A stretch of 64,000 nt of DNA from Rhodoferax sp. GTDB taxonomy: Bacteria; Pseudomonadota; Gammaproteobacteria; Burkholderiales; Burkholderiaceae_C. The stretch spans positions 62,001 through 126,000 of the forward strand of contig NZ_JAQTWL010000006.1 of NCBI RefSeq assembly GCF_028689295.1. The letters run 5' to 3'. Both the position numbers and the translations under genes were made by a program. Numbering within the stretch: position 1 is the first letter of the stretch; the number at the start of each line of letters is the position of its first letter. Under the pieces are notes generated by a model. The model was not told the origin of the DNA, made no database searches, and saw only the letters and a list, made by a program, of their open reading frames with translations. Below, in pieces: positions 1-64,000 of this stretch.

Positions 1-119
1 CGGTCACCGTTACCCGCTACGTGTGTGAGCGCTGCGCCGCGGTCTGGGATTATGAAAACGACAAGACCAACCCGCACGCAGGCTGGTCGCTGGTGGGCCA
101 ACTGGACGCCGCCAGCTGA
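1..119 (+). CDS. 3' end of an unidentified protein with a CxxC motif (partial)
   Basis: The frame that starts at base 3 is open from the window edge to a TGA at 117-119 and gives about 38 residues. They include CERC followed by AAVWDYEND and a short tail ending GQLDAAS. The CxxC pair could be half of a metal-binding knuckle, but the rest of the gene lies outside the window and I do not recognise the family. The following transporter gene starts 10 bases after this stop, so the two may be co-transcribed. Confidence 0.45.
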   Translation, partial: VTVTRYVCERCAAVWDYENDKTNPHAGWSLVGQLDAAS

Positions 120-129
120 CAGTGCGGCC

Positions 130-1074
130 GTGAACACCCGCCTGGACCTCGACGCCAAAGCCATCACCCTGATGGCGTTGCTGTGCGCCGTTTGGGGCAT
201 GCAGCAAGTGGTGCTCAAAGCCACCGCCGACGACATTGCGCCCATCATGCAAATTGCGCTGCGCTCGGGCGTGGCTGCGGTGCTGGTGGGGCTGGTGATG
301 GCATGGCGTGGCGAGCGCATGAGCCTGCGCGACGGCACGCTGCGCCCCGGCATGCTGGTGGGCCTGCTCTTCGGGCTGGAGTTTTTGCTGGTGGCCGAGG
401 GTTTGCGCCACACCACGGCCTCGCACATGGTGGTGTTTTTGTACACCGCGCCCATGTTTGCCGCGCTGGGCCTGGCCTGGAAACTGCCCGCCGAGCGGCT
501 GGGCCGCGTGCAATGGCTGGGCATTGTGCTGGCTTTTGGCGGCCTGGCGATGGCCTTTCTGGGGCGCGGCACAGCAGCGGCCAGCGCGCTGCCGGGCCAG
601 GTGCTGTGGGGTGACTTTTTGGGCCTGCTGGGCGGTGCGGCCTGGGCTGCCACCACCGTGGTGGTGCGCTGCTCCAGCCTGTCCAATGCGCCGGCCACGC
701 AGACCCTGCTGTACCAGCTCATCGGCGCCTTTGTACTGCTGCTGGCCGGGGCTTGTCTGACCGGTCAGGCGCGCTTCAACCCCACGCCTGCGGTCTGGGC
801 GAGCCTGGCGTTTCACTCGCTGGTGGTGTCGTTTGCCAGCTTTCTGGTGTGGTTCTGGCTGCTGCGCAAGTACCTGGCCTCGCGCCTGGGCGTGTTTTCA
901 TTCCTCACGCCGCTGTTTGGCATTGTTTTTGGCGCCTGGCTGCTGTCGGAGCCGATCGAGGCGAGCTTTTTGCTCGGCGCCATTCCGGTGCTCATTGGCA
1001 TCGTGCTGGTGAGCGGGGGTGGCTGGCTGGTGCGTTATCACGGCTTCAGCAACTCAAATGCCCCCAAGCTCTGA
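130..1074 (+). CDS. EamA/DMT-superfamily inner-membrane transporter
   Basis: A 314-residue membrane protein made of about ten hydrophobic segments arranged as two EamA halves. The first half begins near 'LMALLCAVWGMQQVVLK' and the second near 'LLGGAAWAATTVVVR', as is usual for drug/metabolite transporters. The substrate cannot be told from sequence. The GTG at 130 is the preferred start because the hydrophobic N-terminus follows directly. The reading frame extends upstream to base 25, but that part belongs to the preceding gene in another frame. Its 3' end overlaps the convergent alkC gene by 37 bases. Confidence 0.85.
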   Translation: MNTRLDLDAKAITLMALLCAVWGMQQVVLKATADDIAPIMQIALRSGVAAVLVGLVMAWRGERMSLRDGTLRPGMLVGLLFGLEFLLVAEGLRHTTASHMVVFLYTAPMFAALGLAWKLPAERLGRVQWLGIVLAFGGLAMAFLGRGTAAASALPGQVLWGDFLGLLGGAAWAATTVVVRCSSLSNAPATQTLLYQLIGAFVLLLAGACLTGQARFNPTPAVWASLAFHSLVVSFASFLVWFWLLRKYLASRLGVFSFLTPLFGIVFGAWLLSEPIEASFLLGAIPVLIGIVLVSGGGWLVRYHGFSNSNAPKL

Positions 1075-2153
1075 GTCACACCGTTCAGGATCACCTCCAC
1101 CCGGTGAACCCCTGGGTAATGTTTGCGGGTAGTCAATTCGGCCAGTGACAGCGTCTTGGCCAGAGCTGCGGTTTGGCCGGGTGCCAGTTCCAGGGTTTTG
1201 AGCTTGAACACCTTGGCGCTGGCCTGGCCGCTGGCCTTGATGTAATGCACCGCCAGGTCCACCAGCACACGCTGCCCGTGGCTGTGGGTGCTGGTGAGCG
1301 TGAACCCGATGCGCACCGAGCCCCCCATCACCGCCCTGGCCGGAGTCATCTGGATGTGGCCCACCGCCACCTGCGCCTTGTTGCCAAAACCCAGCACCTT
1401 GAGCGCGGCGCGCTCCCCGCGTTTGACGGCCGAGCGCAGCGCATGGCCAACGATCCAGGCGCGCCCGGCGGGGGCATTTTTCAGCCAGGCCTGGGCCGTG
1501 CTGGCCAGCACCGCCGGGTGGTCCTTGCCGATGTCGTTGAGGTTGTTGGCCACCGAGCGCCGCACGTACAGCTCGGGGTCGTCCTTGAGCAGTTCCAGCA
1601 ACGCCAGCACCGGTGCCGGGTCGGCCTGAAACTGGCGCAGGCGAGGCGCCCACGGCAGCCGGGGGCGTGTGCCTTCCGAGACCAGGCGGCGCACATGCGG
1701 ACTCGGGTCAGCCGTCCAGGCTTCGAGCTGTTGCAGCGTGGCGTCAGGGTACTGCTCAAGGAAAGGGCGGATGCTGAACTCGGCGGTGAAGCGCTGCGTC
1801 AAGGCATGCTGCGCGCGCATTGACATCTCAAAATGCGCCAGACCATATTGCGCCACAAACATCGTGTGCGGCAGGTACAAAAACGAGGCCAGGCTCAGGT
1901 TGGGGTCCCGGCCATGGGGCTGGTCGAGCGAGTCGAGCAGGATCGCCATCGCCCGCGGATAGTCGTCCGGCAAATGGCGGCGCAAGGCCTGGGCGATCTT
2001 TTTGCCGCGCGGCATCAGTTCAAGTGCTTCATAGCCGTCGAGCGCATCACCCACAAAGCGCTCGCAGTTGAAAGCCGGATGCACCTTTGAGATCATCGCG
2101 GCAATGGCGCGCGGCACGTCGGCACCGTATTGGTTTTTGAGCGGTTCAGCCAT
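1038..2153 (-). CDS. alkC: AlkC/AlkD-family DNA alkylation repair protein (HEAT-repeat DNA glycosylase)
   Basis: 371 residues beginning MAEPLKNQYG. The N-terminal two thirds are helical HEAT-like repeats, for example 'DPSPHVRRLVSEGTRPRLPW' and 'DDPELYVRRSVANNLNDI', which is the signature of AlkC/AlkD glycosylases that excise alkylated bases without base flipping. The last 100 residues are beta-rich ('GSVRIGFTLTSTHSHGQ...VDLAVHYIKASG') and fit the Ig-like C-terminal domain known in a subset of AlkC proteins. The start at 2153 overlaps the rarD stop as TGATG, suggesting translational coupling. An in-frame ATG 48 bases upstream lies inside rarD and is less likely. Confidence 0.8.
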   Translation of the reverse strand: MAEPLKNQYGADVPRAIAAMISKVHPAFNCERFVGDALDGYEALELMPRGKKIAQALRRHLPDDYPRAMAILLDSLDQPHGRDPNLSLASFLYLPHTMFVAQYGLAHFEMSMRAQHALTQRFTAEFSIRPFLEQYPDATLQQLEAWTADPSPHVRRLVSEGTRPRLPWAPRLRQFQADPAPVLALLELLKDDPELYVRRSVANNLNDIGKDHPAVLASTAQAWLKNAPAGRAWIVGHALRSAVKRGERAALKVLGFGNKAQVAVGHIQMTPARAVMGGSVRIGFTLTSTHSHGQRVLVDLAVHYIKASGQASAKVFKLKTLELAPGQTAALAKTLSLAELTTRKHYPGVHRVEVILNGVTQSLGAFELLKP

Positions 2154-3049
2154 CAGCTCACGATGACCGGTTGTTTTGCCGACTGCTTGCGGCTGTTCCA
2201 CAGGCTGTCCAGGCTGTAGACCACCAGCGCCAGCCAGATCAGATAAAAACCGATGGCGCGCGCGGGGTCAAAGGCTTCGCCGTACAGCCAGACACCCAGC
2301 AGCATCTGCAGGCTGGGCGAAATGTATTGCAGGATGCCCAGAGTGGCCATGGGAATGCGTCGTGCGCCGGCGGCAAACAGCAGCAGGGGAATCGCAGTCA
2401 GCGGTCCGGCCAGCAACAGCCAACCCAGGGTGGGCGCGTCGCCCTGCACCAGCGCACCTTGGCCATGCCAGGCCCACCACAGCAGCAGCCCCAGGGCAAA
2501 CGGTGCCAGCAGCAAGGTTTCGAGCGTCAGGCCTTCAAGCGCGCCCAGCGCTGCCACCTTGCGCAGCAGGCCGTAGATGCCGAACGTGAACGCCAGCACC
2601 AGCGCCACCCAGGGCAGCCGTCCGGCCTGCACCGTGAGCCACAGCACCCCGGCGCCAGCCACCGCCACCGCCAGCCACTGCACAGGGCGTGGACGCTCAT
2701 GCAAAAACGCAAACCCAAAGGCCACGTTGACCAGTGGCAGGATGAAGTAGCCCAGGCTGGCATCGACCACATGGGCGTTCTGAATCGCCCACACATACAC
2801 CGACCAATTCGCAGACAGCAGCAGGGCCGACACCGCAAACGCCGCCATCACCCGCGGCTGGCTGGCTACACCGCGCAACCAGGCCCAGCGCCGGAGAACG
2901 GCCAGCACACACAGCAGAAACACCAGCGACCACAACATGCGGTGCAGCACCACCTCGAACGCATTGACGTTACCAAGCTGTTTGAAAAAAATCGGGAACA
3001 AACCCCAGGCGGTGTAGGCCAGGGCAGCATAAAGCACACCAGAATTCAT
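2153..3049 (-). CDS. rarD: RarD-type EamA-family transporter
   Basis: 298 residues with about ten transmembrane helices. The N-terminus 'YAALAYTAWGLFPIFFKQL' and the segment 'HRMLWSLVFLLCVL' match the RarD branch of the DMT superfamily. E. coli RarD was named for a chloramphenicol-sensitivity phenotype and its true substrate is unknown. The gene is translationally coupled to alkC downstream (TGATG overlap). It is divergent from the RIO kinase gene, with 133 bases between them for both promoters. Confidence 0.85.
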   Translation of the reverse strand: MNSGVLYAALAYTAWGLFPIFFKQLGNVNAFEVVLHRMLWSLVFLLCVLAVLRRWAWLRGVASQPRVMAAFAVSALLLSANWSVYVWAIQNAHVVDASLGYFILPLVNVAFGFAFLHERPRPVQWLAVAVAGAGVLWLTVQAGRLPWVALVLAFTFGIYGLLRKVAALGALEGLTLETLLLAPFALGLLLWWAWHGQGALVQGDAPTLGWLLLAGPLTAIPLLLFAAGARRIPMATLGILQYISPSLQMLLGVWLYGEAFDPARAIGFYLIWLALVVYSLDSLWNSRKQSAKQPVIVS

Positions 3050-3182
3050 GGCTGTAAAAGACTCAGGGGATTGGGTTCTGTGGGGTGCGACAAGGTACAG
3101 AGTCTAGAGCCAAGGCCATGGCCAGCATCGTGGCATTGCCGGCGCGCGACAATCCGGTAAAAACCCAAAGCAAAACCCCTCA

Positions 3183-4064
3183 ATGAAACCACCTCCCAGA
3201 CTGCAATCCCTCATCGAAGAGGGCCTGATCGACAGCGTGGTGCGCCAGCTCATGAGCGGCAAGGAGGCCATGGTGTTTGTGGTGCGCTGCGGCGACGAGG
3301 TCCGCTGCGCCAAGATCTACAAGGAAGCCACCCACCGCAGCTTTCGCCAGGCGGTGGACTACACCGAAAACCGCAAGGTCAAAAACTCGCGCTCGGCCCG
3401 TGCCATGGCCAAGGGCAGCAGGTTTGGCCGGCAGGAGCAGGAAGCCGCCTGGCAAAGCGCCGAGGTCGATGCGCTCTACCGACTGGCCGCCGCGGGTGTG
3501 CGCGTGCCGCAGCCCTACAACTTCTGCGACGGCGTGCTGCTGATGGAACTGGTGACCGATGCCAATGGCGACGCGGCACCGCGCCTGAACGATGTGGACT
3601 TCACGCCCGAACAGGCGCACAAGCACCACGCCACGCTGATCAAAGAGGTGGTGCGCATGCTGTGCGCCGGTGTGGTGCACGGCGATTTGTCGGAGTTCAA
3701 CATTTTGCTGGCGCACACACCGGGAGCCGATGGTGCCGATGGCGTGGACGAGCCCGTCATCATCGATCTGCCGCAGGCGGTGGACGCCGCCGGCAACAAC
3801 CACGCTCAGCGAATGCTGCTGCGCGACGTGGCCAACCTGCGCGACTTCTTCGGCCAGTTTGCGCCTGAGCTGCTGGCCACCGACTTTGGCCCCGAAATGT
3901 GGCACCTGTACCAGGCAGGTTTGCTGTCCAACGAGTCGGTGCTGACCGGCCGCTTCGAGCGCGCGCAGGCCAGCGTCGACATGCAGGCGGTTCTGCGCGA
4001 GATCGACGACGCCCGCGCGGAAGACGCGGCGCGCAGGCTGCGCATGCAGTCGGCGCTAACATAG
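3183..4064 (+). CDS. RIO-family atypical serine protein kinase
   Basis: 293 residues with the RIO kinase motif set: a nucleotide-binding loop 'SGKEAMVFVVRCGD', the RIO-typical 'AKIYKEATHRSFRQ', the catalytic loop 'VHGDLSEFNILL' and the metal-binding 'IIDLPQAVD' in place of DFG. Bacterial proteins of this group are cytoplasmic kinases or ATPases of uncertain substrate. The C-terminal 70 residues ('LLSNESVLTGRFERAQASVDM...') form a helical extension. It stands alone; the GST gene starts 24 bases downstream and may be co-transcribed. Confidence 0.85.
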   Translation: MKPPPRLQSLIEEGLIDSVVRQLMSGKEAMVFVVRCGDEVRCAKIYKEATHRSFRQAVDYTENRKVKNSRSARAMAKGSRFGRQEQEAAWQSAEVDALYRLAAAGVRVPQPYNFCDGVLLMELVTDANGDAAPRLNDVDFTPEQAHKHHATLIKEVVRMLCAGVVHGDLSEFNILLAHTPGADGADGVDEPVIIDLPQAVDAAGNNHAQRMLLRDVANLRDFFGQFAPELLATDFGPEMWHLYQAGLLSNESVLTGRFERAQASVDMQAVLREIDDARAEDAARRLRMQSALT

Positions 4065-4088
4065 TCCGCACTGATCCCAAGGAGCCCC

Positions 4089-4802
4089 ATGACCGACCTC
4101 TCTGCCTTTTCCATCACCCGCAAATGGCCCGCCCGGCACCCGGACCGGCTGCAGCTTTACTCACTGCCCACACCCAACGGGGTCAAGGTGTCGATCCTGC
4201 TGGAAGAATGCGGCCTGCCCTATGAGGCGCATCTGGTCAATTTCGAGACCAGTGACCAACTCTCGCCCGAATTTATCGCCACTTTTCCCAACAACAAGAT
4301 ACCGGCCATCCTCGACCCCAACGGCCCGGGCGGCCAGCCGCTGGCACTGTTCGAGTCCGGTGCGATCCTGCTGTATCTGGCAGAAAAGTCCAGGCAATTC
4401 CTGCCGCTTGACGCCGCCGCGCGCTACCAGACGATCCAGTGGCTGATGTTCCAGATGGGCGGCATTGGCCCGATGTTTGGCCAACTGGGCTTCTTCACGA
4501 TTTTTGCCGGCAAGGACTTCGAGGACAAACGCCCGCGCGACCGCTACGCGCTTGAGTCCAGACGCCTGCTGGGCGTGCTGAACCAGCGCCTGGAACACCG
4601 CGCCTGGGTCATGGGTGATGACTACACCATTGCCGACATCGCCATCTTTCCGTGGGTGCGCAACCTGATCGAGCGCTACCACGCCGGGGATCTGGTGGGC
4701 ATGCACGACTTTGCCCATGTGACGCGGGCGCTGGCGGCGTTTGTGGCGCGGCCCGCCGTGCAGCGCGGGCTGCTGGTGCCGCAGCGCCCCCCTGGTTCAT
4801 GA
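4089..4802 (+). CDS. Glutathione S-transferase, Nu-class/YghU-YfcG-like
   Basis: 237 residues with an N-terminal thioredoxin-fold GST domain ('LYSLPTPNGVKVSILLEECG', then 'FPNNKIPAILDPNG' and 'LFESGAILLYLAEKS') and a helical C-terminal domain ('WVMGDDYTIADIAIFPWV'). The TPNG(V/R)KV motif is typical of the YfcG/YghU group. These enzymes act as glutathione-dependent disulfide-bond reductases with little classical transferase activity. A purine-rich 'aaggag' lies just upstream of the ATG. The stop overlaps the murU start (ATGA). Confidence 0.88.
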   Translation: MTDLSAFSITRKWPARHPDRLQLYSLPTPNGVKVSILLEECGLPYEAHLVNFETSDQLSPEFIATFPNNKIPAILDPNGPGGQPLALFESGAILLYLAEKSRQFLPLDAAARYQTIQWLMFQMGGIGPMFGQLGFFTIFAGKDFEDKRPRDRYALESRRLLGVLNQRLEHRAWVMGDDYTIADIAIFPWVRNLIERYHAGDLVGMHDFAHVTRALAAFVARPAVQRGLLVPQRPPGS

Positions 4803-5575
4803 ACACCTTGGCGCCCCTGAGCCCGGCCCGCGCCATGCTGTTGGCTGCGGGCCGGGGCGAGCGCATGCGCCCGCTCACCGACACCTGCCCCAAGCCGCTA
4901 CTGGCGGTGCAGGGCAAGCCGCTGATGCAGTGGCATCTGGAAGCACTGGAGCGCGGTGGCTGCCGGCAAGTGGTGGTGAATACCGACTGGCTGGGGGAAC
5001 AGATCGTTGCGCAATTCGGCGGTCCATTTGGGCCTGAAGCTGCGTCTGATCAACCTGACCTGGCCCTGCGCTACTCGCACGAAGGGCGCGACTTTGGCGG
5101 CGCGCTGGAAACCGCCGGCGGCATCGTGCGCGCGCTGCCACTGCTGGGTGAGGTGTTCTGGGTGCTGGCGGCCGATGTGTTCACGCCCGGCTTTGAATTC
5201 AGTCAGGCGGCAATTGATCGATTTATTGCCAGCGGCCTGTTGGCCCATTTGTGGCTGGTGCCCAACCCGGCGCACAATCCGGCTGGCGACTTTGGCCTGC
5301 AAGCTGCAGCGGATGGCGCTCTGGCGCTGGCGCTGAATTTGAGCAATGGCGACCCGCGCCCGCGCCACACCTTTTCCACCATCGGCCTGTACCGCCGCAC
5401 CCTGTTCGAGCCGCCTTGGTGCGACATCGCTACAGGCAATCCGCAAGGCCTCAAAGCCCCGCTGGCGCCGCTGTTGCGCCGCGCCATGGACCAGGGCCGG
5501 GTGTCAGCCGAGCTGTACACCGGCCCCTGGACCGATGTCGGCACACCGCAACGGCTGGCAGAACTCAATGTCTAA
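4799..5575 (+). CDS. murU: N-acetylmuramate alpha-1-phosphate uridylyltransferase
   Basis: 258-residue nucleotidyltransferase of the MurU/GCD1 type. The pyrophosphorylase signature 'AAGRGERMRPLT...CPKPLL' is at the N-terminus. It is followed by 'VNTDWLGEQI', the sugar-contacting 'ALETAGGIVRAL', 'VLAADVFT' and the late 'GPWTDVGTPQRLAEL'. MurU makes UDP-MurNAc from MurNAc-1-phosphate in cell-wall recycling, bypassing MurA. Its partner kinase AmgK is encoded at 17300-18379, not beside it as in pseudomonads. The start at 4799 overlaps the GST stop as ATGA; longer upstream reading in this frame is inside the GST gene. Confidence 0.85.
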   Translation: MNTLAPLSPARAMLLAAGRGERMRPLTDTCPKPLLAVQGKPLMQWHLEALERGGCRQVVVNTDWLGEQIVAQFGGPFGPEAASDQPDLALRYSHEGRDFGGALETAGGIVRALPLLGEVFWVLAADVFTPGFEFSQAAIDRFIASGLLAHLWLVPNPAHNPAGDFGLQAAADGALALALNLSNGDPRPRHTFSTIGLYRRTLFEPPWCDIATGNPQGLKAPLAPLLRRAMDQGRVSAELYTGPWTDVGTPQRLAELNV

Positions 5576-5597
5576 TCTCACCCATCAAGAAATCGCC

Positions 5598-6986
5598 ATG
5601 AACACTAACGCCATTTACGCCCAGCGCCGCGCCCGGCTTGCCCAACAAATTGGCGCAGGCGGCATTGCCATCCTGCCCACCGCACCCGAGCAGCAGCGCA
5701 ACCGCGACAGCGACTTTCCGTATCGCCCTGACAGCTATTTTTATTACCTGACCGGTTTTGCCGAGCCCAAGGCCTGGCTGGTGGTGACGGGCGACGGCAA
5801 ATCCACGCTGTTTTGCCAGCCCAAGGACATGGAGCGCGAAATTTGGGACGGTTACCGGCTTGGGCCGACCGACGCGCCAGCGCAACTGGGGTTGGAGGCG
5901 GCTTATTCCGTGGCCGAACTCGATGCCAAACTGCCCGCCCTGATCGACGGCCGCGATGCCGTGTGGTTCCCGTTTGCCACCCACAAGGGGCTGGAGACGC
6001 GCTTCGACGGCTGGCTGGGCGCCCTGCGCGCCCGCGTGCGCTACGGCGCGTTGTGTCCGAAAACGCAGCACGACCTGTGCGGCGTGCTCGACGAGATGCG
6101 GCTGGTCAAGGATGCCCATGAGCAAGCCACCATGCTGCGCGCCGGACAAATCAGTGGCGCCGCCCACATCCGCGCCATGCAGCTCAGCGCCAACATGCTG
6201 CGCACCGGCCAGGAGGTGCGCGAATACCACCTGGAGGCCGAACTGCTGCACGAATTCAGACGCCACGGCGCGCAATCCCCCGCCTACGGCTCGATCGTGG
6301 CGGCCGGTGCCAACGCCTGCGTGTTGCACTACCGCGCCGACCGCGGCCTGGTCAAGGGCGGCGAGCTGGTGCTGATCGATGCCGCCTGCGAGCTGGACGG
6401 TTATGCCTCGGACATCACCCGCACCTTTCCAGCCAATGGCGTCTTTACCGGGCCGCAGCGCGCGCTGTATGAGCTGGTGCTGGCCTCTCAGGAGGCGGCA
6501 ATAGCCGCCACCAAAGCCGGTGCGCGCTTTACCGACCCGCACGACGCGGCGGTCAAGGTGCTGGCGCAAGGCATGCTCGATGTGGGCTTGCTCGACAAAA
6601 ACAAGGTCGGCAGCCTGGACGACGTGATCGAGAAACGCGCCTACTTTCAGTTTTACATGCACCGCACCGGCCACTGGATCGGCATGGACGTGCACGACTG
6701 CGGCGACTACACCGAACCTGGCGAAATTGGCCAGGTGACCACACGCAAGGATGCGCTCACCGGCGACACCATCAAAGACCGCCCGGCGCGCATTTTGCGA
6801 GCCGGCATGGCGCTGACCATCGAGCCCGGCCTCTACGTGCGCCCGGCAGACGGGGTGCCCGAGCACTTTCACCACATCGGCATCCGCATTGAAGACGATG
6901 CCATCGTTTCTGAGGGCGGCTGCACGCTGCTGACCCGCGACGTGCCGGTAGGCGTGGCTGACATTGAGGCGTTGATGCGCGCCTGA
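5598..6986 (+). CDS. pepP: Xaa-Pro aminopeptidase (aminopeptidase P)
   Basis: 462 residues, close to the usual length of about 440. It has an N-terminal creatinase-like domain ('PEQQRNRDSDFPYRPDSYFYYLTGF') and a C-terminal pita-bread metallopeptidase domain. The di-metal ligands are visible: Asp in 'VLIDAACELDGYASDITRTFP' (two Asp), His in 'HRTGHWIGMDVHD', Glu in 'LTIEPGLYV' and Glu in 'IGIRIEDD'. It removes N-terminal residues preceding proline in the cytoplasm. An alternative start at 5568, overlapping murU, adds ten residues; 5598 fits the family better. It is likely co-transcribed with murU. Confidence 0.9.
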   Translation: MNTNAIYAQRRARLAQQIGAGGIAILPTAPEQQRNRDSDFPYRPDSYFYYLTGFAEPKAWLVVTGDGKSTLFCQPKDMEREIWDGYRLGPTDAPAQLGLEAAYSVAELDAKLPALIDGRDAVWFPFATHKGLETRFDGWLGALRARVRYGALCPKTQHDLCGVLDEMRLVKDAHEQATMLRAGQISGAAHIRAMQLSANMLRTGQEVREYHLEAELLHEFRRHGAQSPAYGSIVAAGANACVLHYRADRGLVKGGELVLIDAACELDGYASDITRTFPANGVFTGPQRALYELVLASQEAAIAATKAGARFTDPHDAAVKVLAQGMLDVGLLDKNKVGSLDDVIEKRAYFQFYMHRTGHWIGMDVHDCGDYTEPGEIGQVTTRKDALTGDTIKDRPARILRAGMALTIEPGLYVRPADGVPEHFHHIGIRIEDDAIVSEGGCTLLTRDVPVGVADIEALMRA

Positions 6987-7020
6987 GAGCGCATCCACAA
7001 TTTTCCCCACCCCGTTCAAC

Positions 7021-8328
7021 ATGTCAGGCCCTATGTCATTTCAAACCCTGTACCAAAGCAAACGCTGCTCCCCGGACGATGCCCTGGCTCAATTGCGCAA
7101 CGGCGACTTCATCATCGTGCCCACCGGCGTTGGCGAGCCGCCGGCGCTGCTGACGGCCCTGTCGAAGCAGCACCGCCGCTTCCAGGACATCAAGGTGGCG
7201 CAGATTCTGGCGGTGCGCAAATTTGACTATTTCGACCCCGAGGCTGCGGACCATGTGCGACACATGGCCTTCTTTTTTGGTGCCGCGTCACGCAAGGGCG
7301 GGCAAAGCGGGGCGATCGATTTCATTCCCTGCAGTTTCTCCGACATCCCGGTCATGATCCAGCGCGGCCAGATCCCGGCCGATGTTGTTTTGACGATGGC
7401 CTCGCCGATGGACGAGAAGGGCTTTTTTTCGCTCAGCCTGGGGGCCGACTACACCATGGCAGCCGTGGCGAAGGCGCGCGCCGTCGTGCTCGAAGTCAAC
7501 CCGAACGTGCCGTTTGCCTACGGTAATTGCCACGTTCACATTTCCCAGGTGAGCGCCCTGGTGGAGAGCAGCGAGTCCGTGATGGAAGTCGGCTTGCCAA
7601 AAATTGGCCCGGTGCAACAAGCCATTGGCAAATACGTGGCCGACATGATCGACGATGGCTCGACCCTGCAGATTGGTTATGGCGGCATTCCCGACGCGGT
7701 GGTGATGCAACTGGCGGGCAAACACGACCTGGGCATCCACACCGAGATGATCGGCGACGGCATTCTGACCCTGATCGAAAGCGGCGCCATTACCAACCGC
7801 AAGAAGAACTACCTGCCCGGAAAAATGGTGGCCACCTTCGCGCTCGGCTCCAAAAAACTGTACCAGTTCATGGAACGCAACCCGGCGCTGGAGATGCATC
7901 CCGCAGACTTCACCAACGACCCCTACCTGGCAGCGCAAAACGACAAACTGGTGTCGATCAATGCCACGCTGCAGATCGATTTGCTGGGCCAGTGTGGCTC
8001 GGAAAGCCTGGGGCCGGTGCCTTACTCGGGCAGCGGTGGCCAGGTGGACTTTGTGCGCGCCGCCAACCGTTCGCGCGATGGCAAGTCCTTCATCGTGCTT
8101 CCCGCCACCGCCAAGGACGACGCTTTGACGCGCATCGTGCCCACCCTGACGCCGGGCACCCACGTCACGACCGGAAAAAATGACATCAACTACGTGGTCA
8201 CCGAATTCGGCGTGGCCCAGTTGCGCGGCAAATCAGCCAGGCAGCGCGCGCAGGAAATGATCGCCATTGCGCACCCGAATTTCCGCGCCGAACTCACCGA
8301 AGGCGCGCGCCGACTGAACCTGCTGTAA
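7021..8328 (+). CDS. Acetyl-CoA hydrolase/CoA-transferase family protein (4-hydroxybutyrate CoA-transferase-like)
   Basis: 435 residues matching the Cat1/Ach1 class of CoA-transferases. Recognisable blocks are 'GVGEPPALLTAL', 'LQIGYGGIPDAV', 'HTEMIGDGILTLIESGAITN', 'GSGGQVDFVRAA' and 'YVVTEFGVAQLRGKSARQRA'. The glutamate of HTEM (about residue 242) aligns in my judgement with the catalytic Glu that forms the glutamyl-CoA intermediate in this class. The enzyme moves CoA between short-chain acyl groups; the exact acid is not determined here. A second ATG at 7033 is equally possible as the start. It stands between pepP and metX without obvious pathway partners. Confidence 0.82.
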   Translation: MSGPMSFQTLYQSKRCSPDDALAQLRNGDFIIVPTGVGEPPALLTALSKQHRRFQDIKVAQILAVRKFDYFDPEAADHVRHMAFFFGAASRKGGQSGAIDFIPCSFSDIPVMIQRGQIPADVVLTMASPMDEKGFFSLSLGADYTMAAVAKARAVVLEVNPNVPFAYGNCHVHISQVSALVESSESVMEVGLPKIGPVQQAIGKYVADMIDDGSTLQIGYGGIPDAVVMQLAGKHDLGIHTEMIGDGILTLIESGAITNRKKNYLPGKMVATFALGSKKLYQFMERNPALEMHPADFTNDPYLAAQNDKLVSINATLQIDLLGQCGSESLGPVPYSGSGGQVDFVRAANRSRDGKSFIVLPATAKDDALTRIVPTLTPGTHVTTGKNDINYVVTEFGVAQLRGKSARQRAQEMIAIAHPNFRAELTEGARRLNLL

Positions 8329-8384
8329 CGGTCGGCCAAGGGGGATGGGCGCTTTATACTTGAAGCGAGTCCTGCCTTGAACCT

Positions 8385-9533
8385 ATGAACGTCACACCCC
8401 AGTCCATGCATTTTGCTGCCGCCTTGCCTTTGCAAAGCGGGGCCTCGATTCGGGACTACGACCTCAGCTTTGAGACCTACGGCACGCTCAACGCCGACAA
8501 ATCCAACGCCGTGCTGATCTGCCACGCGCTGAACGCCTCGCACCACGTGGCCGGCACCTACGCCGGCCAGGACAAGTCCGAAGGCTGGTGGCACAACATG
8601 ATCGGGCCGGGCAAGCCGCTCGACACCGAGCAGTTTTTTGTCATCGGCGTGAACAACCTGGGCTCGTGTTTTGGCTCGACCGGCCCGATGCACACCCACC
8701 CTGACACCGGACGCGTCTATGGCGCCGACTTTCCGGTGGTCACGGTCGAAGACTGGGTCAATGCGCAAGCCCTTTTGCTGGATGCGCTTGGCATCCAGAC
8801 ATTGGCCGCCGTCATGGGCGGCAGCCTGGGCGGCATGCAGGCGCTAAGCTGGGCGCTGCAGTACCCGGACCGGGTGCGACACGCGGTGGTGATTGCCAGC
8901 GCGCCCAACCTCACGGCAGAAAACATTGCCTTCAACGAAGTGGCCCGGCGCGCCATCCAGACCGACCCCGACTTTCATGGCGGCCATTTTTACGAGCATG
9001 GCACACTGCCCAAGCGCGGCCTGCGTATTGCCCGCATGATTGGCCACATCACCTACCTCAGCGACGACGTGATGAACGAGAAGTTCGGCCGCCAGCTCAT
9101 TGCCACCAGCCAGAGCGAGCAGGACCGCAATTTCTTTTACAGCACGCTGGAAGCCGAGTTCCAGATCGAGAGTTACCTGCGTTACCAGGGCGACAAGTTT
9201 GCCGAGTACTTTGACGCCAACACCTACCTGCTGATCACCCGCGCGCTCGACTACTTCGACCCGGCACGCCGCTTTAGCGGCAATTTAAGTCAGGCGCTGT
9301 CACGGGCCACTTCCAAATTCCTGCTGGTGAGCTTTACCACCGACTGGCGCTTTGCCCCCAAACGCAGCCGCGAAATCGTCAAGGCGCTGCTCGACAACAA
9401 GCGCGACGTCAGCTACGCCGAGATCAACGCGCCCCACGGGCATGACGCCTTTTTGCTCGACGATGCCCGCTACACGGGCGTCATCCGGTCTTACTTCAAC
9501 AACGTGGTCAAACCAGCGGGGGAGGCCGCATGA
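8385..9533 (+). CDS. metX: Homoserine O-acyltransferase MetX
   Basis: 382 residues, an alpha/beta-hydrolase-fold acyltransferase that activates homoserine for methionine synthesis. The N-terminal block 'YETYGTLN'-like ('[21 protein letters not shown]'), the nucleophile elbow 'GGSLGGMQ', and the C-terminal '[10 protein letters not shown]' with the catalytic His are all present. Many proteobacterial MetX proteins of this length have been shown to use succinyl-CoA rather than acetyl-CoA, so the acyl donor is left open. The gene overlaps metW by four bases (ATGA), the classic metX-metW pair. I see no SAM riboswitch in the short leader. Confidence 0.92.
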
Positions 9534-10123
9534 GCGCCAACGCCAGGGTCAACGCCACCCAACTGGCCATTGCCGAACTGGTGCCGGCGGGCTCGCGCGT
9601 GCTCGACCTGGGCTGCGGCAACGGCGCCATGCTGGCGCATTTGATTCGGGCGCGCGGCTGCAGCGGTTACGGCATCGAGATCGACGATGCCAATGTGCAG
9701 GCCTGCGTCAAGCGCGGCGTCAACGTGATCCAGCTCAACCTCGACGAAGGCCTGTCCACCTTCGAGGACGCCAGCTTTGACGTGGTGCTGCAAATCGACA
9801 CCCTGCAACACCTGCGCAATGCCGAAGTGATGCTGCTTGAAACCGTGCGCGTGGGGCGCCTGGGCATTGTGGCCTTCCCCAATTTTGCCCACTGGCCGAA
9901 TCGCCTGAGCGTGCTGGGCGGGCGCATGCCGGTGACCAAGCGCCTGCCTTACCAGTGGTTCGACACGCCCAACATTCTCGTCGGCACCCACGCCGACCTG
10001 GGTGTGCTGGCCAGCCGCAACGGCCTGTTGGTGCAAGACAGCTTTGGCCTGCAGGACGGCAAGGTGGTGCGCTTGTTGCCCAATTTGCTGGCCGGTACCT
10101 CGGTGTACACGCTCTCCCGGTGA
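9530..10123 (+). CDS. metW: Methionine biosynthesis protein MetW
   Basis: 197 residues of a class I SAM-dependent methyltransferase fold. Motif I is '[12 protein letters not shown]', followed by '[15 protein letters not shown]' and '[20 protein letters not shown]', with the conserved 'FPNFAHW' and '[11 protein letters not shown]' of MetW. MetW works with MetX; in several proteobacteria it is needed for efficient homoserine acylation, though its methyltransferase substrate is unclear. It is translationally coupled to metX upstream. The downstream membrane-protein gene starts inside its stop codon (GTGA). Confidence 0.9.
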
Positions 10124-11172
10124 GTCCAGTCATCCCGCGGCGTTGGCGCTGGCTGGTCCTGCTGTTGGTCAGCGGCTTGCTGGGCGGCGCTTTGCAGGCA
10201 CTGCACTTCCCCGCCGGGGTGTTGCTGGGCTGTATGGTGGCAGCCATCCTGATGTCGGTGCAATGGGGCGAGATGGATTTGCCCAAGCCTTTTTTCATGC
10301 TGGCGCAAGCGGTGCTGGGCTGCCTGATGGCGCAAAGCATGCGCCCCCCGGCATTCACCAAGGTGCTGGCGGATTGGCCATTGTTTTTGGGCATCAACCT
10401 GCTGGTGATCGGCGCCGGTGGTCTGCTCGGCTGGTTGCTGGTGCGCCGCAAGGTGTTGCCCGGCACCACGGCGCTGTGGGGCATTGCGCCGGGCGCGGCC
10501 TCAGCCATGGTGCTGATGGCCGAGAGTTACGGTGCTGACATGCGCCTGGTCGCCTTCATGCAGTACACCCGCGTCGTGCTGGTCACGGCCGTGGCAGCCG
10601 GCGTGGCGCATCTGGCGATGACGGTCACGGCCATGCCTGCTGTGGCAGCCGCACCCGACCCGGCCACCGACTTGCAGCACCTGTACCACCTGGGGGCCAC
10701 CTTGCTGCTGGTCATGGCGGCCGCGGCGGCGGCGCAGCGCTGGCACATTCCGGCCGGTGGCATGGTGCTGGCTTTGGTCTGTGGAACGGTCTTGCAGGCG
10801 CTGGGGGTTTTGGTGATCGAGTTGCCGGCCGCCTTGCTCGTGCTGGCTTACGCCGTAATCGGCTGGAGCGTGGGTTTGCGTTTTACCCGCGACATCCTGC
10901 TGCACGCCTGGCAGGTCCTGCCCATGGTGTTGGCGGCCATTGCTTCCCTGATGGGGCTGGGCCTGGTGCTGGCGCTGCTGTTGGTGATGCTGGCCGGTGT
11001 GGCGCCGCTGACCGCCTACCTGGCCACCAGCCCGGGCGGCGCGGATTCGGTGGTGGTGATTGCGGCCACCAGCGCGGTCGATGCCGGCTTTGTCATGGCC
11101 ATGCAGCTGGTGCGTTTTTTGATGGTGCTGGTGTTGGGACCCAGGGTGACCGCCTGGCTTGCGAAGAAATGA
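10120..11172 (+). CDS. AbrB-family (PF05145-type) inner-membrane protein
   Basis: 350 residues with about ten hydrophobic helices in two similar halves: 'FPAGVLLGCMVAAILMS...ALWGIAPGAASAMVLMAESYGAD' and later 'LTAYLATSPGGADSVVVIAATSAVDAGFVMAMQLVRF'. The paired 'APGAAS(A)MV' and 'SPGGAD(S)V' motifs are typical of the AbrB membrane-protein family, which is unrelated to the AbrB transcription factor. These proteins are sometimes labelled putative ammonia monooxygenase, which is unsupported. The GTG start at 10120 overlaps the metW stop, so co-translation is likely. Its function is unknown. Confidence 0.8.
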   Translation: MSPVIPRRWRWLVLLLVSGLLGGALQALHFPAGVLLGCMVAAILMSVQWGEMDLPKPFFMLAQAVLGCLMAQSMRPPAFTKVLADWPLFLGINLLVIGAGGLLGWLLVRRKVLPGTTALWGIAPGAASAMVLMAESYGADMRLVAFMQYTRVVLVTAVAAGVAHLAMTVTAMPAVAAAPDPATDLQHLYHLGATLLLVMAAAAAAQRWHIPAGGMVLALVCGTVLQALGVLVIELPAALLVLAYAVIGWSVGLRFTRDILLHAWQVLPMVLAAIASLMGLGLVLALLLVMLAGVAPLTAYLATSPGGADSVVVIAATSAVDAGFVMAMQLVRFLMVLVLGPRVTAWLAKK

Positions 11173-11243
11173 GCGGTTCTGCGCGTTAAGGCCGGGCTTC
11201 CGAAGGTCTTAAACTTCAGCAACTACTCCAACACCTTCACCCC

Positions 11244-11909
11244 ATGCGCATTCTTTTGGCGGAAGACGAACAGGCGTTGGCCACCTGGCTGGTGCAGGCG
11301 CTGCAACAAAGCCGGTTCCAGGTCGACTGGGTCAACGATGGCCGGCTGGTGCGCCAAAGCCTCAAGTCCACCCGTTACGACGCGCTGATCCTCGACCTGG
11401 GGCTGCCCGGGCGCGACGGCCATGACGTGCTGGCCGACCTGCGCGATGCCGACCAACGCCTGCCGGTGTTGATTCTGACGGCGCGCGATTCACTCATCGA
11501 ACGCGTCAGCACCCTGCGCGAAGGCGCTGACGACTTTCTTGCCAAGCCGTTTGAGTTGGCCGAACTCGAAGCCCGCCTGCTGGCATTGATCCGCCGATCG
11601 CGTGGCAGCGACCACCCGCGTTTTGCCTGCGGCCCGCTGGTGTATGACCCGGTCAGCCAGCAGTTGCTGCTCAAACATGTGCCCATGAGCCTGACCCCGC
11701 GCGAGCATGCGGCGCTGTGCGCCCTGGTGCAGCACAGTGGCGAGCCGCTGTCCAAGCGCGACCTGATGGAACGTGTGTTCTCCGACGAGGTCGATGTGCA
11801 GCCCGAGGCCATCGAAGTGCTGGTGCACCGGCTGCGCAAGAGGCTGGAAAACACCCCGCTGCACATCACCACCCTGCGCGGTCTGGGCTACGTGCTGGAA
11901 AGCGCCTGA
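11244..11909 (+). CDS. tctD: OmpR-family response regulator, TctD-like
   Basis: 221 residues: a receiver domain with the phospho-acceptor Asp51 ('ALILDLGLPGRDG'), Thr in 'VLILTARD' and Lys in 'DFLAKPF', then a winged-helix DNA-binding domain ('LTPREHAALCALVQHSGEPLSKRDLM...EVLVHRLRKRL...ITTLRGLGYVL'). It overlaps the sensor kinase gene by TGATG. Its place directly upstream of tctCBA, with the kinase, marks it as the regulator of that transporter, as TctD is in Salmonella tricarboxylate uptake. Homology to QseB/PmrA-type regulators is also strong; the name rests on context. Confidence 0.85.
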   Translation: MRILLAEDEQALATWLVQALQQSRFQVDWVNDGRLVRQSLKSTRYDALILDLGLPGRDGHDVLADLRDADQRLPVLILTARDSLIERVSTLREGADDFLAKPFELAELEARLLALIRRSRGSDHPRFACGPLVYDPVSQQLLLKHVPMSLTPREHAALCALVQHSGEPLSKRDLMERVFSDEVDVQPEAIEVLVHRLRKRLENTPLHITTLRGLGYVLESA

Positions 11910-13345
11910 TGCTGTCCGCCCTGCACCGGCTGAGCCTGCGCCGCACGCTGCTGCTGGTGCTGTTGCCCGGCATGCTGCTGGTGATGGGGCTGGAAATCGT
12001 GGTGAGTTGGCGCACCGCTTTAGGTGCCGCCAATGCCGCCTATGACCGCTCGCTGCTGGGGGCGATCAAGTCTATGGATGCCAACATCTCCACCGCCAGT
12101 GGTGGCTTGTCGGTGGAACTGCCCTACCGCATGCTGGAGTTTTTTGAGCTGACCGCCAATGGCCGGGTGTTTTACCGCGTGGCCAGCGGCGACGGGCTGG
12201 TCGAGATCGGCAACGCCGACCTGCCCGCGCCGCCCCGGCCGCTGGTCAACGGCCAGCCGCAGTTCAGCGATGCCATGTATTACGGCGAGCCGATCCGGCT
12301 GGGATCTTACGCCCGGGCGCTGGCCAAGCCGCTCTCGGGCGGCTCCAACTCCAGCCAGGTGGTGATCCAGATTGGAGAAACCCTGGAAAGTCGCCAGGAC
12401 TTCACCCGCCGCCTGGTGTTGGAAGCGCTGGCGCGCGATGTGCTGCTGCTGCTGGCCGGTATGTTGCTGCTGGTTGCCGCCGTGAACTGGTCGCTGCGCC
12501 CGCTGCAGCGCCTGCGCCAGGAAGTCTTGCAGCGCGACCCGCAGGACCTGACCCCGCTGGACAGCCACAACATCGCCCATGACGTGCAACCGCTGGTGGA
12601 GGCGATCAACCACCACGTGATGCGTTACCGCGAGGCGTTGGAAGCGCGCCGGATGTTCATGGACGATGCCTCGCACCAGTTGCGCACCCCCTTGACCACA
12701 CTGGCCACGCAGGTCGGATTTGCCCTGCGTGAACCCGACCCGGCGCTGATGAAGCAGGCGCTGTTGGCGATCAAATTGCAGGTCGAAGATACGGTGCGGC
12801 AAACCAACCAGATGCTGTCGCTGGCGCGCGCTGACACCATCGAATGGCACATGGAGACTTGCGACCTGGTGGCGCTGGCGCAAGAGGTCACGCGTTCGGC
12901 CTGGCCGGCAGCGCGGCAAAAGCAGATTGACCTGGGTTTTGAGCCCTTGGGTGGCGCGCAAGCCGAGGTGAACGCGCAGGCAGGCTTGCTCAAGGAAGCG
13001 TTGGCCAATGTGCTGCACAACGCCCTGCACCACACGCCGGTGGGGGCCAAAGTGACAGTGCAAGCCGGTATCGAGCCTTTGGATTCGGCTGGCGAGGGTG
13101 GTCGGCAAGCCGTCCTGCGCGTCATCGACAACGGCCCCGGCATGTCGCCGGACGAGCTGGTGCACGCCGGTGAGCGCTTTTTCCGGGGCAGCAGCCAGGC
13201 CAACGGCTCCGGCCTGGGACTGGCCATTGCCAAAGCCGTGGTGGAGCGCCATGGCGGCACTTTAAGCCTGCGCGCCAGCAGCGTAGACCCGGCAGTGCCC
13301 GGCCTCACGGTGACGCTGCAGTGGCCGCTGCAAGACATGGCCTAA
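11909..13345 (+). CDS. tctE: Sensor histidine kinase, TctE-like
   Basis: 478 residues. An N-terminal membrane helix ('TLLLVLLPGMLLVMGLEIVV'), a periplasmic segment of about 130 residues, a second helix ('VLLLLAGMLLLVAAVNW') and a HAMP-like linker lead to the H-box 'MDDASHQLRTPLTTLA'. The ATP-binding domain has an N-box 'ALANVLHNALHHTP', G1 'VIDNGPGMSP' and G2 'GSGLGLAIAKAVVERHGG'. The periplasmic part 'MLEFFELTANGRVFYRVAS' resembles the TctE N-terminal sensor domain. It probably senses a carboxylate and signals to TctD. A terminator-like hairpin follows the stop immediately. Confidence 0.87.
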   Translation: MLSALHRLSLRRTLLLVLLPGMLLVMGLEIVVSWRTALGAANAAYDRSLLGAIKSMDANISTASGGLSVELPYRMLEFFELTANGRVFYRVASGDGLVEIGNADLPAPPRPLVNGQPQFSDAMYYGEPIRLGSYARALAKPLSGGSNSSQVVIQIGETLESRQDFTRRLVLEALARDVLLLLAGMLLLVAAVNWSLRPLQRLRQEVLQRDPQDLTPLDSHNIAHDVQPLVEAINHHVMRYREALEARRMFMDDASHQLRTPLTTLATQVGFALREPDPALMKQALLAIKLQVEDTVRQTNQMLSLARADTIEWHMETCDLVALAQEVTRSAWPAARQKQIDLGFEPLGGAQAEVNAQAGLLKEALANVLHNALHHTPVGAKVTVQAGIEPLDSAGEGGRQAVLRVIDNGPGMSPDELVHAGERFFRGSSQANGSGLGLAIAKAVVERHGGTLSLRASSVDPAVPGLTVTLQWPLQDMA

Positions 13346-13366
13346 CTAGGGTTTCCCCTAGTTTTT
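13344..13366 (+). terminator. Intrinsic terminator after tctE
   Basis: A perfect 8-bp inverted repeat, AACTAGGG / CCCTAGTT with a TTTC loop (13344-13363), runs directly into a T-rich tract. It overlaps the tctE stop codon. It should end the tctDE transcript and separate it from tctC, which then needs its own promoter. Confidence 0.65.
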
Positions 13367-13379
13367 GCGGCCGTGCTTT

Positions 13380-13404
13380 GAAAGCCGGCCGAAAGCCGGC
13401 TTTC
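13380..13404 (+). repeat. 10-bp perfect inverted repeat in the tctC leader
   Basis: GAAAGCCGGC and GCCGGCTTTC flank a 5-base loop, 76 bases upstream of the tctC start. There is no T-run behind it, so it is more likely an operator (for TctD) or a structured mRNA leader than a terminator. It lies only 14 bases after the tctE terminator, in the only region able to hold the tctC promoter. Confidence 0.5.
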
Positions 13405-13479
13405 TCTACAGTCACCCCCATGTCGCGGCTGCCGCACGGTGGTCAACGGCATTTTCAACACATTTACAGGAGATTTTTC

Positions 13480-14466
13480 ATGCGTCTGCATCATGTTTCT
13501 TTGGCCGCTGTGGCCTGTGCCGGTTTGATGAGCCTGTCCGCGCTGGCGGGCCCGCTGGACAAGACCGAATGTATTGCCCCCGCAAAACCAGGCGGTGGTT
13601 TTGACTTGACCTGCAAGCTGGCACAGACCGCCCTGCTGGAAGGCAAATACGTGGTTGACCCGATGCGCGTGAGCTACATGCCAGGCGGCATCGGTGCCGT
13701 GGCCTACAACGCCATCGTGGCGCAGCGCCCGGATGAAAACAACACCATCGTCGCCTTTTCGGGCGGCTCGCTGCTGAACCTGGCACAGGGCAAGTTCGGC
13801 CGCTACAACGAAAACGACGTGCGCTGGCTGGCCGCCGTGGGCAGCGACTTTGGTGCGGTGATCGTGGCCGAGAACTCACCCTTCAAATCGATCAAGGACC
13901 TGGTTGCCGCCATCAAGGCCGACCCGGGCAAGGTGGTGTTTGGCGCCGGCGGCAGCGTTGGCAGCCAGGACTGGATGAAAGCGGCGCTGACTGCGCGCGC
14001 CGCCGGGCTCGACCCCAAGGCCATGCGCTTCGTGGCCTTTGAAGGCGGCGGCGAAGCCATCACCGCGCTGCAAGGCGGCCATGTGCAGGTGTACTCGGGT
14101 GATGCATCTGAAGCCGAAGAACAGATCAAGGCCGGCTCCAAGATCCGCGTGCTGGCCATCCTGGCCGACAAGCGTCTGGATGGTTCGCTGGCTGCCGTGC
14201 CCACCATGAAAGAACAGGGTTATGACGTGCAGTGGCCGATCATTCGCGGTTTCTTCATGGGCCCCAAGGTCAGTGATGCCGACTTCAAGGTCTGGAGCGA
14301 CACCTTTGCCAAGATGATGGCCACACCGGCCTACGACAAATTGCGCGCCGAGCGCGGCATGTTCAAGTTCGCCATGACCGGCAAGCCGCTGGATGCCTTC
14401 ATCAAGGACCGCATGGCTGCCTACCGCCAGCAGGCCAAAGACTTCAACCTCAAGGTTGCCCAGTAA
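13480..14466 (+). CDS. tctC: Tripartite tricarboxylate transporter, periplasmic binding protein TctC
   Basis: 328 residues with a clear signal peptide ('MRLHHVSLAAVACAGLMSLSALA', cleavage before GPLDK). The mature protein has the Bug/TctC fold markers 'CIAPAKPGGGFDLTCKLAQ', 'MPGGIGAVAYNAI', 'VVFGAGGSVGSQDW' and 'GGEAITALQGGHVQVY'. It delivers tri- or other carboxylates to the TctAB membrane complex. The start is fixed by a strong 'caggaga' ribosome-binding site 8 bases upstream and by the signal peptide. tctB and tctA follow on the same strand after a hairpin. Confidence 0.92.
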   Translation: MRLHHVSLAAVACAGLMSLSALAGPLDKTECIAPAKPGGGFDLTCKLAQTALLEGKYVVDPMRVSYMPGGIGAVAYNAIVAQRPDENNTIVAFSGGSLLNLAQGKFGRYNENDVRWLAAVGSDFGAVIVAENSPFKSIKDLVAAIKADPGKVVFGAGGSVGSQDWMKAALTARAAGLDPKAMRFVAFEGGGEAITALQGGHVQVYSGDASEAEEQIKAGSKIRVLAILADKRLDGSLAAVPTMKEQGYDVQWPIIRGFFMGPKVSDADFKVWSDTFAKMMATPAYDKLRAERGMFKFAMTGKPLDAFIKDRMAAYRQQAKDFNLKVAQ

Positions 14467-14480
14467 TTCACGCCGGATCC

Positions 14481-14521
14481 ACTGTTGGCGCTGACAAAAA
14501 AACGCTGGCAGTTACTTTTTT
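14481..14521 (+). terminator. Attenuator or terminator-like hairpin between tctC and tctB
   Basis: ACTGTTGGCG (14481-14490) can pair with CGCTGGCAGT (14503-14512), giving ten pairs of which three are G-U, and a T-run of six follows at 14516-14521. It lies just before the tctB ribosome-binding site. This would let most transcripts stop after tctC, giving more binding protein than membrane subunits, and could also protect the tctC mRNA end. Confidence 0.5.
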
Positions 14522-14532
14522 GAGGGGACATC

Positions 14533-15003
14533 ATGGGTGATCGCATCTTGGGCGCGATCTGCCTGGTTGTGGCTGCGGCCATGGCTTGGGCAGCGCACGG
14601 CTATGCCGCCGAAATTTCTTACGAACCGGTGGGGCCGCGCGCCTTTCCGACGCTGCTGGCCACCATGCTGGGGCTGGTGGGCGTCTGGCTGTTGCTTAAA
14701 CGCCAGACCCAGGCTGTGGCGTCAAACACCCCGGTGCTGGTGGCCACTTCGCCGCTGGACTGGAAAGCCGTAGCCATGTGCGCGGTCAGCGTCATGGTTT
14801 ACGGCGCGCTTTTCCGGACGCTGGGCTTCTGGCTGGCGACCACGCTGATGGCCGTGCCGGTGGGCATGGCCTTTGGCGGCACGCTGAAAAAATGCCTGAT
14901 CGGTGGCCTGGTGATGGGCCTGGGTTTCTATGTGTTGTTTGACAAGCTGCTGGATGTGATTTTGCCCACCGGTGTGCTGTCGTTTCTGCTGGGAGGGCGT
15001 TGA
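14533..15003 (+). CDS. tctB: Tripartite tricarboxylate transporter small membrane subunit TctB
   Basis: 156 residues with four hydrophobic segments: the N-terminal 'ILGAICLVVAAAMAWA', 'ALLATMLGLVGVWLLL'-like, 'VAMCAVSVMVYGALF' and 'GLVMGLGFYVLFDKLLDVILP'. The motif 'YEPVGPRAFPTLLA' is typical of TctB. TctB partners the large subunit TctA in the inner membrane. The ATG follows a 'gagggg' ribosome-binding site by six bases, and the stop overlaps the tctA start as TGATG. Confidence 0.9.
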   Translation: MGDRILGAICLVVAAAMAWAAHGYAAEISYEPVGPRAFPTLLATMLGLVGVWLLLKRQTQAVASNTPVLVATSPLDWKAVAMCAVSVMVYGALFRTLGFWLATTLMAVPVGMAFGGTLKKCLIGGLVMGLGFYVLFDKLLDVILPTGVLSFLLGGR

Positions 15004-16502
15004 TGGATACCTTGCAACATCTGGCTGAAGGTTTTGGCGTTGCGCTGATGCCAATGAACCTGCTGGTCGCCGCCATTGGCGCGCTGATTGGCACCATCGT
15101 CGGCATGCTGCCGGGCCTGGGTCCGATCAACGGCGTGGCGCTGTTGATGCCGCTGGCCTTTGCCCTGAAATTGCCGCCCGAGACCGCGCTGATCCTGCTC
15201 ACGGCGGTCTACATCGGCTGCGAATTTGGCGGGCGAATTTCTTCCATTTTGCTCAATGTGCCGGGTGACGCGGGCGCCATCATGACCGCCATCGACGGCC
15301 ACCCCATGGCCGCCAAGGGTCAGGGCGGCGTGGCGCTGTCGATTTCGGCCTGGAGCTCCTTCGTCGGCTCGACCATTGCCACCATCGGTATCGTGTTGTT
15401 CGCGCCGCTGCTGGCGCGCTGGGCGCTGGCCTTTGGTCCGGCAGAATACTTTGCGCTGATGTGTTTTGCCTTTGCCTGCATCACCGGGCTGATGGGCAAC
15501 CAGCCCCTCAAAGCCGTTCTTGCTGCCGTCATTGGCCTGTCGCTGTCCACCGTGGGGCTGGACTCCAACTCGGGCGTGTACCGCTTTACCGGCGACAACG
15601 TGCACTTGAGCGACGGCATCCAGTTCATTGTGGTCGTGATCGGCCTGTTTTCTGTCAGCGAGATCCTGTTGATGCTGGAGCACCAGGCCAATACCAGTGG
15701 CCTGATTCGCGCCACCGGGCGCAACCTGTTCAACCTGAAAGAAATGGCGCTCACCTGGTGGTGCACCGTGCGCTCGGCGCTGATCGGTTTTGTCGTCGGC
15801 GTGCTGCCCGGTGCCGGGGCGACGATTGCCAGCGCGATGGCCTACACCGTCGAAAAACGCATGAGCGACCAGGACGGCACCTTTGGCAAGGGCGACATTC
15901 GTGGCGTCTGCGCACCCGAGGCGGCCAACAACGCGTCCGCCAACGGCTCGTTCATTCCCATGCTCACGTTGGGTGTGCCGGGTTCGGGCACCACCGCCGT
16001 GATGATCGGGGCGCTGTCGCTCTACAACATCACACCAGGCCCCGCGCTGTTCACCCAGCAGCCGGCACTGGTGTGGGGGTTGATTGCCTCCATGTTCATC
16101 GGCAACATCCTGCTGCTGCTCATCAACATCCCGCTGGTGGGCCTTTTCACACGCATTTTGCTGGTGCCCAACTGGCTGCTGGTGCCGGGCATTCTGGCCA
16201 TCAGCGCGGTCGGCGTGTATTCGGTGCACGCCACCACCTTCGATTTGATGCTGATGGGCGGCCTGGGTATTGCTGGCTATTTGTTGCGCAAGACCGGCGT
16301 GCCGATGGCGCCGCTGATTCTGGGTTTTGTGCTGGGCGATTTGATGGAGCAAAACCTGCGCCGCGCCTTGTCGATCACCAACGGCGAGCTGGGCATTTTG
16401 ATGGAAAGCGCCATTTCCAAGGGCTTGTGGATCGGCGTGGTGGCGATGCTGCTGGTGCCGCCCCTGTACCGCCGCTGGAGTCAACTGAAAGTCAGCCGCT
16501 GA
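15003..16502 (+). CDS. tctA: Tripartite tricarboxylate transporter large membrane subunit TctA
   Basis: 499 residues with about 11-12 transmembrane helices. The two family signatures are present: 'GTIVGMLPGLGPINGVALLMP' near residue 35 and 'VGVLPGAGATIASAMAYTVEKR' near residue 270, plus 'PEAANNASANGSFIPMLTLGVPGSGTTAVM'-type sequence. TctA forms the ion-driven carboxylate channel with TctB. The start is coupled to tctB (TGATG). The 3' end overlaps the convergent rsmE by 11 bases. Confidence 0.93.
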   Translation: MDTLQHLAEGFGVALMPMNLLVAAIGALIGTIVGMLPGLGPINGVALLMPLAFALKLPPETALILLTAVYIGCEFGGRISSILLNVPGDAGAIMTAIDGHPMAAKGQGGVALSISAWSSFVGSTIATIGIVLFAPLLARWALAFGPAEYFALMCFAFACITGLMGNQPLKAVLAAVIGLSLSTVGLDSNSGVYRFTGDNVHLSDGIQFIVVVIGLFSVSEILLMLEHQANTSGLIRATGRNLFNLKEMALTWWCTVRSALIGFVVGVLPGAGATIASAMAYTVEKRMSDQDGTFGKGDIRGVCAPEAANNASANGSFIPMLTLGVPGSGTTAVMIGALSLYNITPGPALFTQQPALVWGLIASMFIGNILLLLINIPLVGLFTRILLVPNWLLVPGILAISAVGVYSVHATTFDLMLMGGLGIAGYLLRKTGVPMAPLILGFVLGDLMEQNLRRALSITNGELGILMESAISKGLWIGVVAMLLVPPLYRRWSQLKVSR

Positions 16503-17241
16503 TCAGCAGCGCCGCCGCGGCCGCAATGGCCGCGGTCTCCGAGCGCAGCACGCGCGACCCCAGCGTCACCGGGGCAAAACCCTGAGCCAGCGCCGCGTCT
16601 TCCTCCGCAGGGCTCAAGCCGCCTTCGGGGCCGGACAAGAAAGTGATGTCTGACGCCTTGGCGTGGGCCGCATCGCGCAAGCCCACCGACTCGGGCCGCA
16701 AGGACAACAACAGGCGCTTATGCTGCGCAGCGTCCAGCGGCGCTGGCGTCTTGAGCCACTGCGCCAGTGTCACTATCGCGTGCACGCGCGGCACCCGGTT
16801 GCCGCCGCATTGCTCGCAGGCCGCCACCGCCACATTTTGCCAGTGCGCCTGTTTCTTGTCGGCGCGCTCGCCGCTCAGGCGCAACACGCTGCGCTCGGTC
16901 ATCAGCGGCTGGATGCTGGCCACGCCCAATTCAGTCGCTTTTTCCACCAGCCAGTCCATGCGCTCGTTGGCCGGCATACCCAGCGCCAGGTGCACCTGCA
17001 GGGCGGCTTCGCGCTCTACCAGTGTGTGCGCCCCCACCTGCACTTGCACATGGCTGCGGCCCATCTGGGTGATGGTGGCTTCATATTCGCCGCCTGACCC
17101 GGGCACCTCCGGCCCGGCGTTGAACAGCGTGATCACATCACCGGGCTGCAGGCGCAGCACCTGCACATGGCGCGCGGCGCTGGCAGGCAAGTCAATCAGG
17201 TCGCCAGGAGTCAAGGGTGTAGGGCAGTAAAAACGGGGCAT
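16492..17241 (-). CDS. rsmE: 16S rRNA m3U1498 methyltransferase
   Basis: 249 residues, the usual RsmE length. A PUA-like N-terminal domain ('ARHVQVLRLQPGDVITLFNAG') is followed by a SPOUT methyltransferase domain with 'ERMDWLVEKATELGVASIQPLMTERSV', 'AACEQCGGNRVPRV', 'FLSGPEGGLSPAEED' and the knotted 'VTLGSRVLRSETAAIAAAA'. It methylates U1498 of 16S rRNA in the small subunit. The start at 17241 gives MPRFYC, the family N-terminus; the open frame upstream has no homology and overlaps amgK. No partner genes are nearby. Confidence 0.92.
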   Translation of the reverse strand: MPRFYCPTPLTPGDLIDLPASAARHVQVLRLQPGDVITLFNAGPEVPGSGGEYEATITQMGRSHVQVQVGAHTLVEREAALQVHLALGMPANERMDWLVEKATELGVASIQPLMTERSVLRLSGERADKKQAHWQNVAVAACEQCGGNRVPRVHAIVTLAQWLKTPAPLDAAQHKRLLLSLRPESVGLRDAAHAKASDITFLSGPEGGLSPAEEDAALAQGFAPVTLGSRVLRSETAAIAAAAALLISG

Positions 17242-17299
17242 GGACAAGATGGCGAGGTTTTTGTACTTATTTCGGTATGGGTCTGGCGCATGGTTTGGC

Positions 17300-18379
17300 T
17301 TATGGCCGCCCAAAACCAAACACGTTGGGCATCTCGATACCTTCGACCTTTTCCACCAGCCGCAACAGCGGTTTGAGCTCACGGTAGCGGGCGCAGGTGG
17401 TGCGGATGTAGGTGATGAAACGCGGCGAGTCGGCCAGGTACTGGGGTTTGCCGTCGCGCAACGTGAGACGGGCAAAGATGCCAGCCACTTTCAGGTGACG
17501 CTGCAGGCCCATCCACTCCACGCCACGGTAAAACTCGCCAAAGTCGTCGCCCACCGGCAGGCCGGCCTGGCGGGCTTTTTCCCAGTAGCGGATGGTCACG
17601 TCCAGGCAAAAGTCTTCGTCCCAGCTCAGGAAGGCGTCGCGCATCAGGCTGGCAATGTCGTAGGTGATGGGGCCATAGACGGCGTCCTGGAAGTCGAGCA
17701 CGCCCAGGCTGCCCGGCCCGGAGACCATCAGATTGCGCGGCATGAAGTCGCGGTGCACAAAAACGCTGGGCCAGCTCAGGTTCTGGCCGATGATCTCGTC
17801 GAAACTTTTGTCGAGCGTCTGGCGCATGGCGTCGTCGATGACCACACCCTTGTGCCGGCTGATGTACCAGTCGGGAAATAATTCCAGCTCGCGGCGCAGC
17901 AGCGCTTCGTCATAGGGCGGCAGTACGCCGGGTTGGGAGCTCAGTTGCCAGGCAATGAGCGCGTCCACAGCCTGCAGATACAGCGGCAGATTGGCTTGGG
18001 GGTCGTGTCGGTTGATGACCTGCATCATGGTCTGCGTGCCCAGGTCGGTCAGCAGCATGAAGCCCAGCGGCTCGTCCCAGGCCAGCACCTGCGGCCCGTG
18101 CACGCCGGCGGCATGCATCAGGGCGGCCACCTTGACAAAAGGCGCGCTGTTTTCCTTTTCGGGAGGCGCGTCCATGATGATGCGGCTGCCATTCTGGGCG
18201 TCGATGCGGAAATAGCGCCGGAAACTGGCATCGGCCGAAGCCAGGCGCAGGCTCTCAATCTGCAAGCCGTGGTGGACGGCGATGTCGGCCAGCCAGCGGG
18301 TGAATTGATCAGCGCGGACGGCGTCGCTCCAGGCGATGGCGGGGCTGGCGGGGGTGTGGGGGGGAATGTCGTGGCTCAT
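17300..18379 (-). CDS. amgK: N-acetylmuramate/N-acetylglucosamine kinase AmgK
   Basis: 359 residues of the aminoglycoside phosphotransferase fold. Visible landmarks are 'SADASFRRYFRI', the Brenner motif 'VFVHRDFMPRNLMV' and the metal-binding 'VLDFQDAVYGPITYDIASLMRD'. AmgK phosphorylates MurNAc and GlcNAc at C1 in the MurU-dependent recycling route. It is divergent from lptD, the same neighbour it has in pseudomonads, but murU is 12 kb away here. The gene begins MSHDIPP at 18379. The assignment relies on the combination of family, lptD adjacency and the presence of murU. Confidence 0.85.
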   Translation of the reverse strand: MSHDIPPHTPASPAIAWSDAVRADQFTRWLADIAVHHGLQIESLRLASADASFRRYFRIDAQNGSRIIMDAPPEKENSAPFVKVAALMHAAGVHGPQVLAWDEPLGFMLLTDLGTQTMMQVINRHDPQANLPLYLQAVDALIAWQLSSQPGVLPPYDEALLRRELELFPDWYISRHKGVVIDDAMRQTLDKSFDEIIGQNLSWPSVFVHRDFMPRNLMVSGPGSLGVLDFQDAVYGPITYDIASLMRDAFLSWDEDFCLDVTIRYWEKARQAGLPVGDDFGEFYRGVEWMGLQRHLKVAGIFARLTLRDGKPQYLADSPRFITYIRTTCARYRELKPLLRLVEKVEGIEMPNVFGFGRP

Positions 18380-18450
18380 GGATAATCCATTCTACAAATT
18401 TGACCACCGATCTACCGCGCCCACTTCATGCCCGTTACCGCTTTCGATTC

Positions 18451-20844
18451 ATGCGCGTCGTTCAAATGCGTTTTTTGATGCTCGATATGCCTGTGTCGCA
18501 CGCTGCCGCCCATGTTGGCCCGCTGCGCCTGAGTGTGCTGGTCACGCTGCTGCAGTCGGCGCTGGTGGGGGCGCAGCAGGCGCCTGATGAGCCCCTGAAT
18601 TTGAAAATGAGTCTGGTTTTGCAGGAGCAGATATCGGCCGAGACGCGCAGCCGTCTGCCCAGCTTTGTCGCTGCCGATCGCCTCACGGGGCGCCCTGATC
18701 TGGAGACGGTTCTGGAAGGCAAGGCCGTTTTACGCCGCGGTGATACCGTGATCAAGGCAGACCGTCTGGAATACGACCAGACCACGGAGCTGGCCAAAGC
18801 CCGGGGCCATGTCCTGATCAACCGCGCAGGCAACGTGTATGAAGGCCCGCTGCTTGAACTGCGCTTGGATACATTTGCTGGATTCTTCGATCAGCCCACC
18901 TACCATTTTTTGCTCAACAATGCCCATGGCCAGGCCGACCGGGTCGATTTTCTGGACGAGCAGCGGGCCGTGATCCACAACGCCACCTTTACTACCTGCC
19001 CCCGATTACCCGGCCCGAGCTGGATGCCCGACTGGATTTTGAAGGCCAGCACCATCAGCCTCGACCAGGAGGAAGATGTGGGTACTGCCACGGGCGCCTT
19101 GCTGAGCTTCAAGGGCGTGCCGCTGTTGCCGGTGCCCTACATCAGCTTTCCGCTCAGCGACCAGCGCAAGTCGGGTGTGATGCCGCCCAGCATCGGGCTG
19201 GACACCGTCAATGGCTCGGAGTTGTCCGTCCCCTACTACTGGAACATCGCGCCCAACCGCGACGCCACCTTTACGCCCACGCTGATGAGCAAACGCGGCG
19301 TCAACCTGGGCACCGAATTCCGCTATCTTGAAAGAAGTTTTTCAGGAACTGCGCAGTTTGACTGGATGCCCGCTGACCAGTTGCGCGACAGCACCCGCTG
19401 GGCAGCTAAATTGAACCACCAGGGGCGCATCGACAGTGCCTGGACCCGCAATGGAGCGACCTTGAACCTGAGCCTGAACCGGGTCAGCGACGACAATTAC
19501 TGGCGCGACTTCTCCCGCACTGACGACTCGCTGACCCAGCGCCTGCTGGCCAACGATGCCACCCTGTCGTGGGGCAACGGCGCGTGGAACAGCATGGTGC
19601 GCACGCTGAAGTGGCAAACTCTGCAGGACGACGCCGCGCCCATCGTGCCACCTTACGATCGACTACCGCAACTCAGCACCCGTTACGCCCGCAACAATCT
19701 GGCCGGTTTCAACTACGCGTTCAATGCCGACTACACCCGCTTCAAGTCAGACACCACCCTCACCAACCAGGCCAATGGCCAGCGCGCTTTTGGCGTGATG
19801 CAGGCCAGTTACCCAATCACCCAGGCGGCCGGCTACCTGACACCCAAACTGCAGTTGCACGCCACGCAATACCAGTTCGAGACGCCGCTTTCCAATGGCG
19901 ACACTGCCGCGCGCCGCATGTTGCCGACCTTCAGCCTCGACAGCGGCCTGGTGTACGAGCGCGACACGCGGTTGTTTGACCGCAGCCTGCGCCAGACGTT
20001 GGAGCCGCGCGCCTTTTATGTCTTCACGCCCTACAGCGACCAAAGTCTGCTGCCCAACTACGACTCGGGCACCAACGACTTCAATTTGTCCACCATCTTT
20101 GCCGAGAACGCCTTCGTTGGCAACGACCGCATCTCCGACAGCAATTTGCTCACGCTGGGGGTGACCTCGCGTTTTCTGGACCCAGCCACCGGCGCCGAGG
20201 CAGCCCGTATCGGCGTGGCCCAACGACTGCTTTTCCGCGATCAGAACGTCACCTTGCAACCGAGCGATCTGCCCTTGGCAGAAGGTCTCAGCGACATGTT
20301 GTTCTCCGGCGCCATCAACTGGGACCCGCGCTGGGGCTTTGAAGGCACGGTGCAGTTCAACCCCTCCACCGAAAAGACCGTGCGCTCTACCCTGAGCGCG
20401 CGATACAGTCCGGGCAGCTACCGCACCCTCTCGGCGGCCTACCGCTTTCAGCGTGAATCCAGTGAACAGCTTGACGTCGCCTGGCAATGGCCGCTCAATG
20501 ATTTGTGGGGTGATCGCGGCCAAAAGCTGGCGCCAGGCCAGGGTCAAGGCGAAGGACGCTGGTACAGTGTGGGGCGATTCAACTACAGCCTCAATGAGAG
20601 ACAACTGGTTAACGGGGTGCTGGGATTTGAGTACGATGCGGGATGCTGGTTGGGGCGCATTGTGCTTGAGCGAATGCAAACCAGCAGCACCAGCGCGACC
20701 CAGAGCATCATGTTCCAGTTGGAGTTTGTGGGTTTCTCCAGGCTGGGTGTGGATCCGCTCAAGTCGCTCAAAGACAATATTCCCGGCTACCAGAACCTGC
20801 GTGTGCCCGCTGGCATGCCCAGCCGTTTCAGCAATTACGATTGA
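18451..20844 (+). CDS. lptD: LPS-assembly outer-membrane protein LptD
   Basis: About 797 residues. A signal peptide ('LRLSVLVTLLQSALVGAQQ') is followed by the periplasmic OstA domain ('EGKAVLRRGDTVIKADRLEYDQTTELAKARGHVLI') and a long beta-barrel domain ('PYYWNIAPNRDATFTPTLMSKRG', 'LEPRAFYVFTPY', 'GFEYDAGCWLGRIVLER'). It inserts LPS into the outer leaflet with LptE. The start is uncertain: a TTG at 18400 opens the frame, but 18451, 18466, 18478 and 18487 are all in-frame ATGs and all keep the signal peptide. surA follows after six bases. Confidence 0.9.
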   Translation: MRVVQMRFLMLDMPVSHAAAHVGPLRLSVLVTLLQSALVGAQQAPDEPLNLKMSLVLQEQISAETRSRLPSFVAADRLTGRPDLETVLEGKAVLRRGDTVIKADRLEYDQTTELAKARGHVLINRAGNVYEGPLLELRLDTFAGFFDQPTYHFLLNNAHGQADRVDFLDEQRAVIHNATFTTCPRLPGPSWMPDWILKASTISLDQEEDVGTATGALLSFKGVPLLPVPYISFPLSDQRKSGVMPPSIGLDTVNGSELSVPYYWNIAPNRDATFTPTLMSKRGVNLGTEFRYLERSFSGTAQFDWMPADQLRDSTRWAAKLNHQGRIDSAWTRNGATLNLSLNRVSDDNYWRDFSRTDDSLTQRLLANDATLSWGNGAWNSMVRTLKWQTLQDDAAPIVPPYDRLPQLSTRYARNNLAGFNYAFNADYTRFKSDTTLTNQANGQRAFGVMQASYPITQAAGYLTPKLQLHATQYQFETPLSNGDTAARRMLPTFSLDSGLVYERDTRLFDRSLRQTLEPRAFYVFTPYSDQSLLPNYDSGTNDFNLSTIFAENAFVGNDRISDSNLLTLGVTSRFLDPATGAEAARIGVAQRLLFRDQNVTLQPSDLPLAEGLSDMLFSGAINWDPRWGFEGTVQFNPSTEKTVRSTLSARYSPGSYRTLSAAYRFQRESSEQLDVAWQWPLNDLWGDRGQKLAPGQGQGEGRWYSVGRFNYSLNERQLVNGVLGFEYDAGCWLGRIVLERMQTSSTSATQSIMFQLEFVGFSRLGVDPLKSLKDNIPGYQNLRVPAGMPSRFSNYD

Positions 20845-20850
20845 ACCATC

Positions 20851-22203
20851 ATGACTGTTCGCTTTAAATTTTTGACTCTAGCCGTTGTGGCCTGTTTGGC
20901 AGGCTTGCAGGTGCAAGCCCAGGGCTTGCACCTGAGCCCCAATGCCAGCGCAGCCGCCGCCACCAACGAGCCGGCCACTGCCGACTTTATTGTGGCCGTG
21001 GTCAACTCGGAACCAGTCACCAATTCCGAAGTGCAGCGCGAAGTCCGGCGCATAGAGTTACAAATGGCCGCGCAGCAACGACCGAAGCCTGATCGTCTGC
21101 GCCTGGCAGCCGACGTGCTGGAGCGCCTGATCAGCCAAAAAATACAGCTCCAATTGGCACGGGACAGCGGTATTCGGGTGGAAGAGTCGGCCGTTGACCA
21201 ATCTGAGCAATCGATTGCGGCGCAGAACCAGCTCGATCTGGCCACGTTGCACCGCCGGGTGGAGGCCGATGGCTTGAGCGTGAACCAGTTCCGGGCCCAT
21301 TTACGCGATCAAATCATGCTGCAGCGCTTGCGCGACCGGGAACTGGCACCCCGGGCGCAGGTTTCGGAGCTGGACATTGATGCCTATATGCAAGCGCAGC
21401 AAAGTGCGCAGGATTTGAGCAAGATGGACATCAATCTGGCACATATCTTGATCGCGGTGCCTGAAAACGCCACAGCCGAACAGGTGCGGGGTTTGCAGTC
21501 GAAGGCGCGCAAGGCGCTGGAGCGGGCACGTGCTGGCGAAAATTTTGCCCTTTTGGTTCAAGAACTATCGGACCCTTCCGCGCAGGCCAATGGCGGTCAA
21601 CTGGGTTTGCGCAGTGCCGACCGCTACCCGGACCTGTTTGTCGAGGCAACGCGCGAGCTGACTCAGGGCGCAGTCTCTGACGTGGTGCACTCGCCGGCCG
21701 GTTTTCATATCTTGAAGGTGGTGGAAAAATCCAATGCCGGCTTGCCCGCCGTGGCGGTGACGCAGACGCACGCGCGCCATATCCTGCTGCTGCCCTCGGC
21801 GCAACAAAGCGAAGCCCAGGCGCGCGCGCGTTTGCTCGACTTCAAAAAGCGGCTGCAAGCAGGGCAGGCCGACTTTGCCGCGCTGGCGCGTGAATTTTCC
21901 CAAGACGGCAGCGCCGCCCAAGGTGGCGATTTGGGCTGGGCCAACCCGGGGATGTTTGTGCCGGAGTTCGAAGACGTGATGAACCGACTGGCCCAGGGTG
22001 AAGTCAGCGAGCCGCTGCTGTCGCGCTTTGGCATGCACCTGATTCAGTTGGTGGAGCGGCGCCAGGTCAGCCTGAGTCAAGCCGAGCGGCGCGAAGCCGT
22101 GCGCGCGATGTTGCGCGAGAAAAAACTGGCTGAATCCCTGCTCAACTGGACTCAGGAGCAGCGCGGCCGCGCCTACGTCGAGCTGCGCCAGTCGCCACTT
22201 TGA
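20851..22203 (+). CDS. surA: Periplasmic chaperone / peptidyl-prolyl isomerase SurA
   Basis: 450 residues: a signal peptide ('[17 protein letters not shown]'), the SurA N-terminal chaperone region ('[28 protein letters not shown]') and two parvulin domains. The first parvulin domain starts at '[15 protein letters not shown]' and the second at '[15 protein letters not shown]', each with the 'FA.L..E.S.D.SA..GG.LG' pattern. A helical tail closes the chain. It escorts outer-membrane proteins, including LptD, to the Bam complex, which explains the conserved lptD-surA order. It ends 10 bases before rsmA. Confidence 0.93.
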
Positions 22204-22213
22204 TGGCAGCCTC

Positions 22214-23035
22214 TTGAAACACGGCAAGCACATCCCGCGCAAGCGTTTTGGCCAGCATTTCCTGGCCGATGGCAGCATCATCGAGGCCATTGTGGATGCC
22301 ATTGACCCGCAGCCGGGTCAGGCCATGGTGGAAATTGGCCCCGGCTTGGCCGCGCTGACCCAGCCGCTGGTGGAGCGCCTCGGGCACTTGACGGTGATCG
22401 AGCTCGACCGCGATCTGGCGCAGCGCCTGCGCAGCCACGCCAAACTGCAGGTCATCGAATCCGATGTGCTGAAGGTGGACTTTGCCAAATTGGCCCAGTC
22501 CATGGCAGCCACCCGGCTGCGAGTGGTCGGCAACCTGCCCTACAACATCTCCACGCCGATCCTGTTTCACTTGCTGCCGTTCGTCGAGCTGATCGAAGAC
22601 CAGCACTTCATGCTGCAAAAAGAAGTGATCGACCGCATGGTGGCAAAGCCGTCAACCGCGGCCTATGGCCGACTGAGCGTGATGCTGCAGTGGCGCTACG
22701 CCATGGAAAACGTGCTCGCGGTGCCGCCAGAAAGTTTTGATCCGCCGCCGCGCGTGGACAGCGCCGTAGTGCGAATGTTGCCGCGCCGGGACGCCATGGC
22801 GCTCGATGAGCAGGCCTTGAGCGAATTGGTGCAGGTGGCCTTCAGCCAGCGGCGCAAACTACTGCGCCACACACTCGGCGCCTGGTTGCAGGCGCACAGC
22901 TTTGCAGGCGAATTCGATGTGCAGCGGCGCGCCGAAGAGGTGCCGGTGGATGAATACCTGCGGCTGGCACTGGCACTGGCACTGGCGCTCACGCCAGCCA
23001 GCCCGCAGGCATCAGATCAGGCGGTGGTCCAGTAG
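22214..23035 (+). CDS. rsmA: 16S rRNA (A1518/A1519) dimethyltransferase RsmA/KsgA
   Basis: 273 residues beginning with '[12 protein letters not shown]', the conserved KsgA N-terminus. Motif I is '[13 protein letters not shown]' and the catalytic motif '[14 protein letters not shown]' follows. The start is a TTG at 22214, because no ATG lies in frame between the surA stop and the RKRFGQHF motif. It dimethylates two adjacent adenines of 16S rRNA. The C-terminus ends in an unusual LALALALAL run encoded by a hexanucleotide repeat (22964-22987), and the 3' end overlaps the barstar-like gene. Confidence 0.92.
22964..22987 (+). repeat. Hexanucleotide tandem repeat within rsmA
   Basis: Three copies of CTGGCA followed by CTGGCG encode alternating Leu-Ala near the C-terminus of RsmA. 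The unit is a multiple of three, so copy-number change would lengthen or shorten the tail without breaking the frame. The tail is beyond the catalytic core. Confidence 0.7.
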
Positions 23036-23646
23036 CCCGCGTTGAACGGGCTGCTCATGCGCAGCGCTTGCGGCGAGATGTCGAGCAGCTTGTCGGTCGG
23101 CATTCTTTCGCCGTTTTCGGTGAGCAATTCAATGCCGGCAGTCGGTGGGTTACCGGAGAATTGTGCGTGGTCGCCCTTGCCGCTGTACGCGGCACGGGCC
23201 ACTGAAAAGGAATAGAAACAGCGGAACGGGATTTTTCGGTCGCCCCAGTAGTCAGCGGTGTCGCGGAAAATGTCGAGTAGTTGTTCGCGCGCTTCCTTGT
23301 CAAATTTGGCATGCGCGGGGATGTGCTCCAGCACCACGATAAAGCCTGGCTGTGGGCCGGACTTGTGCACCGGGTCGGTCATGCTGTCGTAGAGCGAATC
23401 AAAGTTTTTACCCACTGCAACCGTCAGCATGAACTGCTGACCGATCATGTCGAGCACGTCCTGCTTGCTTTGGGCGTTGGCGATGTTGGCGTACAAAAAG
23501 TGGTGGCCCATGGATTGCGCGGCTTCCTGCAGGTCCTGCACCCGAAAAGCCCGGATCGACTGGACGATGTTGGGGCGCACTCCCTTCAAAATCGTCTCGG
23601 CAACGTTTTTGAGTTGGGGTTCGGCAATGGTTTGACTGAGTAACAT
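23017..23646 (-). CDS. Barstar-family ribonuclease inhibitor with C-terminal extension
   Basis: 209 residues. The middle, about residues 30-150, follows the barstar pattern: '[20 protein letters not shown]', then '[14 protein letters not shown]' with Asp83 and Asp87 in the places of barstar Asp35 and Asp39 that block the barnase active site, then '[10 protein letters not shown]' and '[22 protein letters not shown]'. Classical barstar is about 90 residues, so the 20-residue N-terminal and 60-residue C-terminal parts are extra. It sits directly downstream of a secreted barnase/RNase Sa-like gene, so it should protect the cytoplasm from that enzyme. Start at 23646 gives [10 protein letters not shown]; a longer reading frame runs into the RNase gene. 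Confidence 0.8.
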
Positions 23647-23689
23647 CTTTGATTCTCTTTTCACAATATAAAAACTAACAATTCCAAAT

Positions 23690-24082
23690 TCAGGGCGCAA
23701 TCCGACGAAAACTGGCGTAGTGGTCGGCGGTGTAATAACAAACTTCTGGCGTTTGGGCTTGACCGCCACACACAATCCGCTTGACACCGCGATGACTCAG
23801 GCCCGGCGTTGGCACGGTGTATTCGCGATAAAAACCACGTTTTTCAAGGGGCAGCAAACGCTCCCGGTTACCAAAAACAGCGCCATCCTTGTCGCTGGCA
23901 AACGGGCCACCCTGGTGGATACGTGTGTAAATTTCTGCGCCGGGTCCCGGCAACTCGGCAAGACTGATCGTGCTTTGATAAGTTGTTGGCGGGGGCGCCT
24001 TGGACTGAACCCAGCCAGCGAACAGCGCCGCCGTCAGCGTCAAGCCAGTCAATACCAACTTAAAACGGTTCAACCACGACAT
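23690..24082 (-). CDS. Secreted microbial ribonuclease (barnase / RNase Sa, N1/T1 superfamily)
   Basis: 130 residues. An N-terminal hydrophobic export signal ('LVLTGLTLTAALFAGWVQS') precedes a guanyl-specific RNase domain. The catalytic residues can be read off: Glu87 in 'REYTVPTPG', Arg98/Arg102 in 'SHRGVKRIVCGG' and His121 in 'CYYTADHYASF'. Cys105 and Cys115 may form a disulfide. Enzymes of this family cleave RNA outside the cell or in competitors. The next gene, 43 bases downstream, encodes the matching barstar-type inhibitor. The ATG at 24082 is preferred over a longer frame to 24226 because the signal peptide begins there. Confidence 0.85.
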   Translation of the reverse strand: MSWLNRFKLVLTGLTLTAALFAGWVQSKAPPPTTYQSTISLAELPGPGAEIYTRIHQGGPFASDKDGAVFGNRERLLPLEKRGFYREYTVPTPGLSHRGVKRIVCGGQAQTPEVCYYTADHYASFRRIAP

Positions 24083-24198
24083 TGCTTCAATTTCCAATAA
24101 AAAATTCGGGTAAACCCGAACATTCAAGGGCGCTAGTGTCGGTGATTTGGCAAAAAAATGCAAGCCATTGCCCAATTCATGGGCAATTCGAGCATAAG

Positions 24199-24229
24199 AA
24201 AAAAGGGTTAAGCCAAGCTGGCTCAACCC
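24199..24229 (-). terminator. Intrinsic terminator of maeB
   Basis: On the minus strand an 11-bp stem (GGGTTGAGCCA pairing with TGGCTTAACCC, one G-U pair, 3-base loop) is followed by six T residues. It lies 17 bases after the maeB stop codon. This is one of the clearest terminators in the window. Confidence 0.85.
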
Positions 24230-24246
24230 CTTTTGGCTTGAGGCCC

Positions 24247-26556
24247 TTAGCGGGTCGCGTTGGCGTCGGCCACCGTCAAGGCGGTCATATTGACAATGCG
24301 CCGCACCGTGGTGCTGGCGGTCAGGATGTGCACCGGTTTGGCCGCACCGAGCAGCACCGGACCGACCGCAATATTGCCGCCCGCCGCCGTTTTGAGCAGG
24401 TTGTAGGCAATATTGGCAGCATCGATGTTGGGCAACACCAGCAAATTGGCGTCGCCGACCAGCGTGCTATTGGGCATCAGTTGGGACCGAGCGGCACCAT
24501 CGAGCGCCACATCGCCATGCATTTCGCCGTCCACTTCGAGCCAGGGTGCCTGCACGTGCAACAGCGCCAACGTGTCGCGCATTTTGACGGCGCTGGGATG
24601 GTTGCTGCTGCCAAAACTCGAATGCGACAACAGCGCGGTTTTGGGTGGAATGCCGAAGCGCACCATTTCTTCGGCTGCCAAGATGGTGATCTCGGCCAGT
24701 TGTTCGGCGGTGGGGTCGTAGTTGACGTGGGTATCGACCAAAAAAACCTGGCGCCCGGGCAGCATCAGTCCATTCATGCAGGCATAAGTGTTGACGCCAG
24801 CGCGGCGACCCACCACCTGATCCAGGTACTGCAGGTGAATCGAGGTGGTGCCCCAGGTGCCACAGATCAGGCCATCGACATAGCCCTTGTGCAAAAGCAT
24901 GCTGCCAATCAATGTCAAACGTCGGCGCATTTCAATCTTGGCCACTTGCACCGTGATGCCTTTGCGTTCGGTCATCCGGTGGTAGGTTTGCCAGAAATCG
25001 CGGTAACGGTCGTCATGCTCGACATTCACCACCTCGTAATCCACGCCTTCCTTCAGGCGCAGGCCGAATTTCTCGATGCGCTCGGCAATCACCTTGGGGC
25101 GACCGATCAGGGTGGGCATAGCCAGCCCTTCATCGACCACGATTTGCGCCGCGCGCAACACGCGCTCTTCTTCGCCCTCGGCAAAGGCCACGCGTTTCTT
25201 GAGCGCCTTTTTGGCAGCGGTAAAAATCGGCTTCATCACCGTACCGGAGGCATAGACAAAGCTTTGCAGCTTTTCGCGGTAGGCGTCCATGTCGGTAATC
25301 GGGCGCTGGGCCACGCCGCTGTCAAAAGCCGCTTGGGCGACGGCTGGCGCCACCTTGATCATCAGTCGAGGATCGAACGGTTTCGGAATCAGATACTCAC
25401 GGCCAAAAGCCAGCGGCTCGCCAGCATATGCCGCGGCCACCACCTCGCTTTGCTCAGCCTGGGCCAGCTCGGCAATGGCGCGCACCGCCGCCATTTCCAT
25501 CTCGACCGTGATGGTCGAGGCACCGGCGTCGAGCGCACCGCGAAAGATGTACGGGAAGCACAGGATGTTGTTGATCTGGTTCGGGTAATCCGAGCGTCCT
25601 GTGCCAATGATGGCATCGTCGCGCACCGCCTTGACTTCTTCAGGCGTGATCTCGGGTGTGGGGTTGGCCAGCGCAAAAATGATCGGGTTGGGTGCCATGC
25701 GCTTGACCATGTCTGCCTTGAGCACGCCTCCGGCCGACAAGCCCAAAAACACATCGGCGTTGTCGATCACTTCGCCCAGCTTGCGGGCATCGGTTTTTTG
25801 CGCGTAAATGCTTTTGTCGGGATCCATCAATTCGACCCGGCCCTCGTACACCACACCGGCCAGGTCGGTCACCCAGACGTTTTCACGCCGGATGCCCAGC
25901 TTGACCAGCAAGCCGACGCAGGCCAGCGCCGCTGCACCGGCACCCGAGGTCACGAGCTTGACGTCTTTGGGGTCCTTGCCAGCGACTTTGAGGCCGTTCA
26001 GGATACCCGCGCCCACGGTGATGGCAGTGCCGTGCTGGTCATCATGAAACACCGGAATCTTCATGCGCTCGCGCAGTTTGCGCTCCACATAAAAGCAGTC
26101 GGGCGCCTTGATGTCTTCGAGGTTGATGCCGCCAAAGGTCGGCTCCAGCGACGCAATGATGTCCACCAGTTTGTCGAGGTCCATCTTTTCGTCGATTTCG
26201 ATGTCGAACACATCGATGCCGGCGAATTTCTTGAACAACACCGCCTTGCCTTCCATCACCGGCTTGCCAGCCAGCGGGCCGATGTCGCCAAGGCCCAGCA
26301 CCGCCGTGCCGTTGGTCACCACGCCCACCAAGTTGCCACGGCTGGTGTATTTGTAGGCGTTGTTGGGATCCTTGACAATTTCTTCGCACGGAATGGCCAC
26401 GCCCGGGGTGTAAGCCAGCCCCAGGTCATGCTGGTTGATCAACTGTTTGGTAGGCGCAATTGAGGTCTTTCCAGGGGTTGGAAACTGGTGGTATTCAAGG
26501 GCTGCGCGGCGCAATTCGGCGCGTTTTTCTTCGGCGTTGGACGTGGGTTCGGACAT
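24247..26556 (-). CDS. maeB: NADP-dependent malic enzyme with C-terminal phosphotransacetylase-like domain
   Basis: 769 residues, the standard length of MaeB. The N-terminal malic enzyme domain has '[13 protein letters not shown]', '[33 protein letters not shown]', '[10 protein letters not shown]' and the Rossmann '[14 protein letters not shown]'. The C-terminal third ('[25 protein letters not shown]...GRPKVI') is the PTA-like regulatory domain found in this enzyme class; it lacks transacetylase activity and is thought to bind acetyl-CoA. The enzyme decarboxylates malate to pyruvate and supplies NADPH. Transcription ends at the hairpin 24199-24229. A long open frame on the other strand is only its shadow. 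Confidence 0.95.
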
Positions 26557-26712
26557 GAAGTCTCCTGCTTATTGGAACCAGACCGAAGGGTCCGGCTCTT
26601 GCGTTTGAATCGGACAGAAATTGTATGCCTTGATATGGCTGCATTTGCTGACCGCATTCGTCTGCTTGCAGGCGCAGCAGTTTTTACTTTTACGCCACGG
26701 CGCCAGCCGCGT

Positions 26713-27882
26713 TCAAAGCACCCGTTTGGCCAACTCGGCACGGCGGCTGGTTTGCGCGCCGCTCAGGGCGAAACCTTTCACCGCCTGGTCCGCATCGGCA
26801 AACAGCCAGACACCGGGTTCGCTTTGCGTCCATTGCCCCGCCGTGCCGGGTGCCGCCGGCGCCACCACCAGCGGCATGGCCGTTGTCTTGATGGCCACTG
26901 GCATTAGCGGAAACTGCACCGGGGTCGGTTGTCCGGCCAGGGTGGCGGCCAGCGCCTTGGCCGCGTGCATGATGGGCATCACATAGGGCAGCGTGCGGCC
27001 GCTTGCGTACTGGACGGCGTCACCCAGCGCATAGACCTTGGCTGCGCTGGTCTGCAAGCGCTCATCGACCACGATGCCGCGCTCGCACTGCAGTCCGGCG
27101 GCTTGCGCCAGGCTCAGGTCGGCACGCAGCCCGATGGCGCTGAGCACCACGTCGGCCTGCAGCATAGCGCCGTTGGCCAATTTCACAGTCAAGGCGCTGC
27201 CGCCCTCGCGCTGGTGATCGACACTTTGCACCGTGGTGCCAAATTGCCAGGACACGCCCAGGTTGGCCAGTGCCTCGCGCAGTTGCTCGCCCAGGCCTGC
27301 CGGCAGCAGTGCCGCAATCGGGTTGCTTGAGGGATCGACCACCGTCACGGCAAAACCCGAGCTGATCAGGTCATTGGCAAACTCACAACCGATCAGCCCG
27401 GCACCCATGATCACGACGTGATCTCTTATGCCGCGCCTGATGTCAGCACTGCTGTTGCTGATCAGCCGGGCGTGAAAGGTGGAGAAATCCCGTAAAGAGT
27501 TGACTGACAGCACTTCGGCGGCGGCATCACCGGCCAGAGGGATGCGGATGGGCTGGGCGCCCGTGGCCAGCACCAGTTGGGCGTAGTTGAAGTCGCCCTG
27601 GCTGGTGCGCACTGTTTGCGTGACCGTGTCGATGCCCGTCACTTTGGTGTTGACTTGCAGCGTGATGGCCTGGGTTTCGGCCATGCGCGCTGCCGGGGTA
27701 GTGACCAGCTGTGACGGATCGCGCCTTTGGGCGAAGGCGTTGGACAGCGAGGGCTTGGCATAAAAGTCGCCGCTGTCGCCCGTGATCAACAGCACTGGCG
27801 TGCTCTTGTCCAGTTTGCGCAGCTCGCGAGCGGTTGTCCAGCCGGCCAGACCGGCGCCGATGATGATGATGGGATGGGTCAT
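26713..27882 (-). CDS. Rubredoxin-NAD(P)H reductase-type FAD oxidoreductase
   Basis: 389 residues of a pyridine-nucleotide disulfide oxidoreductase fold without the redox-active cysteine pair. It has an FAD-binding 'IIIIGAGLAGWTTARELR', the central 'LVLATGAQPIRIP', an NAD-binding 'VVIMGAGLIGCEFANDL' and 'VYALGDAVQY' near the C-terminus. It closely resembles rubredoxin reductases. Position supports this: rubredoxin lies 57 bases upstream and rubrerythrin just beyond, on the same strand. It would pass electrons from NAD(P)H to rubredoxin and then to rubrerythrin for peroxide reduction. Confidence 0.85.
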   Translation of the reverse strand: MTHPIIIIGAGLAGWTTARELRKLDKSTPVLLITGDSGDFYAKPSLSNAFAQRRDPSQLVTTPAARMAETQAITLQVNTKVTGIDTVTQTVRTSQGDFNYAQLVLATGAQPIRIPLAGDAAAEVLSVNSLRDFSTFHARLISNSSADIRRGIRDHVVIMGAGLIGCEFANDLISSGFAVTVVDPSSNPIAALLPAGLGEQLREALANLGVSWQFGTTVQSVDHQREGGSALTVKLANGAMLQADVVLSAIGLRADLSLAQAAGLQCERGIVVDERLQTSAAKVYALGDAVQYASGRTLPYVMPIMHAAKALAATLAGQPTPVQFPLMPVAIKTTAMPLVVAPAAPGTAGQWTQSEPGVWLFADADQAVKGFALSGAQTSRRAELAKRVL

Positions 27883-27939
27883 GGTGTATTTTTAGCTTAA
27901 AGTGTTGAGGACAGAGCTAAAGGTCTGTCCCGCAAGGTC

Positions 27940-28104
27940 TCAGACTTCAACTATTTCGAAGTCGGCCTTGGCGACACCACAGTCCGGGCAGGCCCAGCTT
28001 TCGGGCACGTCAGCCCATTGGGTGCCGGGGGCGATGCCGTCTTCGGGGCGGCCAGCGGCCTCGTCGTAGATGAAGCCGCAAACGATGCAAAGATAAGATT
28101 TCAT
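27940..28104 (-). CDS. Rubredoxin
   Basis: 54 residues with both iron-binding knuckles, '[13 protein letters not shown]' and '[17 protein letters not shown]', and the conserved '[15 protein letters not shown]' between them. It is a one-iron electron carrier in the cytoplasm. The ATG at 28104 gives MKSYLC; an in-frame start further upstream would add 17 residues with no homology and overlaps rubrerythrin. It lies between rubrerythrin and the reductase, consistent with a three-gene peroxide-scavenging chain. Confidence 0.93.
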
Positions 28105-28151
28105 GGAGTTGTTCCAGTTTGAGTTAAGGTGGGTGGAGGGTCGGTGCAGGC

Positions 28152-28634
28152 TCAAGCGGTCACTTTGGCCAATTGGGCTTTGTAGTGATTGGCGTGGCGC
28201 TCTTCCACTTTGGCCAGCGCGGCAAAGCGCTTTTGCGCTTTTTCGAGCGTGACCTTGAACTGGGCCGCGTGCACCTTGCTTTCTTCGATTTGCTCGTCCA
28301 TTTCAGCGATGGCCGCCGCATGGCCCTCGGCTTCGGCGATGGCGCGGAAGCCGGGATACATGTCGGTGTACTCGTAAGTCTCGCCGTCAATGGCAATCTG
28401 CAGCGCCTTGGCCGGTGTCATGCTGGCTTTGGGATAAAGTAAGTCAAGGTGGCCAAAGGCATGCATCACTTCCTGGTCGGCGGTTTCTTCAAAGGTGCGC
28501 GCGGTGTCTTCGTCGCCCATTTCGCGCGCCAGCTTGGCAAAGTAACGATACTTGATGTGAGCCATGGATTCGCCGGCAAAGGCAGATTCCAGGTTGGCCA
28601 TGGTCTTGATTTCGGGGCGGATGCTTGCAGTCAT
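28152..28634 (-). CDS. Rubrerythrin (ferritin-like di-iron protein)
   Basis: 160 residues of a four-helix di-iron protein: '[50 protein letters not shown]' supplies the first set of Glu/His ligands and '[34 protein letters not shown]' the second. No separate rubredoxin domain is visible, apart from the family tail '[17 protein letters not shown]', so it must rely on the separate rubredoxin gene 47 bases downstream. It reduces hydrogen peroxide. A strong AGGAG precedes the start at 28634. The 200 bases upstream carry a palindrome that may be the operator. Confidence 0.9.
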
Positions 28635-28744
28635 GGTGAACTCCTGAGGTATAAAACAATTTGCCGATAGAACGTTTCGATCAGCACACGAGGAATGTTA
28701 GTGCAAATCTATTGTTTTGGCCAATTGGAATTACCTAATTGATT

Positions 28745-28757
28745 GATAGTTACTATC
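28745..28757. promoter_or_regulatory. Palindrome GATAGT-T-ACTATC upstream of rubrerythrin
   Basis: A perfect 6-bp inverted repeat around a single T lies 111 bases upstream of the rubrerythrin start, in an AT-rich gap of 199 bases (28635-28833). The gap also contains the remnants of the promoter of the broken pip gene. The repeat resembles ATAG/CTAT half-sites of redox regulators but has 3 rather than 7 bases between them, so it is not a standard OxyR site. Confidence 0.4.
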
Positions 28758-28833
28758 GACGCGACGGGATGACCCGCCCATGTGGCGTCAATGTCTCTGA
28801 CAATGACGCCTTCTCCATCATCAGCCAGGCATC

Positions 28834-29686
28834 ATGAACGCGCACAGCGACCCCCCTGTTTCCGCCGATTGAACCCTACCGCAGCGGCCGCTTGGCGGTG
28901 GACGATCTGCACACCCTGTACTGGGAAGAATGCGGCAATCCACTGGGCGTTCCGGTGCTGTTTGACCAGCGCGGCGCGGGCCAGTCCACGCCGCTGGGTG
29001 AAGTCCGGTAAAACACCACGTCGCTGCTGATTGACGACATCGAACGCTCGCGGGTCCTCATGGGCATTGAACGATGGCTGGTGTTTGGCGGCTCATGGGG
29101 CTCGGCGCTGGCCTATGGCCAGGCGCATCCGGAGCGCTGCAGCGGTTTCATTTTGCGCGACATATTCCTCTGCACCAAGCCCGAGATCGACTGGTTTTTG
29201 AACGGCGTCAAGTGGTTCTTGCCCGAGGAACACGCCCGGTTTGTGGCGGACATTCCACAGGCTGACCGTGGCGATTTGTTGCAGGCCTTCGGTCGGCGCC
29301 TGTTCGGCGACGACCCGGCAGCGAGCCTGCATCTGCTGCCGCACCCGGAGGTGGCCGACCAGTTCGGCTCGGATGCGGTGGCCCTGGTCGTGGGTCGACT
29401 GGAGTCGCACTATTTTCTGCACGATTCCTTCCTGACGGAAGACCAGCTGATTCACAACGTGGGGCGCATCGCGCACCTGCCTGGCGTCATCATCCAGGGG
29501 CGCTACGACGCGGTATGCCCGGCGCTGTCAGCCTGGCGCTTGCATCGGGCCTGGCCGCAGGCGAATTTTCAGATGATCGAAGATGCCGGCCACGCCGCTT
29601 TCGAGCCTGGCATTGCCAAAGCGCTGGTGGCCGCCTGCGAGCAATTCAAACGCACCGGCGCGCTGTCGCTCGGCGACGCGGCCTGA
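28834..29686 (+). pseudogene. pip: Broken prolyl iminopeptidase gene (pip)
   Basis: The sequence encodes an alpha/beta-hydrolase of the prolyl aminopeptidase family but carries several lesions. From the ATG at 28834 the frame stops after 12 codons; a change near the run of six C (28851-28856) shifts it. The correct frame then reads 'FPPIEPYRSGRLAVDDLHTLYWEECGNPLGVPVLF' in translated pieces. At 28961-28964 it jumps from PVLF to DQRGAGQST, losing about 30 residues that include the oxyanion HGGPG motif. A TAA at 29009-29011 interrupts the frame again. The remaining part from 29060 keeps the GGSWGS nucleophile and 'DAGHAAFEPG', but without HGGPG it cannot be a normal enzyme. Confidence 0.85.
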
Positions 29687-29691
29687 ACGGC

Positions 29692-30129
29692 TCAATCTTT
29701 GCCGTGGCCTTTTTTGTATTTGTCGCGTCCGCGCTGGCCGTTGTCACGACGGTCATCGCGGCGATCCTCCCGGCGTCCTGCGTCGCCGTAGTAGCGCGGT
29801 TCATAGACATCCCGGTACCAACCGTCCTGGACAAAATAAACGGGCTGGCCACAGGCCTGGTAGCGGCTGCAATATTTGTTCCAATGCCTTTCATGGCCCG
29901 GCGGCACGCGCAGGTAGATGGGCTGGCGAACCACGTTGACAGATCGTTGATCAATGATGACGGGTTGGGGGAAAATCAGCACCGGACCGGGCACACGGCC
30001 GACGTCGATGCGGCCATAAAAACCGGGCTGGGAGATGTTGACCGACACGCCGATATCCGCGGCGAAGGCGGCCGTCTGGAGTGCTGACACAGCCAGCACA
30101 GCGCTCAAAAAGTAGTTCGATTTGTTCAT
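29692..30129 (-). CDS. Small exported protein of unknown function
   Basis: 145 residues with a signal peptide ('YFLSAVLAVSALQTAAFA', cleavage before ADIGVSV). The mature part has 'SQPGFYGRIDVGRVPGPVLIFPQPVII' and 'QPIYLRVPPGHERHWNKYCSRYQACGQPVYFVQDGWY', with two Cys that could pair, and ends in a strongly charged Arg/Asp/Lys tail. I believe similar proteins are common in Burkholderiales, but no function is known to me. It is convergent with the pip pseudogene, with five bases between them. Confidence 0.75.
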   Translation of the reverse strand: MNKSNYFLSAVLAVSALQTAAFAADIGVSVNISQPGFYGRIDVGRVPGPVLIFPQPVIIDQRSVNVVRQPIYLRVPPGHERHWNKYCSRYQACGQPVYFVQDGWYRDVYEPRYYGDAGRREDRRDDRRDNGQRGRDKYKKGHGKD

Positions 30130-30215
30130 GCGCTCATTCTACGGCGCGGGTGCCCGACCACATGTAAGCAGAGGTAAGGCCTGGGCCGCCCGCCTGGCCC
30201 GGGTACCGGCGCAAC

Positions 30216-31598
30216 CTATACCTGAGGCAGCAAAAAGCGCCGCTCCCAAGGGCTGATTTCGCTTTGGTAACTGGCCAGTTCGAGCGCCTTCACGGCGCAA
30301 TAGCCGGTGACAAAGTTTTCCCCGAAAAGCGAGCGCGCTGCCGGGCTGTGCTGCATCTTTTTCAAGGCGGCTTCCATGGAGCGCGGCAGGCTGTGGGCCT
30401 GCTCGTAGCCACTGCCTGCCAGCGGCTTGGACGGTTCCAGCGGCTGTTGCAGGCCCTGGAGTCCGGCGGCCAAAGACGCGGCGATGGCCAGGTAAGGGTT
30501 GGCATCGGCGCCGGCCACGCGGTTTTCCACCCGCCGTGCGGACGGGCCGCTGGCCGGGATACGAAGACCCGTGGTGCGGTTGTCATAACCCCATTGCAGA
30601 TTGGTCGGGGCCTGGCTGCCGGAAACGTAGCGCCGGTAGGAATTCACGTTCGGCGCCAGCATCAGCATCAGATCAGGCAAGTTGTTTTGCAACCCCGCGA
30701 TGAAATGGTGCAGGCGCGGGCTCTCGCTGCCATCAGGCAAACTGAACACGTTGTCGCCCTGCGCATCGACCACGCTGATGTGCAGGTGCATGGAGCTGCC
30801 GGAGCTGCCCGCGATGGGCTTGGCCATGAAGACGGCATTAAGCCCGTGTTTCAGGGCGATTTCACGCGCTGCGTACTTGAACAAAAAGGCCTGATCCGCC
30901 ACCGCCACGGCATCGCCGTGCAGCAGGTTGACCTCGTACTGCGTGGCCCCCACTTCATGAATCCAGGTGTCGGTGGTTATACCCAGCACGCGACAGGCGT
31001 CGCGAAACTCGTTCCAGAACGGCGCCAGCTCGTTGAGCATGTTGAGGCTGAAAGCGCTTTGCCCGACCTCGGCGCGACCACCGCGCACGGCAGGCGCCAA
31101 CAACGGCTGCGCCGGGTCGGTATTGGCCGCCGTCAGGTAAAACTCGATCTCGGGTGCCACCACCGGTTGCAGCCCCAGGGCGGCGTACTGGACAAGCACG
31201 GTTTTCAGGGTACTGCGCGGCGCAAACTGGCAGAGTTCACCGTCCAGTTCCAGGCAGTCATGGATGGCGACCGCGCGCGGCACGCTGGCCCAAGGCGCGA
31301 GCGACACCGTCTGGTAGTCCGGTAGCAAGCGCACATCAGGGTCGGCGTCGGGGAACACCGGGTTGTAAGAATAATCACCGGTCACCGCCTGCATGGGGAT
31401 GGCCTGGCAAATGCGCAATTCGCCGCCGGTCAAAAAGCTCCCGGCCGGCATGAGTTTGCCGCGCGGGTAACCTGAAATGTCGGGAAAAATGCACTCCACA
31501 TCGCGCACATCGTGTGCGCTGAAAAGGGCGCGGATTTCATCACCGGGACGTGATGGCGCGGCTGAATCGGACGGGAGCGAAGTGGCTGGCTGGCGCAT
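30216..31598 (-). CDS. Glutamine synthetase-family ligase (PuuA-like)
   Basis: 460 residues with the glutamine synthetase fold. The N-terminal beta-grasp part reads 'VECIFPDISGYPRGKLMP'. The catalytic domain has 'VVAPEIEFYL', 'HEVGATQYEVNLLHGDAV', 'AKPIAGSSGSSMHLHISV' and 'NSYRRYVSGSQAP', and the ATP-site 'ENRVAGADANPYLAIAA'. The pattern is that of gamma-glutamylpolyamine or other gamma-glutamylamine ligases rather than GlnA, which would start the assimilation of amines such as putrescine. No puu genes are nearby, so the substrate is open. The ATG at 31598 has a GAGG eight bases upstream; a TTG at 31613 would add five residues. Confidence 0.82.
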   Translation of the reverse strand: MRQPATSLPSDSAAPSRPGDEIRALFSAHDVRDVECIFPDISGYPRGKLMPAGSFLTGGELRICQAIPMQAVTGDYSYNPVFPDADPDVRLLPDYQTVSLAPWASVPRAVAIHDCLELDGELCQFAPRSTLKTVLVQYAALGLQPVVAPEIEFYLTAANTDPAQPLLAPAVRGGRAEVGQSAFSLNMLNELAPFWNEFRDACRVLGITTDTWIHEVGATQYEVNLLHGDAVAVADQAFLFKYAAREIALKHGLNAVFMAKPIAGSSGSSMHLHISVVDAQGDNVFSLPDGSESPRLHHFIAGLQNNLPDLMLMLAPNVNSYRRYVSGSQAPTNLQWGYDNRTTGLRIPASGPSARRVENRVAGADANPYLAIAASLAAGLQGLQQPLEPSKPLAGSGYEQAHSLPRSMEAALKKMQHSPAARSLFGENFVTGYCAVKALELASYQSEISPWERRFLLPQV

Positions 31599-31708
31599 GA
31601 GGCCTCGGTGCAAAATGAAGATGCACCCAGTTTAAGCCAGCAGACGGAACAGGAAAGGCCAAAGCCTCAAGCGGCTTGAACCGCCCGGGCGTTGACTGGA
31701 AGCAGAAA

Positions 31709-32074
31709 TTACTCTGCGGCGCTGGCAACGAACTGGCTGTTACGGTGCACGTTGGCTGCCATTTGCGTGTCAGAGCTCATGGCGGGAGCAGGCTGTGTGG
31801 CGCGGCCGAAACCCCGGCTGGCGAGCTCGATTTGCATGGCCTTGACACGGGCCAGGTCCTGCGCGCTGCCGCTGCGACGGTACTGCGCCTGGGCCTGGTG
31901 GCTGAACTTGATCAGCGTGGCAACTTCATGCGTCATGGTGGGGGCCACCGGATTTTGCGCTGCCACCTGGATCACACGGCTTTGCGCAGACGCCTCGCTG
32001 GCGGCATTTTTGGCAAGCGCGTTACCAGCGGCCAACACGGAAACCAGGGCGATCAGGGAGAAAGATTTGTTCAT
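31709..32074 (-). CDS. Small exported protein of unknown function
   Basis: 121 residues. A signal peptide ('MNKSFSLIALVSVLAAGNALA') is followed by a helical, Ala/Gln-rich chain ('HEVATLIKFSHQAQAQYRRSGSAQDLARVKAMQIELASRGFG') without cysteines. I do not recognise a domain. The start is set by the signal peptide and by a purine-rich stretch ahead of it; a longer frame upstream has no coding character. The 213 bases between it and the next gene upstream are AT-rich and probably hold its promoter. Confidence 0.65.
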   Translation of the reverse strand: MNKSFSLIALVSVLAAGNALAKNAASEASAQSRVIQVAAQNPVAPTMTHEVATLIKFSHQAQAQYRRSGSAQDLARVKAMQIELASRGFGRATQPAPAMSSDTQMAANVHRNSQFVASAAE

Positions 32075-32287
32075 GAGAAGACTCCAAAAAAAGTGGGGTA
32101 AAAACCAAATGGGTCTGATAAACAAAACCCGCTTTGCATCGATGTGGCTCGAAGATATCGCAGTTTTTTGACAAAAAGAAGTCAAACGTAACGACCATGC
32201 CCTTGGCGTGACATTGGTTACAAGTGCTTGCGCTTGACGCTCTTTTGGTAACAGGTTTTCAGCGTTTTTCACACAGCTGACGGGCCT

Positions 32288-32716
32288 TCAGCGGTTGGCG
32301 CGCCGCTTTAGCCAACGCATCAGGCCGCCCACCAGCGGCAATTTTTCGTACAACTCCTCGGCGGCGTCCCAATAGTCGCGGTGCAGGGTGATGCGGCCAG
32401 CTTCGTCCAGCACCAGATGCGAGCCGCCCAGAATGCATTGCTGCTGTCCTGCTGCAAAACGCTTGAACGCAAAGTGGAATTCCCAAGTCAGAAAACATTG
32501 CTGGCCATCGACGATGCGCCCAGTGATGACAAAGCACGGCTGCACCAAGCTCGCGTCCATGTGGCGAAAAATCGCGGCAATGGCGGGCCAGCCGCGCACG
32601 TCGTTGAACGGGTCCTTGAAGCGGGCGTTGGGGGCGTAGCGGTTCTCAAGCGTGTCGATGTGTTTGGGGTCAAGCGTCTCGAAGGCCTGCACGATGGCGT
32701 CAACAGCGTTTTTCAT
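32288..32716 (-). CDS. NTF2/SnoaL-like fold protein
   Basis: 142 residues. 'AFETLDPKHIDTLENRYAPNARFKDPFNDVRGWPAIAAIFRHMDASL' and 'TWEFHFAFKR...GGSHLVLDEAGRITLHRDYWDAAEELYEKLPLVGGLMRWLKRR' are the pattern of the nuclear transport factor 2-like group that accompanies short-chain dehydrogenases in photooxidative-stress and cyclopropane-lipid clusters. It has no catalytic residue that I can name. It follows the SDR gene by eight bases and is likely co-transcribed with it. Confidence 0.75.
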   Translation of the reverse strand: MKNAVDAIVQAFETLDPKHIDTLENRYAPNARFKDPFNDVRGWPAIAAIFRHMDASLVQPCFVITGRIVDGQQCFLTWEFHFAFKRFAAGQQQCILGGSHLVLDEAGRITLHRDYWDAAEELYEKLPLVGGLMRWLKRRANR

Positions 32717-32724
32717 GGCAGCAA

Positions 32725-33504
32725 TCAACTCGATTTCAGGCGCCGGGTCAGGGCGAAATAGGCGGTGCAGGGCAGGCAGCGCAGCACTTTCATCCAGAAG
32801 GTAAACCGCCTGGGGAAATGGATCTCGAACTGGCCGCATGCCCAGCCTTGCAAAATAGCCTCGGCCGCCTGTGCCGGGCTGATGAGGGCGGGCATTTTGA
32901 AGTCGTTTTGCGCTGTCAGAGGTGTCTCGACAAAGCCGGGGTTGATCAGCGACACACCCACGCCCTGGCCGTGGAGGTCCAGGTAGAGTGTCTCTGCCAG
33001 GTTGATCAGTGCGGCCTTGGTCGGTCCGTAGGCCAGACTATTGAGCAGTCCCCGGTAACCGGCCACGCTGGCCATCAGGCTGATGTGGCCGCGCCGACCT
33101 TCCGGTTGCGCCAGCAGCTTAGGCAGCACGGCGTCGAGCACATGCAGGGCACCCAAGTAATTCACCTGGTTGTGGCGCAGCAAGCCGGGCAGGTCCGGCC
33201 GGTCTGCCGTCATGGCGCGGTAGTGACCGGCGCAATACACCACGGTGTCGAGCGCGCTCTGGGCAAACAGCGCCTGTGCCACGCTGTTGACGGCGGGCGC
33301 ATCGGTCACGTCAAGCACAGCAGCCTGTGCGCCGGGGTGCTGAGTGACAAAGTCGTCCAACGCCGCACCGTCGCGGGCCGACACAATCACTTGCGCGCCC
33401 TGCGCATGCAAGGCGTGGGCCGTGGCGCGCCCGATGCCGCTGGAGGCACCCACCAGCCAGACCCGTTGACCGACCCAGTCCGTCATGCGCGGATTAAGTG
33501 CCAT
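32725..33504 (-). CDS. Short-chain dehydrogenase/reductase (SDR)
   Basis: 259 residues of the classical SDR fold. The cofactor motif is 'VWLVGASSGIGRATA', 'YCAGHYRAM' stands in the place of NNAG, and the catalytic set is Ser in 'SLMASVAGYRG' with Tyr and Lys in 'SLAYGPTKAALINLAE'. 'INPGFVETPLT' follows. The natural substrate is unknown. It sits within the remains of a cluster (FAD oxidoreductase, DUF3833, SDR, NTF2-like), and the SDR and NTF2 genes are the only members that still look intact. The start could also be at 33486. Confidence 0.87.
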   Translation of the reverse strand: MALNPRMTDWVGQRVWLVGASSGIGRATAHALHAQGAQVIVSARDGAALDDFVTQHPGAQAAVLDVTDAPAVNSVAQALFAQSALDTVVYCAGHYRAMTADRPDLPGLLRHNQVNYLGALHVLDAVLPKLLAQPEGRRGHISLMASVAGYRGLLNSLAYGPTKAALINLAETLYLDLHGQGVGVSLINPGFVETPLTAQNDFKMPALISPAQAAEAILQGWACGQFEIHFPRRFTFWMKVLRCLPCTAYFALTRRLKSS

Positions 33505-33516
33505 GGCGTGCCGTGC

Positions 33517-34001
33517 CTATCGTTTGACAAACGACAGCGTGACTTCGCCCAGGCCGACACCCCATTTGCGCATCGCCGCCTTGTTGAGCATGACCTTGTC
33601 GGTCATCAGATACATCCAGTCGTCGAACTGCACCTCGATGACGCGGCCGTCCACCGGCAGCGCCAGGGTGTAAGTCCAGTGGAAAGCGTTGCCGCTTTGC
33701 TGACCCTCGGCCGTACCCACCACATCGTCGGCCTGACCGGTGTAGCGGCCATCTCCATGGCGCTGCAATCGCCAGACACGGCGCTGCTGAGTGCCGTCCG
33801 AATAGCTGAAGGCTTCATCGAGCACGCCCTGATCGCCTTGCCAACTGCACTGCATGACCACGGTGAAGCGCTTCACCACCTGGCCGGAGCGGTCGGTAAA
33901 AATGCCATAGGCATCGAGCGTGCCGTTGAAGTAGTCGCGCAGCTCCAGTACGGGTCGCTCTTCGGCGCAAGCGGTCACTTTGGGTGTGCTGCAGCCGCTC
34001 G
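33517..34001 (-). pseudogene. DUF3833 lipoprotein gene lacking its 5' end
   Basis: The 160 residues from 'SGCSTPKVTACAEERPVLELRDYFNGTLDAYGIF' to 'GEVTLSFVKR' match the mature part of DUF3833 lipoproteins, starting exactly at the lipobox cysteine region. Upstream of the Cys the sequence switches to the middle of a different gene, the FAD oxidoreductase, so the original start and signal peptide are gone. An ATG at 34065 is in frame but lies in the foreign sequence and does not encode a signal peptide. The junction is between about 33997 and 34004. Confidence 0.75.
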
Positions 34002-35074
34002 CGACACCATCACCGGCTGCTGCCACGGCAGCGGCTGCAGGCGGTTGATCAGGTAATGCAGGCAAACCCGGGCGTTCTCCTTGACCGTGGCGGGTGCGCG
34101 CGCGTAATTCCAGGCCGCCCAGGCGGCGCGGCGCGTGGGCAGCACCGACACATCGGTATGCAGCACGGCCCGGTTAGGCTGGGTGCGGATGGCGCCCAGC
34201 GTGCTGCGCTCGAGCCGGTTCGGCGTGGCCAGCGCCTGGTTGGCGTGGCTGGCGATGATGACCTTGTCAATGCGCTCTTGGCCCGCATCGGTGCTGATGC
34301 GCACACCGGCCGCTTGGGTGGGCGTGACGCTGACCGATTCAATGCAGCCCACCGGCGCGTTCAGACGCTTGTCAGCAATACGCGCGGTGATCTTTTCGAC
34401 GTACTGCCGGGCGCCGCCCTGCACGGTCCACCATTGTGGCCGACTGGTGATCTGCAGCAAACCGTGGTTGTGACAAAAACACACCATGTTGGCCACCGGA
34501 AACTGCAGCATCTGCGCGGTCGGGCAGCTCCAGATGCAGGCCATCATCGGCAAAAAATACTAGTCGCAAAAGGCGCTGCCAAAACGGTGCTGTTGCAAGA
34601 ATTCGCCCAGCGGCTGCGCCAGCTCGGCCTCGGTGCCATCCAGCGCAATCCGGGTGGTCAGCGCGTTGAAGCGCAGCAGGTCGCGCAACATGCCCCAAAA
34701 GCGGCCATTGAGCAGATTGCTGCGCTGGGCAAACACGGTGTTGAGGCTACAGCCGCGCCACTCCAGCGCGCGCTCATGCACCTAGTCAAAGGCCTGCACC
34801 GAGAACGACATATCGGATTTGGCGGTGACCACGCCCAACTCGGCAAACAGCTTGAGCAAATGGGGTAGGTGCGCTCATTGAGCACCAGAAAGCCGGTATC
34901 CACCCCGTGCGTGACCAGGCCCCGCGCCGTGGGCAGCGTCACATCCACCGTGTGGGTATGGCCGCCGAAGTAGGCGCCCGCCTCGAACAAGGTGACTTCG
35001 GCATGGCCCGACAAGGCGTGCGCGGCAGCCAAACCGGAAATTCCCGAACCCTCGATGGCAATTTTCAGAGGCAC
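34002..35074 (-). pseudogene. Decayed FAD-dependent amine-oxidase-like gene
   Basis: The N-terminus 'IAIEGSGISGLAAAHALSG' and 'EAGAYFGGHTHTVDV' are those of the FAD/NAD(P)-binding oxidoreductase that normally heads DUF1365-cfa clusters. The frame is damaged at four points: a one-base loss near 34860-34866 after 'NERTYP', a TAG at 34782-34784 after the FD of a normal FDYVHER, a TAG at 34560-34562 replacing the Trp of CDWYFLPM, and truncation at 34002 after 'PWQQPVMVS'. There the sequence runs straight into the DUF3833 remnant. Between these points the protein sequence is well kept, so the decay is recent. Confidence 0.85.
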
Positions 35075-35190
35075 ATTGAATCCTTTAAACTTGGCATGCT
35101 ATTTAAATACTGATTGGTCATAATTTAACTTGATAGTATTATGGTGGTTTGGTTATCCATTTTTTCCACCCCAAAGGCAACAATTCTCAT

Positions 35191-35814
35191 ATGGTTAATC
35201 GCATTGGCCCCAGGGTCTCTTTCAAGGCGCAAATGCTGCAGGCGCGCGAAGAGGCCATCATCAAATCGGTCAACCATTTGCTCGCCAGCAAGGGCTTTGA
35301 AGCCATGACGGTCGATGAGGTGGCCGCCGACGTCGGCATTGCCAAGGCCAGCCTGTACAAACATTTCACCAGCAAGGAAGACCTGGCCGCCGCCGCCATG
35401 GTCAGTGTCATGCGCCGGGCGCAGGCGTACCTTGACAGCCTGCCGCCAGAGGCCGCACCGATGGACAATTTGCGCGCCGTGGTGGCCTGGACCATGGGCC
35501 TGAAGCTGGCTGGCGAAATGCCATCGCTGCCGAGCCAGAATTCGAGCTTGCGCGCGGCCCTGATCGGGAACAAGGATTACATGGACGGGCTATTCGAGGT
35601 CAGCGACCGGCTCGGCGGCTGGATTGAGGCGGCGCAAGCCCAGGGCAGCCTCAACCCCGGACTGCCCGCCATTGCCGTGCTCTACACGCTCTATGCGCGC
35701 GCCTGCGACCCGGTGCTGGAATTCCTGAAAATGAGCGAGTTGCACAGCGACGAGGAGATCATCAGCCTGGTGATGAGCACCTGTTTTGATGGCTTGAATG
35801 CGCGGGCCGTGTGA
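35191..35814 (+). CDS. TetR-family transcriptional regulator
   Basis: 207 residues. The N-terminal helix-turn-helix is 'AIIKSVNHLLASKGFEAMTVDEVAADVGIAKASLYKHFTSKEDLAAAAM', and the ligand-binding part is helical ('AVLYTLYARACDPVLEFLKMSEL'). The start at 35191 gives MVNRIGP; an upstream in-frame ATG at 35149 adds 14 residues. It is divergent from the decayed FAD oxidoreductase gene across an AT-rich 116-base gap, so it may once have controlled that cluster. The ligand is unknown. Confidence 0.85.
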   Translation: MVNRIGPRVSFKAQMLQAREEAIIKSVNHLLASKGFEAMTVDEVAADVGIAKASLYKHFTSKEDLAAAAMVSVMRRAQAYLDSLPPEAAPMDNLRAVVAWTMGLKLAGEMPSLPSQNSSLRAALIGNKDYMDGLFEVSDRLGGWIEAAQAQGSLNPGLPAIAVLYTLYARACDPVLEFLKMSELHSDEEIISLVMSTCFDGLNARAV

Positions 35815-35833
35815 AGCAACTGTTGTCCGGTGC

Positions 35834-36727
35834 TCAGTCTGTCAGCGCAATGCGCTGGACATGAACCTCGATCGGGTTTGGGTAGGCCACCCTGTCGCCT
35901 GATGTCACGGCGCCTACCACACCGCCAATCTCGGCGCCCCTGAAGGCACTTCCCAAGGCGAGCAAGACCGCGAATGCCGGCCCCATGACTGGCGCTGCCG
36001 CTACTCCCAAAGCAACACCAACGCCAGAGCCAACCTTGGCACCTGTGGCTGCGCCCTGGCGTGCACTGTCATGCGGTGTCGGCTGCTGGACCGGCGCTGC
36101 GCCCATTGCAGCCACGGCAGCGCCATCGAGAGTCTGACAGGTGATCGTTAACGGTGAGGCCGATGGCTCCACGGTGACCGTTCCAGGCGCCGTGAATGGC
36201 CATTTCCCAAACGAATTGGCAGCTTCACAAGTTAACGGACCGCGCCAGTCAGGATCTTCTGCAACCACGCGAACTTCCAGCTCTTGCGTCAGCGGAAAAT
36301 TCTGTGCGAGTCGCGTGGTCAGCACGCCTTGTCTACCTTCCGCCTCATCCATGAGATGCAGTTTGGTGCGCGCGCGGAAGGTTCCCATCTTGGCTTCCTG
36401 TCTCACATAAGCAAACGAGCCAGGAATGATCTCAACTTCAAGCGTCTCAGTGTTCTCGCCAATCGAGGTAATCGTGTGCTTCCCCGGAGCGACAGCCTTG
36501 TAAAGGAAGGTCTTCGAAACCGTCTGGCCCAAGTGAGCCCCGTCCAGCCAGACATCCAGTTTGACGGCAGTACCGATGAACTCGCTCAGGTAAATGAAGA
36601 TACCCGCCTGCTCTGGCGCGATAGTGAACGTCTTGATTGCGGCTTCACGCCGTGCATCAGCCATCGGCACGGACGCACATCCAACCAAGGTCAAACCTGC
36701 AAAGAGCGCTGCGATATAAGGCTTCAT
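35834..36727 (-). CDS. DUF2846-domain lipoprotein with glycine-zipper tail
   Basis: 297 residues. The signal peptide ends in the lipobox LVGC ('AALFAGLTLVGCASVPM'). The DUF2846-type domain reads 'AGIFIYLSEFIGTAVKLDVWLDG', 'FLYKAVAPGKHTITS' and 'SFAYVRQEAKMG'. The C-terminus is Gly/Ala-rich ('GAKVGSGVGVALGVAAAPV' and 'AEIGGVVGAVTSG'), a glycine-zipper-like membrane segment. It is probably anchored in the outer membrane; its role is unknown. The open frame extends upstream through the neighbouring exporter gene, but the lipobox fixes the start at 36727. Confidence 0.75.
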   Translation of the reverse strand: MKPYIAALFAGLTLVGCASVPMADARREAAIKTFTIAPEQAGIFIYLSEFIGTAVKLDVWLDGAHLGQTVSKTFLYKAVAPGKHTITSIGENTETLEVEIIPGSFAYVRQEAKMGTFRARTKLHLMDEAEGRQGVLTTRLAQNFPLTQELEVRVVAEDPDWRGPLTCEAANSFGKWPFTAPGTVTVEPSASPLTITCQTLDGAAVAAMGAAPVQQPTPHDSARQGAATGAKVGSGVGVALGVAAAPVMGPAFAVLLALGSAFRGAEIGGVVGAVTSGDRVAYPNPIEVHVQRIALTD

Positions 36728-36747
36728 GAACCCATCCAAACGTGATG

Positions 36748-37305
36748 CTACATGAACAAGGCCCACAAGCCTAGGCCCATAAAAATGGCGGCCGACACGA
36801 GGTGCACCACGCGCAGCGGCACCAGCCGCGTCATGCGCTCGCCGAGCCAGACCACCGGCGCGTTGGCCAGCATCATGCCCAGCGTGGTGCCCGCCACCAC
36901 CATCACCGTGCTGGTGTATTGCGCTGCCAGCATGATGGTGGCAACCTGGGTTTTGTCGCCCATTTCGGCCAGAAAAAAAGCCACCACAGTGGTGCCAAAG
37001 ACACCCAGTCGCGGCGGCTCGCCAGTTTCTTCGTCGTCCATCTTGTCGGGAATCAGCATCCACACCGCCATCGCGATAAAAGAAGCGCCCAACACCCAGC
37101 GCAGCACCTCGGGTCCGAGCACGGTGGTGACCCAGGCTCCCACGGCACCAGCGAGCGCGTGGTTGGCCACGGTAGCGACGAAAATGCCCAACACAATCGG
37201 CCAAGGCTGGCGAAAGCGCAACGCCAGCACCAGTGCCAAGAGCTGGGTTTTGTCGCCCATTTCGGCCAGGGCAACGATACCGGTTGAAATTAAAAAAGCT
37301 TCCAT
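36748..37305 (-). CDS. UPF0016/GDT1 (TMEM165) family cation exporter
   Basis: 185 residues with six hydrophobic helices in two repeats. Each repeat carries the family signature: 'LAEMGDKTQLLALVLA' near residue 12 and 'LAEMGDKTQVATIMLA' near residue 113. Bacterial members such as MneA export manganese; yeast Gdt1 moves Ca or Mn. An acidic loop ('IPDKMDDEETGEPP') separates the halves. The start at 37305 puts the first signature at the usual place. I looked for a yybP-ykoY manganese riboswitch upstream and saw none. Confidence 0.88.
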   Translation of the reverse strand: MEAFLISTGIVALAEMGDKTQLLALVLALRFRQPWPIVLGIFVATVANHALAGAVGAWVTTVLGPEVLRWVLGASFIAMAVWMLIPDKMDDEETGEPPRLGVFGTTVVAFFLAEMGDKTQVATIMLAAQYTSTVMVVAGTTLGMMLANAPVVWLGERMTRLVPLRVVHLVSAAIFMGLGLWALFM

Positions 37306-37363
37306 TCGCCGATGGTAGCCTCCGCACCCATCCAGACGCTGGCTGAACGGGTGAATCTTTCTG

Positions 37364-37594
37364 CTAAACGCAGTCAACTATTTTTATTGCCAGCACATGG
37401 GCCCGGACCGGCGCCAATCCCGACACCTGGTCCGGGATCCGTCTCTGGGTGGCCAGGTAGTCATTGCGCTCTTGCTGCGTCATCAGCTGGCTGCCATAAA
37501 TCGGGTCGCACAAGCGGTCCTGATCACGGATTCGGTCCTGCGCCAATGCACCAGAACTTAACCCGGCAGCCAACCGTGACACTGCAATAGCCAT
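37364..37594 (-). CDS. Small exported protein of unknown function
   Basis: 76 residues. A short signal-like N-terminus ('MAIAVSRLAAGLSSGALA') is followed by 'QDRIRDQDRLCDPIYGSQLMTQQERNDYLATQR'. The YGSQLMTQQERN(D/E)Y stretch is familiar from small periplasmic proteins of Comamonadaceae, which usually continue with a helical Arg/Glu-rich tail. Here the remainder ('RIPDQVSGLAPVRAH...') does not continue that pattern, so the gene may be altered at its 3' end. It lies 41 bases after the large exported protein and could be in the same transcript. Confidence 0.5.
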   Translation of the reverse strand: MAIAVSRLAAGLSSGALAQDRIRDQDRLCDPIYGSQLMTQQERNDYLATQRRIPDQVSGLAPVRAHVLAIKIVDCV

Positions 37595-37635
37595 GGCCCA
37601 ACCACCATTACCTTGAGCGCCTCGCCGATCGGCTA

Positions 37636-39525
37636 CTACAAGACTTTGGACAGATAGATGCCTGCCCATCCGCTCTCTGCGTTCGCCATACTGGCACTGA
37701 CCGCCAACCAACCATTGCGGAAGGAGTCACGTTCGATTGACAGCGCAACAATTGGCATTTGCACCCCCATTGGGTCCAAGACATCCCCAAACATGGCCGA
37801 AGTCAACAGCGGACGGGAACCAAGCCCTTTGCCCATATCGAGGTACAAACCAAAAATGTTCGGTTCTGTGTCGGCAGCAGGCTCGGCAGCCTTAAAGACC
37901 ACCTTAACCCCATCCGCAGCAACGAATGCAGCGGAACGCCAGCGCGCACCTTCCTCTTCCTCAGATTCTGTTTGGCCTCCCTGACCAGCGTTGCCAGAGA
38001 AATTCCAGAAAAGAAAGTCTTCGTATGTATCACCCGTCTGTGCGACCAGTCTCAGTTGGCCCGTCAGGGTGTCCTTCTGGAGGATGCCTTGATGAACTGG
38101 CACCTCGCGGGTCGTGACCCCTGTGTGATTGTTAGGATCATTGGGGTCAGCATCGACAGGCAGGTCAGGCTTCAATGGCGATTGAAGAGCGCAGGCGTTG
38201 CGAACCGCGACGTTTCCGTCAGCCGGACAGGTCAGCGTAATCGCGCGTTTCTCGGTGCCCCAAGCGCCCCAGAACGAGACATACCGGCCATCAAAAGTCA
38301 GGCCTTCTCCCAAAAGATTCAGCGTATTCCCGCTGGGATTGGTGACAGTCGGCACAGCTTCTCCAATACTGACCAAGGTTGTCAGGGCAGGCAATCCAGA
38401 CAAAACGACCTTGGCGCGATAAATGCCTCCGGCAGTCGGCGCGTCTTCATTGTCCAGCCCGGTAAACACGACTTGCCCCTTGGCAGCACTCGGTGGCGCG
38501 GTCGAACCGAACAGCGTACCCACGGGAACGTACTGATTTCTGGGCATCGACATGCCACGCCACGCAATGGGCACAGCGGGTGCCGTCCCACCAACGGTGT
38601 ACGGCACAGCAGTCGATGCCGCCCCACCAGCGCCTGCAATGTCTCGGTAGAACACTCCAGTTTTGCCATCAGTTCCTTCCGTGAAATTGCCCTTGAAGGC
38701 AATGTACTTGCCGCTAAACGCAGCTGGCGCACCGGGGAACTGGTCAAAACGCAGACCATTGCTACCCACCGCGGGTTGCGGGATCTGGTAGTGTGAAAAC
38801 CAGGGCACGGCGCCGAGCAGGCTCGCGCCGGTGAAGAGCGCACGGCCGTACCTGGCATAGATGCCTGACGTTCCAGCCCTGGTATCCAAGCCAGTGATGG
38901 GATCGGTGTACTCCCAGACTGGCTGCGACTGACCACGGGTGGCGACCAGACTCGAGCCACTGTCAATGCGCACGAACGATGGGAACTCGTTGAACGTCGC
39001 GCCGAGATTGTTCGGGTAGGATACGAGCGAGCCCTGCGTGGCAATGGCTTGAACTTGCGCTTTTGTCTTCATGTCACGAGAGAAGACTCCAGAGACTCGC
39101 CCACCGCCGCCGACTTGCTCGACACCCTCAATGCAGACCTCAAGGCAGAGTTCGGGGCTGCTCTCGGAACCGCCTTGAGTACGTCCCCGAAACACGACCA
39201 AAGCCGCGTCGTTGACGGACGCAGGGCTGTAACTGTTGAACAGTTTTTCTGAATCCGGATTGATCATGTCTGGCGCCACAAAGCTGTTGTTGACGACTGT
39301 CGTCCATCCCAATGTCGGCGCAGGTACCGTTGTAGTGGTCGAACTGCCACCCTCTGCGCTTGCTGTGGCGACCCAGCCAATTCCGGCAATCGCGGCGCAA
39401 AACGCAACTGCAGCGCGGGTTCGCCGTAATTTGATCTGTCTATCTTGGAGGCCAGTCTTGAAAAAGACTGGAGCGGGTAAATGAGACCTTGCCGAGTCAG
39501 CTCTCATTTTTGAACTGGTGCACAT
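37636..39525 (-). CDS. Large exported protein of unknown function, possibly a beta-propeller
   Basis: 629 residues. A long N-region followed by 'AAVAFCAAIAGIGWVATASA' is a signal peptide, with cleavage likely before EGGSS. The mature protein is beta-rich, low in Lys and His, and shows loosely repeated units: 'GKYIAFKGNF...GVFYRD', 'GQVVFTGLDN...GIYRAK', 'GRYVSFWGAW', 'VKVVFKAAEP...GLYLD'. About five or six of these suggest propeller blades. I do not know the family. The ATG at 39525 has AGGGGG six bases upstream. GC at third positions is visibly lower than in the housekeeping neighbours, hinting at later acquisition. Confidence 0.7.
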   Translation of the reverse strand: MCTSSKMRADSARSHLPAPVFFKTGLQDRQIKLRRTRAAVAFCAAIAGIGWVATASAEGGSSTTTTVPAPTLGWTTVVNNSFVAPDMINPDSEKLFNSYSPASVNDAALVVFRGRTQGGSESSPELCLEVCIEGVEQVGGGGRVSGVFSRDMKTKAQVQAIATQGSLVSYPNNLGATFNEFPSFVRIDSGSSLVATRGQSQPVWEYTDPITGLDTRAGTSGIYARYGRALFTGASLLGAVPWFSHYQIPQPAVGSNGLRFDQFPGAPAAFSGKYIAFKGNFTEGTDGKTGVFYRDIAGAGGAASTAVPYTVGGTAPAVPIAWRGMSMPRNQYVPVGTLFGSTAPPSAAKGQVVFTGLDNEDAPTAGGIYRAKVVLSGLPALTTLVSIGEAVPTVTNPSGNTLNLLGEGLTFDGRYVSFWGAWGTEKRAITLTCPADGNVAVRNACALQSPLKPDLPVDADPNDPNNHTGVTTREVPVHQGILQKDTLTGQLRLVAQTGDTYEDFLFWNFSGNAGQGGQTESEEEEGARWRSAAFVAADGVKVVFKAAEPAADTEPNIFGLYLDMGKGLGSRPLLTSAMFGDVLDPMGVQMPIVALSIERDSFRNGWLAVSASMANAESGWAGIYLSKVL

Positions 39526-39792
39526 TTGTTCCCCCTTATTGACGGTAAACGGCCCGCGCGCCTAGCAGGGCAAAAGGATTTACGGACGCGGCTCCAATTT
39601 AAGAAAAATCGAATTCACCCGGCATGAGAATTCGCAGTTACAAGTTACTTTCAGTTCAATTTTTTTCGCAACAAATTGACCAGAATCAAAACCTCCCACC
39701 AGGCTCTTCTTTTGTAAAGCGTTCAGGAAAATCTCAAAATCACAAACTGCAAGAACTTGTGCAGACACTTTTTTGGACTTGTTATCTTACAA

Positions 39793-39811
39793 TTGGCGCG
39801 CTTCTTGCTTT
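39793..39811 (+). promoter_or_regulatory. Sigma-54 (RpoN) promoter of amtB
   Basis: TTGGCGCG-cttc-TTGCTTT matches the -24/-12 consensus YTGGCACG-N4-TTGCWNN with one mismatch, and the spacing of GG and GC is exact. Transcription would begin near 39820, about 62 bases before the amtB ATG. Nitrogen-limited, NtrC-dependent expression is the expected mode for ammonium transporters. The palindrome at 39747-39764 could be an activator site. Confidence 0.7.
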
Positions 39812-39814
39812 AAT

Positions 39815-39852
39815 TTGGTGCGTTTCTTAATAATTCAATAAAAACGCACCAA
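39815..39852 (+). repeat. 11-bp inverted repeat in the amtB leader
   Basis: TTGGTGCGTTT (39815-39825) is perfectly complementary to AAACGCACCAA (39842-39852), with a 16-base AT-rich loop. The predicted sigma-54 start falls inside the left arm, so the first bases of the transcript would form the shorter hairpin GCGTTT/AAACGC just before the ribosome-binding site at 39869-39875. Confidence 0.6.
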
Positions 39853-39881
39853 TTAGCAGCAATCCACTTCAAGAGGTTTTC

Positions 39882-41084
39882 ATGGAAGCACTCAAACAGG
39901 GCGCAGACACTTTGTTCATTCTTCTCGGCGCGGTCATGGTGCTGGCCATGCACGCAGGCTTTGCATTCTTGGAGCTGGGCACGGTGCGTCGCAAAAACCA
40001 GGTCAATGCGCTGGTCAAGATTCTGGTGGACTTTTCGGTGTCCACCATCGTCTATTTTGCCGTGGGTTATGGCGTCGCCTACGGCGCCCATTTTTTTGTC
40101 GGAGCCGAGCAATTAGCGGCCAAAAATGGTTACGAACTGGTGAAGTTTTTCTTTTTGCTCACGTTTGCGGCCGCCATCCCGGCCATCATTTCGGGCGGGA
40201 TTGCCGAGCGCGCCAAGTTTTGGCCCCAACTGATTGCCACCGCCGTCATCGTCGGCCTGATTTACCCGTTTTTTGAAGGCATCGTGTGGAACCAGCATTT
40301 TGGCGTGCAGGGCTGGATCAAGGGTTTGACCGGGGCCGAGTTTCACGACTTTGCCGGCAGCGTGGTGGTGCATGCGGTGGGCGGTTGGATTGCCCTGCCT
40401 GCCGTGTTGCTGCTGGGTGCGCGCGCTAACCGCTACCGCAAGGACGGCGCCATGTCGGCGCACCCGCCCAGCAGCATTCCGTTTCTGGCGCTGGGCGCCT
40501 GGGTGCTGACGGTCGGCTGGTTCGGCTTTAACGTAATGAGCGCACAAACTCTCGACAAAATCTCTGGGTTGGTGGCAGTGAACTCGCTGATGGCCATGGC
40601 GGGCGGCACACTGGCCGCCGTGCTGGTGGGCAAAAACGACCCTGGATTTGTCCACAACGGTCCCTTGGCGGGTTTGGTGGCGGTGTGCGCCGGCTCTGAC
40701 CTGATGCACCCGCTAGGTGCCTTGGTGGTGGGTGCCGTCGCCGGTGCCATTTTTGTTTTCATGTTCACCTTGACCCAAAACAAATGGAAGATCGACGACG
40801 TGCTGGGCGTGTGGCCGCTGCACGGTTTGTGCGGCACCTGGGGCGGACTGGCCGCCGGCCTGTTTGGCAGCCAGGCGCTGGGCGGTTTGGGCGGTGTGCA
40901 TCTGGGTGCGCAACTGATCGGCACGGCCATGGGCGTGAGCTGGGCATTGCTTGGTGGACTATTGGTCTATGGCCTGCTTAAACATACCACGGGTATCCGG
41001 CTGAGCCAGGAGGAAGAATACGATGGCGCGGATCTGTCCATCCACAAAATCAGCGCATCCCCCGAGCGCGAAGCCAACTGGTAA
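39882..41084 (+). CDS. amtB: Ammonium transporter (Amt family)
   Basis: 400 residues with eleven hydrophobic helices. Signatures include 'AGFAFLELGTVRRKNQVNALVKILVD' near the N-terminus, 'GSVVVHAVGGWIALP' with the first pore histidine, 'GWFGFNVMSA' and 'WPLHGLCGTWGG' with the second pore histidine. No signal peptide precedes helix 1, as in several short Amt proteins. No glnK lies next to it, which is unusual for amtB. A sigma-54-type promoter stands upstream, pointing to nitrogen control. Confidence 0.92.
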   Translation: MEALKQGADTLFILLGAVMVLAMHAGFAFLELGTVRRKNQVNALVKILVDFSVSTIVYFAVGYGVAYGAHFFVGAEQLAAKNGYELVKFFFLLTFAAAIPAIISGGIAERAKFWPQLIATAVIVGLIYPFFEGIVWNQHFGVQGWIKGLTGAEFHDFAGSVVVHAVGGWIALPAVLLLGARANRYRKDGAMSAHPPSSIPFLALGAWVLTVGWFGFNVMSAQTLDKISGLVAVNSLMAMAGGTLAAVLVGKNDPGFVHNGPLAGLVAVCAGSDLMHPLGALVVGAVAGAIFVFMFTLTQNKWKIDDVLGVWPLHGLCGTWGGLAAGLFGSQALGGLGGVHLGAQLIGTAMGVSWALLGGLLVYGLLKHTTGIRLSQEEEYDGADLSIHKISASPEREANW

Positions 41085-41191
41085 CAGCCGGACCCTGGGT
41101 CCAGGCGCAGGTGGGGATGGCCTGTGGTCAAATCACAGCTCTGACCTAATCTTGTGTCGCGTCTCTGAGGCGTGACTTCACGACACTACCT

Positions 41192-41770
41192 ATGCTTTAT
41201 CTGGTCTTGGGGCTTCTGCTTTTTTTGGGCACGCATTCAGTCAGGATCGTCGCCGACGACTGGCGCACCCGCACCCGGACCAAGCTTGGGACTTCGAGCT
41301 GGCGTGCGCTGTACACGCTGGTGTCGCTGCTGGGGTTTGGCCTGATCGTGTGGGGCTTCGGTCAGGCACGGCAAAGCCCGTGGCTACTGTGGAGCCCGCC
41401 ACCAGCCTTGCGCCATTTGGCGATGCTGCTGACCTTGTTGAGCTTTGTGCTGCTGGCTGCGGCCTATGTGCCGGGCAACCGCATCAAGGCGCGCCTTCAC
41501 CACCCGATGATGGCGGCCGTCAAGCTGTGGGCGTTGGCCCATCTGCTCACCAACGGCACCCTGGCGCATGTCATGCTGTTCGGCACCTTTCTGCTGTGGT
41601 CGGTTTTTGCATTTCTGGCCGCCCGCAAGCGAGATATACGGGACGACACGCCTTATTCACAGGGCAGCACCGGTGCCACCGGGGTGACAGTGGCGCTGGG
41701 GGTGGCGCTCTGGATCGCTTTCACGCTGTGGCTGCACGGGCTGCTGATCGGGATAAGGCCTTTCGGCTGA
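41192..41770 (+). CDS. NnrU-family membrane protein
   Basis: 192 residues with about six hydrophobic segments. The start 'YLVLGLLLFLGTHSVRIVADDWR' with its conserved His, the 'RHLAMLLTLLSFVLLAAAYVPGNRIKARLHHPMMAAVKLWALAHLLTNG' block and 'FGTFLLWSVFAFLAARKRD' are those of NnrU. Family members occur near nitric-oxide and nitrite reductase genes and in carotenoid metabolism; no such genes are present here. The function is therefore not assigned beyond the family. Confidence 0.88.
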   Translation: MLYLVLGLLLFLGTHSVRIVADDWRTRTRTKLGTSSWRALYTLVSLLGFGLIVWGFGQARQSPWLLWSPPPALRHLAMLLTLLSFVLLAAAYVPGNRIKARLHHPMMAAVKLWALAHLLTNGTLAHVMLFGTFLLWSVFAFLAARKRDIRDDTPYSQGSTGATGVTVALGVALWIAFTLWLHGLLIGIRPFG

Positions 41771-41793
41771 CCGCCGCGAATTTGATAACTTGC

Positions 41794-41829
41794 GGGTCAG
41801 ACCACTCGCGAAGTGACGTGCTCTGACCC
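41794..41829. repeat. REP-like hairpin
   Basis: GGGTCAGA (41794-41801) and TCTGACCC (41822-41829) form a perfect 8-bp stem, and inside the loop CACT and AGTG pair again. The element lies between two convergent genes (NnrU and DUF2788). It resembles the short palindromes with GGGTCAGA/TCTGACCC ends that I remember from betaproteobacterial intergenic regions, and it may also serve as a bidirectional terminator. Confidence 0.55.
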
Positions 41830-41836
41830 CAACTGA

Positions 41837-42049
41837 CTATTTGATGTCCATCACCCACTGGATCATGTACTTGGCAACGAAGCCGACCATGCCGAAGGCC
41901 AGCCCCAGCATCATGACAAAAAACCCGAATTTGCCGGCTTTGGATTCCCAGGCCAGCTGGCCGATGATGAACAGCATGTAAAGCATCAGGCCACCGACGC
42001 CAAAAGTCATGCCAAAGGCGGCGATTTGTTCTTCAGAAAAGCCAAACAT
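41837..42049 (-). CDS. DUF2788 small membrane protein
   Basis: 70 residues with two hydrophobic helices ('FGVGGLMLYMLFIIGQLAW' and 'FGFFVMMLGLAFGMVGFVAKYMIQW') and the N-terminus 'MFGFSEEQIAAFGMTFGV', which is diagnostic for DUF2788. The family is frequent in beta- and gammaproteobacteria and has no known function. It stands alone, convergent with NnrU across the REP-like hairpin. Confidence 0.85.
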   Translation of the reverse strand: MFGFSEEQIAAFGMTFGVGGLMLYMLFIIGQLAWESKAGKFGFFVMMLGLAFGMVGFVAKYMIQWVMDIK

Positions 42050-42167
42050 GGGCGCGTTGTCCTTGGATCCAGGCGTGAGTGAGGGGTGGGTCGGGCGCAG
42101 AGCTTACCGCATTCGTCCGCAGGCAAGGCCTAGCACGATCCCATGGCCCTTTTGAAACAGCACAAAG

Positions 42168-42211
42168 CCCGACGGCCAGCGCCGCCCTTGCGGGCAACAC
42201 TGGCCGTCGGG
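42168..42211 (-). terminator. 12-bp inverted repeat, probable terminator of the Spy-like gene
   Basis: CCCGACGGCCAG (42168-42179) and CTGGCCGTCGGG (42200-42211) are perfectly complementary. The loop holds a second small stem, GCCC/GGGC. It lies 18 bases after the stop of the Spy-like gene. On the minus strand only a short, interrupted T tract follows, so termination may be helped by Rho or the element may stabilise the mRNA end. Confidence 0.55.
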
Positions 42212-42228
42212 TCATCAGGCAAACTTGC

Positions 42229-42771
42229 TTATCCCCTGGGCTGCATCATGCCTTTGCCACCCTGCATGCCCCTGTGCGAACCACGGCCTTGCATGGTCTG
42301 GGCATCGAACACCTTTTGCTGCTCGGGCGTCAGAACGGCATAAAACGCCTTGGTGGCCTCGGCGCGCTTGTCCATGGCGGTAGTCATCTCGCCCATGTGC
42401 TGCGCACGCAGTTCCTTCATTTTGTCAAGACGCTCCGGCGTGGTGAGCTTGGCCAGGTCAGGCATCGAGGCAGCTTGGCCCTTCATGCCTGCCGCTGGAT
42501 TGTGGTTGGCCACATAAGCGCTCCAAGCAGCTTCTTGCGCGGGGGTGAGCTTGAGTTGTGCTTTCAGGGCCGCGTGGCGCGCGTCCATCCTGGCCTGCAT
42601 TTTGGCCGGGTCCATTTTGCCCATGCCGCGATAGCTCATGCCCTGGCCCTGCATGGCGCCATGTGGCCCGGTCATGTCGCACTGAGCGCCGCCCATGGGG
42701 CCTTGCGAGTAGGCCAGGCCGACGGCCATCAGCAAACCAGCGACCAGAGAAAATTTGAGATTGGTTTTCAT
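42229..42771 (-). CDS. Spy/CpxP-type (LTXXQ) periplasmic protein
   Basis: 180 residues: a signal peptide ('FSLVAGLLMAVGLAYSQG') and a helical, Met-, Gln- and His-rich mature part. Two LTXXQ-like motifs are seen: 'LKLTPAQEAAWSAYV' and 'AVLTPEQQKVFDAQ'. Spy and CpxP are envelope-stress chaperones or regulators; Met/His richness may also fit metal binding. AAGGA lies seven bases before the ATG at 42771; the ATG at 42777 is too close to it. Confidence 0.82.
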   Translation of the reverse strand: MKTNLKFSLVAGLLMAVGLAYSQGPMGGAQCDMTGPHGAMQGQGMSYRGMGKMDPAKMQARMDARHAALKAQLKLTPAQEAAWSAYVANHNPAAGMKGQAASMPDLAKLTTPERLDKMKELRAQHMGEMTTAMDKRAEATKAFYAVLTPEQQKVFDAQTMQGRGSHRGMQGGKGMMQPRG

Positions 42772-42958
42772 GATCATTTCCTTCAAGTTAATACCAATGA
42801 CCAGAGAGTGGCATCGGCGTGAAGAGAAGTGTGCGCTGTCCATGTAACGCGTCCATGAGGCTCCGTGAAAGCTTTGTAAAGTTTTGCCAGCTGAATCATC
42901 GGTTTTTGATGGGATGATTGGCGGCTTCGCATTTGCATCGATTTATAGAAAGTTAGCC

Positions 42959-43855
42959 GTGTTCAAGAACGTCATCATGTACCGCATCGCTGCGGAATGG
43001 AGCCTCAGCGCCCAGGAAATAGAAACCCGTTTGCAGGACAACCATTTTGTGGAGTGTGGTGCCAGCCAGGAAAGGTCCATCGGCTGGATCGAGCCGCGTG
43101 GCGAGGCCCACGGGCCACTGCTGGAAGTGGTGGCCGGGCAATGGATCTTGAAGCTGATGACCGAGACCCGCGCCCTGCCCGCCTCGGTGGTGAACCGCAA
43201 AGCCCAGGAGCGGGTGGCCAAGATTGAAGCCAGCACCGGGCGCAAGCCGGGCAAAAAAGAGACCCGTGACCTCAAGGACGACATTCGACTGGAACTGTTG
43301 CCGATGGCCTTCACCAAGCAGTCCAGCACCCAGGTCTGGATTGACCGCGCAGCAAATTTGCTGGTGGTGGATGCAGGCAGCCAGGCCCGTGCCGATGAGC
43401 TGGCAACGCTGCTGGTGCAAAGCCTGCCCGGTCTGGCGCTGAGTTTGCTCAACACCCGGCTGTCACCGAGCGCCGCCATGGCCGAATGGCTGGTGAGCCA
43501 GGAAGCACCGCAAGGTTTCAGCGTGGACCGCGAATGCGAGCTCAAGGCCGCCGATGAATCCAAAGCCGTGGTGCGCTACGCCCGCCACCGACTCGATACC
43601 GATGAGATCAAGCAGCACATCGAGGGCGGCAAAATGCCCACCCGCTTGGCGCTGACTTGGGACGACAGGGTCTCGTTTGTGCTCACCGAAGGCTTGCAGC
43701 TTAAAAAATTGGCGTTTCTGGAAGTGGTATTCGAAGGCGCCAGCCAGGGCAAGGACGACGGCTTCGATGCCGATGTGGCGATTGCCACCGGTGAGCTGCA
43801 AAAGGCGCTGCCAGCGCTGCTGGAAGCGCTGGGGGGCGAGGCACCTTTGGCCTAA
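42959..43855 (+). CDS. rdgC: Recombination-associated protein RdgC
   Basis: 298 residues beginning FKNVIMYRIA, the RdgC N-terminus. The conserved 'FVECGASQERSIGWIEPRG' and 'LPASVVNRKAQERVAKIEASTGRKPGKKETRDLKDD' follow, and 'AMAEWLVSQEAPQGFSVDRECEL' in the middle supports the call. RdgC forms a ring on DNA and restrains RecA. The start is a GTG at 42959, which matches the usual MFKN start; the frame upstream to 42884 has no homology. Confidence 0.92.
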   Translation: MFKNVIMYRIAAEWSLSAQEIETRLQDNHFVECGASQERSIGWIEPRGEAHGPLLEVVAGQWILKLMTETRALPASVVNRKAQERVAKIEASTGRKPGKKETRDLKDDIRLELLPMAFTKQSSTQVWIDRAANLLVVDAGSQARADELATLLVQSLPGLALSLLNTRLSPSAAMAEWLVSQEAPQGFSVDRECELKAADESKAVVRYARHRLDTDEIKQHIEGGKMPTRLALTWDDRVSFVLTEGLQLKKLAFLEVVFEGASQGKDDGFDADVAIATGELQKALPALLEALGGEAPLA

Positions 43856-43856
43856 G

Positions 43857-44048
43857 CTATTTCTTCGTCGAACAGGTGTTCCAGCCAAAAATGGCATAGG
43901 GAGGGCACCAGCCAATGGCACCTGTGGCCAGCAGCACCACGCCCAGCCAGCCCCAGACACCGATGTTGCCCGTCAGTGTCAAGCCAATCAACACCAGTCC
44001 TACGACGATGCGCAAAATGCGGTCAATGCCGCCGACGTTTGATTTCAT
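43857..44048 (-). CDS. DUF2892 (YgaP-like) small membrane protein
   Basis: 63 residues with 'NVGGIDRILRIVVGLVLIGLTLTG' and 'WGWLGVVLLATGAIGWCPPYAIFGWNTC', two membrane helices typical of DUF2892. In other genomes this domain is fused or adjacent to rhodanese proteins or Crp/Fnr regulators; here a Crp/Fnr gene lies 78 bases upstream on the same strand. It ends one base after the convergent rdgC stop. Confidence 0.85.
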   Translation of the reverse strand: MKSNVGGIDRILRIVVGLVLIGLTLTGNIGVWGWLGVVLLATGAIGWCPPYAIFGWNTCSTKK

Positions 44049-44115
44049 GAAAACTCCTTGAGGTCAGGTTAAAGAACCGAGGGGCAGATTACACCGCCAA
44101 TCCGCTTGGTGTGTC

Positions 44116-44131
44116 TGTGACTCAAGTCACC
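44116..44131. promoter_or_regulatory. Crp/Fnr-type box upstream of the DUF2892 gene
   Basis: TGTGA-CTCAAG-TCACC matches the CRP consensus TGTGA-N6-TCACA at nine of ten positions. It overlaps the stop codon of the Crp/Fnr regulator gene and lies about 70 bases before the DUF2892 start. The adjacent regulator is the obvious candidate to bind it. Confidence 0.4.
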
Positions 44132-44783
44132 CAGCCAGGTCTCGCAAGGCGGCGCCGTTGACAATCTGGATGTGCTCGCGGCCCAGGCTGACCCAGCCTT
44201 CGCGCTCAAAGCGGCGCAGCAGCCGGGTCACCATTTCGCGCACGGTACCCAGTTCGTCGGCCAGCGTCTGGTGCGTCACATTGAGCAGTTGACCGCGCCC
44301 CAGCAAGGCCGCTGCCAGACGCCGGTCCAGCCTTTGAAACGCCACCGCATCGATCAGACTGGTGAGGTCGGCCATGCGCTCGGCAAAAAGTCCCAGCACA
44401 TCGTTGCGAAAGGCGGGCGTTTCCAGCCACCGCTTGAACAGCTCGGGCCTGATCAGCAGCAAGGTACTGGGTTTGGTGGTGACGCCATGGGCCGAGAGCG
44501 GCTGGGCGCGAAATAAACAGGCGCTCGAAACTAGGCACAACTCGCCGGGCACCACCCGGTAAAGTTCCAGCGAGCGGCCATCGCCCGAATGGCGCGACAC
44601 CTTGATTTCACCGGTCAACACCAGCGGAAAGCCCTGGCAGGCCGTGTTTTCACTGAACAACACGCTGCCTGCAGGTGCTTCAAGGGGCTGCAAGCCTGAT
44701 TCCGGGGCATCCGGCGCGGGCCGCACCTGAACCAGTGACGGGTATAAATCGGTCAGCAGCGCCATCGAGGCCATGGCGGTCAT
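44127..44783 (-). CDS. Crp/Fnr-family transcriptional regulator
   Basis: 218 residues. An N-terminal cyclic-nucleotide-binding-like beta-roll ('PAGSVLFSENTACQGFPLVLTGEIKVSRHSGDGRSLELYRVVPGELCLVSSACL') precedes a helix-turn-helix ('VTHQTLADELGTVREMVTRLLRRFEREGWVSLGREHIQI'). The N-terminal cysteine cluster of true FNR is absent, so it is not an Fe-S oxygen sensor of that kind; the four scattered Cys might still matter. It lies between a DUF2892 gene and copZ on the same strand. The effector is unknown. Confidence 0.85.
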   Translation of the reverse strand: MTAMASMALLTDLYPSLVQVRPAPDAPESGLQPLEAPAGSVLFSENTACQGFPLVLTGEIKVSRHSGDGRSLELYRVVPGELCLVSSACLFRAQPLSAHGVTTKPSTLLLIRPELFKRWLETPAFRNDVLGLFAERMADLTSLIDAVAFQRLDRRLAAALLGRGQLLNVTHQTLADELGTVREMVTRLLRRFEREGWVSLGREHIQIVNGAALRDLAG

Positions 44784-44795
44784 GCGGGGCTGGCC

Positions 44796-44993
44796 TCAGG
44801 CCGCGACGGTGTAACCTTCCTCTGCAATGGCTTGGGAAAGCGCTTCGCGCGGCAGCTCGGAGTCCACTTCGACCCGGTTTTGCGTGCGGTCGGCCTGCAC
44901 CTCGGCCGTGCGGTCGAGCTGGCGCACGGCGCGCACCACGGCTTTTTCGCAATGCTCACAGGTCATGCCGGTCACGGTAAATATCTGCTTCAT
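44796..44993 (-). CDS. copZ: Copper chaperone-like heavy-metal-associated protein
   Basis: 65 residues making a single HMA fold with the metal site '[13 protein letters not shown]' and the closing '[11 protein letters not shown]'. It would bind Cu(I) in the cytoplasm and hand it to the CopA pump encoded divergently 77 bases away. The short intergenic region between them is a natural place for a copper-responsive promoter, although I cannot identify a CueR site with confidence. Confidence 0.85.
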
Positions 44994-45070
44994 TTCAATT
45001 CCTTGGAAAATACGGCTGCATCAAAAGCGCGTATTGTGAACCTTGCCACTTATTTCAGGCTACACCAATT

Positions 45071-47296
45071 ATGACAACAGCTCAACTTCCTACTGGCTCC
45101 TTGCGGGTGGACATCGGCATTCACGGCATGACCTGCGCGTCGTGCGTTGGCCGTGCTGAGCGCGCCCTGAAAAAGGTGCCCGGCGTGCAGGAAGTGAGCG
45201 TGAATCTGGCCACTGAATCGGCCCGCGTGATGGTGCAGCCATCCGAGCAGATCGAGGCACGCCTGCGGCGCGCCGTGCGCGATGCCGGTTACGAACCGGT
45301 GGCGGCCAATGCGGCCATCGACGCGCCCAGCGAATCGAACTGGGCCGGATTTGCCCCCGTGGCGCTGGGCATTGCGTTGTCCTTGCCCTTGATGTTGCCC
45401 ATGCTCGGTGACCTGCTGAGCCAGCACTGGATGCTGCCGGCCTGGGTCCAGTTCGCCCTGGCGACTCCGGTGCAGTTCTTTCTGGGGGCGCGTTTTTACA
45501 AGGCGGGCTGGCATTCGCTCAAGTCGCTCAGCGGCAACATGGACCTGCTGGTGGCCATGGGCACCAGCGCCGGCTGGGCGCTGTCGGTGTGGTTATGGCT
45601 CAGCGCCGCCGCTGGCACCATGCCGCACCTGTATTTTGAAGCCTCGGCCGTGGTCATCACGCTGGTGCTGCTGGGCAAATGGCTCGAAGCGCGGGCCAAG
45701 CGCCAGACCACCTCGGCCATCCGCGCCCTGCATGCCCTGCGGCCTGAAACGGCGCACCTGCTGGGATTCGATGGCGAAGTCGATGTGCCGATCGACGAAG
45801 TGCTGGTGGGCGACGAACTGGTGGTGCGCCCCGGTGAGCGTTTTGCCGTCGATGGCCGGGTGATTGAGGGCCAGACGCAGGTCGATGAATCGATGCTCAC
45901 TGGCGAGCCTCTGCCGGTGAGTAAGGTGCTCCAGGACAAGGTGACCGGCGGCACGCTCAATGGCGATGGCCGGGTCATCGTGCAGGTGAGCGCCACCGGT
46001 GTCGATACGGTGCTGGCGGGCATCATCCGCCTGGTGGAAGATGCGCAGGCCGCCAAGGCGCCGATCCAGCGCCTGGTGGACAAGGTGAGCGCCGTGTTTG
46101 TTCCGGTAGTGCTGGGGCTGGCGCTGCTCACGCTGCTGGGCTGGTGGCTCAGTGGTGCGCCCTTCGAGGTGGCTGTCATCAACGCGGTCACGGTGCTGGT
46201 GATCGCCTGCCCCTGCGCCTTGGGGCTGGCCACGCCGGCGGCCATCATGGCAGGAACCGGCGTGGCGGCGCAACACGGCATCCTGATCAAGGACGCGCAG
46301 GCACTGGAACTGGCGCACAAAGCCAATGTAGTGGTGTTCGACAAGACCGGCACACTGACACTCGGCCAGGCGCGCCTGACTGACTTTGCCGTGCCGGCGG
46401 GCGCCGATCAAGACGCCTTGCTGGCCATTGCAGGTGCCTTGCAAAGCGGCAGCGGCCACCCGCTGGCGCGTGCCGTGGTGATGGCGGCTCAGCAAAAGCA
46501 GCTTGCTTTGCCGGCCGTGGCGCAATTGCAAAGCACGCCGGGCAAGGGGCTGCGCGGCCAGGTCAACGGTGAAGACTATTTGATCGGCAGTGTGCGCTGG
46601 ATGCAGGAACTCGGTGTGCGGCTTGACAGCCTCGATGTGCGCCTGCCATCGCTGAGCGCACAAGGGGCCACGCTGGCGGTCATGGCGCAACAAACGCCAG
46701 ACGGTTTGCAGGCCCTGGCGCTGCTGGCTTTTGGCGACGAGCCGAAGGCCGAGGCCAGTGCCGCCATTGCCATTTTGCGCGAACGCGGCATCCGGGTCAT
46801 GATGCTCTCGGGCGACAACAGCGCGGCTGCGCTGGCCATGGCCAAGCGCGTCGGCTTGCAACCGGATGAGGTCATCAGCAATGTGCTGCCCGGTGACAAG
46901 GCGGCACACATCACCCGCCTCAAGCAACAAGGCCGCACCGTGGTGATGGTCGGCGACGGTGTCAACGATGCCCCGGCGCTGGCGGCGGCCGATGTCGGCA
47001 TGGCCATGGCCAATGTGGGTGGCGGCACCGATGTGGCGATGCACGCGGCAGGCATCACGCTGATGCGCGGCGACCTGGCGCTGGTGGCCGCCGCGCTGGA
47101 CATCTCCAACCGCACCGTGGCCAAAATCAGGCAAAACCTGTTCTGGGCCTTTATCTACAACGTGGCGGGCATCCCGCTGGCCGCATTTGGTTTCCTGAAC
47201 CCGGTCATGGCCGGTGCCGCCATGGCGATGAGCTCGGTGAGCGTGATGAGCAACGCGCTGCTGCTCAAGCGCTGGCAACCCGATCGATCAAAGTAA
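45071..47296 (+). CDS. copA: Copper-exporting P1B-type ATPase CopA
   Basis: 741 residues with one N-terminal HMA domain ('[17 protein letters not shown]', Cys22 and Cys25), eight expected membrane helices, the actuator loop '[12 protein letters not shown]', the membrane metal site '[14 protein letters not shown]', the phosphorylation motif '[12 protein letters not shown]', a nucleotide-binding '[10 protein letters not shown]' and '[18 protein letters not shown]'. The CPC motif with these neighbours is typical of Cu(I) export. copZ is divergent upstream. The 3' end overlaps the convergent iorB by nine bases. Confidence 0.94.
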
Positions 47297-48064
47297 GGGC
47301 ACGGCGTCGGGCGACAAGGCCTCATCGACGGCAAACAGGCTGGCGGCAAGCGGGGCAGCATCGGGGCTCAACAAGCGCTGACACCAGGCGGCCACGCAAG
47401 ACGGCGGCACGGCTTCGGGCTCAAAGGCAATGCGCGATACCACCCGGGCCACCACCTCTGAGGCAACGCCGGCGGCCAACAACGCCGCAGCAAAGCGACT
47501 GGCCGCGTCGCCCATGCGAAAAGCGTTGATGTTGGCGTTGACGATGCGCTCGCCCTTGCGCGAAAAAAGCCTGCGCAATTGATTCTCGAACAGCTCCGGG
47601 GACAGCGGTAAATGCATGGCAGCCGCACCCAGCATCACGGTGTTTTGCACCTTGATGCTGCCAGCCTTTTTCGCCATGCGCGCTGCATCCAGCGCCACCA
47701 GCCGCGGCGCTGAAAACAGCACCTGATACAAGGCATCCATTGGCGGGTAATTGGCAACATTCACCATGGGCGTGATGTCGGAAACGATCCAGCCATCCGG
47801 ACGCAGCAATTGGGTGTAGCGCAGCGCCTCCATGGGTTCGACCGACAACACCATGCTGGCCATGCCGTCGCCGATCAGGTCGCTGGCGACCGGCTGGTCA
47901 GAAATGCGCACAAAGGCCGACACCGCACCGCCGCGCTGCGCCATGCCATGAACTTCGGACTGCTTCAGGTGCAAACCCGCGGCATGGATGGCGTGGTCAA
48001 TCACCCCCGCAATCGTCAGCACGCCCTGGCCGCCGACACCGCTCACCACCAGGTCATAGTTCAT
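47288..48064 (-). CDS. iorB: Indolepyruvate ferredoxin oxidoreductase subunit beta
   Basis: 258 residues. The N-terminal part is the pyruvate:ferredoxin oxidoreductase gamma-type domain: '[20 protein letters not shown]', '[21 protein letters not shown]', then '[12 protein letters not shown]'. It is somewhat longer than archaeal IorB (about 200 residues) because of a C-terminal extension after '[15 protein letters not shown]'. With IorA it converts indolepyruvate or other arylpyruvates to the aryl-acetyl-CoA. The start overlaps the iorA stop (ATGA), so the two are coupled; it is the last gene of a nine-gene operon. Confidence 0.88.
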
Positions 48065-49713
48065 GCGTGCTCCACCTTGCCATGCCGCTTGAGCTCCCGG
48101 ACTTCCTTACTGTCCTTGATTTCCTTGGCGAAGGTGACGCAGGAGCGCCGCGCGATGATGACCGACAGACCGGTGTAAGCCAGTTCCTCGCGGATGGTCT
48201 CCATGGTGTGGTGCTTTTTGTGCGGCGACGGCACCACGATGCGAATGTGCTCGCGCGCCACCCCCAGACCAGCGACCAGGTTGATGACGTCTTCGTCGGT
48301 GGCCGCAGAAGGCTGGCCGCCCGTCATGGCGATGATGCTGTTGTCCAGAATGAACACCTTGATGTTGGTGTTGTCGCGCGCCGCGTCCAGCAGCGGAGCC
48401 AACCCGGAGTGGGTAAAGGTGCCGTCGCCAATCACGCACAGGGCCTGCTTCATGCCGGCATGCACCACACCAATCGCCATGCCAATGGAGGCGCCCATGC
48501 ACAAGCACGAGTGGATGCCTTTGAGCGGCCCCACGGCGCCCAGGGTGTAGCAGCCAATGTCGCCCATGACCCGCAGGTCGGGGTTGAATTCGGCAATCAC
48601 CTCGTTAATGGCGAGGTAGGAGTCGGTGTGCGGACACTTGTCACACAGGCTTGGCGGCCGCCCAACCAGCACTTCAGTCAAACCGGCAATCTGCAACGAA
48701 GCGCTCACTGGCAGGCCAAAGCAGCGCTTGATGGCGTCTTGCGACATCTCGCCCATGCGCGGCAGATCACCGGTGAGCTTGCCGCGAATCGGCCGCTCAC
48801 GCATCAGCCCCAAGGCCGTTACATAACGCTCGATGAACGGGTAGCCTTCTTCGACGATCCAGACCTCGCTGGAGGCATCGAGCAACTGGCGGATTTTCTT
48901 GACCGGCAAGGGGTAACAGCCGATGCGCAACAGGTTGTAGCTTTGCAGCGTATCCCCCAGGGCCTCTTGCAGGTAATTGCACGCCAGGCCGCTCACCAAA
49001 ATGCCGGGACGATCCTTGCCAGTGATCGCCAGCGCATTCACCGGGTGGGCCTCCGAGTACGCCTGCAGTGCAGTTTGCTTGTCGATCAGCTTGCCATAAG
49101 CGCGCCGGGCGTTGGCGGGCAGCAGGATGAAACGACTTGGGTCGGTTACAAAGTTGGCCACATTTTGCTCGCGCGGCGCGGCCAGCCTGACCCTGGCGCG
49201 GCTGTGAGCCAGGCGGGTGACCAAGCGCAGCAGCACGGGCACCTGCAGGGCTTCAGACAACTCGAACGCCTCACGGGTAAAGTCGTAACACTGCTGCTGG
49301 TCTGCCGGTTCCAGGCAGGGCACCATGGCAAAGTCGGCAAAGTAGCGCGAATCCTGCTCGTTTTGCGAGCTGTGCATGCCAGGATCGTCAGCCACCACCA
49401 CCACCAGGCCGCCGTGCGCGCCTGACACCGCCACGTTCATGAACGGATCGGCAGCCACATTGAGCCCGACGTGTTTCATCGACACCAGCACACGCCGCCC
49501 GGCATAGGACACACCCACCGCTTCTTCAAGCGCTACTTTTTCGTTGGTGGACCACATGCCGCGCACGCTCAAGCTGTGCTTTTTGGCGTGCTCCTCAATG
49601 GTCTGGTAGATCTCGGTGGAAGGGGTTCCGGGGTAGGCAAAGGCCGCGCTGATGCCGGCATCGATGGCCCCGCGCGCCACCGCCTCGACGCCCAGCAAAA
49701 TGACTTCAGACAT
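48061..49713 (-). CDS. iorA: Indolepyruvate ferredoxin oxidoreductase subunit alpha
   Basis: 550 residues. The N-terminal domain 'ARGAIDAGISAAFAYPGTPSTEIYQTIEEHA' and 'VALEEAVGVSYAGRRVLVSMKHVGLNVAADPFMN' is the alpha part. The thiamine diphosphate site is 'VIGDGTFTHSGLAPLLDAARDNTNIKVFILDN'. A cysteine pair 'PSLCDKCPHTD' sits between them. The archaeal enzyme ends in a two-[4Fe-4S] ferredoxin domain; here the protein stops about 30 residues after 'VIIARRSC', so that domain is missing. The enzyme acts on arylpyruvates from aromatic amino acids and is expected to be oxygen-sensitive. Confidence 0.9.
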   Translation of the reverse strand: MSEVILLGVEAVARGAIDAGISAAFAYPGTPSTEIYQTIEEHAKKHSLSVRGMWSTNEKVALEEAVGVSYAGRRVLVSMKHVGLNVAADPFMNVAVSGAHGGLVVVVADDPGMHSSQNEQDSRYFADFAMVPCLEPADQQQCYDFTREAFELSEALQVPVLLRLVTRLAHSRARVRLAAPREQNVANFVTDPSRFILLPANARRAYGKLIDKQTALQAYSEAHPVNALAITGKDRPGILVSGLACNYLQEALGDTLQSYNLLRIGCYPLPVKKIRQLLDASSEVWIVEEGYPFIERYVTALGLMRERPIRGKLTGDLPRMGEMSQDAIKRCFGLPVSASLQIAGLTEVLVGRPPSLCDKCPHTDSYLAINEVIAEFNPDLRVMGDIGCYTLGAVGPLKGIHSCLCMGASIGMAIGVVHAGMKQALCVIGDGTFTHSGLAPLLDAARDNTNIKVFILDNSIIAMTGGQPSAATDEDVINLVAGLGVAREHIRIVVPSPHKKHHTMETIREELAYTGLSVIIARRSCVTFAKEIKDSKEVRELKRHGKVEHA

Positions 49714-49740
49714 AACTTCTCCTGTGGGACATCGGGCCGC

Positions 49741-50886
49741 TTATTGCACCAGCGACCAGTCGCCGTTCTTGATTTCAAGCAGGTTAAAGGCAGACAGATC
49801 AAGGCCCATGTGGTCGGTGGCCGACATGTTGACCACGCCGCCGGTCCCAATGAAGCCCTTGGTGGCCTCGATGGCGTCACGGACCTTGGCTTTGTCAGTG
49901 CCACCAGCGCGCTGGATGGCATCCACGGCCATCATCAGACCGTCATAAGCGTGGCCACCAAAAGTGGACACATCGGTTTTCCACTTTTCGTTGAATGCTT
50001 TTTTGTAGCCTGTGACCACCGGTTTTTGTGGGTCTTTGGCAGCCAATTTATCAGCAATCAACAGCGATGCGGCGGGCAGGCGGACACCTTCGGCGGCAAC
50101 GCCGGCGAGTTTGATGAATTCTTCAGAAGCGACACCGTGCGACTGGTACAGCGGCAGCGTCATGCCAAGCTGCTTGTAGTTTTTTGTGACAATGGCTGGC
50201 CCCTGGCCCAGGCCAAAAACAAATACCGCCTGCACGCCGGCGGTGTTGCGGATTTTGGTCAATTGCGGGCTGGTGTCGGTGTCTTTGGGGCCGTAGGTTT
50301 CACTGGCCACCAGGGTAATGCCGTACTTTGCAGCCACGGCTTCGGTTTCCTTTTTGCCGGATTGGCCAAATCCGCTGGTCTCTGACAACAGGGCGACCTT
50401 GGTCAGGCCACGTTTCTTGAGGTCATCAAACACCTTTTCGGCCGCCATGCGGTCGGTATGCGGCGTCTTGAACACCCACTTTTTGACAGGCTCGATGATC
50501 ACCACGGCACCGGCCAGCGAGATAAAGGGAATGTTGGCTTTTTCGACCAGCGACACCATCGACATGGTGGCACCGGTGGTGGTGCCACCCACAATCAGAT
50601 CCACCTTGTCGTCGTCGATCAGGCGCTTGGCAAAGCCGTTGGCTTTGCCGGCGTCACTGCCGTCATCGTAGTGAATCAACTGCAATGGGCGGCCCAGAAC
50701 GCCGCCTTTCTTGTTAATGTCTTCGACGTACATCTGCAGGGTCTTGATCTCCGGATCGCCCAGAAAGGCGGCCGGGCCGGTGATCGACAGGACCGAGCCA
50801 ATCTTGATGGGCTCAGCGGCAAAAGAAGTCAGCGTGCCAAGCGCCAAAGCGGCACCAGCGAGCAGTTTTTTCATCGGGAATTTCAT
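49741..50886 (-). CDS. Branched-chain-type ABC transporter substrate-binding protein
   Basis: 381 residues with a signal peptide ('MKKLLAGAALALGTLTSFA') and a Leu/Ile/Val-binding-protein fold: 'IKIGSVLSITGPAAFLGDPEIKTLQMYVEDINKKGGVLGRPLQLIHYDD', 'LIVGGTTTGATMSMV' and 'FGGHAYDGLMMAVDAIQRAGG'. In this operon, with PaaK and IorAB, the ligand is more likely an aromatic acid or aromatic amino acid than leucine; that is inference. AAGGAGA lies seven bases before the start at 50886. Confidence 0.88.
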   Translation of the reverse strand: MKFPMKKLLAGAALALGTLTSFAAEPIKIGSVLSITGPAAFLGDPEIKTLQMYVEDINKKGGVLGRPLQLIHYDDGSDAGKANGFAKRLIDDDKVDLIVGGTTTGATMSMVSLVEKANIPFISLAGAVVIIEPVKKWVFKTPHTDRMAAEKVFDDLKKRGLTKVALLSETSGFGQSGKKETEAVAAKYGITLVASETYGPKDTDTSPQLTKIRNTAGVQAVFVFGLGQGPAIVTKNYKQLGMTLPLYQSHGVASEEFIKLAGVAAEGVRLPAASLLIADKLAAKDPQKPVVTGYKKAFNEKWKTDVSTFGGHAYDGLMMAVDAIQRAGGTDKAKVRDAIEATKGFIGTGGVVNMSATDHMGLDLSAFNLLEIKNGDWSLVQ

Positions 50887-50926
50887 GGTTGCGTCTCCTT
50901 AGTAGTTAAAAAAATCAGTTCCATCT

Positions 50927-52252
50927 TCAAATCAGTTTGGGTCGCTCATCAAACAGGCGCCGCGCCTTGCCCGCCAGGGTGCGCGGTATCGAATCGAATT
51001 TCAGCACCGTGATCCGGGTGGATATGCCAATGTTGGTCTTGATGTGATGCTGCAACTCCTTGCCAATGGCAAGCTGCTCGGACGCTGTGAGTTTGTCCGA
51101 TACGTCGCGCTGCAACTCGCAGCGCACTTCCACCTGGTCCAGGTGCCCGTCGCGGCTGAGCACAATCTGGTAATTGCCTGAGAGCCGCTTGTCGCGCATG
51201 ATCTGCTCTTCAATTTGCGTCGGGAATACATTGACCCCGCGAATGATCAGCATGTCATCAGAGCGCCCGGTCAAGCGGTCGATGCGCCTGAAGCTGCGCG
51301 ACGTGGGGGGCAGCAAGCGGGTCAGGTCGCGCGTGCGGTAGCGAATCACCGGCATGGCTTGTTTGGTCAGCGAGGTAAACACCAGCTCGCCCGGCTCGCC
51401 CTCGGGAACCACTTCACCGGTTTCCGGGTTGATGATTTCCGGGTAAAAGTGGTCTTCCCAGATGACCGGGCCGTCTTTTGACTCGATGCACTCGCAGGCC
51501 ACACCCGGGCCGATCACTTCGGTCAGACCGTAAATGTCGATGGCATCGAGGCCGAGCTTTTTCTCGATCTCGGCGCGCATGCCCTCACCCCAAGGCTCGG
51601 CGCCAAAAAAGCCAAGGCGCAGGGAAATGTCCTGGGGCGCAATGCCAAGACGCTCAAACTCTTCGGCCAGCACCAGCGAATAGGACGGCGTGGCCATCAG
51701 GATGTCGGGTTTGAAATCCTGAATCAGCTGCACCTGCTTCTCGGTCTGCCCGCCCGACATGGGCACCACCATGCAGCCCATTTTTTCAGCGCCATAGTGG
51801 GCACCCAGCCCGCCGGTAAACAAACCGTAGCCATAGGCAATATGGCAAATGTCACCTGCGCGGCCGCCGCCGGCACGCATTGATCGCACCATCAGTTGCG
51901 CCCAGGTGTCAATGTCTTGCTGGGTGTAGCCGACCACAATGGGCTTGCCCGTGGTGCCGGAAGACGCATGCACCCGCACCACCTGGTTGCGCGGCACGGC
52001 AAACAGGCCAAACGGATAGTTGTCTCGCAAATCGAGTTTGGTTGTGAACGGAAATCTGGCCAGATCGGCCAGTGTTTTCAGGTCGTCCGGGTGCACGCCC
52101 TTGGCATCGCATTTGGCTTTGAAATGCGCCACATGGTCATAGGTGTGTCTGAGCGACCATTGGAGACGCTGCAGCTGCAATGCTGAAATTTCGTCGCGAC
52201 TGGCGATCTCGATCGGATCAATATCGCTGGACATTGGCTGCTTGTCTGTCAT
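50927..52252 (-). CDS. paaK: Phenylacetate-CoA ligase
   Basis: 441 residues, the usual PaaK length. It has 'LQWSLRHTYDHVAHFKAKCDAKGVHPDDL' near the N-terminus, the AMP-binding loop 'VHASSGTTGKPIVVGYTQQD', 'GLTEVIGPGVACECIESKDGPVIWEDHFYPEIINP' and the hinge region 'YRTRDLTRLLPP...RIDRLTGRSDDMLIIRGVNVFPTQIEE'. It activates phenylacetate, or a related aryl acid, with ATP and CoA. Its position next to iorAB and an importer ties both to phenylalanine or aryl-acid breakdown. Confidence 0.93.
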   Translation of the reverse strand: MTDKQPMSSDIDPIEIASRDEISALQLQRLQWSLRHTYDHVAHFKAKCDAKGVHPDDLKTLADLARFPFTTKLDLRDNYPFGLFAVPRNQVVRVHASSGTTGKPIVVGYTQQDIDTWAQLMVRSMRAGGGRAGDICHIAYGYGLFTGGLGAHYGAEKMGCMVVPMSGGQTEKQVQLIQDFKPDILMATPSYSLVLAEEFERLGIAPQDISLRLGFFGAEPWGEGMRAEIEKKLGLDAIDIYGLTEVIGPGVACECIESKDGPVIWEDHFYPEIINPETGEVVPEGEPGELVFTSLTKQAMPVIRYRTRDLTRLLPPTSRSFRRIDRLTGRSDDMLIIRGVNVFPTQIEEQIMRDKRLSGNYQIVLSRDGHLDQVEVRCELQRDVSDKLTASEQLAIGKELQHHIKTNIGISTRITVLKFDSIPRTLAGKARRLFDERPKLI

Positions 52253-52267
52253 ATTGCGCTTTCCGCC

Positions 52268-52738
52268 TTATTGTGATGGGACCTGCGCGGCCTGCTCCAA
52301 CTCAGCCATCACTTCCCCGTTGATACGGTAACTCTTGCCTCGAAACAAGGCCACGATTTTGCCACCACGCACCCGCACGGTCACGTCATAGACCCCGGTG
52401 CGACCAGATCTTGATCGCTCCACAGCCTCGGCTTCAAGCATATCGCCTTCTTTGGCGGGTGCCAAAAAGTCGATGTGGCACGCCGATGCCACGGTGTTGT
52501 GGTTGTAGCTGTTGCAGGCATAGGCAAAGGCCGTGTCAGCCAGCGTAAACATCAGGCCGCCATGGCAAATGTGATGGCCATTGACCATGTCTGCGCGCAC
52601 CGGCATCGACACCAGCGCACTGCCTGCCGAGATGCTCTGCAGCGTCATGCCCAACGCCTGCACGGTCTGGTCGCGCTGCCACATGGCGGCAGCCACCGCT
52701 TCGGCAAGCTTCTGCGCATGGGGGTGTTGTTGTTTCAT
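52268..52738 (-). CDS. paaI: PaaI-type hotdog-fold acyl-CoA thioesterase
   Basis: 156 residues of the hotdog fold: 'MVNGHHICHGGLMFTLADTAFAYACNS' holds the Asn, Gly-rich and Asp residues of the PaaI active site, followed by 'ACHIDFLAPAKEGDMLEAEAVERSRSGRTGVYDVTV'. PaaI releases CoA from ring-hydroxylated phenylacetyl-CoA dead-ends. The ATG at 52738 is preferred; a TTG at 52756 would place the start against the livF stop. paaK follows after 15 bases. Confidence 0.9.
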   Translation of the reverse strand: MKQQHPHAQKLAEAVAAAMWQRDQTVQALGMTLQSISAGSALVSMPVRADMVNGHHICHGGLMFTLADTAFAYACNSYNHNTVASACHIDFLAPAKEGDMLEAEAVERSRSGRTGVYDVTVRVRGGKIVALFRGKSYRINGEVMAELEQAAQVPSQ

Positions 52739-52756
52739 TAGATTTCTCGCTGTCAA

Positions 52757-54073
52757 TCACATGCCCAGATAGGCCGCTCGCACCTGGTCATTGCGCACCA
52801 GCTCGTTGCCGCTACCGGTCAGGATCACACAGCCGGTCTCGAGCACATAGCCACGGTCGGAAATGTCAAGGGCGGCCAGGGCGTTTTGTTCAACCAGCAG
52901 AATCGTGATGCCCTGGCTTTTCAGCGTCTTGATCACAGCGAACACCTCTTGCACCAGCAGCGGAGCCAGGCCCATCGATGGTTCGTCGAGCAGCAGCAGG
53001 CGCGGGCGGCCCATCAAGGCACGGCCGATGGCCAGCATTTGCTGTTGCCCGCCCGACAAGGTGCCCGCCGGTTGGTGGCGTTTTTCCTTGAGGATCGGGA
53101 ACATGGTGAATATCTTTTCCATGTCGCCCGCCACCTGGTGTCGGGGTTGCGTATAGGCGCCCAGACGCAGGTTGTCCTCGATCGACAAGGGGCCAAACAC
53201 CTGGCGCCCTTCGGGGCTTTGGCAAATGCCGCGACGCATTCGCTTGTCCGGGCGCAGCCTGCTGATGTCTTCACCATCAAAAAAAATGCTGCCGGCACTC
53301 ATGGGCTGTACACCCGAGAGCGTTCGCAATAAAGTGGTTTTACCAGCCCCGTTGGCGCCCACCAGCGCCACGGTTTCGCCGCGGCGCACTTCGATGCTGA
53401 TGCCTTTGAGCGCCTTGATGCGGCCGTAGCAGGATTCCAGGCCCTGCACCCGAAGCAAAACTTCGGCCTGTGCCGGGCTTGCGCCGCCTGGCAAATGGCC
53501 TACACTTTTGCCGCCCAGTCCGAGAGATTCGGGTGCCACGCTGACGATGCGGTGGTACAGCTCACGAAACCCGGCCTGCGCGGCATCGCCAAATAGCGGG
53601 TGAACGGGATCATGAAAGGCGCGGTTGATTTCAACCCAATCCTCTTTCAGCAGGGTCTTGTGCGCCAGTGGCAGCAACTGTTTTTCTTCAGTCAGAATGT
53701 GCGACTTCAAATCGGCCGTGAAGTGGCGCAGTTGTGTGGCCAGTGCTGGCCCTGACATCTCCCCTGCCGCCACCGCTGCCATGGCGGCTCGCAAGGCCCG
53801 ATGCCTGCTGCCGCTGTCCCGGTGATCCTGCTCCAGACGATCGAGCGTGGTGGCAACTTCAGGGCTGCGCAAGCGCAGATAGTGAAACAAAAAGCCATCT
53901 TCTTTCGGATAGTGCAAGCGCTCCTCGAACTGCACGATGTAGTCCAGCGCCGCGCTCAAAAAATTTGGGTCGAGCGCGACACCGGCTTCAAGTTCAACAG
54001 CCAATTGGTCCACCGTGGTGGCCATGCGCCACAGGCTGTTGTGGTCTTCGCTGATGATGCGCAGTGCGTCCAT
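52757..54073 (-). CDS. Hemerythrin domain fused to LivF-type ABC transporter ATPase
   Basis: 438 residues with two unlike domains. Residues 1-140 form a hemerythrin HHE domain: His11 in 'ISEDHNSLW', His54 and Glu58 in 'ERLHYPKED', His84 (or His91) in 'LEQDHRDSGSRH', His125 and Glu129 in 'LKSHILTEEKQLLPLA', a complete set of di-iron ligands. After a linker (about 141-204) comes a full LivF ATPase: Walker A 'GANGAGKTT' at 239-247, signature 'LSGGQQQML', Walker B 'LLLLDEPSMGLAP' and the switch-region His replaced by Gln in 'LLVEQNA', normal for LivF. Ordinary LivF is about 235 residues and has no such domain. No frame break exists between the halves. Neighbours are livG and paaI. Confidence 0.93.
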   Translation of the reverse strand: MDALRIISEDHNSLWRMATTVDQLAVELEAGVALDPNFLSAALDYIVQFEERLHYPKEDGFLFHYLRLRSPEVATTLDRLEQDHRDSGSRHRALRAAMAAVAAGEMSGPALATQLRHFTADLKSHILTEEKQLLPLAHKTLLKEDWVEINRAFHDPVHPLFGDAAQAGFRELYHRIVSVAPESLGLGGKSVGHLPGGASPAQAEVLLRVQGLESCYGRIKALKGISIEVRRGETVALVGANGAGKTTLLRTLSGVQPMSAGSIFFDGEDISRLRPDKRMRRGICQSPEGRQVFGPLSIEDNLRLGAYTQPRHQVAGDMEKIFTMFPILKEKRHQPAGTLSGGQQQMLAIGRALMGRPRLLLLDEPSMGLAPLLVQEVFAVIKTLKSQGITILLVEQNALAALDISDRGYVLETGCVILTGSGNELVRNDQVRAAYLGM

Positions 54074-54085
54074 GGTGCTTGTCGT

Positions 54086-54847
54086 TCAGGCGTGCGCACC
54101 CAGATAGGCGGCAATCACGTCCGGGTTGTTGCGCACCTCGATGCAACTGCCCTCGGCCAGCTTTTTGCCATAGTCCAGCACCAATATGCGGTCTGATAGA
54201 TTCATCACCATCTTCATGTCATGCTCCACCAGCACTACCGTGATACCCGAATCGGCCACCCTGCGCACCAGAGCATCCACGTCCTGGGTTTCCCTGGTAT
54301 TGAGCCCGGCGGCGGGTTCGTCGAGAAAAATCAGGCGCGGCTTCATGGCCAGGGCGCGGGCAATTTCCAGGCGCTTGAGTGCGCCATAGGGCATGCTGTC
54401 GGCACGGGCTTGCAAGTAGTCCTGCAGGCCAACAAAGCGCATCAGTTCTGTCGCCTCTTGCCGCAGTTCATGGTCGCGCGTCCGGATGGATGGCCAGCGC
54501 AAGGCTGCCTTGAACAAATTGCGATCGAGCCGCAGATGCGCACCCACCATCACGTTCTCGATGGCGCTCATGTTCATGCAGATTTGCAGGTTTTGAAAGG
54601 TCCGGGCCACACCGCGCTGCGCCAGTTCGTTGGGCGTTTTTCCGCCGATGGATTCACCGTCGAGTTTGATCGTGCCGCTGGTCGGGGTGTAGATGCCGGT
54701 GATCAGGTTAAACAAGGTGGTTTTGCCTGCGCCATTGGGGCCAATGACGGCATAAACGATGCCTGCGTCAATGGCGAAACTCACATTTTGTACCGCCTTG
54801 ACACCGCCAAAATGAATCGATAGCTGGTTCACTTCAAGCAGCGCCAT
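54086..54847 (-). CDS. livG: Branched-chain-type ABC transporter ATPase LivG
   Basis: 253 residues: Walker A 'GPNGAGKTTLFNLITGIY', the Q-loop region 'GVARTFQNLQICMNMSAIENVMVGAH', signature 'PYGALKRLEIARAL' and Walker B 'LIFLDEPAAGLN'. The C-terminal 'GKKLAEGSCIEVRNNPDVIAAYLGA' is typical of LivG. It pairs with the hemerythrin-LivF protein to power the importer. It ends 12 bases before that gene and starts two bases after livM. Confidence 0.93.
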   Translation of the reverse strand: MALLEVNQLSIHFGGVKAVQNVSFAIDAGIVYAVIGPNGAGKTTLFNLITGIYTPTSGTIKLDGESIGGKTPNELAQRGVARTFQNLQICMNMSAIENVMVGAHLRLDRNLFKAALRWPSIRTRDHELRQEATELMRFVGLQDYLQARADSMPYGALKRLEIARALAMKPRLIFLDEPAAGLNTRETQDVDALVRRVADSGITVVLVEHDMKMVMNLSDRILVLDYGKKLAEGSCIEVRNNPDVIAAYLGAHA

Positions 54848-54849
54848 GC

Positions 54850-55782
54850 CTATTCACCCCTCACGAACTTGGCCGCCAGGGTCGGCACCAAGCCTTTGGG
54901 CAGAAAGATCATGCACAGCATCAGGATGGTGCCAAACGCCACCGTTTCCCAACCCTCAAAAGACGTGAGTGTCTGCGGCAGGGCGGTCAGCAAAACGGCG
55001 CCCACCACCGAGCCATAGACTGACGCCATACCGCCAATCACCACCATGGTGACCAGTTCAAGGGAGTGAAAAAAATCTGCCAGATTAGGTGTCACAAAAC
55101 CCACGTAATGGGCGGTGACGCTGCCCATGATGCTGGCAATCACAGCCGAGACCACAAAAATGGCGACTTTGTAGCGCACCACATCGACCCCAACCACCTG
55201 CGAGGCCACTTCAGAGCCATGCAAGGCCCGCAAGGCACGTCCAAACGGCGAATCGATCAGGTTCAGCGAAGCCCAGATGGCCAGCGACAACAACAAGGCA
55301 GTCAGCCAATACCAGAGCTTGTCGCCTGACAATTCATAACCCAGCAGCGCCATGGCTGGCACCGGCATACCGTCAGGGCCACCGGTCAGGCCCGCCTCAT
55401 TGCGCACCACAATATTGATGATGATGCCCAATCCCAGCGTGGCCATGGCCAGGTAATGTCCCCTGAGCTTGAAAATGGGCCGCGCCAGCACGGCGGCCAG
55501 CAGCCCTGCGCCCACTGCGCCTGCCACCATGGCCAGCAGCGGATGCCAGCCAAAGTGCGTCGGCAACACTGCAGAAGCATAAGCGCCAATGCCCAAAAAC
55601 CCTGCGTGCCCCAAACTGATCTGCCCGGCAAAACCGATCAGAAGATTCAGGCTCAGCACAATCACCGCGTTGATCGCCATGCGAATTGCCAGGTCCATGT
55701 AGAAACTGTTGGGCAGCACAAAAGGCAACACCAGCAGAACCGCCATGATGAGGTACAGACCGATAAAAGCTGGGTTGCGCAT
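54850..55782 (-). CDS. livM: Branched-chain-type ABC transporter permease LivM
   Basis: 310 residues with about nine hydrophobic segments. 'IAINAVIVLSLNLLIGFAGQISLGHAGFLGIGAYASAVL' near the N-terminus and 'TMVVIGGMASVYGSVVGAVLLTALPQTL' near the C-terminus are the LivM signatures. It forms the membrane channel with LivH. The gene starts two bases after the livH stop and ends two bases before livG, so the transporter genes are tightly linked. Confidence 0.92.
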   Translation of the reverse strand: MRNPAFIGLYLIMAVLLVLPFVLPNSFYMDLAIRMAINAVIVLSLNLLIGFAGQISLGHAGFLGIGAYASAVLPTHFGWHPLLAMVAGAVGAGLLAAVLARPIFKLRGHYLAMATLGLGIIINIVVRNEAGLTGGPDGMPVPAMALLGYELSGDKLWYWLTALLLSLAIWASLNLIDSPFGRALRALHGSEVASQVVGVDVVRYKVAIFVVSAVIASIMGSVTAHYVGFVTPNLADFFHSLELVTMVVIGGMASVYGSVVGAVLLTALPQTLTSFEGWETVAFGTILMLCMIFLPKGLVPTLAAKFVRGE

Positions 55783-55784
55783 AG

Positions 55785-56660
55785 TCAGACCCGGTCGGTC
55801 AATTTGCCGCCAAACAAGCCACGTGGTTTGAAAAACAGCATCAACAAAATCAACACAAACGGAATCGCATCCTTGTAGGATGACGAGATGTAGCCAGCGC
55901 CCATGGCTTCCAGAATACCCACCAGCAATCCGCCCAGTACGGCGCCCAGTCCATTGCCCAAACCACCCACCACGGCTGCCACAAAACCCTTGAGCCCCAG
56001 CATCACACCCACATCGTACGAGGTCAGCGTGATCGGTGCGACCAGAATGCCACCCAAGGCTCCGAGCGCAGCAGAAAGCGCAAAGCTCATGAAGAGAACC
56101 CAGTTGGTGTTGATGCCCACCAACTCGGCTGCAAGGCGGTTATGCGATGTGGCCAGCATCGCCTTGCCATGCAGGGTTCGATTGAAAAAATACCATAAGC
56201 CAAGCACGACCAGCGCTGTCACCCCCAGCACCCAAAGGCTTTGCGGCATCAGCGTGGCACCCAGAATCTGCAGCGGTTCATCACCCGAAAACGCCGGCAG
56301 GCTGTGTGTCGCCTTGCCCAACCAGACCTGGATCAACCCCCGGATCACCAGGGAGGCGCCAATCGTGATGATGATCAGCGTCACCGACTCTGCGCCCTTG
56401 ACGGGTTCAATCGCCAACTTTTCAAGCACCACGCCCACCAGGGCAGGCAATACTATCGCCAATAGCAAGGCGAATGGCAGTGGCAGTCCGGACTGGGAAA
56501 AATACACCGCCAACATGCCGCCCAGCATGATGAATTCTCCCTGAGCAAAGTTAATGACATTGCTGGCGTTGTAGATCAGCGTGAAACCCAATGCGGCCAG
56601 AGCATAAGTCGCCCCAACCGTGATGCCGGAGAACAGGAACTGTAGAAACTGGGCCAGCAT
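55785..56660 (-). CDS. livH: Branched-chain-type ABC transporter permease LivH
   Basis: 291 residues with about eight helices: 'FLFSGITVGATYALAALGFTLIYNASNVINFAQGEFIMLGGMLAVYF' at the N-terminus and 'GVMLGLKGFVAAVVGGLGNGLGAVLGGLLVGILEAMG' near the C-terminus. It is the first gene of the nine-gene operon that ends with iorB. Its leader, 56661-56823, contains a perfect 12-bp palindrome that may be an operator. Confidence 0.92.
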   Translation of the reverse strand: MLAQFLQFLFSGITVGATYALAALGFTLIYNASNVINFAQGEFIMLGGMLAVYFSQSGLPLPFALLLAIVLPALVGVVLEKLAIEPVKGAESVTLIIITIGASLVIRGLIQVWLGKATHSLPAFSGDEPLQILGATLMPQSLWVLGVTALVVLGLWYFFNRTLHGKAMLATSHNRLAAELVGINTNWVLFMSFALSAALGALGGILVAPITLTSYDVGVMLGLKGFVAAVVGGLGNGLGAVLGGLLVGILEAMGAGYISSSYKDAIPFVLILLMLFFKPRGLFGGKLTDRV

Positions 56661-56758
56661 GAGACGCCCAGCTATCCGGGAAATAATGAATGATTGATTG
56701 ATTCCACGCTAAAACTTTGGCTTTAAGCGCTCGCATGATAAGCGTTTTAAGCTACAAA

Positions 56759-56770
56759 TTCAGTACTGAA
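56759..56770. promoter_or_regulatory. Perfect palindrome in the livH leader
   Basis: TTCAGTACTGAA reads the same on both strands. It lies about 99 bases upstream of livH in an otherwise AT-rich, gene-free 163-base gap between the liv operon and minE. This is the only place for the promoter of the nine-gene operon, so the palindrome is a candidate operator; the regulator is unknown. Confidence 0.4.
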
Positions 56771-56823
56771 ATCGGGGTTGTTTGATCTGGGTCATTCAAA
56801 ACTGCCCATGGAACTTTCCCGGT

Positions 56824-57084
56824 TCAGCGCGCGTCTGGCAACTCGATCTTGACTTCCAGCACTTCCAGATTGTCCTGTCGCTCCAGGTTGACTTTGATAT
56901 CGTCAGGATTGATCTTGATGTACTTGCTGATGACCGCAATCAATTCGCGTTGCAGGTCAGGCAGGTAATCCGGGGTGGCAGGACTGCGGCCATTGCGCTC
57001 ATGCGCCAGGATGATCTGCAGGCGTTCCTTGGCAAGGCTGGCGGTTTTCTTTTTCTCGCCCAGAAAAAATGAGAAAAAAGACAT
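56824..57084 (-). CDS. minE: Cell division topological specificity factor MinE
   Basis: 86 residues, the standard length. The membrane-binding start 'MSFFSFFLG', the MinD-interacting region '[19 protein letters not shown]' and the dimer domain '[44 protein letters not shown]' are all present. MinE drives MinCD off the membrane at mid-cell and sets up pole-to-pole oscillation. It follows minD by four bases. Confidence 0.95.
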
Positions 57085-57088
57085 GACG

Positions 57089-57904
57089 TCATTTCCCCCC
57101 GAACAGACGTTTCAACAAGCTTTGTTTGGGCGGCTCGGTAAAGCGCATGGGCTTGTCTTCACCCAGAAAACGGTCGATCACATCCTTGTAGGCTTCAGAG
57201 ACGTCGCTGCCTTCCATGTGCACCGCCGGCACCCCCTGGTTGGAGGCCTGGAGCACCGCTTCGCTTTCGGGGATCACGCCAATGAGCTTGATGCGCAAAA
57301 TGTCCTTGATGTCCTGCAAGGAGAGCATTTGACCTTGGTTCACCCGCGACGGGTTGTAGCGGGTGATCAGTAAATGCTCCTTGATGGGCTCCAGCCCTTC
57401 CATGGCGCGTTTAGTCTTGCTCGACAGCATGCCCAGAATGCGGTCAGAGTCGCGCACCGAGGAAACCTCGGGGTTGGTCACCACCAGGGCCTCGTCGGCA
57501 AAGTGCATGGCCATCAGTGCACCGGTCTCGATCCCGGCGGGCGAGTCACAGACGATGAACTCAAAATCCATGGCGGCCAGGTCAGCCAACACCTTTTCAA
57601 CGCCAACCTGGGTCAGGGCATCTTTGTCGCGCGTTTGCGAGGCTGCCAGCACATAAAGGTTGTCGCACTGTTTGTCCTTGATAAGCGCCTGGTTCAGGTT
57701 GGCTTCGCCATGGATCACATTGATCAGGTCATACACCACGCGGCGTTCGCAGCCCATGATCAAGTCCAGGTTGCGCAGGCCAACATCGAAGTCGATGACG
57801 GCGGTCTTGTGGCCGCGCATGGCCAAGCCGGTCGAAAAACTGGCGCTGGTGGTGGTTTTACCCACCCCACCCTTGCCGGAAGTCACCACAATTATTTTTG
57901 CCAT
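57089..57904 (-). CDS. minD: Septum site-determining ATPase MinD
   Basis: 271 residues with the deviant Walker A '[17 protein letters not shown]', '[29 protein letters not shown]', '[18 protein letters not shown]' and the C-terminal amphipathic membrane-targeting helix '[12 protein letters not shown]'. It recruits MinC to the membrane in its ATP state. The ATG at 57904 gives MAKIIVV; six upstream in-frame residues are unlikely to be used. Confidence 0.96.
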
Positions 57905-57931
57905 GTTGATGGGGTCTTTCAAAGAGAAAAT

Positions 57932-58693
57932 TTAAGGGTTCAAGGCTTCGAAGATCAGCTTGTCCTGGCCGTCGAGACTCAGGCGCACCTGTGCCGGCCT
58001 GCCGTGGATATCTTTTGGGAGTGGATTTTCGCTGGTACGGTACACACCCGCAATGGAAATCAGTTCTGGCTCCAGACAGAGTGAAAAGATTCGCGCCTGG
58101 GTGTTGCCACTGGCGCCGGCCATGGCTTTGCCACGCAAGGGCGCATAGACGTGAATGTTGCCGTCTGCCACCACTTCTGCACCCATATTGACCATCGCCA
58201 ACACCACCAGATCAGCGCCCCGCGCGTATATTTTCTGGCCAGAACGCAAAGGCTTGTCAATCACCAGGGTCGCAGGGCCAGGTACCTCGCGCACCACTTC
58301 CCGAACCACTTCGCGCACGGTTTCTGGGCCGGGCTTATCTGAGGTCTTTTTTGGATTGGCAGTCTTGCTGCGCGGCATTTCAGCTGGAGCTTCGATCAAA
58401 CCGCAAGCCATGGCTGCAGTCGCTGTTGACGGCATGGCATTGCGAAAGGCAATCGGCTTGAGACAACAGTGATGCAAGGTTGACAGCAATGCCGGCAGCG
58501 ACTGATCGATCCCCTGGAATTCACAATTCAAAAAGTCTATTACCAAAGCATCATCATCAAAAAAGTCCGGGCTCTGACTCGCCGGCCCAAACTGCGCGTA
58601 AAGGTCTTCAATGATATGTGCCAGGTCAGGTGTTTTGAGCAGCAATGCCACCAATGGCAACTGAGCGCTTTTGATTTCAAAGGTATGTGCCAC
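57932..58693 (-). CDS. minC: Septum formation inhibitor MinC
   Basis: 253 residues. The N-terminal FtsZ-inhibiting domain begins '[17 protein letters not shown]', and the C-terminal beta-helix domain has '[47 protein letters not shown]' and '[19 protein letters not shown]'. The linker contains VREV three times in a row. The start is uncertain: the GTG at 58693 fits the family N-terminus, while a TTG at 58762 would add 23 residues. It leads the minCDE operon; its promoter lies in the AT-rich gap upstream. Confidence 0.9.
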
Positions 58694-59119
58694 GTGACAT
58701 GAATAAAAAATGAAAAAAGCTAATGGTCTGAAATAAAGTTGATTGATGCTGCATAGTGGCAACGGGTAAATGTTACTTGATCAAGCTGCCAAAAACCATC
58801 GATGGATCAATTTTATTGACTCTATGCACAGGATTTTTACATTGATGCTGGAACTCTTGAAAACGGTTTGATTTTTGTCAGCTGTCATTAATTATCTTTA
58901 TTCTTTTAAAGTAGTGGTAGTAGATAAGGACTTGCCAATGTCGTGGATAAGTCACTTTTGTTAATATAAATCAATGATTTGAACTATCTTCGTTAATGTG
59001 CACCGCCGCGCTTTTTATCTGTACCAGATTCTTGGGTAAGTATCCTGAAATTATATTTCTGTGGATAACTTGCTATTTAAAGTTTTATTATCCACAAACT
59101 TATACACTGATTGATGAGT
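58694..59119. other. AT-rich intergenic region with a DnaA-box cluster
   Basis: This gap of about 425 bases has no gene. It contains five 9-mers close to the DnaA box TTATNCACA: 58822-58830 (CTATGCACA), 58942-58950 (reverse, TTATCCACG), 59060-59068 (reverse, TTATCCACA, perfect), 59088-59096 (TTATCCACA, perfect) and 59100-59108 (TTATACACT). Between the first and third lies a strongly AT-rich stretch. The minCDE promoter must also be here. No dnaA, dnaN or gyrB gene is nearby, so it is not placed like a normal betaproteobacterial origin. Confidence 0.65.
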
Positions 59120-59146
59120 AAAAAAAAGCCCGGAATTAACCGGGCT
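59120..59146 (-). terminator. Intrinsic terminator of the ccm operon
   Basis: On the minus strand AGCCCGG and CCGGGCT form a 7-bp stem with a 6-base loop, followed by seven or more T. It lies 20 bases after the ccmI stop codon and ends the cytochrome c maturation operon. Confidence 0.88.
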
Positions 59147-59166
59147 ATATGGCTATGAGCCTTCTA

Positions 59167-60513
59167 TCAGGGTTTGCCGGAAGCGCTCATTTTGAACTTG
59201 GCATCGGCAATTTCCGCCTTGATGGGGTCAATATCAGGAGAATTGACCGGCAAAACCGTCAAGGCAGTCTGCCAGTGACCAATCGCCTTGGCATAGTTGC
59301 CGCTCTGAAAAGCCGCTTGCCCCGCCATCATCAGCGCCATCGGGTGTTTGGGATCAATCGTCAGGGCTTTGTTGACCAGTTCAGCTGGCTTGCCTTGCAG
59401 ATTCTTGGCGCGCATGGCCAAGGTGTCGGCGTATTGGGTCAATAAATCAGGGTCAGAGTCCAGCAGTGTGCCAGTCTTGGCATAGGCGTTGGCAGCTTCA
59501 TCCAGACGCCCCTGCACCTTGTATGCCCGTGCCAGCCGTGCCCAGCCAGCCAGGTCATCCGGATTGTCTTTCAAGCGGGCAGCCAGCCGATCGACCATCT
59601 GGTTGATCATCTCTGGCGTCATGCCTGCAGCGGCATTTTCAGGTACCGGTGGCAACACGTTGCTCGCGCCCGCAGGCATTCCGGCTTTGCCACGGGCGTC
59701 GGCGATGTTGGCTTGAATTTGTTGTGTATCCGGCGAATCGGGCGGCAACAGGCCAAGCAATTTTTCCCAGCGCGTCACGGCATTGGGGAAATCGCCGCTT
59801 TGATAGGCGGCCACCCCCGCTATCATCAAGCCCATGGGATGTTCCGGGTTCAGCCGCAGCGCTTCCTCGACGATTTGCTGAGGCTTGCCGACGAAGGTGT
59901 TGCCCGCCATGATGCCCAGCAATTCGGCGTAATCGACCAGCATGTCCGGATTGGTCTTGATAAAGTCACCCGCTCGTTCAAACGCCTGTTTGGATTCTTC
60001 GAAACGCCCCACAACCTTATAAGAGCGCGCCATCATGGCCCAGCCTTGCGGATTGTCGGGATTGGCTTTCAGTTTGGCCGCCAGCGTGTCGATCATTTGC
60101 GTGACTTGCTGATCTTCCGCGTTGACGCTGGCCACCGGTGGGTTGATGGCTGCTGGTGCGCCCAATTGCAGGTAAATGCCCAATGCCAGCACCGGCAGAC
60201 TCACGCCAATTGCCGCCGCCATGCGTGGTGGGGTCCAAAATCCAGGGGTTTGATCACCTGCTGCTGCTTCAAAGCTCTCGGTGTCGTCAAGCAGGCGAAG
60301 TTGCAACTCCTCGCGGGTGGTCTCGAAGTCCTGCTGGCTGATGACGCCGCGTGCCAAATCACCTTCAAGGGTCTGCAGTTGGTCGCGGTGGATGGCAGCG
60401 TTGAGTTTTTCGCTGGACGTACCGCTACCCTTTGGTTTGACAAGCAGCGGGCGAATCACCCAAGCTACAACCAGCAGCGTCAACAGCGCTGAAATACCTA
60501 TAAAGACGTTCAT
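59167..60513 (-). CDS. ccmI: Cytochrome c maturation protein CcmI with duplicated TPR module
   Basis: 448 residues. An N-terminal membrane helix ('MNVFIGISALLTLLVVAWVI'), a cytoplasmic loop ('AIHRDQLQTLEGDLARGVISQQDFETTREELQLRLL') and a second helix ('AAIGVSLPVLALGIYL') lead to the periplasmic TPR region. That region is an internal tandem duplication: residues 136-277 and 302-443 align along their whole length, sharing for example 'NP(D)(D/N)...GWA..AR.YKV.GR..E' and 'P(M).LM.AG.AA.QSG.(F/Y)..A'. CcmI chaperones apocytochrome c for haem attachment. It is the last gene of the operon and overlaps ccmH. Confidence 0.9.
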   Translation of the reverse strand: MNVFIGISALLTLLVVAWVIRPLLVKPKGSGTSSEKLNAAIHRDQLQTLEGDLARGVISQQDFETTREELQLRLLDDTESFEAAAGDQTPGFWTPPRMAAAIGVSLPVLALGIYLQLGAPAAINPPVASVNAEDQQVTQMIDTLAAKLKANPDNPQGWAMMARSYKVVGRFEESKQAFERAGDFIKTNPDMLVDYAELLGIMAGNTFVGKPQQIVEEALRLNPEHPMGLMIAGVAAYQSGDFPNAVTRWEKLLGLLPPDSPDTQQIQANIADARGKAGMPAGASNVLPPVPENAAAGMTPEMINQMVDRLAARLKDNPDDLAGWARLARAYKVQGRLDEAANAYAKTGTLLDSDPDLLTQYADTLAMRAKNLQGKPAELVNKALTIDPKHPMALMMAGQAAFQSGNYAKAIGHWQTALTVLPVNSPDIDPIKAEIADAKFKMSASGKP

Positions 60514-60977
60514 TTGGAAGAATCAGTTTCTTGAAGAAGGGCTTGCGCTTTGGCGCGCTGGGCGGCGTTTAGCACCGGGGTGTCTTTTTGACTTTGATTG
60601 CGCCTGATGGCAGTCACCAGTAACCAGATGGCACCGATCAACAGCAGCAATGGCCCGAACCAGAGCAGCCAGGTCGTGGGTTTGACGGGCGGACGGTACA
60701 GCACGAAGTCACCATAACGGTTGACCAGATACTCCTTGATTTCGGCATCCGACTTGCCGGATTTGATCAGGGTTCGCACCTCACGGCGCAGATCGTTGGC
60801 AAGATCGGCGCGGGAGCCGGCCAGTGATTCGTTCTGGCAAACCAGGCAGCGCAACTCTTCGGCAATGGTAATCAGGCGCTGTTCCACCACCGGGTCTTCA
60901 GCCAATGGTGCCGCCTCTTCGGCGTGCGCACCGATGGCGCATTGCAGCGCCATAAAAAGAACGATCAGGAATTTCAT
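60510..60977 (-). CDS. ccmH: Cytochrome c maturation protein CcmH
   Basis: 155 residues with a signal peptide ('MKFLIVLFMALQCAIGAHA'), the redox motif 'EELRCLVCQNESLAGSRADLANDLRREVR', 'YGDFVLYRPPVKP' and a C-terminal membrane helix ('TWLLWFGPLLLLIGAIWLLV'). The CxxC reduces the apocytochrome cysteines before haem attachment. It overlaps ccmI downstream and ccmG upstream by four bases each (ATGA), so the genes are translationally coupled. Confidence 0.95.
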   Translation of the reverse strand: MKFLIVLFMALQCAIGAHAEEAAPLAEDPVVEQRLITIAEELRCLVCQNESLAGSRADLANDLRREVRTLIKSGKSDAEIKEYLVNRYGDFVLYRPPVKPTTWLLWFGPLLLLIGAIWLLVTAIRRNQSQKDTPVLNAAQRAKAQALLQETDSSK

Positions 60978-61498
60978 GATTGCAGTTCCTTGATCAGCGG
61001 CACCAGTTTGTCGCGCAAGGCTTCTTCGGTGAACGGGCCAATCTGTTTGTAGCGGATGATGCCTGCCTTGTCGATCAGGAAGCTCTCTGGCACGCCATAG
61101 ACACCGAAATCAATCCCGATACGCGCGTCCGCATCCACGATGGTGTGGGTGTACGGGTTGCCGAAGCGGGCCAGCCATTGCAGGCCATCAGCTTCCTTGT
61201 CTTTGTAGTCCAAGCCGACGATGACCAGCGGATTGGTTTTGACAAATTCAACCAGCAACGGGTGCTCCTGCCGACAGGCCACGCACCAGGAGGCCCAGGT
61301 GTTGAGCAGCCACACTTGGCCCAGCATGTCTTTGTTGGAGAATGTTTCTCCCGGCTTGCCAAGTACCGGCGCGGTGAATGCTGGTGCGGGTTTACCAATC
61401 AGGGGCGACGGAATTTCATGCGGGTCGCGCGTCAGTCCGATGGCCAAAAAGATCAGCAAGACAACAAAGATGCCTAACGGTATCAAACCCTTTTTCAT
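60974..61498 (-). CDS. ccmG: Thiol:disulfide interchange protein CcmG/DsbE
   Basis: 174 residues: an N-terminal signal anchor ('KGLIPLGIFVVLLIFLAIGL') and a thioredoxin fold with 'LIGKPAPAFTAPVL', the active site 'WASWCVACRQEHP' and the cis-Pro loop 'YGVPESFLIDKAG'. It keeps CcmH or the apocytochrome reduced in the periplasm. The start at 61498 overlaps the ccmF stop; the longer open frame upstream lies within ccmF. Confidence 0.95.
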   Translation of the reverse strand: MKKGLIPLGIFVVLLIFLAIGLTRDPHEIPSPLIGKPAPAFTAPVLGKPGETFSNKDMLGQVWLLNTWASWCVACRQEHPLLVEFVKTNPLVIVGLDYKDKEADGLQWLARFGNPYTHTIVDADARIGIDFGVYGVPESFLIDKAGIIRYKQIGPFTEEALRDKLVPLIKELQS

Positions 61499-63462
61499 GC
61501 GGCAGCGCCCTTCATGTCTGTCATATTCAATTTGGCAGCCACTTTTTTGCGGTAGCGTTTGTCCAAGGCCGCCATGGCGCCGCCGATGGCCATGAACAAG
61601 CAACCAAACCAGATCCAGGCGATGAATGGCTTGTAATAGACGCGCATGGCCCAGGCCGGCTTGCCCTCGCCTTCGAGCTTTTCTCCCAGTGACACATACA
61701 CGTCACGCGTGAAAGTGGTGTCGATGGCGGCTTCGGTCATCGGCATGGTGGACGAAAAATAGGCGCGCTTTTCAGGGTAAAGCGTGCGCAGGACCTTGCC
61801 ATCTTTGATCAATTCCACGTTGCCGCGATCGGCCTTGTAATTGGGGCCAGGTACTTCATTGATGCCCGTCAGCCGGAAGGTGTAACCGCCTACTTCGACG
61901 GTGTCGCCAATGGTCATGCGTACGTCCTTTTCGGTTTCGTAACCTTTGACCATGGTGATGCCGACCACGCACACCGCAATACCGATGTGCGCCACATGCA
62001 TGCCCCAATAAGAAACAGGAGTGGACTTCCAGTTGACCGTGTCTTTGAGCTGGCGGTAAATCTGCACGGCCGAGGCCAGCACGATCCAGATCGCCAAGGT
62101 CAGGCCCATGGCGACCAGGGCCGACCATTCGCCAGCCAGCAGAGGCGCGGTACAACCCAGCAGCACTGAAACGATCGCAATGGGACGCAGTTTTCTGGTC
62201 AGATCAGCCACTGTGTCATTTTTCCAGCGGGCATAACTGCCAATCACCATGAACAGCAGCACCGGTGTCATGATGGGTGCAAAGACGGCGTTGAAGTAGG
62301 GCGGGCCCACCGACAGTTTGCCCAAATTCAGCGCATCAATGATCAGGGGGTAAAGCGTGCCCAGCAGAACCGCCGCCGCTGCTGTGGTTAGCAGCACGTT
62401 GTTGATCAGCAAAAAGGTTTCGCGTGAAATAAGCGAAAACGATCCACCGGAACGCACTTTGCCGGCACGGGCGGCAAACAAGATCAGCGAGCTGCCTACA
62501 ACCACGGCCAGAAACAACAAAATGAAGACGCCGCGCTTGGGGTCGGTGGCAAAAGCATGGACCGACGTCAACACCCCCGAGCGCACCAGGAAGGTGCCGA
62601 GCAGGCTGAGCGAGAACGCAATCAGCGACAGCATGATGGTCCAACTTCTGAACAGGCCACGTTTTTCAGTGACCGCCAGCGAGTGCATCAGCGCGGTGCC
62701 GACCAGCCAGGGCAGGAAAGAAGCGTTTTCCACCGGATCCCAGAACCACCAGCCGCCCCAGCCCAATTCGTAGTAGGCCCACCAGGATCCCATGGCAATG
62801 CCGATGGTCAGGCAAATCCAGGCGGCTGTGGCCCAAGGGCGTGTCCAGCGTGCCCATGCCGCATCAAGCCGGCCGTTGAGCAGGGCTGCGATCGAGAAAG
62901 CAAACGGAATCGACATACCGACATAGCCCATGTAGAGCATCGGCGGGTGAAACACCAGGCCGGGATCTTGCAGCAGCGGGTTCAGGTCACGGCCGTCAAC
63001 CGGGATTTCGACCAGGCGTGAAAAAGGGCTTGACGTGATCAGCATGAAAAGCAGAAAACCAACGGCGATCAGCGCCAGCACCCCCAGCACACGCGACACC
63101 ATGGCATCGGGCAACTGGCGCGAAAAGAGCGATACCGCCATCATCCAGGTGCACAGCATCAGCAACCACAGCAAGAGCGAGCCTTCATGGCCGCCCCACA
63201 CCGCGGCGATGCGGTAAATGTCCGGCAACTGGGTGTTGGAGTGCTGGGCCACGTACAGCACGGAGAAGTCATTGGTGTAAAAAGAGTAGGTCAGACACAG
63301 AAACGAAAAGCCAACCAATAGCCATAGCACCTGGGCACCAGGGCGCGCCAGCGCCATCCAGTCGGCTCTCCCCTGCTGACCGCCTGCCAGGCTGAGGGTA
63401 CCGAATGCTGCAGCAACCAGCAAGGCAAGAATCAGTGCGAAATGTCCAAGTTCTGGAATCAT
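61495..63462 (-). CDS. ccmF: Haem lyase subunit CcmF
   Basis: 655 residues, the usual size, with about 15 transmembrane helices. The WWD domain 'GGWWFWDPVENASFLPWL' binds haem, and flanking histidines are seen in 'WGGHEGSLLLW' and 'MALMHSLAVTEKRG'-type sequence ('TALMHSLAVTEKRG'). A large periplasmic segment near the C-terminus ('GDTVEVGGYTFRLTGINEVPGPNYKADRG') is normal. CcmF joins haem from CcmE to apocytochrome c. The 61-base gap before it holds the ccmE stop. Confidence 0.96.
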   Translation of the reverse strand: MIPELGHFALILALLVAAAFGTLSLAGGQQGRADWMALARPGAQVLWLLVGFSFLCLTYSFYTNDFSVLYVAQHSNTQLPDIYRIAAVWGGHEGSLLLWLLMLCTWMMAVSLFSRQLPDAMVSRVLGVLALIAVGFLLFMLITSSPFSRLVEIPVDGRDLNPLLQDPGLVFHPPMLYMGYVGMSIPFAFSIAALLNGRLDAAWARWTRPWATAAWICLTIGIAMGSWWAYYELGWGGWWFWDPVENASFLPWLVGTALMHSLAVTEKRGLFRSWTIMLSLIAFSLSLLGTFLVRSGVLTSVHAFATDPKRGVFILLFLAVVVGSSLILFAARAGKVRSGGSFSLISRETFLLINNVLLTTAAAAVLLGTLYPLIIDALNLGKLSVGPPYFNAVFAPIMTPVLLFMVIGSYARWKNDTVADLTRKLRPIAIVSVLLGCTAPLLAGEWSALVAMGLTLAIWIVLASAVQIYRQLKDTVNWKSTPVSYWGMHVAHIGIAVCVVGITMVKGYETEKDVRMTIGDTVEVGGYTFRLTGINEVPGPNYKADRGNVELIKDGKVLRTLYPEKRAYFSSTMPMTEAAIDTTFTRDVYVSLGEKLEGEGKPAWAMRVYYKPFIAWIWFGCLFMAIGGAMAALDKRYRKKVAAKLNMTDMKGAAA

Positions 63463-63523
63463 GTTGGGTCTCGGTGCGTTAAAGGACGGGTGACTTGCTG
63501 GTGAAATGGAGCAGCATGAAGCG

Positions 63524-63973
63524 TTATTTCAGGGATTTGCCGGCTTTTTCGATTTCAGCCTGGTCCAGCGCATGCTGGGCTTCGGGTGGCATGTAGTTTT
63601 CATCATGTTTGGCCAGCACCTCGGAGGCGGTGAATTTTCCGTCAGCGTTGAGTTGACCTTGGGCGACAACGCCCTTGCCTTCGCGAAACAGATCCGGCAG
63701 GATGCCGGTGTAGGTTACGGGCACTTCCTTGATCGTGTCAGTGACGACGAAAGACACAGTCAGGTTGCTGCGCTGCACCGAGCCTTCTTTAACCATGCCG
63801 CCGATGCGAAAGGCGCGGTTGTGAGGCGCCTCACCGGCACCCACCTGGCTGGGGGTGAAGAAAAAGACCAGATTGCTTTGAAAGGCATTCAGGACAAAGT
63901 ATGAGGCGATGCCGATGGCGGCCAGTGCGCCCACAATCATGGCGGTGCGTTTGTGACGAGGTTTCATGGTCAT
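63524..63973 (-). CDS. ccmE: Haem chaperone CcmE
   Basis: 149 residues: a short cytoplasmic start, one membrane anchor ('[21 protein letters not shown]') and a periplasmic beta-barrel. The covalent haem ligand is His123 in '[12 protein letters not shown]' with Tyr127, matching His130/Tyr134 of E. coli. It receives haem from CcmC and passes it to CcmF. The ATG at 63973 overlaps the stop of the preceding gene (ATGA); 63967 is an alternative. Confidence 0.93.
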
Positions 63974-64000
63974 TGTGCGGTTGAATCGTTTTGAGAGTCG
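63970..64000 (-). CDS. ccmD: 3' end of ccmD (partial)
   Basis: The last ten codons before the window edge read DSQNDSTAQ and end in a TGA that overlaps the ccmE start. CcmD is a very small membrane protein whose gene nearly always precedes ccmE, so position suggests the identity. Too little is visible to prove it by sequence. Confidence 0.45.

Follow-up and report, generated by a model that had tools for sequence, protein, structure and literature searches.

Hemerythrin-type HHE domain and LivF-type importer ATPase, joined in one protein, form a conserved architecture according to comparison of the available sequences, and the HHE part, whatever its mechanism, very probably serves an importer of the arylacetate type as an accessory di-iron domain on a tether. 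In the window, i.e., the whole stretch of 64,000 nucleotides of Rhodoferax sp. DNA that was analysed, the fusion gene is a single frame of 438 codons, read from 54073 down to 52757, with an ATG start, a TGA stop and no internal stops (Table 1), which bears out the uninterrupted HHE-ATPase frame reported in the preliminary description. Both halves exceed the Pfam cut-offs of their families: residues 3-137 match Hemerythrin (PF01814; 52.5 bits, cut-off 25.3) and residues 222-366 match ABC_tran (PF00005; 106.9 bits, cut-off 25). The Walker A motif, GANGAGKTT, occupies exactly the residues previously assigned to it (239-247). Among NCBIfam models, the ATPase half is closest to LivF, UrtE and LptB, lying under the curated equivalog cut-off of each, and reaches 267.9 bits against the 441 that define LivF sensu stricto (NF008626). 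Therefore, 'LivF-type' is a safer name than 'LivF', and the earlier label of a complete LivF ATPase holds for the ABC_tran domain and Walker A, not for the equivalog. The ABC motifs, together with an operon encoding LivG, LivH, LivM and LivK types, place the protein among the Liv-type (branched-chain / HAAT) importer ATPases.

Table 1. Coordinates of the fusion gene, its parts, its putative iron ligands and the neighbouring operon genes in the window.
Feature	Position	Strand	Evidence
HHE-LivF fusion gene, 438 aa	52757..54073	-	single open frame; two Pfam domains above cut-off
Complete HHE (COG3945-like) portion, residues 1-187	53513..54073	-	PF01814 match residues 3-137
Linker, residues 188-203	53465..53512	-	model pLDDT <50 at residues 156-168 and 177-201
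LivF-type ATPase domain, residues 204-438	52760..53464	-	Walker A at 53333-53359
Putative ligand His11	54041..54043	-	91/91 rows
Putative ligand His54	53912..53914	-	91/91 rows
Putative ligand Glu58	53900..53902	-	91/91 rows; Thr in genus g432
Putative ligand His84	53822..53824	-	91/91 rows; Tyr in genus g432
Putative ligand His125	53699..53701	-	91/91 rows
Putative ligand Glu129	53687..53689	-	91/91 rows
LivH-type permease, first gene of run	55785..56660	-	Pfam and NCBIfam matches
LivM-type permease	54850..55782	-	Pfam and NCBIfam matches
LivG-type ATPase	54086..54847	-	Pfam and NCBIfam matches; 12-bp gap to HHE-LivF
PaaI-type thioesterase	52268..52756	-	TIGR02286, 169.6 bits, cut-off 118.9
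Phenylacetate-CoA ligase PaaK	50927..52252	-	TIGR02155, 691.7 bits, cut-off 646.3
LivK-type substrate-binding protein	49741..50886	-	PF13458
IorA-like subunit without 4Fe-4S domain	48061..49713	-	TIGR03336, 3-541 of 595, 524.5 bits, under cut-off 650.9
IorB-like subunit	47288..48064	-	NF005324, 242.2 bits, cut-off 222

The fused HHE domain corresponds to a whole standalone protein: it has the same length and the same C-terminal block (DPLFG..F..LF.RI..AP) as standalone HHE proteins, which are mostly about 185-200 aa long, both those adjacent to transporters and the others. In the predicted model of the fusion (pTM 0.58) the linker is disordered, and thus no interface between the domains is predicted. 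The conserved block that follows the four-helix bundle (residues 156-187) is modelled with low confidence, and structure matches obtained with Foldseek and VIA span residues 203-438 only, i.e., the ATPase part.

Confirmed relatives in named genomes numbered 99, of which the best 80 were examined. In all 80 loci LivG is directly followed by HHE and LivF in one frame, with no stop or frameshift between the domains; a frameshift, a chimera, chance or an assembly artefact was therefore rejected as the origin of the fusion, and the database search proposed in the preliminary description yielded a conserved architecture. LivH and LivM also lie upstream in 76 of the 80, the other four beginning too near the contig end; six loci run off the end of their contig, and in L070 the C-terminus is abnormal, with a stop at 371 codons. 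The genome sets were draws from larger groups. In that from the order of the window's genome (399 genomes), HHE matches at 1e-10 or better occurred in 58 genomes (75 matches) and the full fusion in 10, including the window's own; a draw of the class (369 genomes) added three verified fused genomes (G599, G605 and G482), and one of the phylum (398 genomes) three more from a single genus (G822, G884 and G917). Outside the window's genome, the fusion was thus found in nine more genomes of the order, in six from other orders of the class and on one Azospirillum plasmid, that of A. lipoferum 4B, whose fused gene encodes 441 aa and is 46.2% identical. The genera named include Dechloromonas, Azonexus, Zoogloea, Rhodoferax, Polaromonas, Castellaniella, Malikia, Brachymonas and Glaciimonas.

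The six putative iron ligands are kept in every row of the fused alignment (91 rows representing 86 distinct sequences, some genomes entering from two collections), although identity of the HHE domain to that of the window drops to 43.7% among the 80 loci, in which LivF identity ranges from 73.6 to 92.8%. E130 is likewise invariant. The full ligand set described beforehand was thus confirmed in homologues, and the choice it had left between His84 and His91 was settled for His84, His91 being rejected as a ligand because it occurs in 3 of the 91 rows. All six residues are present in the G599, G482 and G605 fusions, and also in standalone HHE proteins, whether transporter-adjacent (14/14) or other (49/49), except for two single cells (gap or Leu). 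Genus g432 (G822, G884 and G917; loci L245, L246 and L247) departs from this pattern, keeping the fusion with E58T and H84Y: in YtfE numbering, one of the irons would have lost two of its three ligands, and the domain of this genus hence cannot hold the usual di-iron site.

In Escherichia coli YtfE the ligands are H84, H129xxxE133, H160 and H204xxxE208, as given in the accessible part of the source (PMC9268430). The same 4His/2Glu pattern of RIC/YtfE, H-HxxxE-H-HxxxE, with equal spacing, is displayed by the fused HHE domain in 91/91 rows, none of which carries the canonical motif reported for O2-binding hemerythrins, H-HxxxE-HxxxH-HxxxxD (PMC9388753, in the portion available); the initial designation as an oxygen-binding hemerythrin is accordingly not supported. 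A profile built from eleven fused HHE domains matches the structures of YtfE, NMB1532 and FBXL5 with E-values from 5e-5 to 1e-4 (YtfE 5e-5), while the N-terminal ScdA domain of YtfE had no match in the fusion protein (P0001) among Pfam matches at E 0.001. From these residues we infer that the HHE domain of the fusion would bind a di-iron centre. Rough dN/dS values, from five pairwise comparisons with silent sites near saturation, were 0.11 to 0.36 for HHE, indicating purifying selection, and 0.04 to 0.12 for LivF.

The operon of the window runs LivH, LivM, LivG, HHE-LivF, PaaI, PaaK, LivK, IorA and IorB, with gaps from -4 to 40 bp; the PaaI-type gene abuts HHE-LivF (gap 0) and starts with TTG, or with a later ATG. 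Elsewhere, PaaK or PaaI was found in the examined flanks of 33 of the 80 named loci, or 23 of the 39 with both flanks of 10 kb, and LivK in those of 12 of the 80. The Dechloromonas denitrificans fusion (L086) has PaaI, PaaH, PaaG and PaaN nearby, and the G599 locus PaaX and PaaA. Downstream of the Zoogloea fusion (L093) lie FAA hydrolases, aldehyde dehydrogenases, a CHMI-type isomerase and an HpaI-type aldolase, a set which we take to be the make-up of the homoprotocatechuate pathway. This gene context, with the window's own PaaI and PaaK, the paa genes close to many fusions and the homoprotocatechuate-type genes at L093, suggests that the importer probably takes up arylacetates (phenylacetate and kin). 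Given PaaK together with IorAB, interconversion of arylacetates and arylpyruvates could be an alternative route in the window's genome.

The preliminary description had backed its case for oxygen or redox switching with an oxygen-sensitive iorAB in the same operon, and had asked whether the fusion always accompanies iorAB and paaK. PaaK or PaaI is indeed common near the fusion, albeit not universal, whereas iorA/iorB homologues appear in the examined flanks of 3/80 named loci, and iorAB was consequently rejected as the reason for the HHE domain. Moreover, the 4Fe-4S domain is missing from the IorA of the window (no Fer4 match in Pfam and one CxxC), which leaves the label 'oxygen-sensitive' unsupported. 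In G822 the fusion adjoins an indolepyruvate oxidoreductase that forms a single chain of 1172 aa, and in G917 an IorA-like match lies near the fusion. No ferredoxin gene was seen beside IorA (window 48061-49713). Near the operon end, the window also holds a Crp/FNR-type regulator gene (44127-44783) and, on the other strand, a gene named from its sequence as P-type copper-ATPase-like (45071-47296).

Other genes were observed around the Dechloromonas fusion. Directly downstream, a large hybrid sensor histidine kinase (L086:11492-14410, +) is nearest to the TorS, BarA and ArcB models, under their cut-offs. Upstream of LivH, a protein of 342 aa (P0002; L086:5096-6124, +) carries two ExxH motifs (115-118 and 216-219), typical of di-iron carboxylate oxygenases, and is followed by a 2Fe-2S/FAD/NAD reductase (L086:6285-7334, +); this pair lies upstream of LivH in 33/80 named fused loci. 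The best Pfam match of P0002 was AurF (20.1 bits, below cut-off); no NCBIfam model was matched above its cut-off, nor any PDB sequence, and the predicted model of P0002 has a mean pLDDT of 51.4. In a comparison of 16 fused with 19 unfused genomes, P0002 occurred in 7/16 and 0/19, respectively, six of the seven lacking PaaA; it may be an undescribed oxygenase replacing the PaaABCDE epoxidase. PaaA itself did not differ (6/16 fused, 11/19 unfused), PaaA or P0002 was no commoner in fused genomes (12/16 against 11/19, p 0.48), PadE exceeded its cut-off in 1/16 and 2/19, and HpaD in 0/35, with weaker matches in G000, G172, G205, G599 and G356.

The evolutionary record of the domain was traced through unfused partners and trees. 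In the LivF tree, the fused LivFs of the order belong to a 32-row group comprising 31 fused sequences and the unfused G108 (support 100/98); the tree gives no resolution of the deeper branching between fused and unfused sisters. G108 retains the same transporter (LivF 82%) and has no HHE part; its clade lies within that of the fused LivFs, where G108 (L178) is sister to the fused G184 (support 100/98). As its genome has no HHE match at 1e-10, the simplest reading is that the HHE domain was lost in G108, and that it is dispensable, the transporter being kept without it. A locus of G108 (L241:7564-10874) was seen to have the LivHMGF layout near PaaK and PaaI, with about 35 bp from LivG to LivF and without HHE. 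A single clade comprising all 38 fused HHE domains was not rejected (p-AU 0.85), so that a single origin of the fusion, which was then kept, is possible. The HHE domain of Azospirillum lipoferum stood apart on a long branch in a quick tree, but was rejected as a separate fusion given that same result.

Separate HHE genes also accompany Liv-type transporters. In the order, 50 of 65 unfused HHE matches were examined with their flanks, several of which end at contig ends; a same-strand LivF occurred within about 6 kb in 13/50, and within about 130 bp in 8, the proximity expected from LivF density in the window's genome, a rough null, being about 4%. In the close separate pairs HHE follows LivF, whereas in the fusion it precedes it. 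The LivFs of transporter-adjacent HHE genes fall outside the fused clade in the tree, L049, whose branch is very long, being the exception; this suggests that a tie between HHE and transporter arose more than once. Azospirillum oryzae, for instance, has a separate HHE gene after LivF; the operon also encodes 3-hydroxybenzoate 6-monooxygenase. As HHE is a separate protein at such loci, covalent coupling is not essential.

We propose that a RIC-like di-iron HHE protein, joined whole to the N-terminus of a LivF-type ATPase through a flexible linker, would be held next to the importer as an accessory module on a tether. O2, H2O2 or NO would set the redox state of the domain, and thereby modulate the ATPase. 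Imported arylacetates would become CoA thioesters, whose further degradation is usually oxygenase-dependent, so that import without O2 would trap coenzyme A. PaaI thioesterase releases trapped CoA, and the PaaI-type enzyme encoded by the next gene in the window would serve as such a release valve. Since an importer ATPase carries a full di-iron ligand set under strong constraint, transport may plausibly receive an input from oxygen or redox state, and to this extent the suggestion that ATP hydrolysis may be redox-switched survives the failure of the iorAB argument. The oxygenase argument is unproved for the window's genome (96.8% complete), in which no PaaA, P0002-type protein, NosZ or NirS was found.

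Strict conservation of the ligands and the fixed place of the domain on LivF favour regulation, while an accessory role, dispensable in some lineages, is favoured by the separate-gene forms, by the flexibility of the linker and by what happened in G108 (loss) and g432 (ligand decay). On balance, that the redox state of the HHE domain modulates uptake or ATPase activity has slightly less than an even chance; it is the reading we prefer, with local protection or scavenging not far behind. The narrower proposal, in which the di-iron state acts directly on the rate of ATP hydrolysis by LivF, raising or lowering it so that uptake of aromatic acids follows oxygen or NO, is advanced tentatively. The direct allosteric link first suggested is weakened by the disordered linker, the absence of the domain in one sister species and the ligand loss in g432. 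If gating occurs, import would be set at the protein level by oxygen or redox state, faster than through gene regulation, and coenzyme A trapping would be avoided when the ring cannot be opened. The bacteria concerned (Dechloromonas, Azonexus, Zoogloea, Castellaniella and Rhodoferax) degrade aromatic pollutants where oxic and anoxic zones meet.

It is conceivable, if somewhat doubtful, that the ATPase is unregulated and that the HHE domain provides local protection, scavenging O2, H2O2 or NO, or donating iron, at the membrane. This would agree with the ligand pattern shared with RIC/YtfE (PMC9268430, accessible part), with the flexibility predicted for the linker and with the working of HHE as a separate gene elsewhere, for which the authors of PMC6449761, in the text available, suggest protection or oxygen storage. 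The genome comparison points the same way, as NosZ occurred in 11/16 fused and 4/19 unfused genomes (p 0.007), but these counts are not independent, there being only two independent pairs on supported branches; the window's genome, furthermore, has neither NosZ nor NirS. NirS-type proteins (PF02239, >300 bits) were found in 12/16 and 8/19 (p 0.09), and BcrC in 0/16 and 8/19 (p 0.004, again with two independent pairs on supported branches). Among the eight BcrC genomes, the unfused LivF shares a contig with BcrC in five, at a distance of 12 to 20 kb, and lies on a different contig in three. With only two independent pairs, all these counts could stem from relatedness alone, and neither denitrification nor the absence of benzoyl-CoA reductase was accepted as an established correlate of the fusion. 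Protection alone also leaves unexplained why the HHE domain stays with Liv-type transporters and, among their subunits, with LivF.

A scaffold, in which HHE would hold partners (e.g., PaaK, PaaI or an oxygenase) or stabilise LivF, iron being incidental, is improbable, and a scaffold or any other mechanism taken together is unlikely. Genus g432 retains the fusion despite the loss of Glu58 and His84, and the block at residues 156-187 is conserved yet modelled with low confidence, as a partner-binding segment might be; nevertheless, the six ligands are invariant outside g432 and recur in standalone HHE proteins. Neutral hitchhiking of the fusion with a useful transporter could accommodate the faster evolution of HHE than of LivF, the loss in G108 and the decay in g432, but invariant ligands, purifying selection across genera and orders and the recurrence of the unfused HHE-Liv partnership make it very improbable. 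Natural controls exist in G108 without the domain, g432 with broken ligands (its fusions at L245, L246 and L247 being a natural set on whether iron matters) and the separate HHE partners of other Liv transporters, and they open to direct test the long-standing question of what HHE proteins do in aromatic clusters.

The importer, if gated by the di-iron state, would be the first of the ABC class known to us to have a hemerythrin-type input domain, and no report of the HHE-LivF fusion was found in the open-licence literature. The combination of hemerythrin domains with other functions is in itself known: the main text of PMC4919030, in which the terms 'ABC', 'ATP-binding' and 'transporter' do not occur, counts 56 architectures for O2-binding hemerythrins. 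The sensors Bhr-DGC and DcrH likewise fuse a hemerythrin domain to an effector in one chain, as HHE-LivF does, and Bhr-DGC is 10 times more active in its diferrous form, but the portion available describes the canonical O2-type motif and signalling outputs in place of an ABC ATPase (PMC9388753). Some P1B-5 metal-transport ATPases, according to the same portion, carry a hemerythrin-like domain of unclear role; these too are ATP-driven transporters, differing in being P-type, in their ligand motif and in the terminus that bears the domain (PMC9388753). With RIC/YtfE the fused domain shares the 4His/2Glu ligands and their spacing, and it differs in the unmatched ScdA-type domain and the fused ATPase. 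Unfused LivF sisters (G108, G067, G354 and others) belong to the same transporter subfamily without the HHE domain, those three also lying near PaaK and PaaI. A further precedent is the COG3945 HHE gene described, in the text available, beside the benzoate ABC transporter in benzoate clusters, where HHE, an aromatic-acid ABC transporter and a COG4231 2-ketoacid:ferredoxin oxidoreductase come together in Rhodocyclales and Rhodoferax (PMC6449761). Hemerythrin-domain sensors, a P-type transporter with such a domain and a separate HHE by a benzoate transporter are thus already known, which tempers the earlier claim of a new type of transport control, the fusion itself being unreported in open-licence papers. 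The difference lies in the joining: HHE is a separate gene in the clusters of PMC6449761, whose main text contains neither 'fused' nor 'fusion', whereas here it is joined to the N-terminus of the ATPase.
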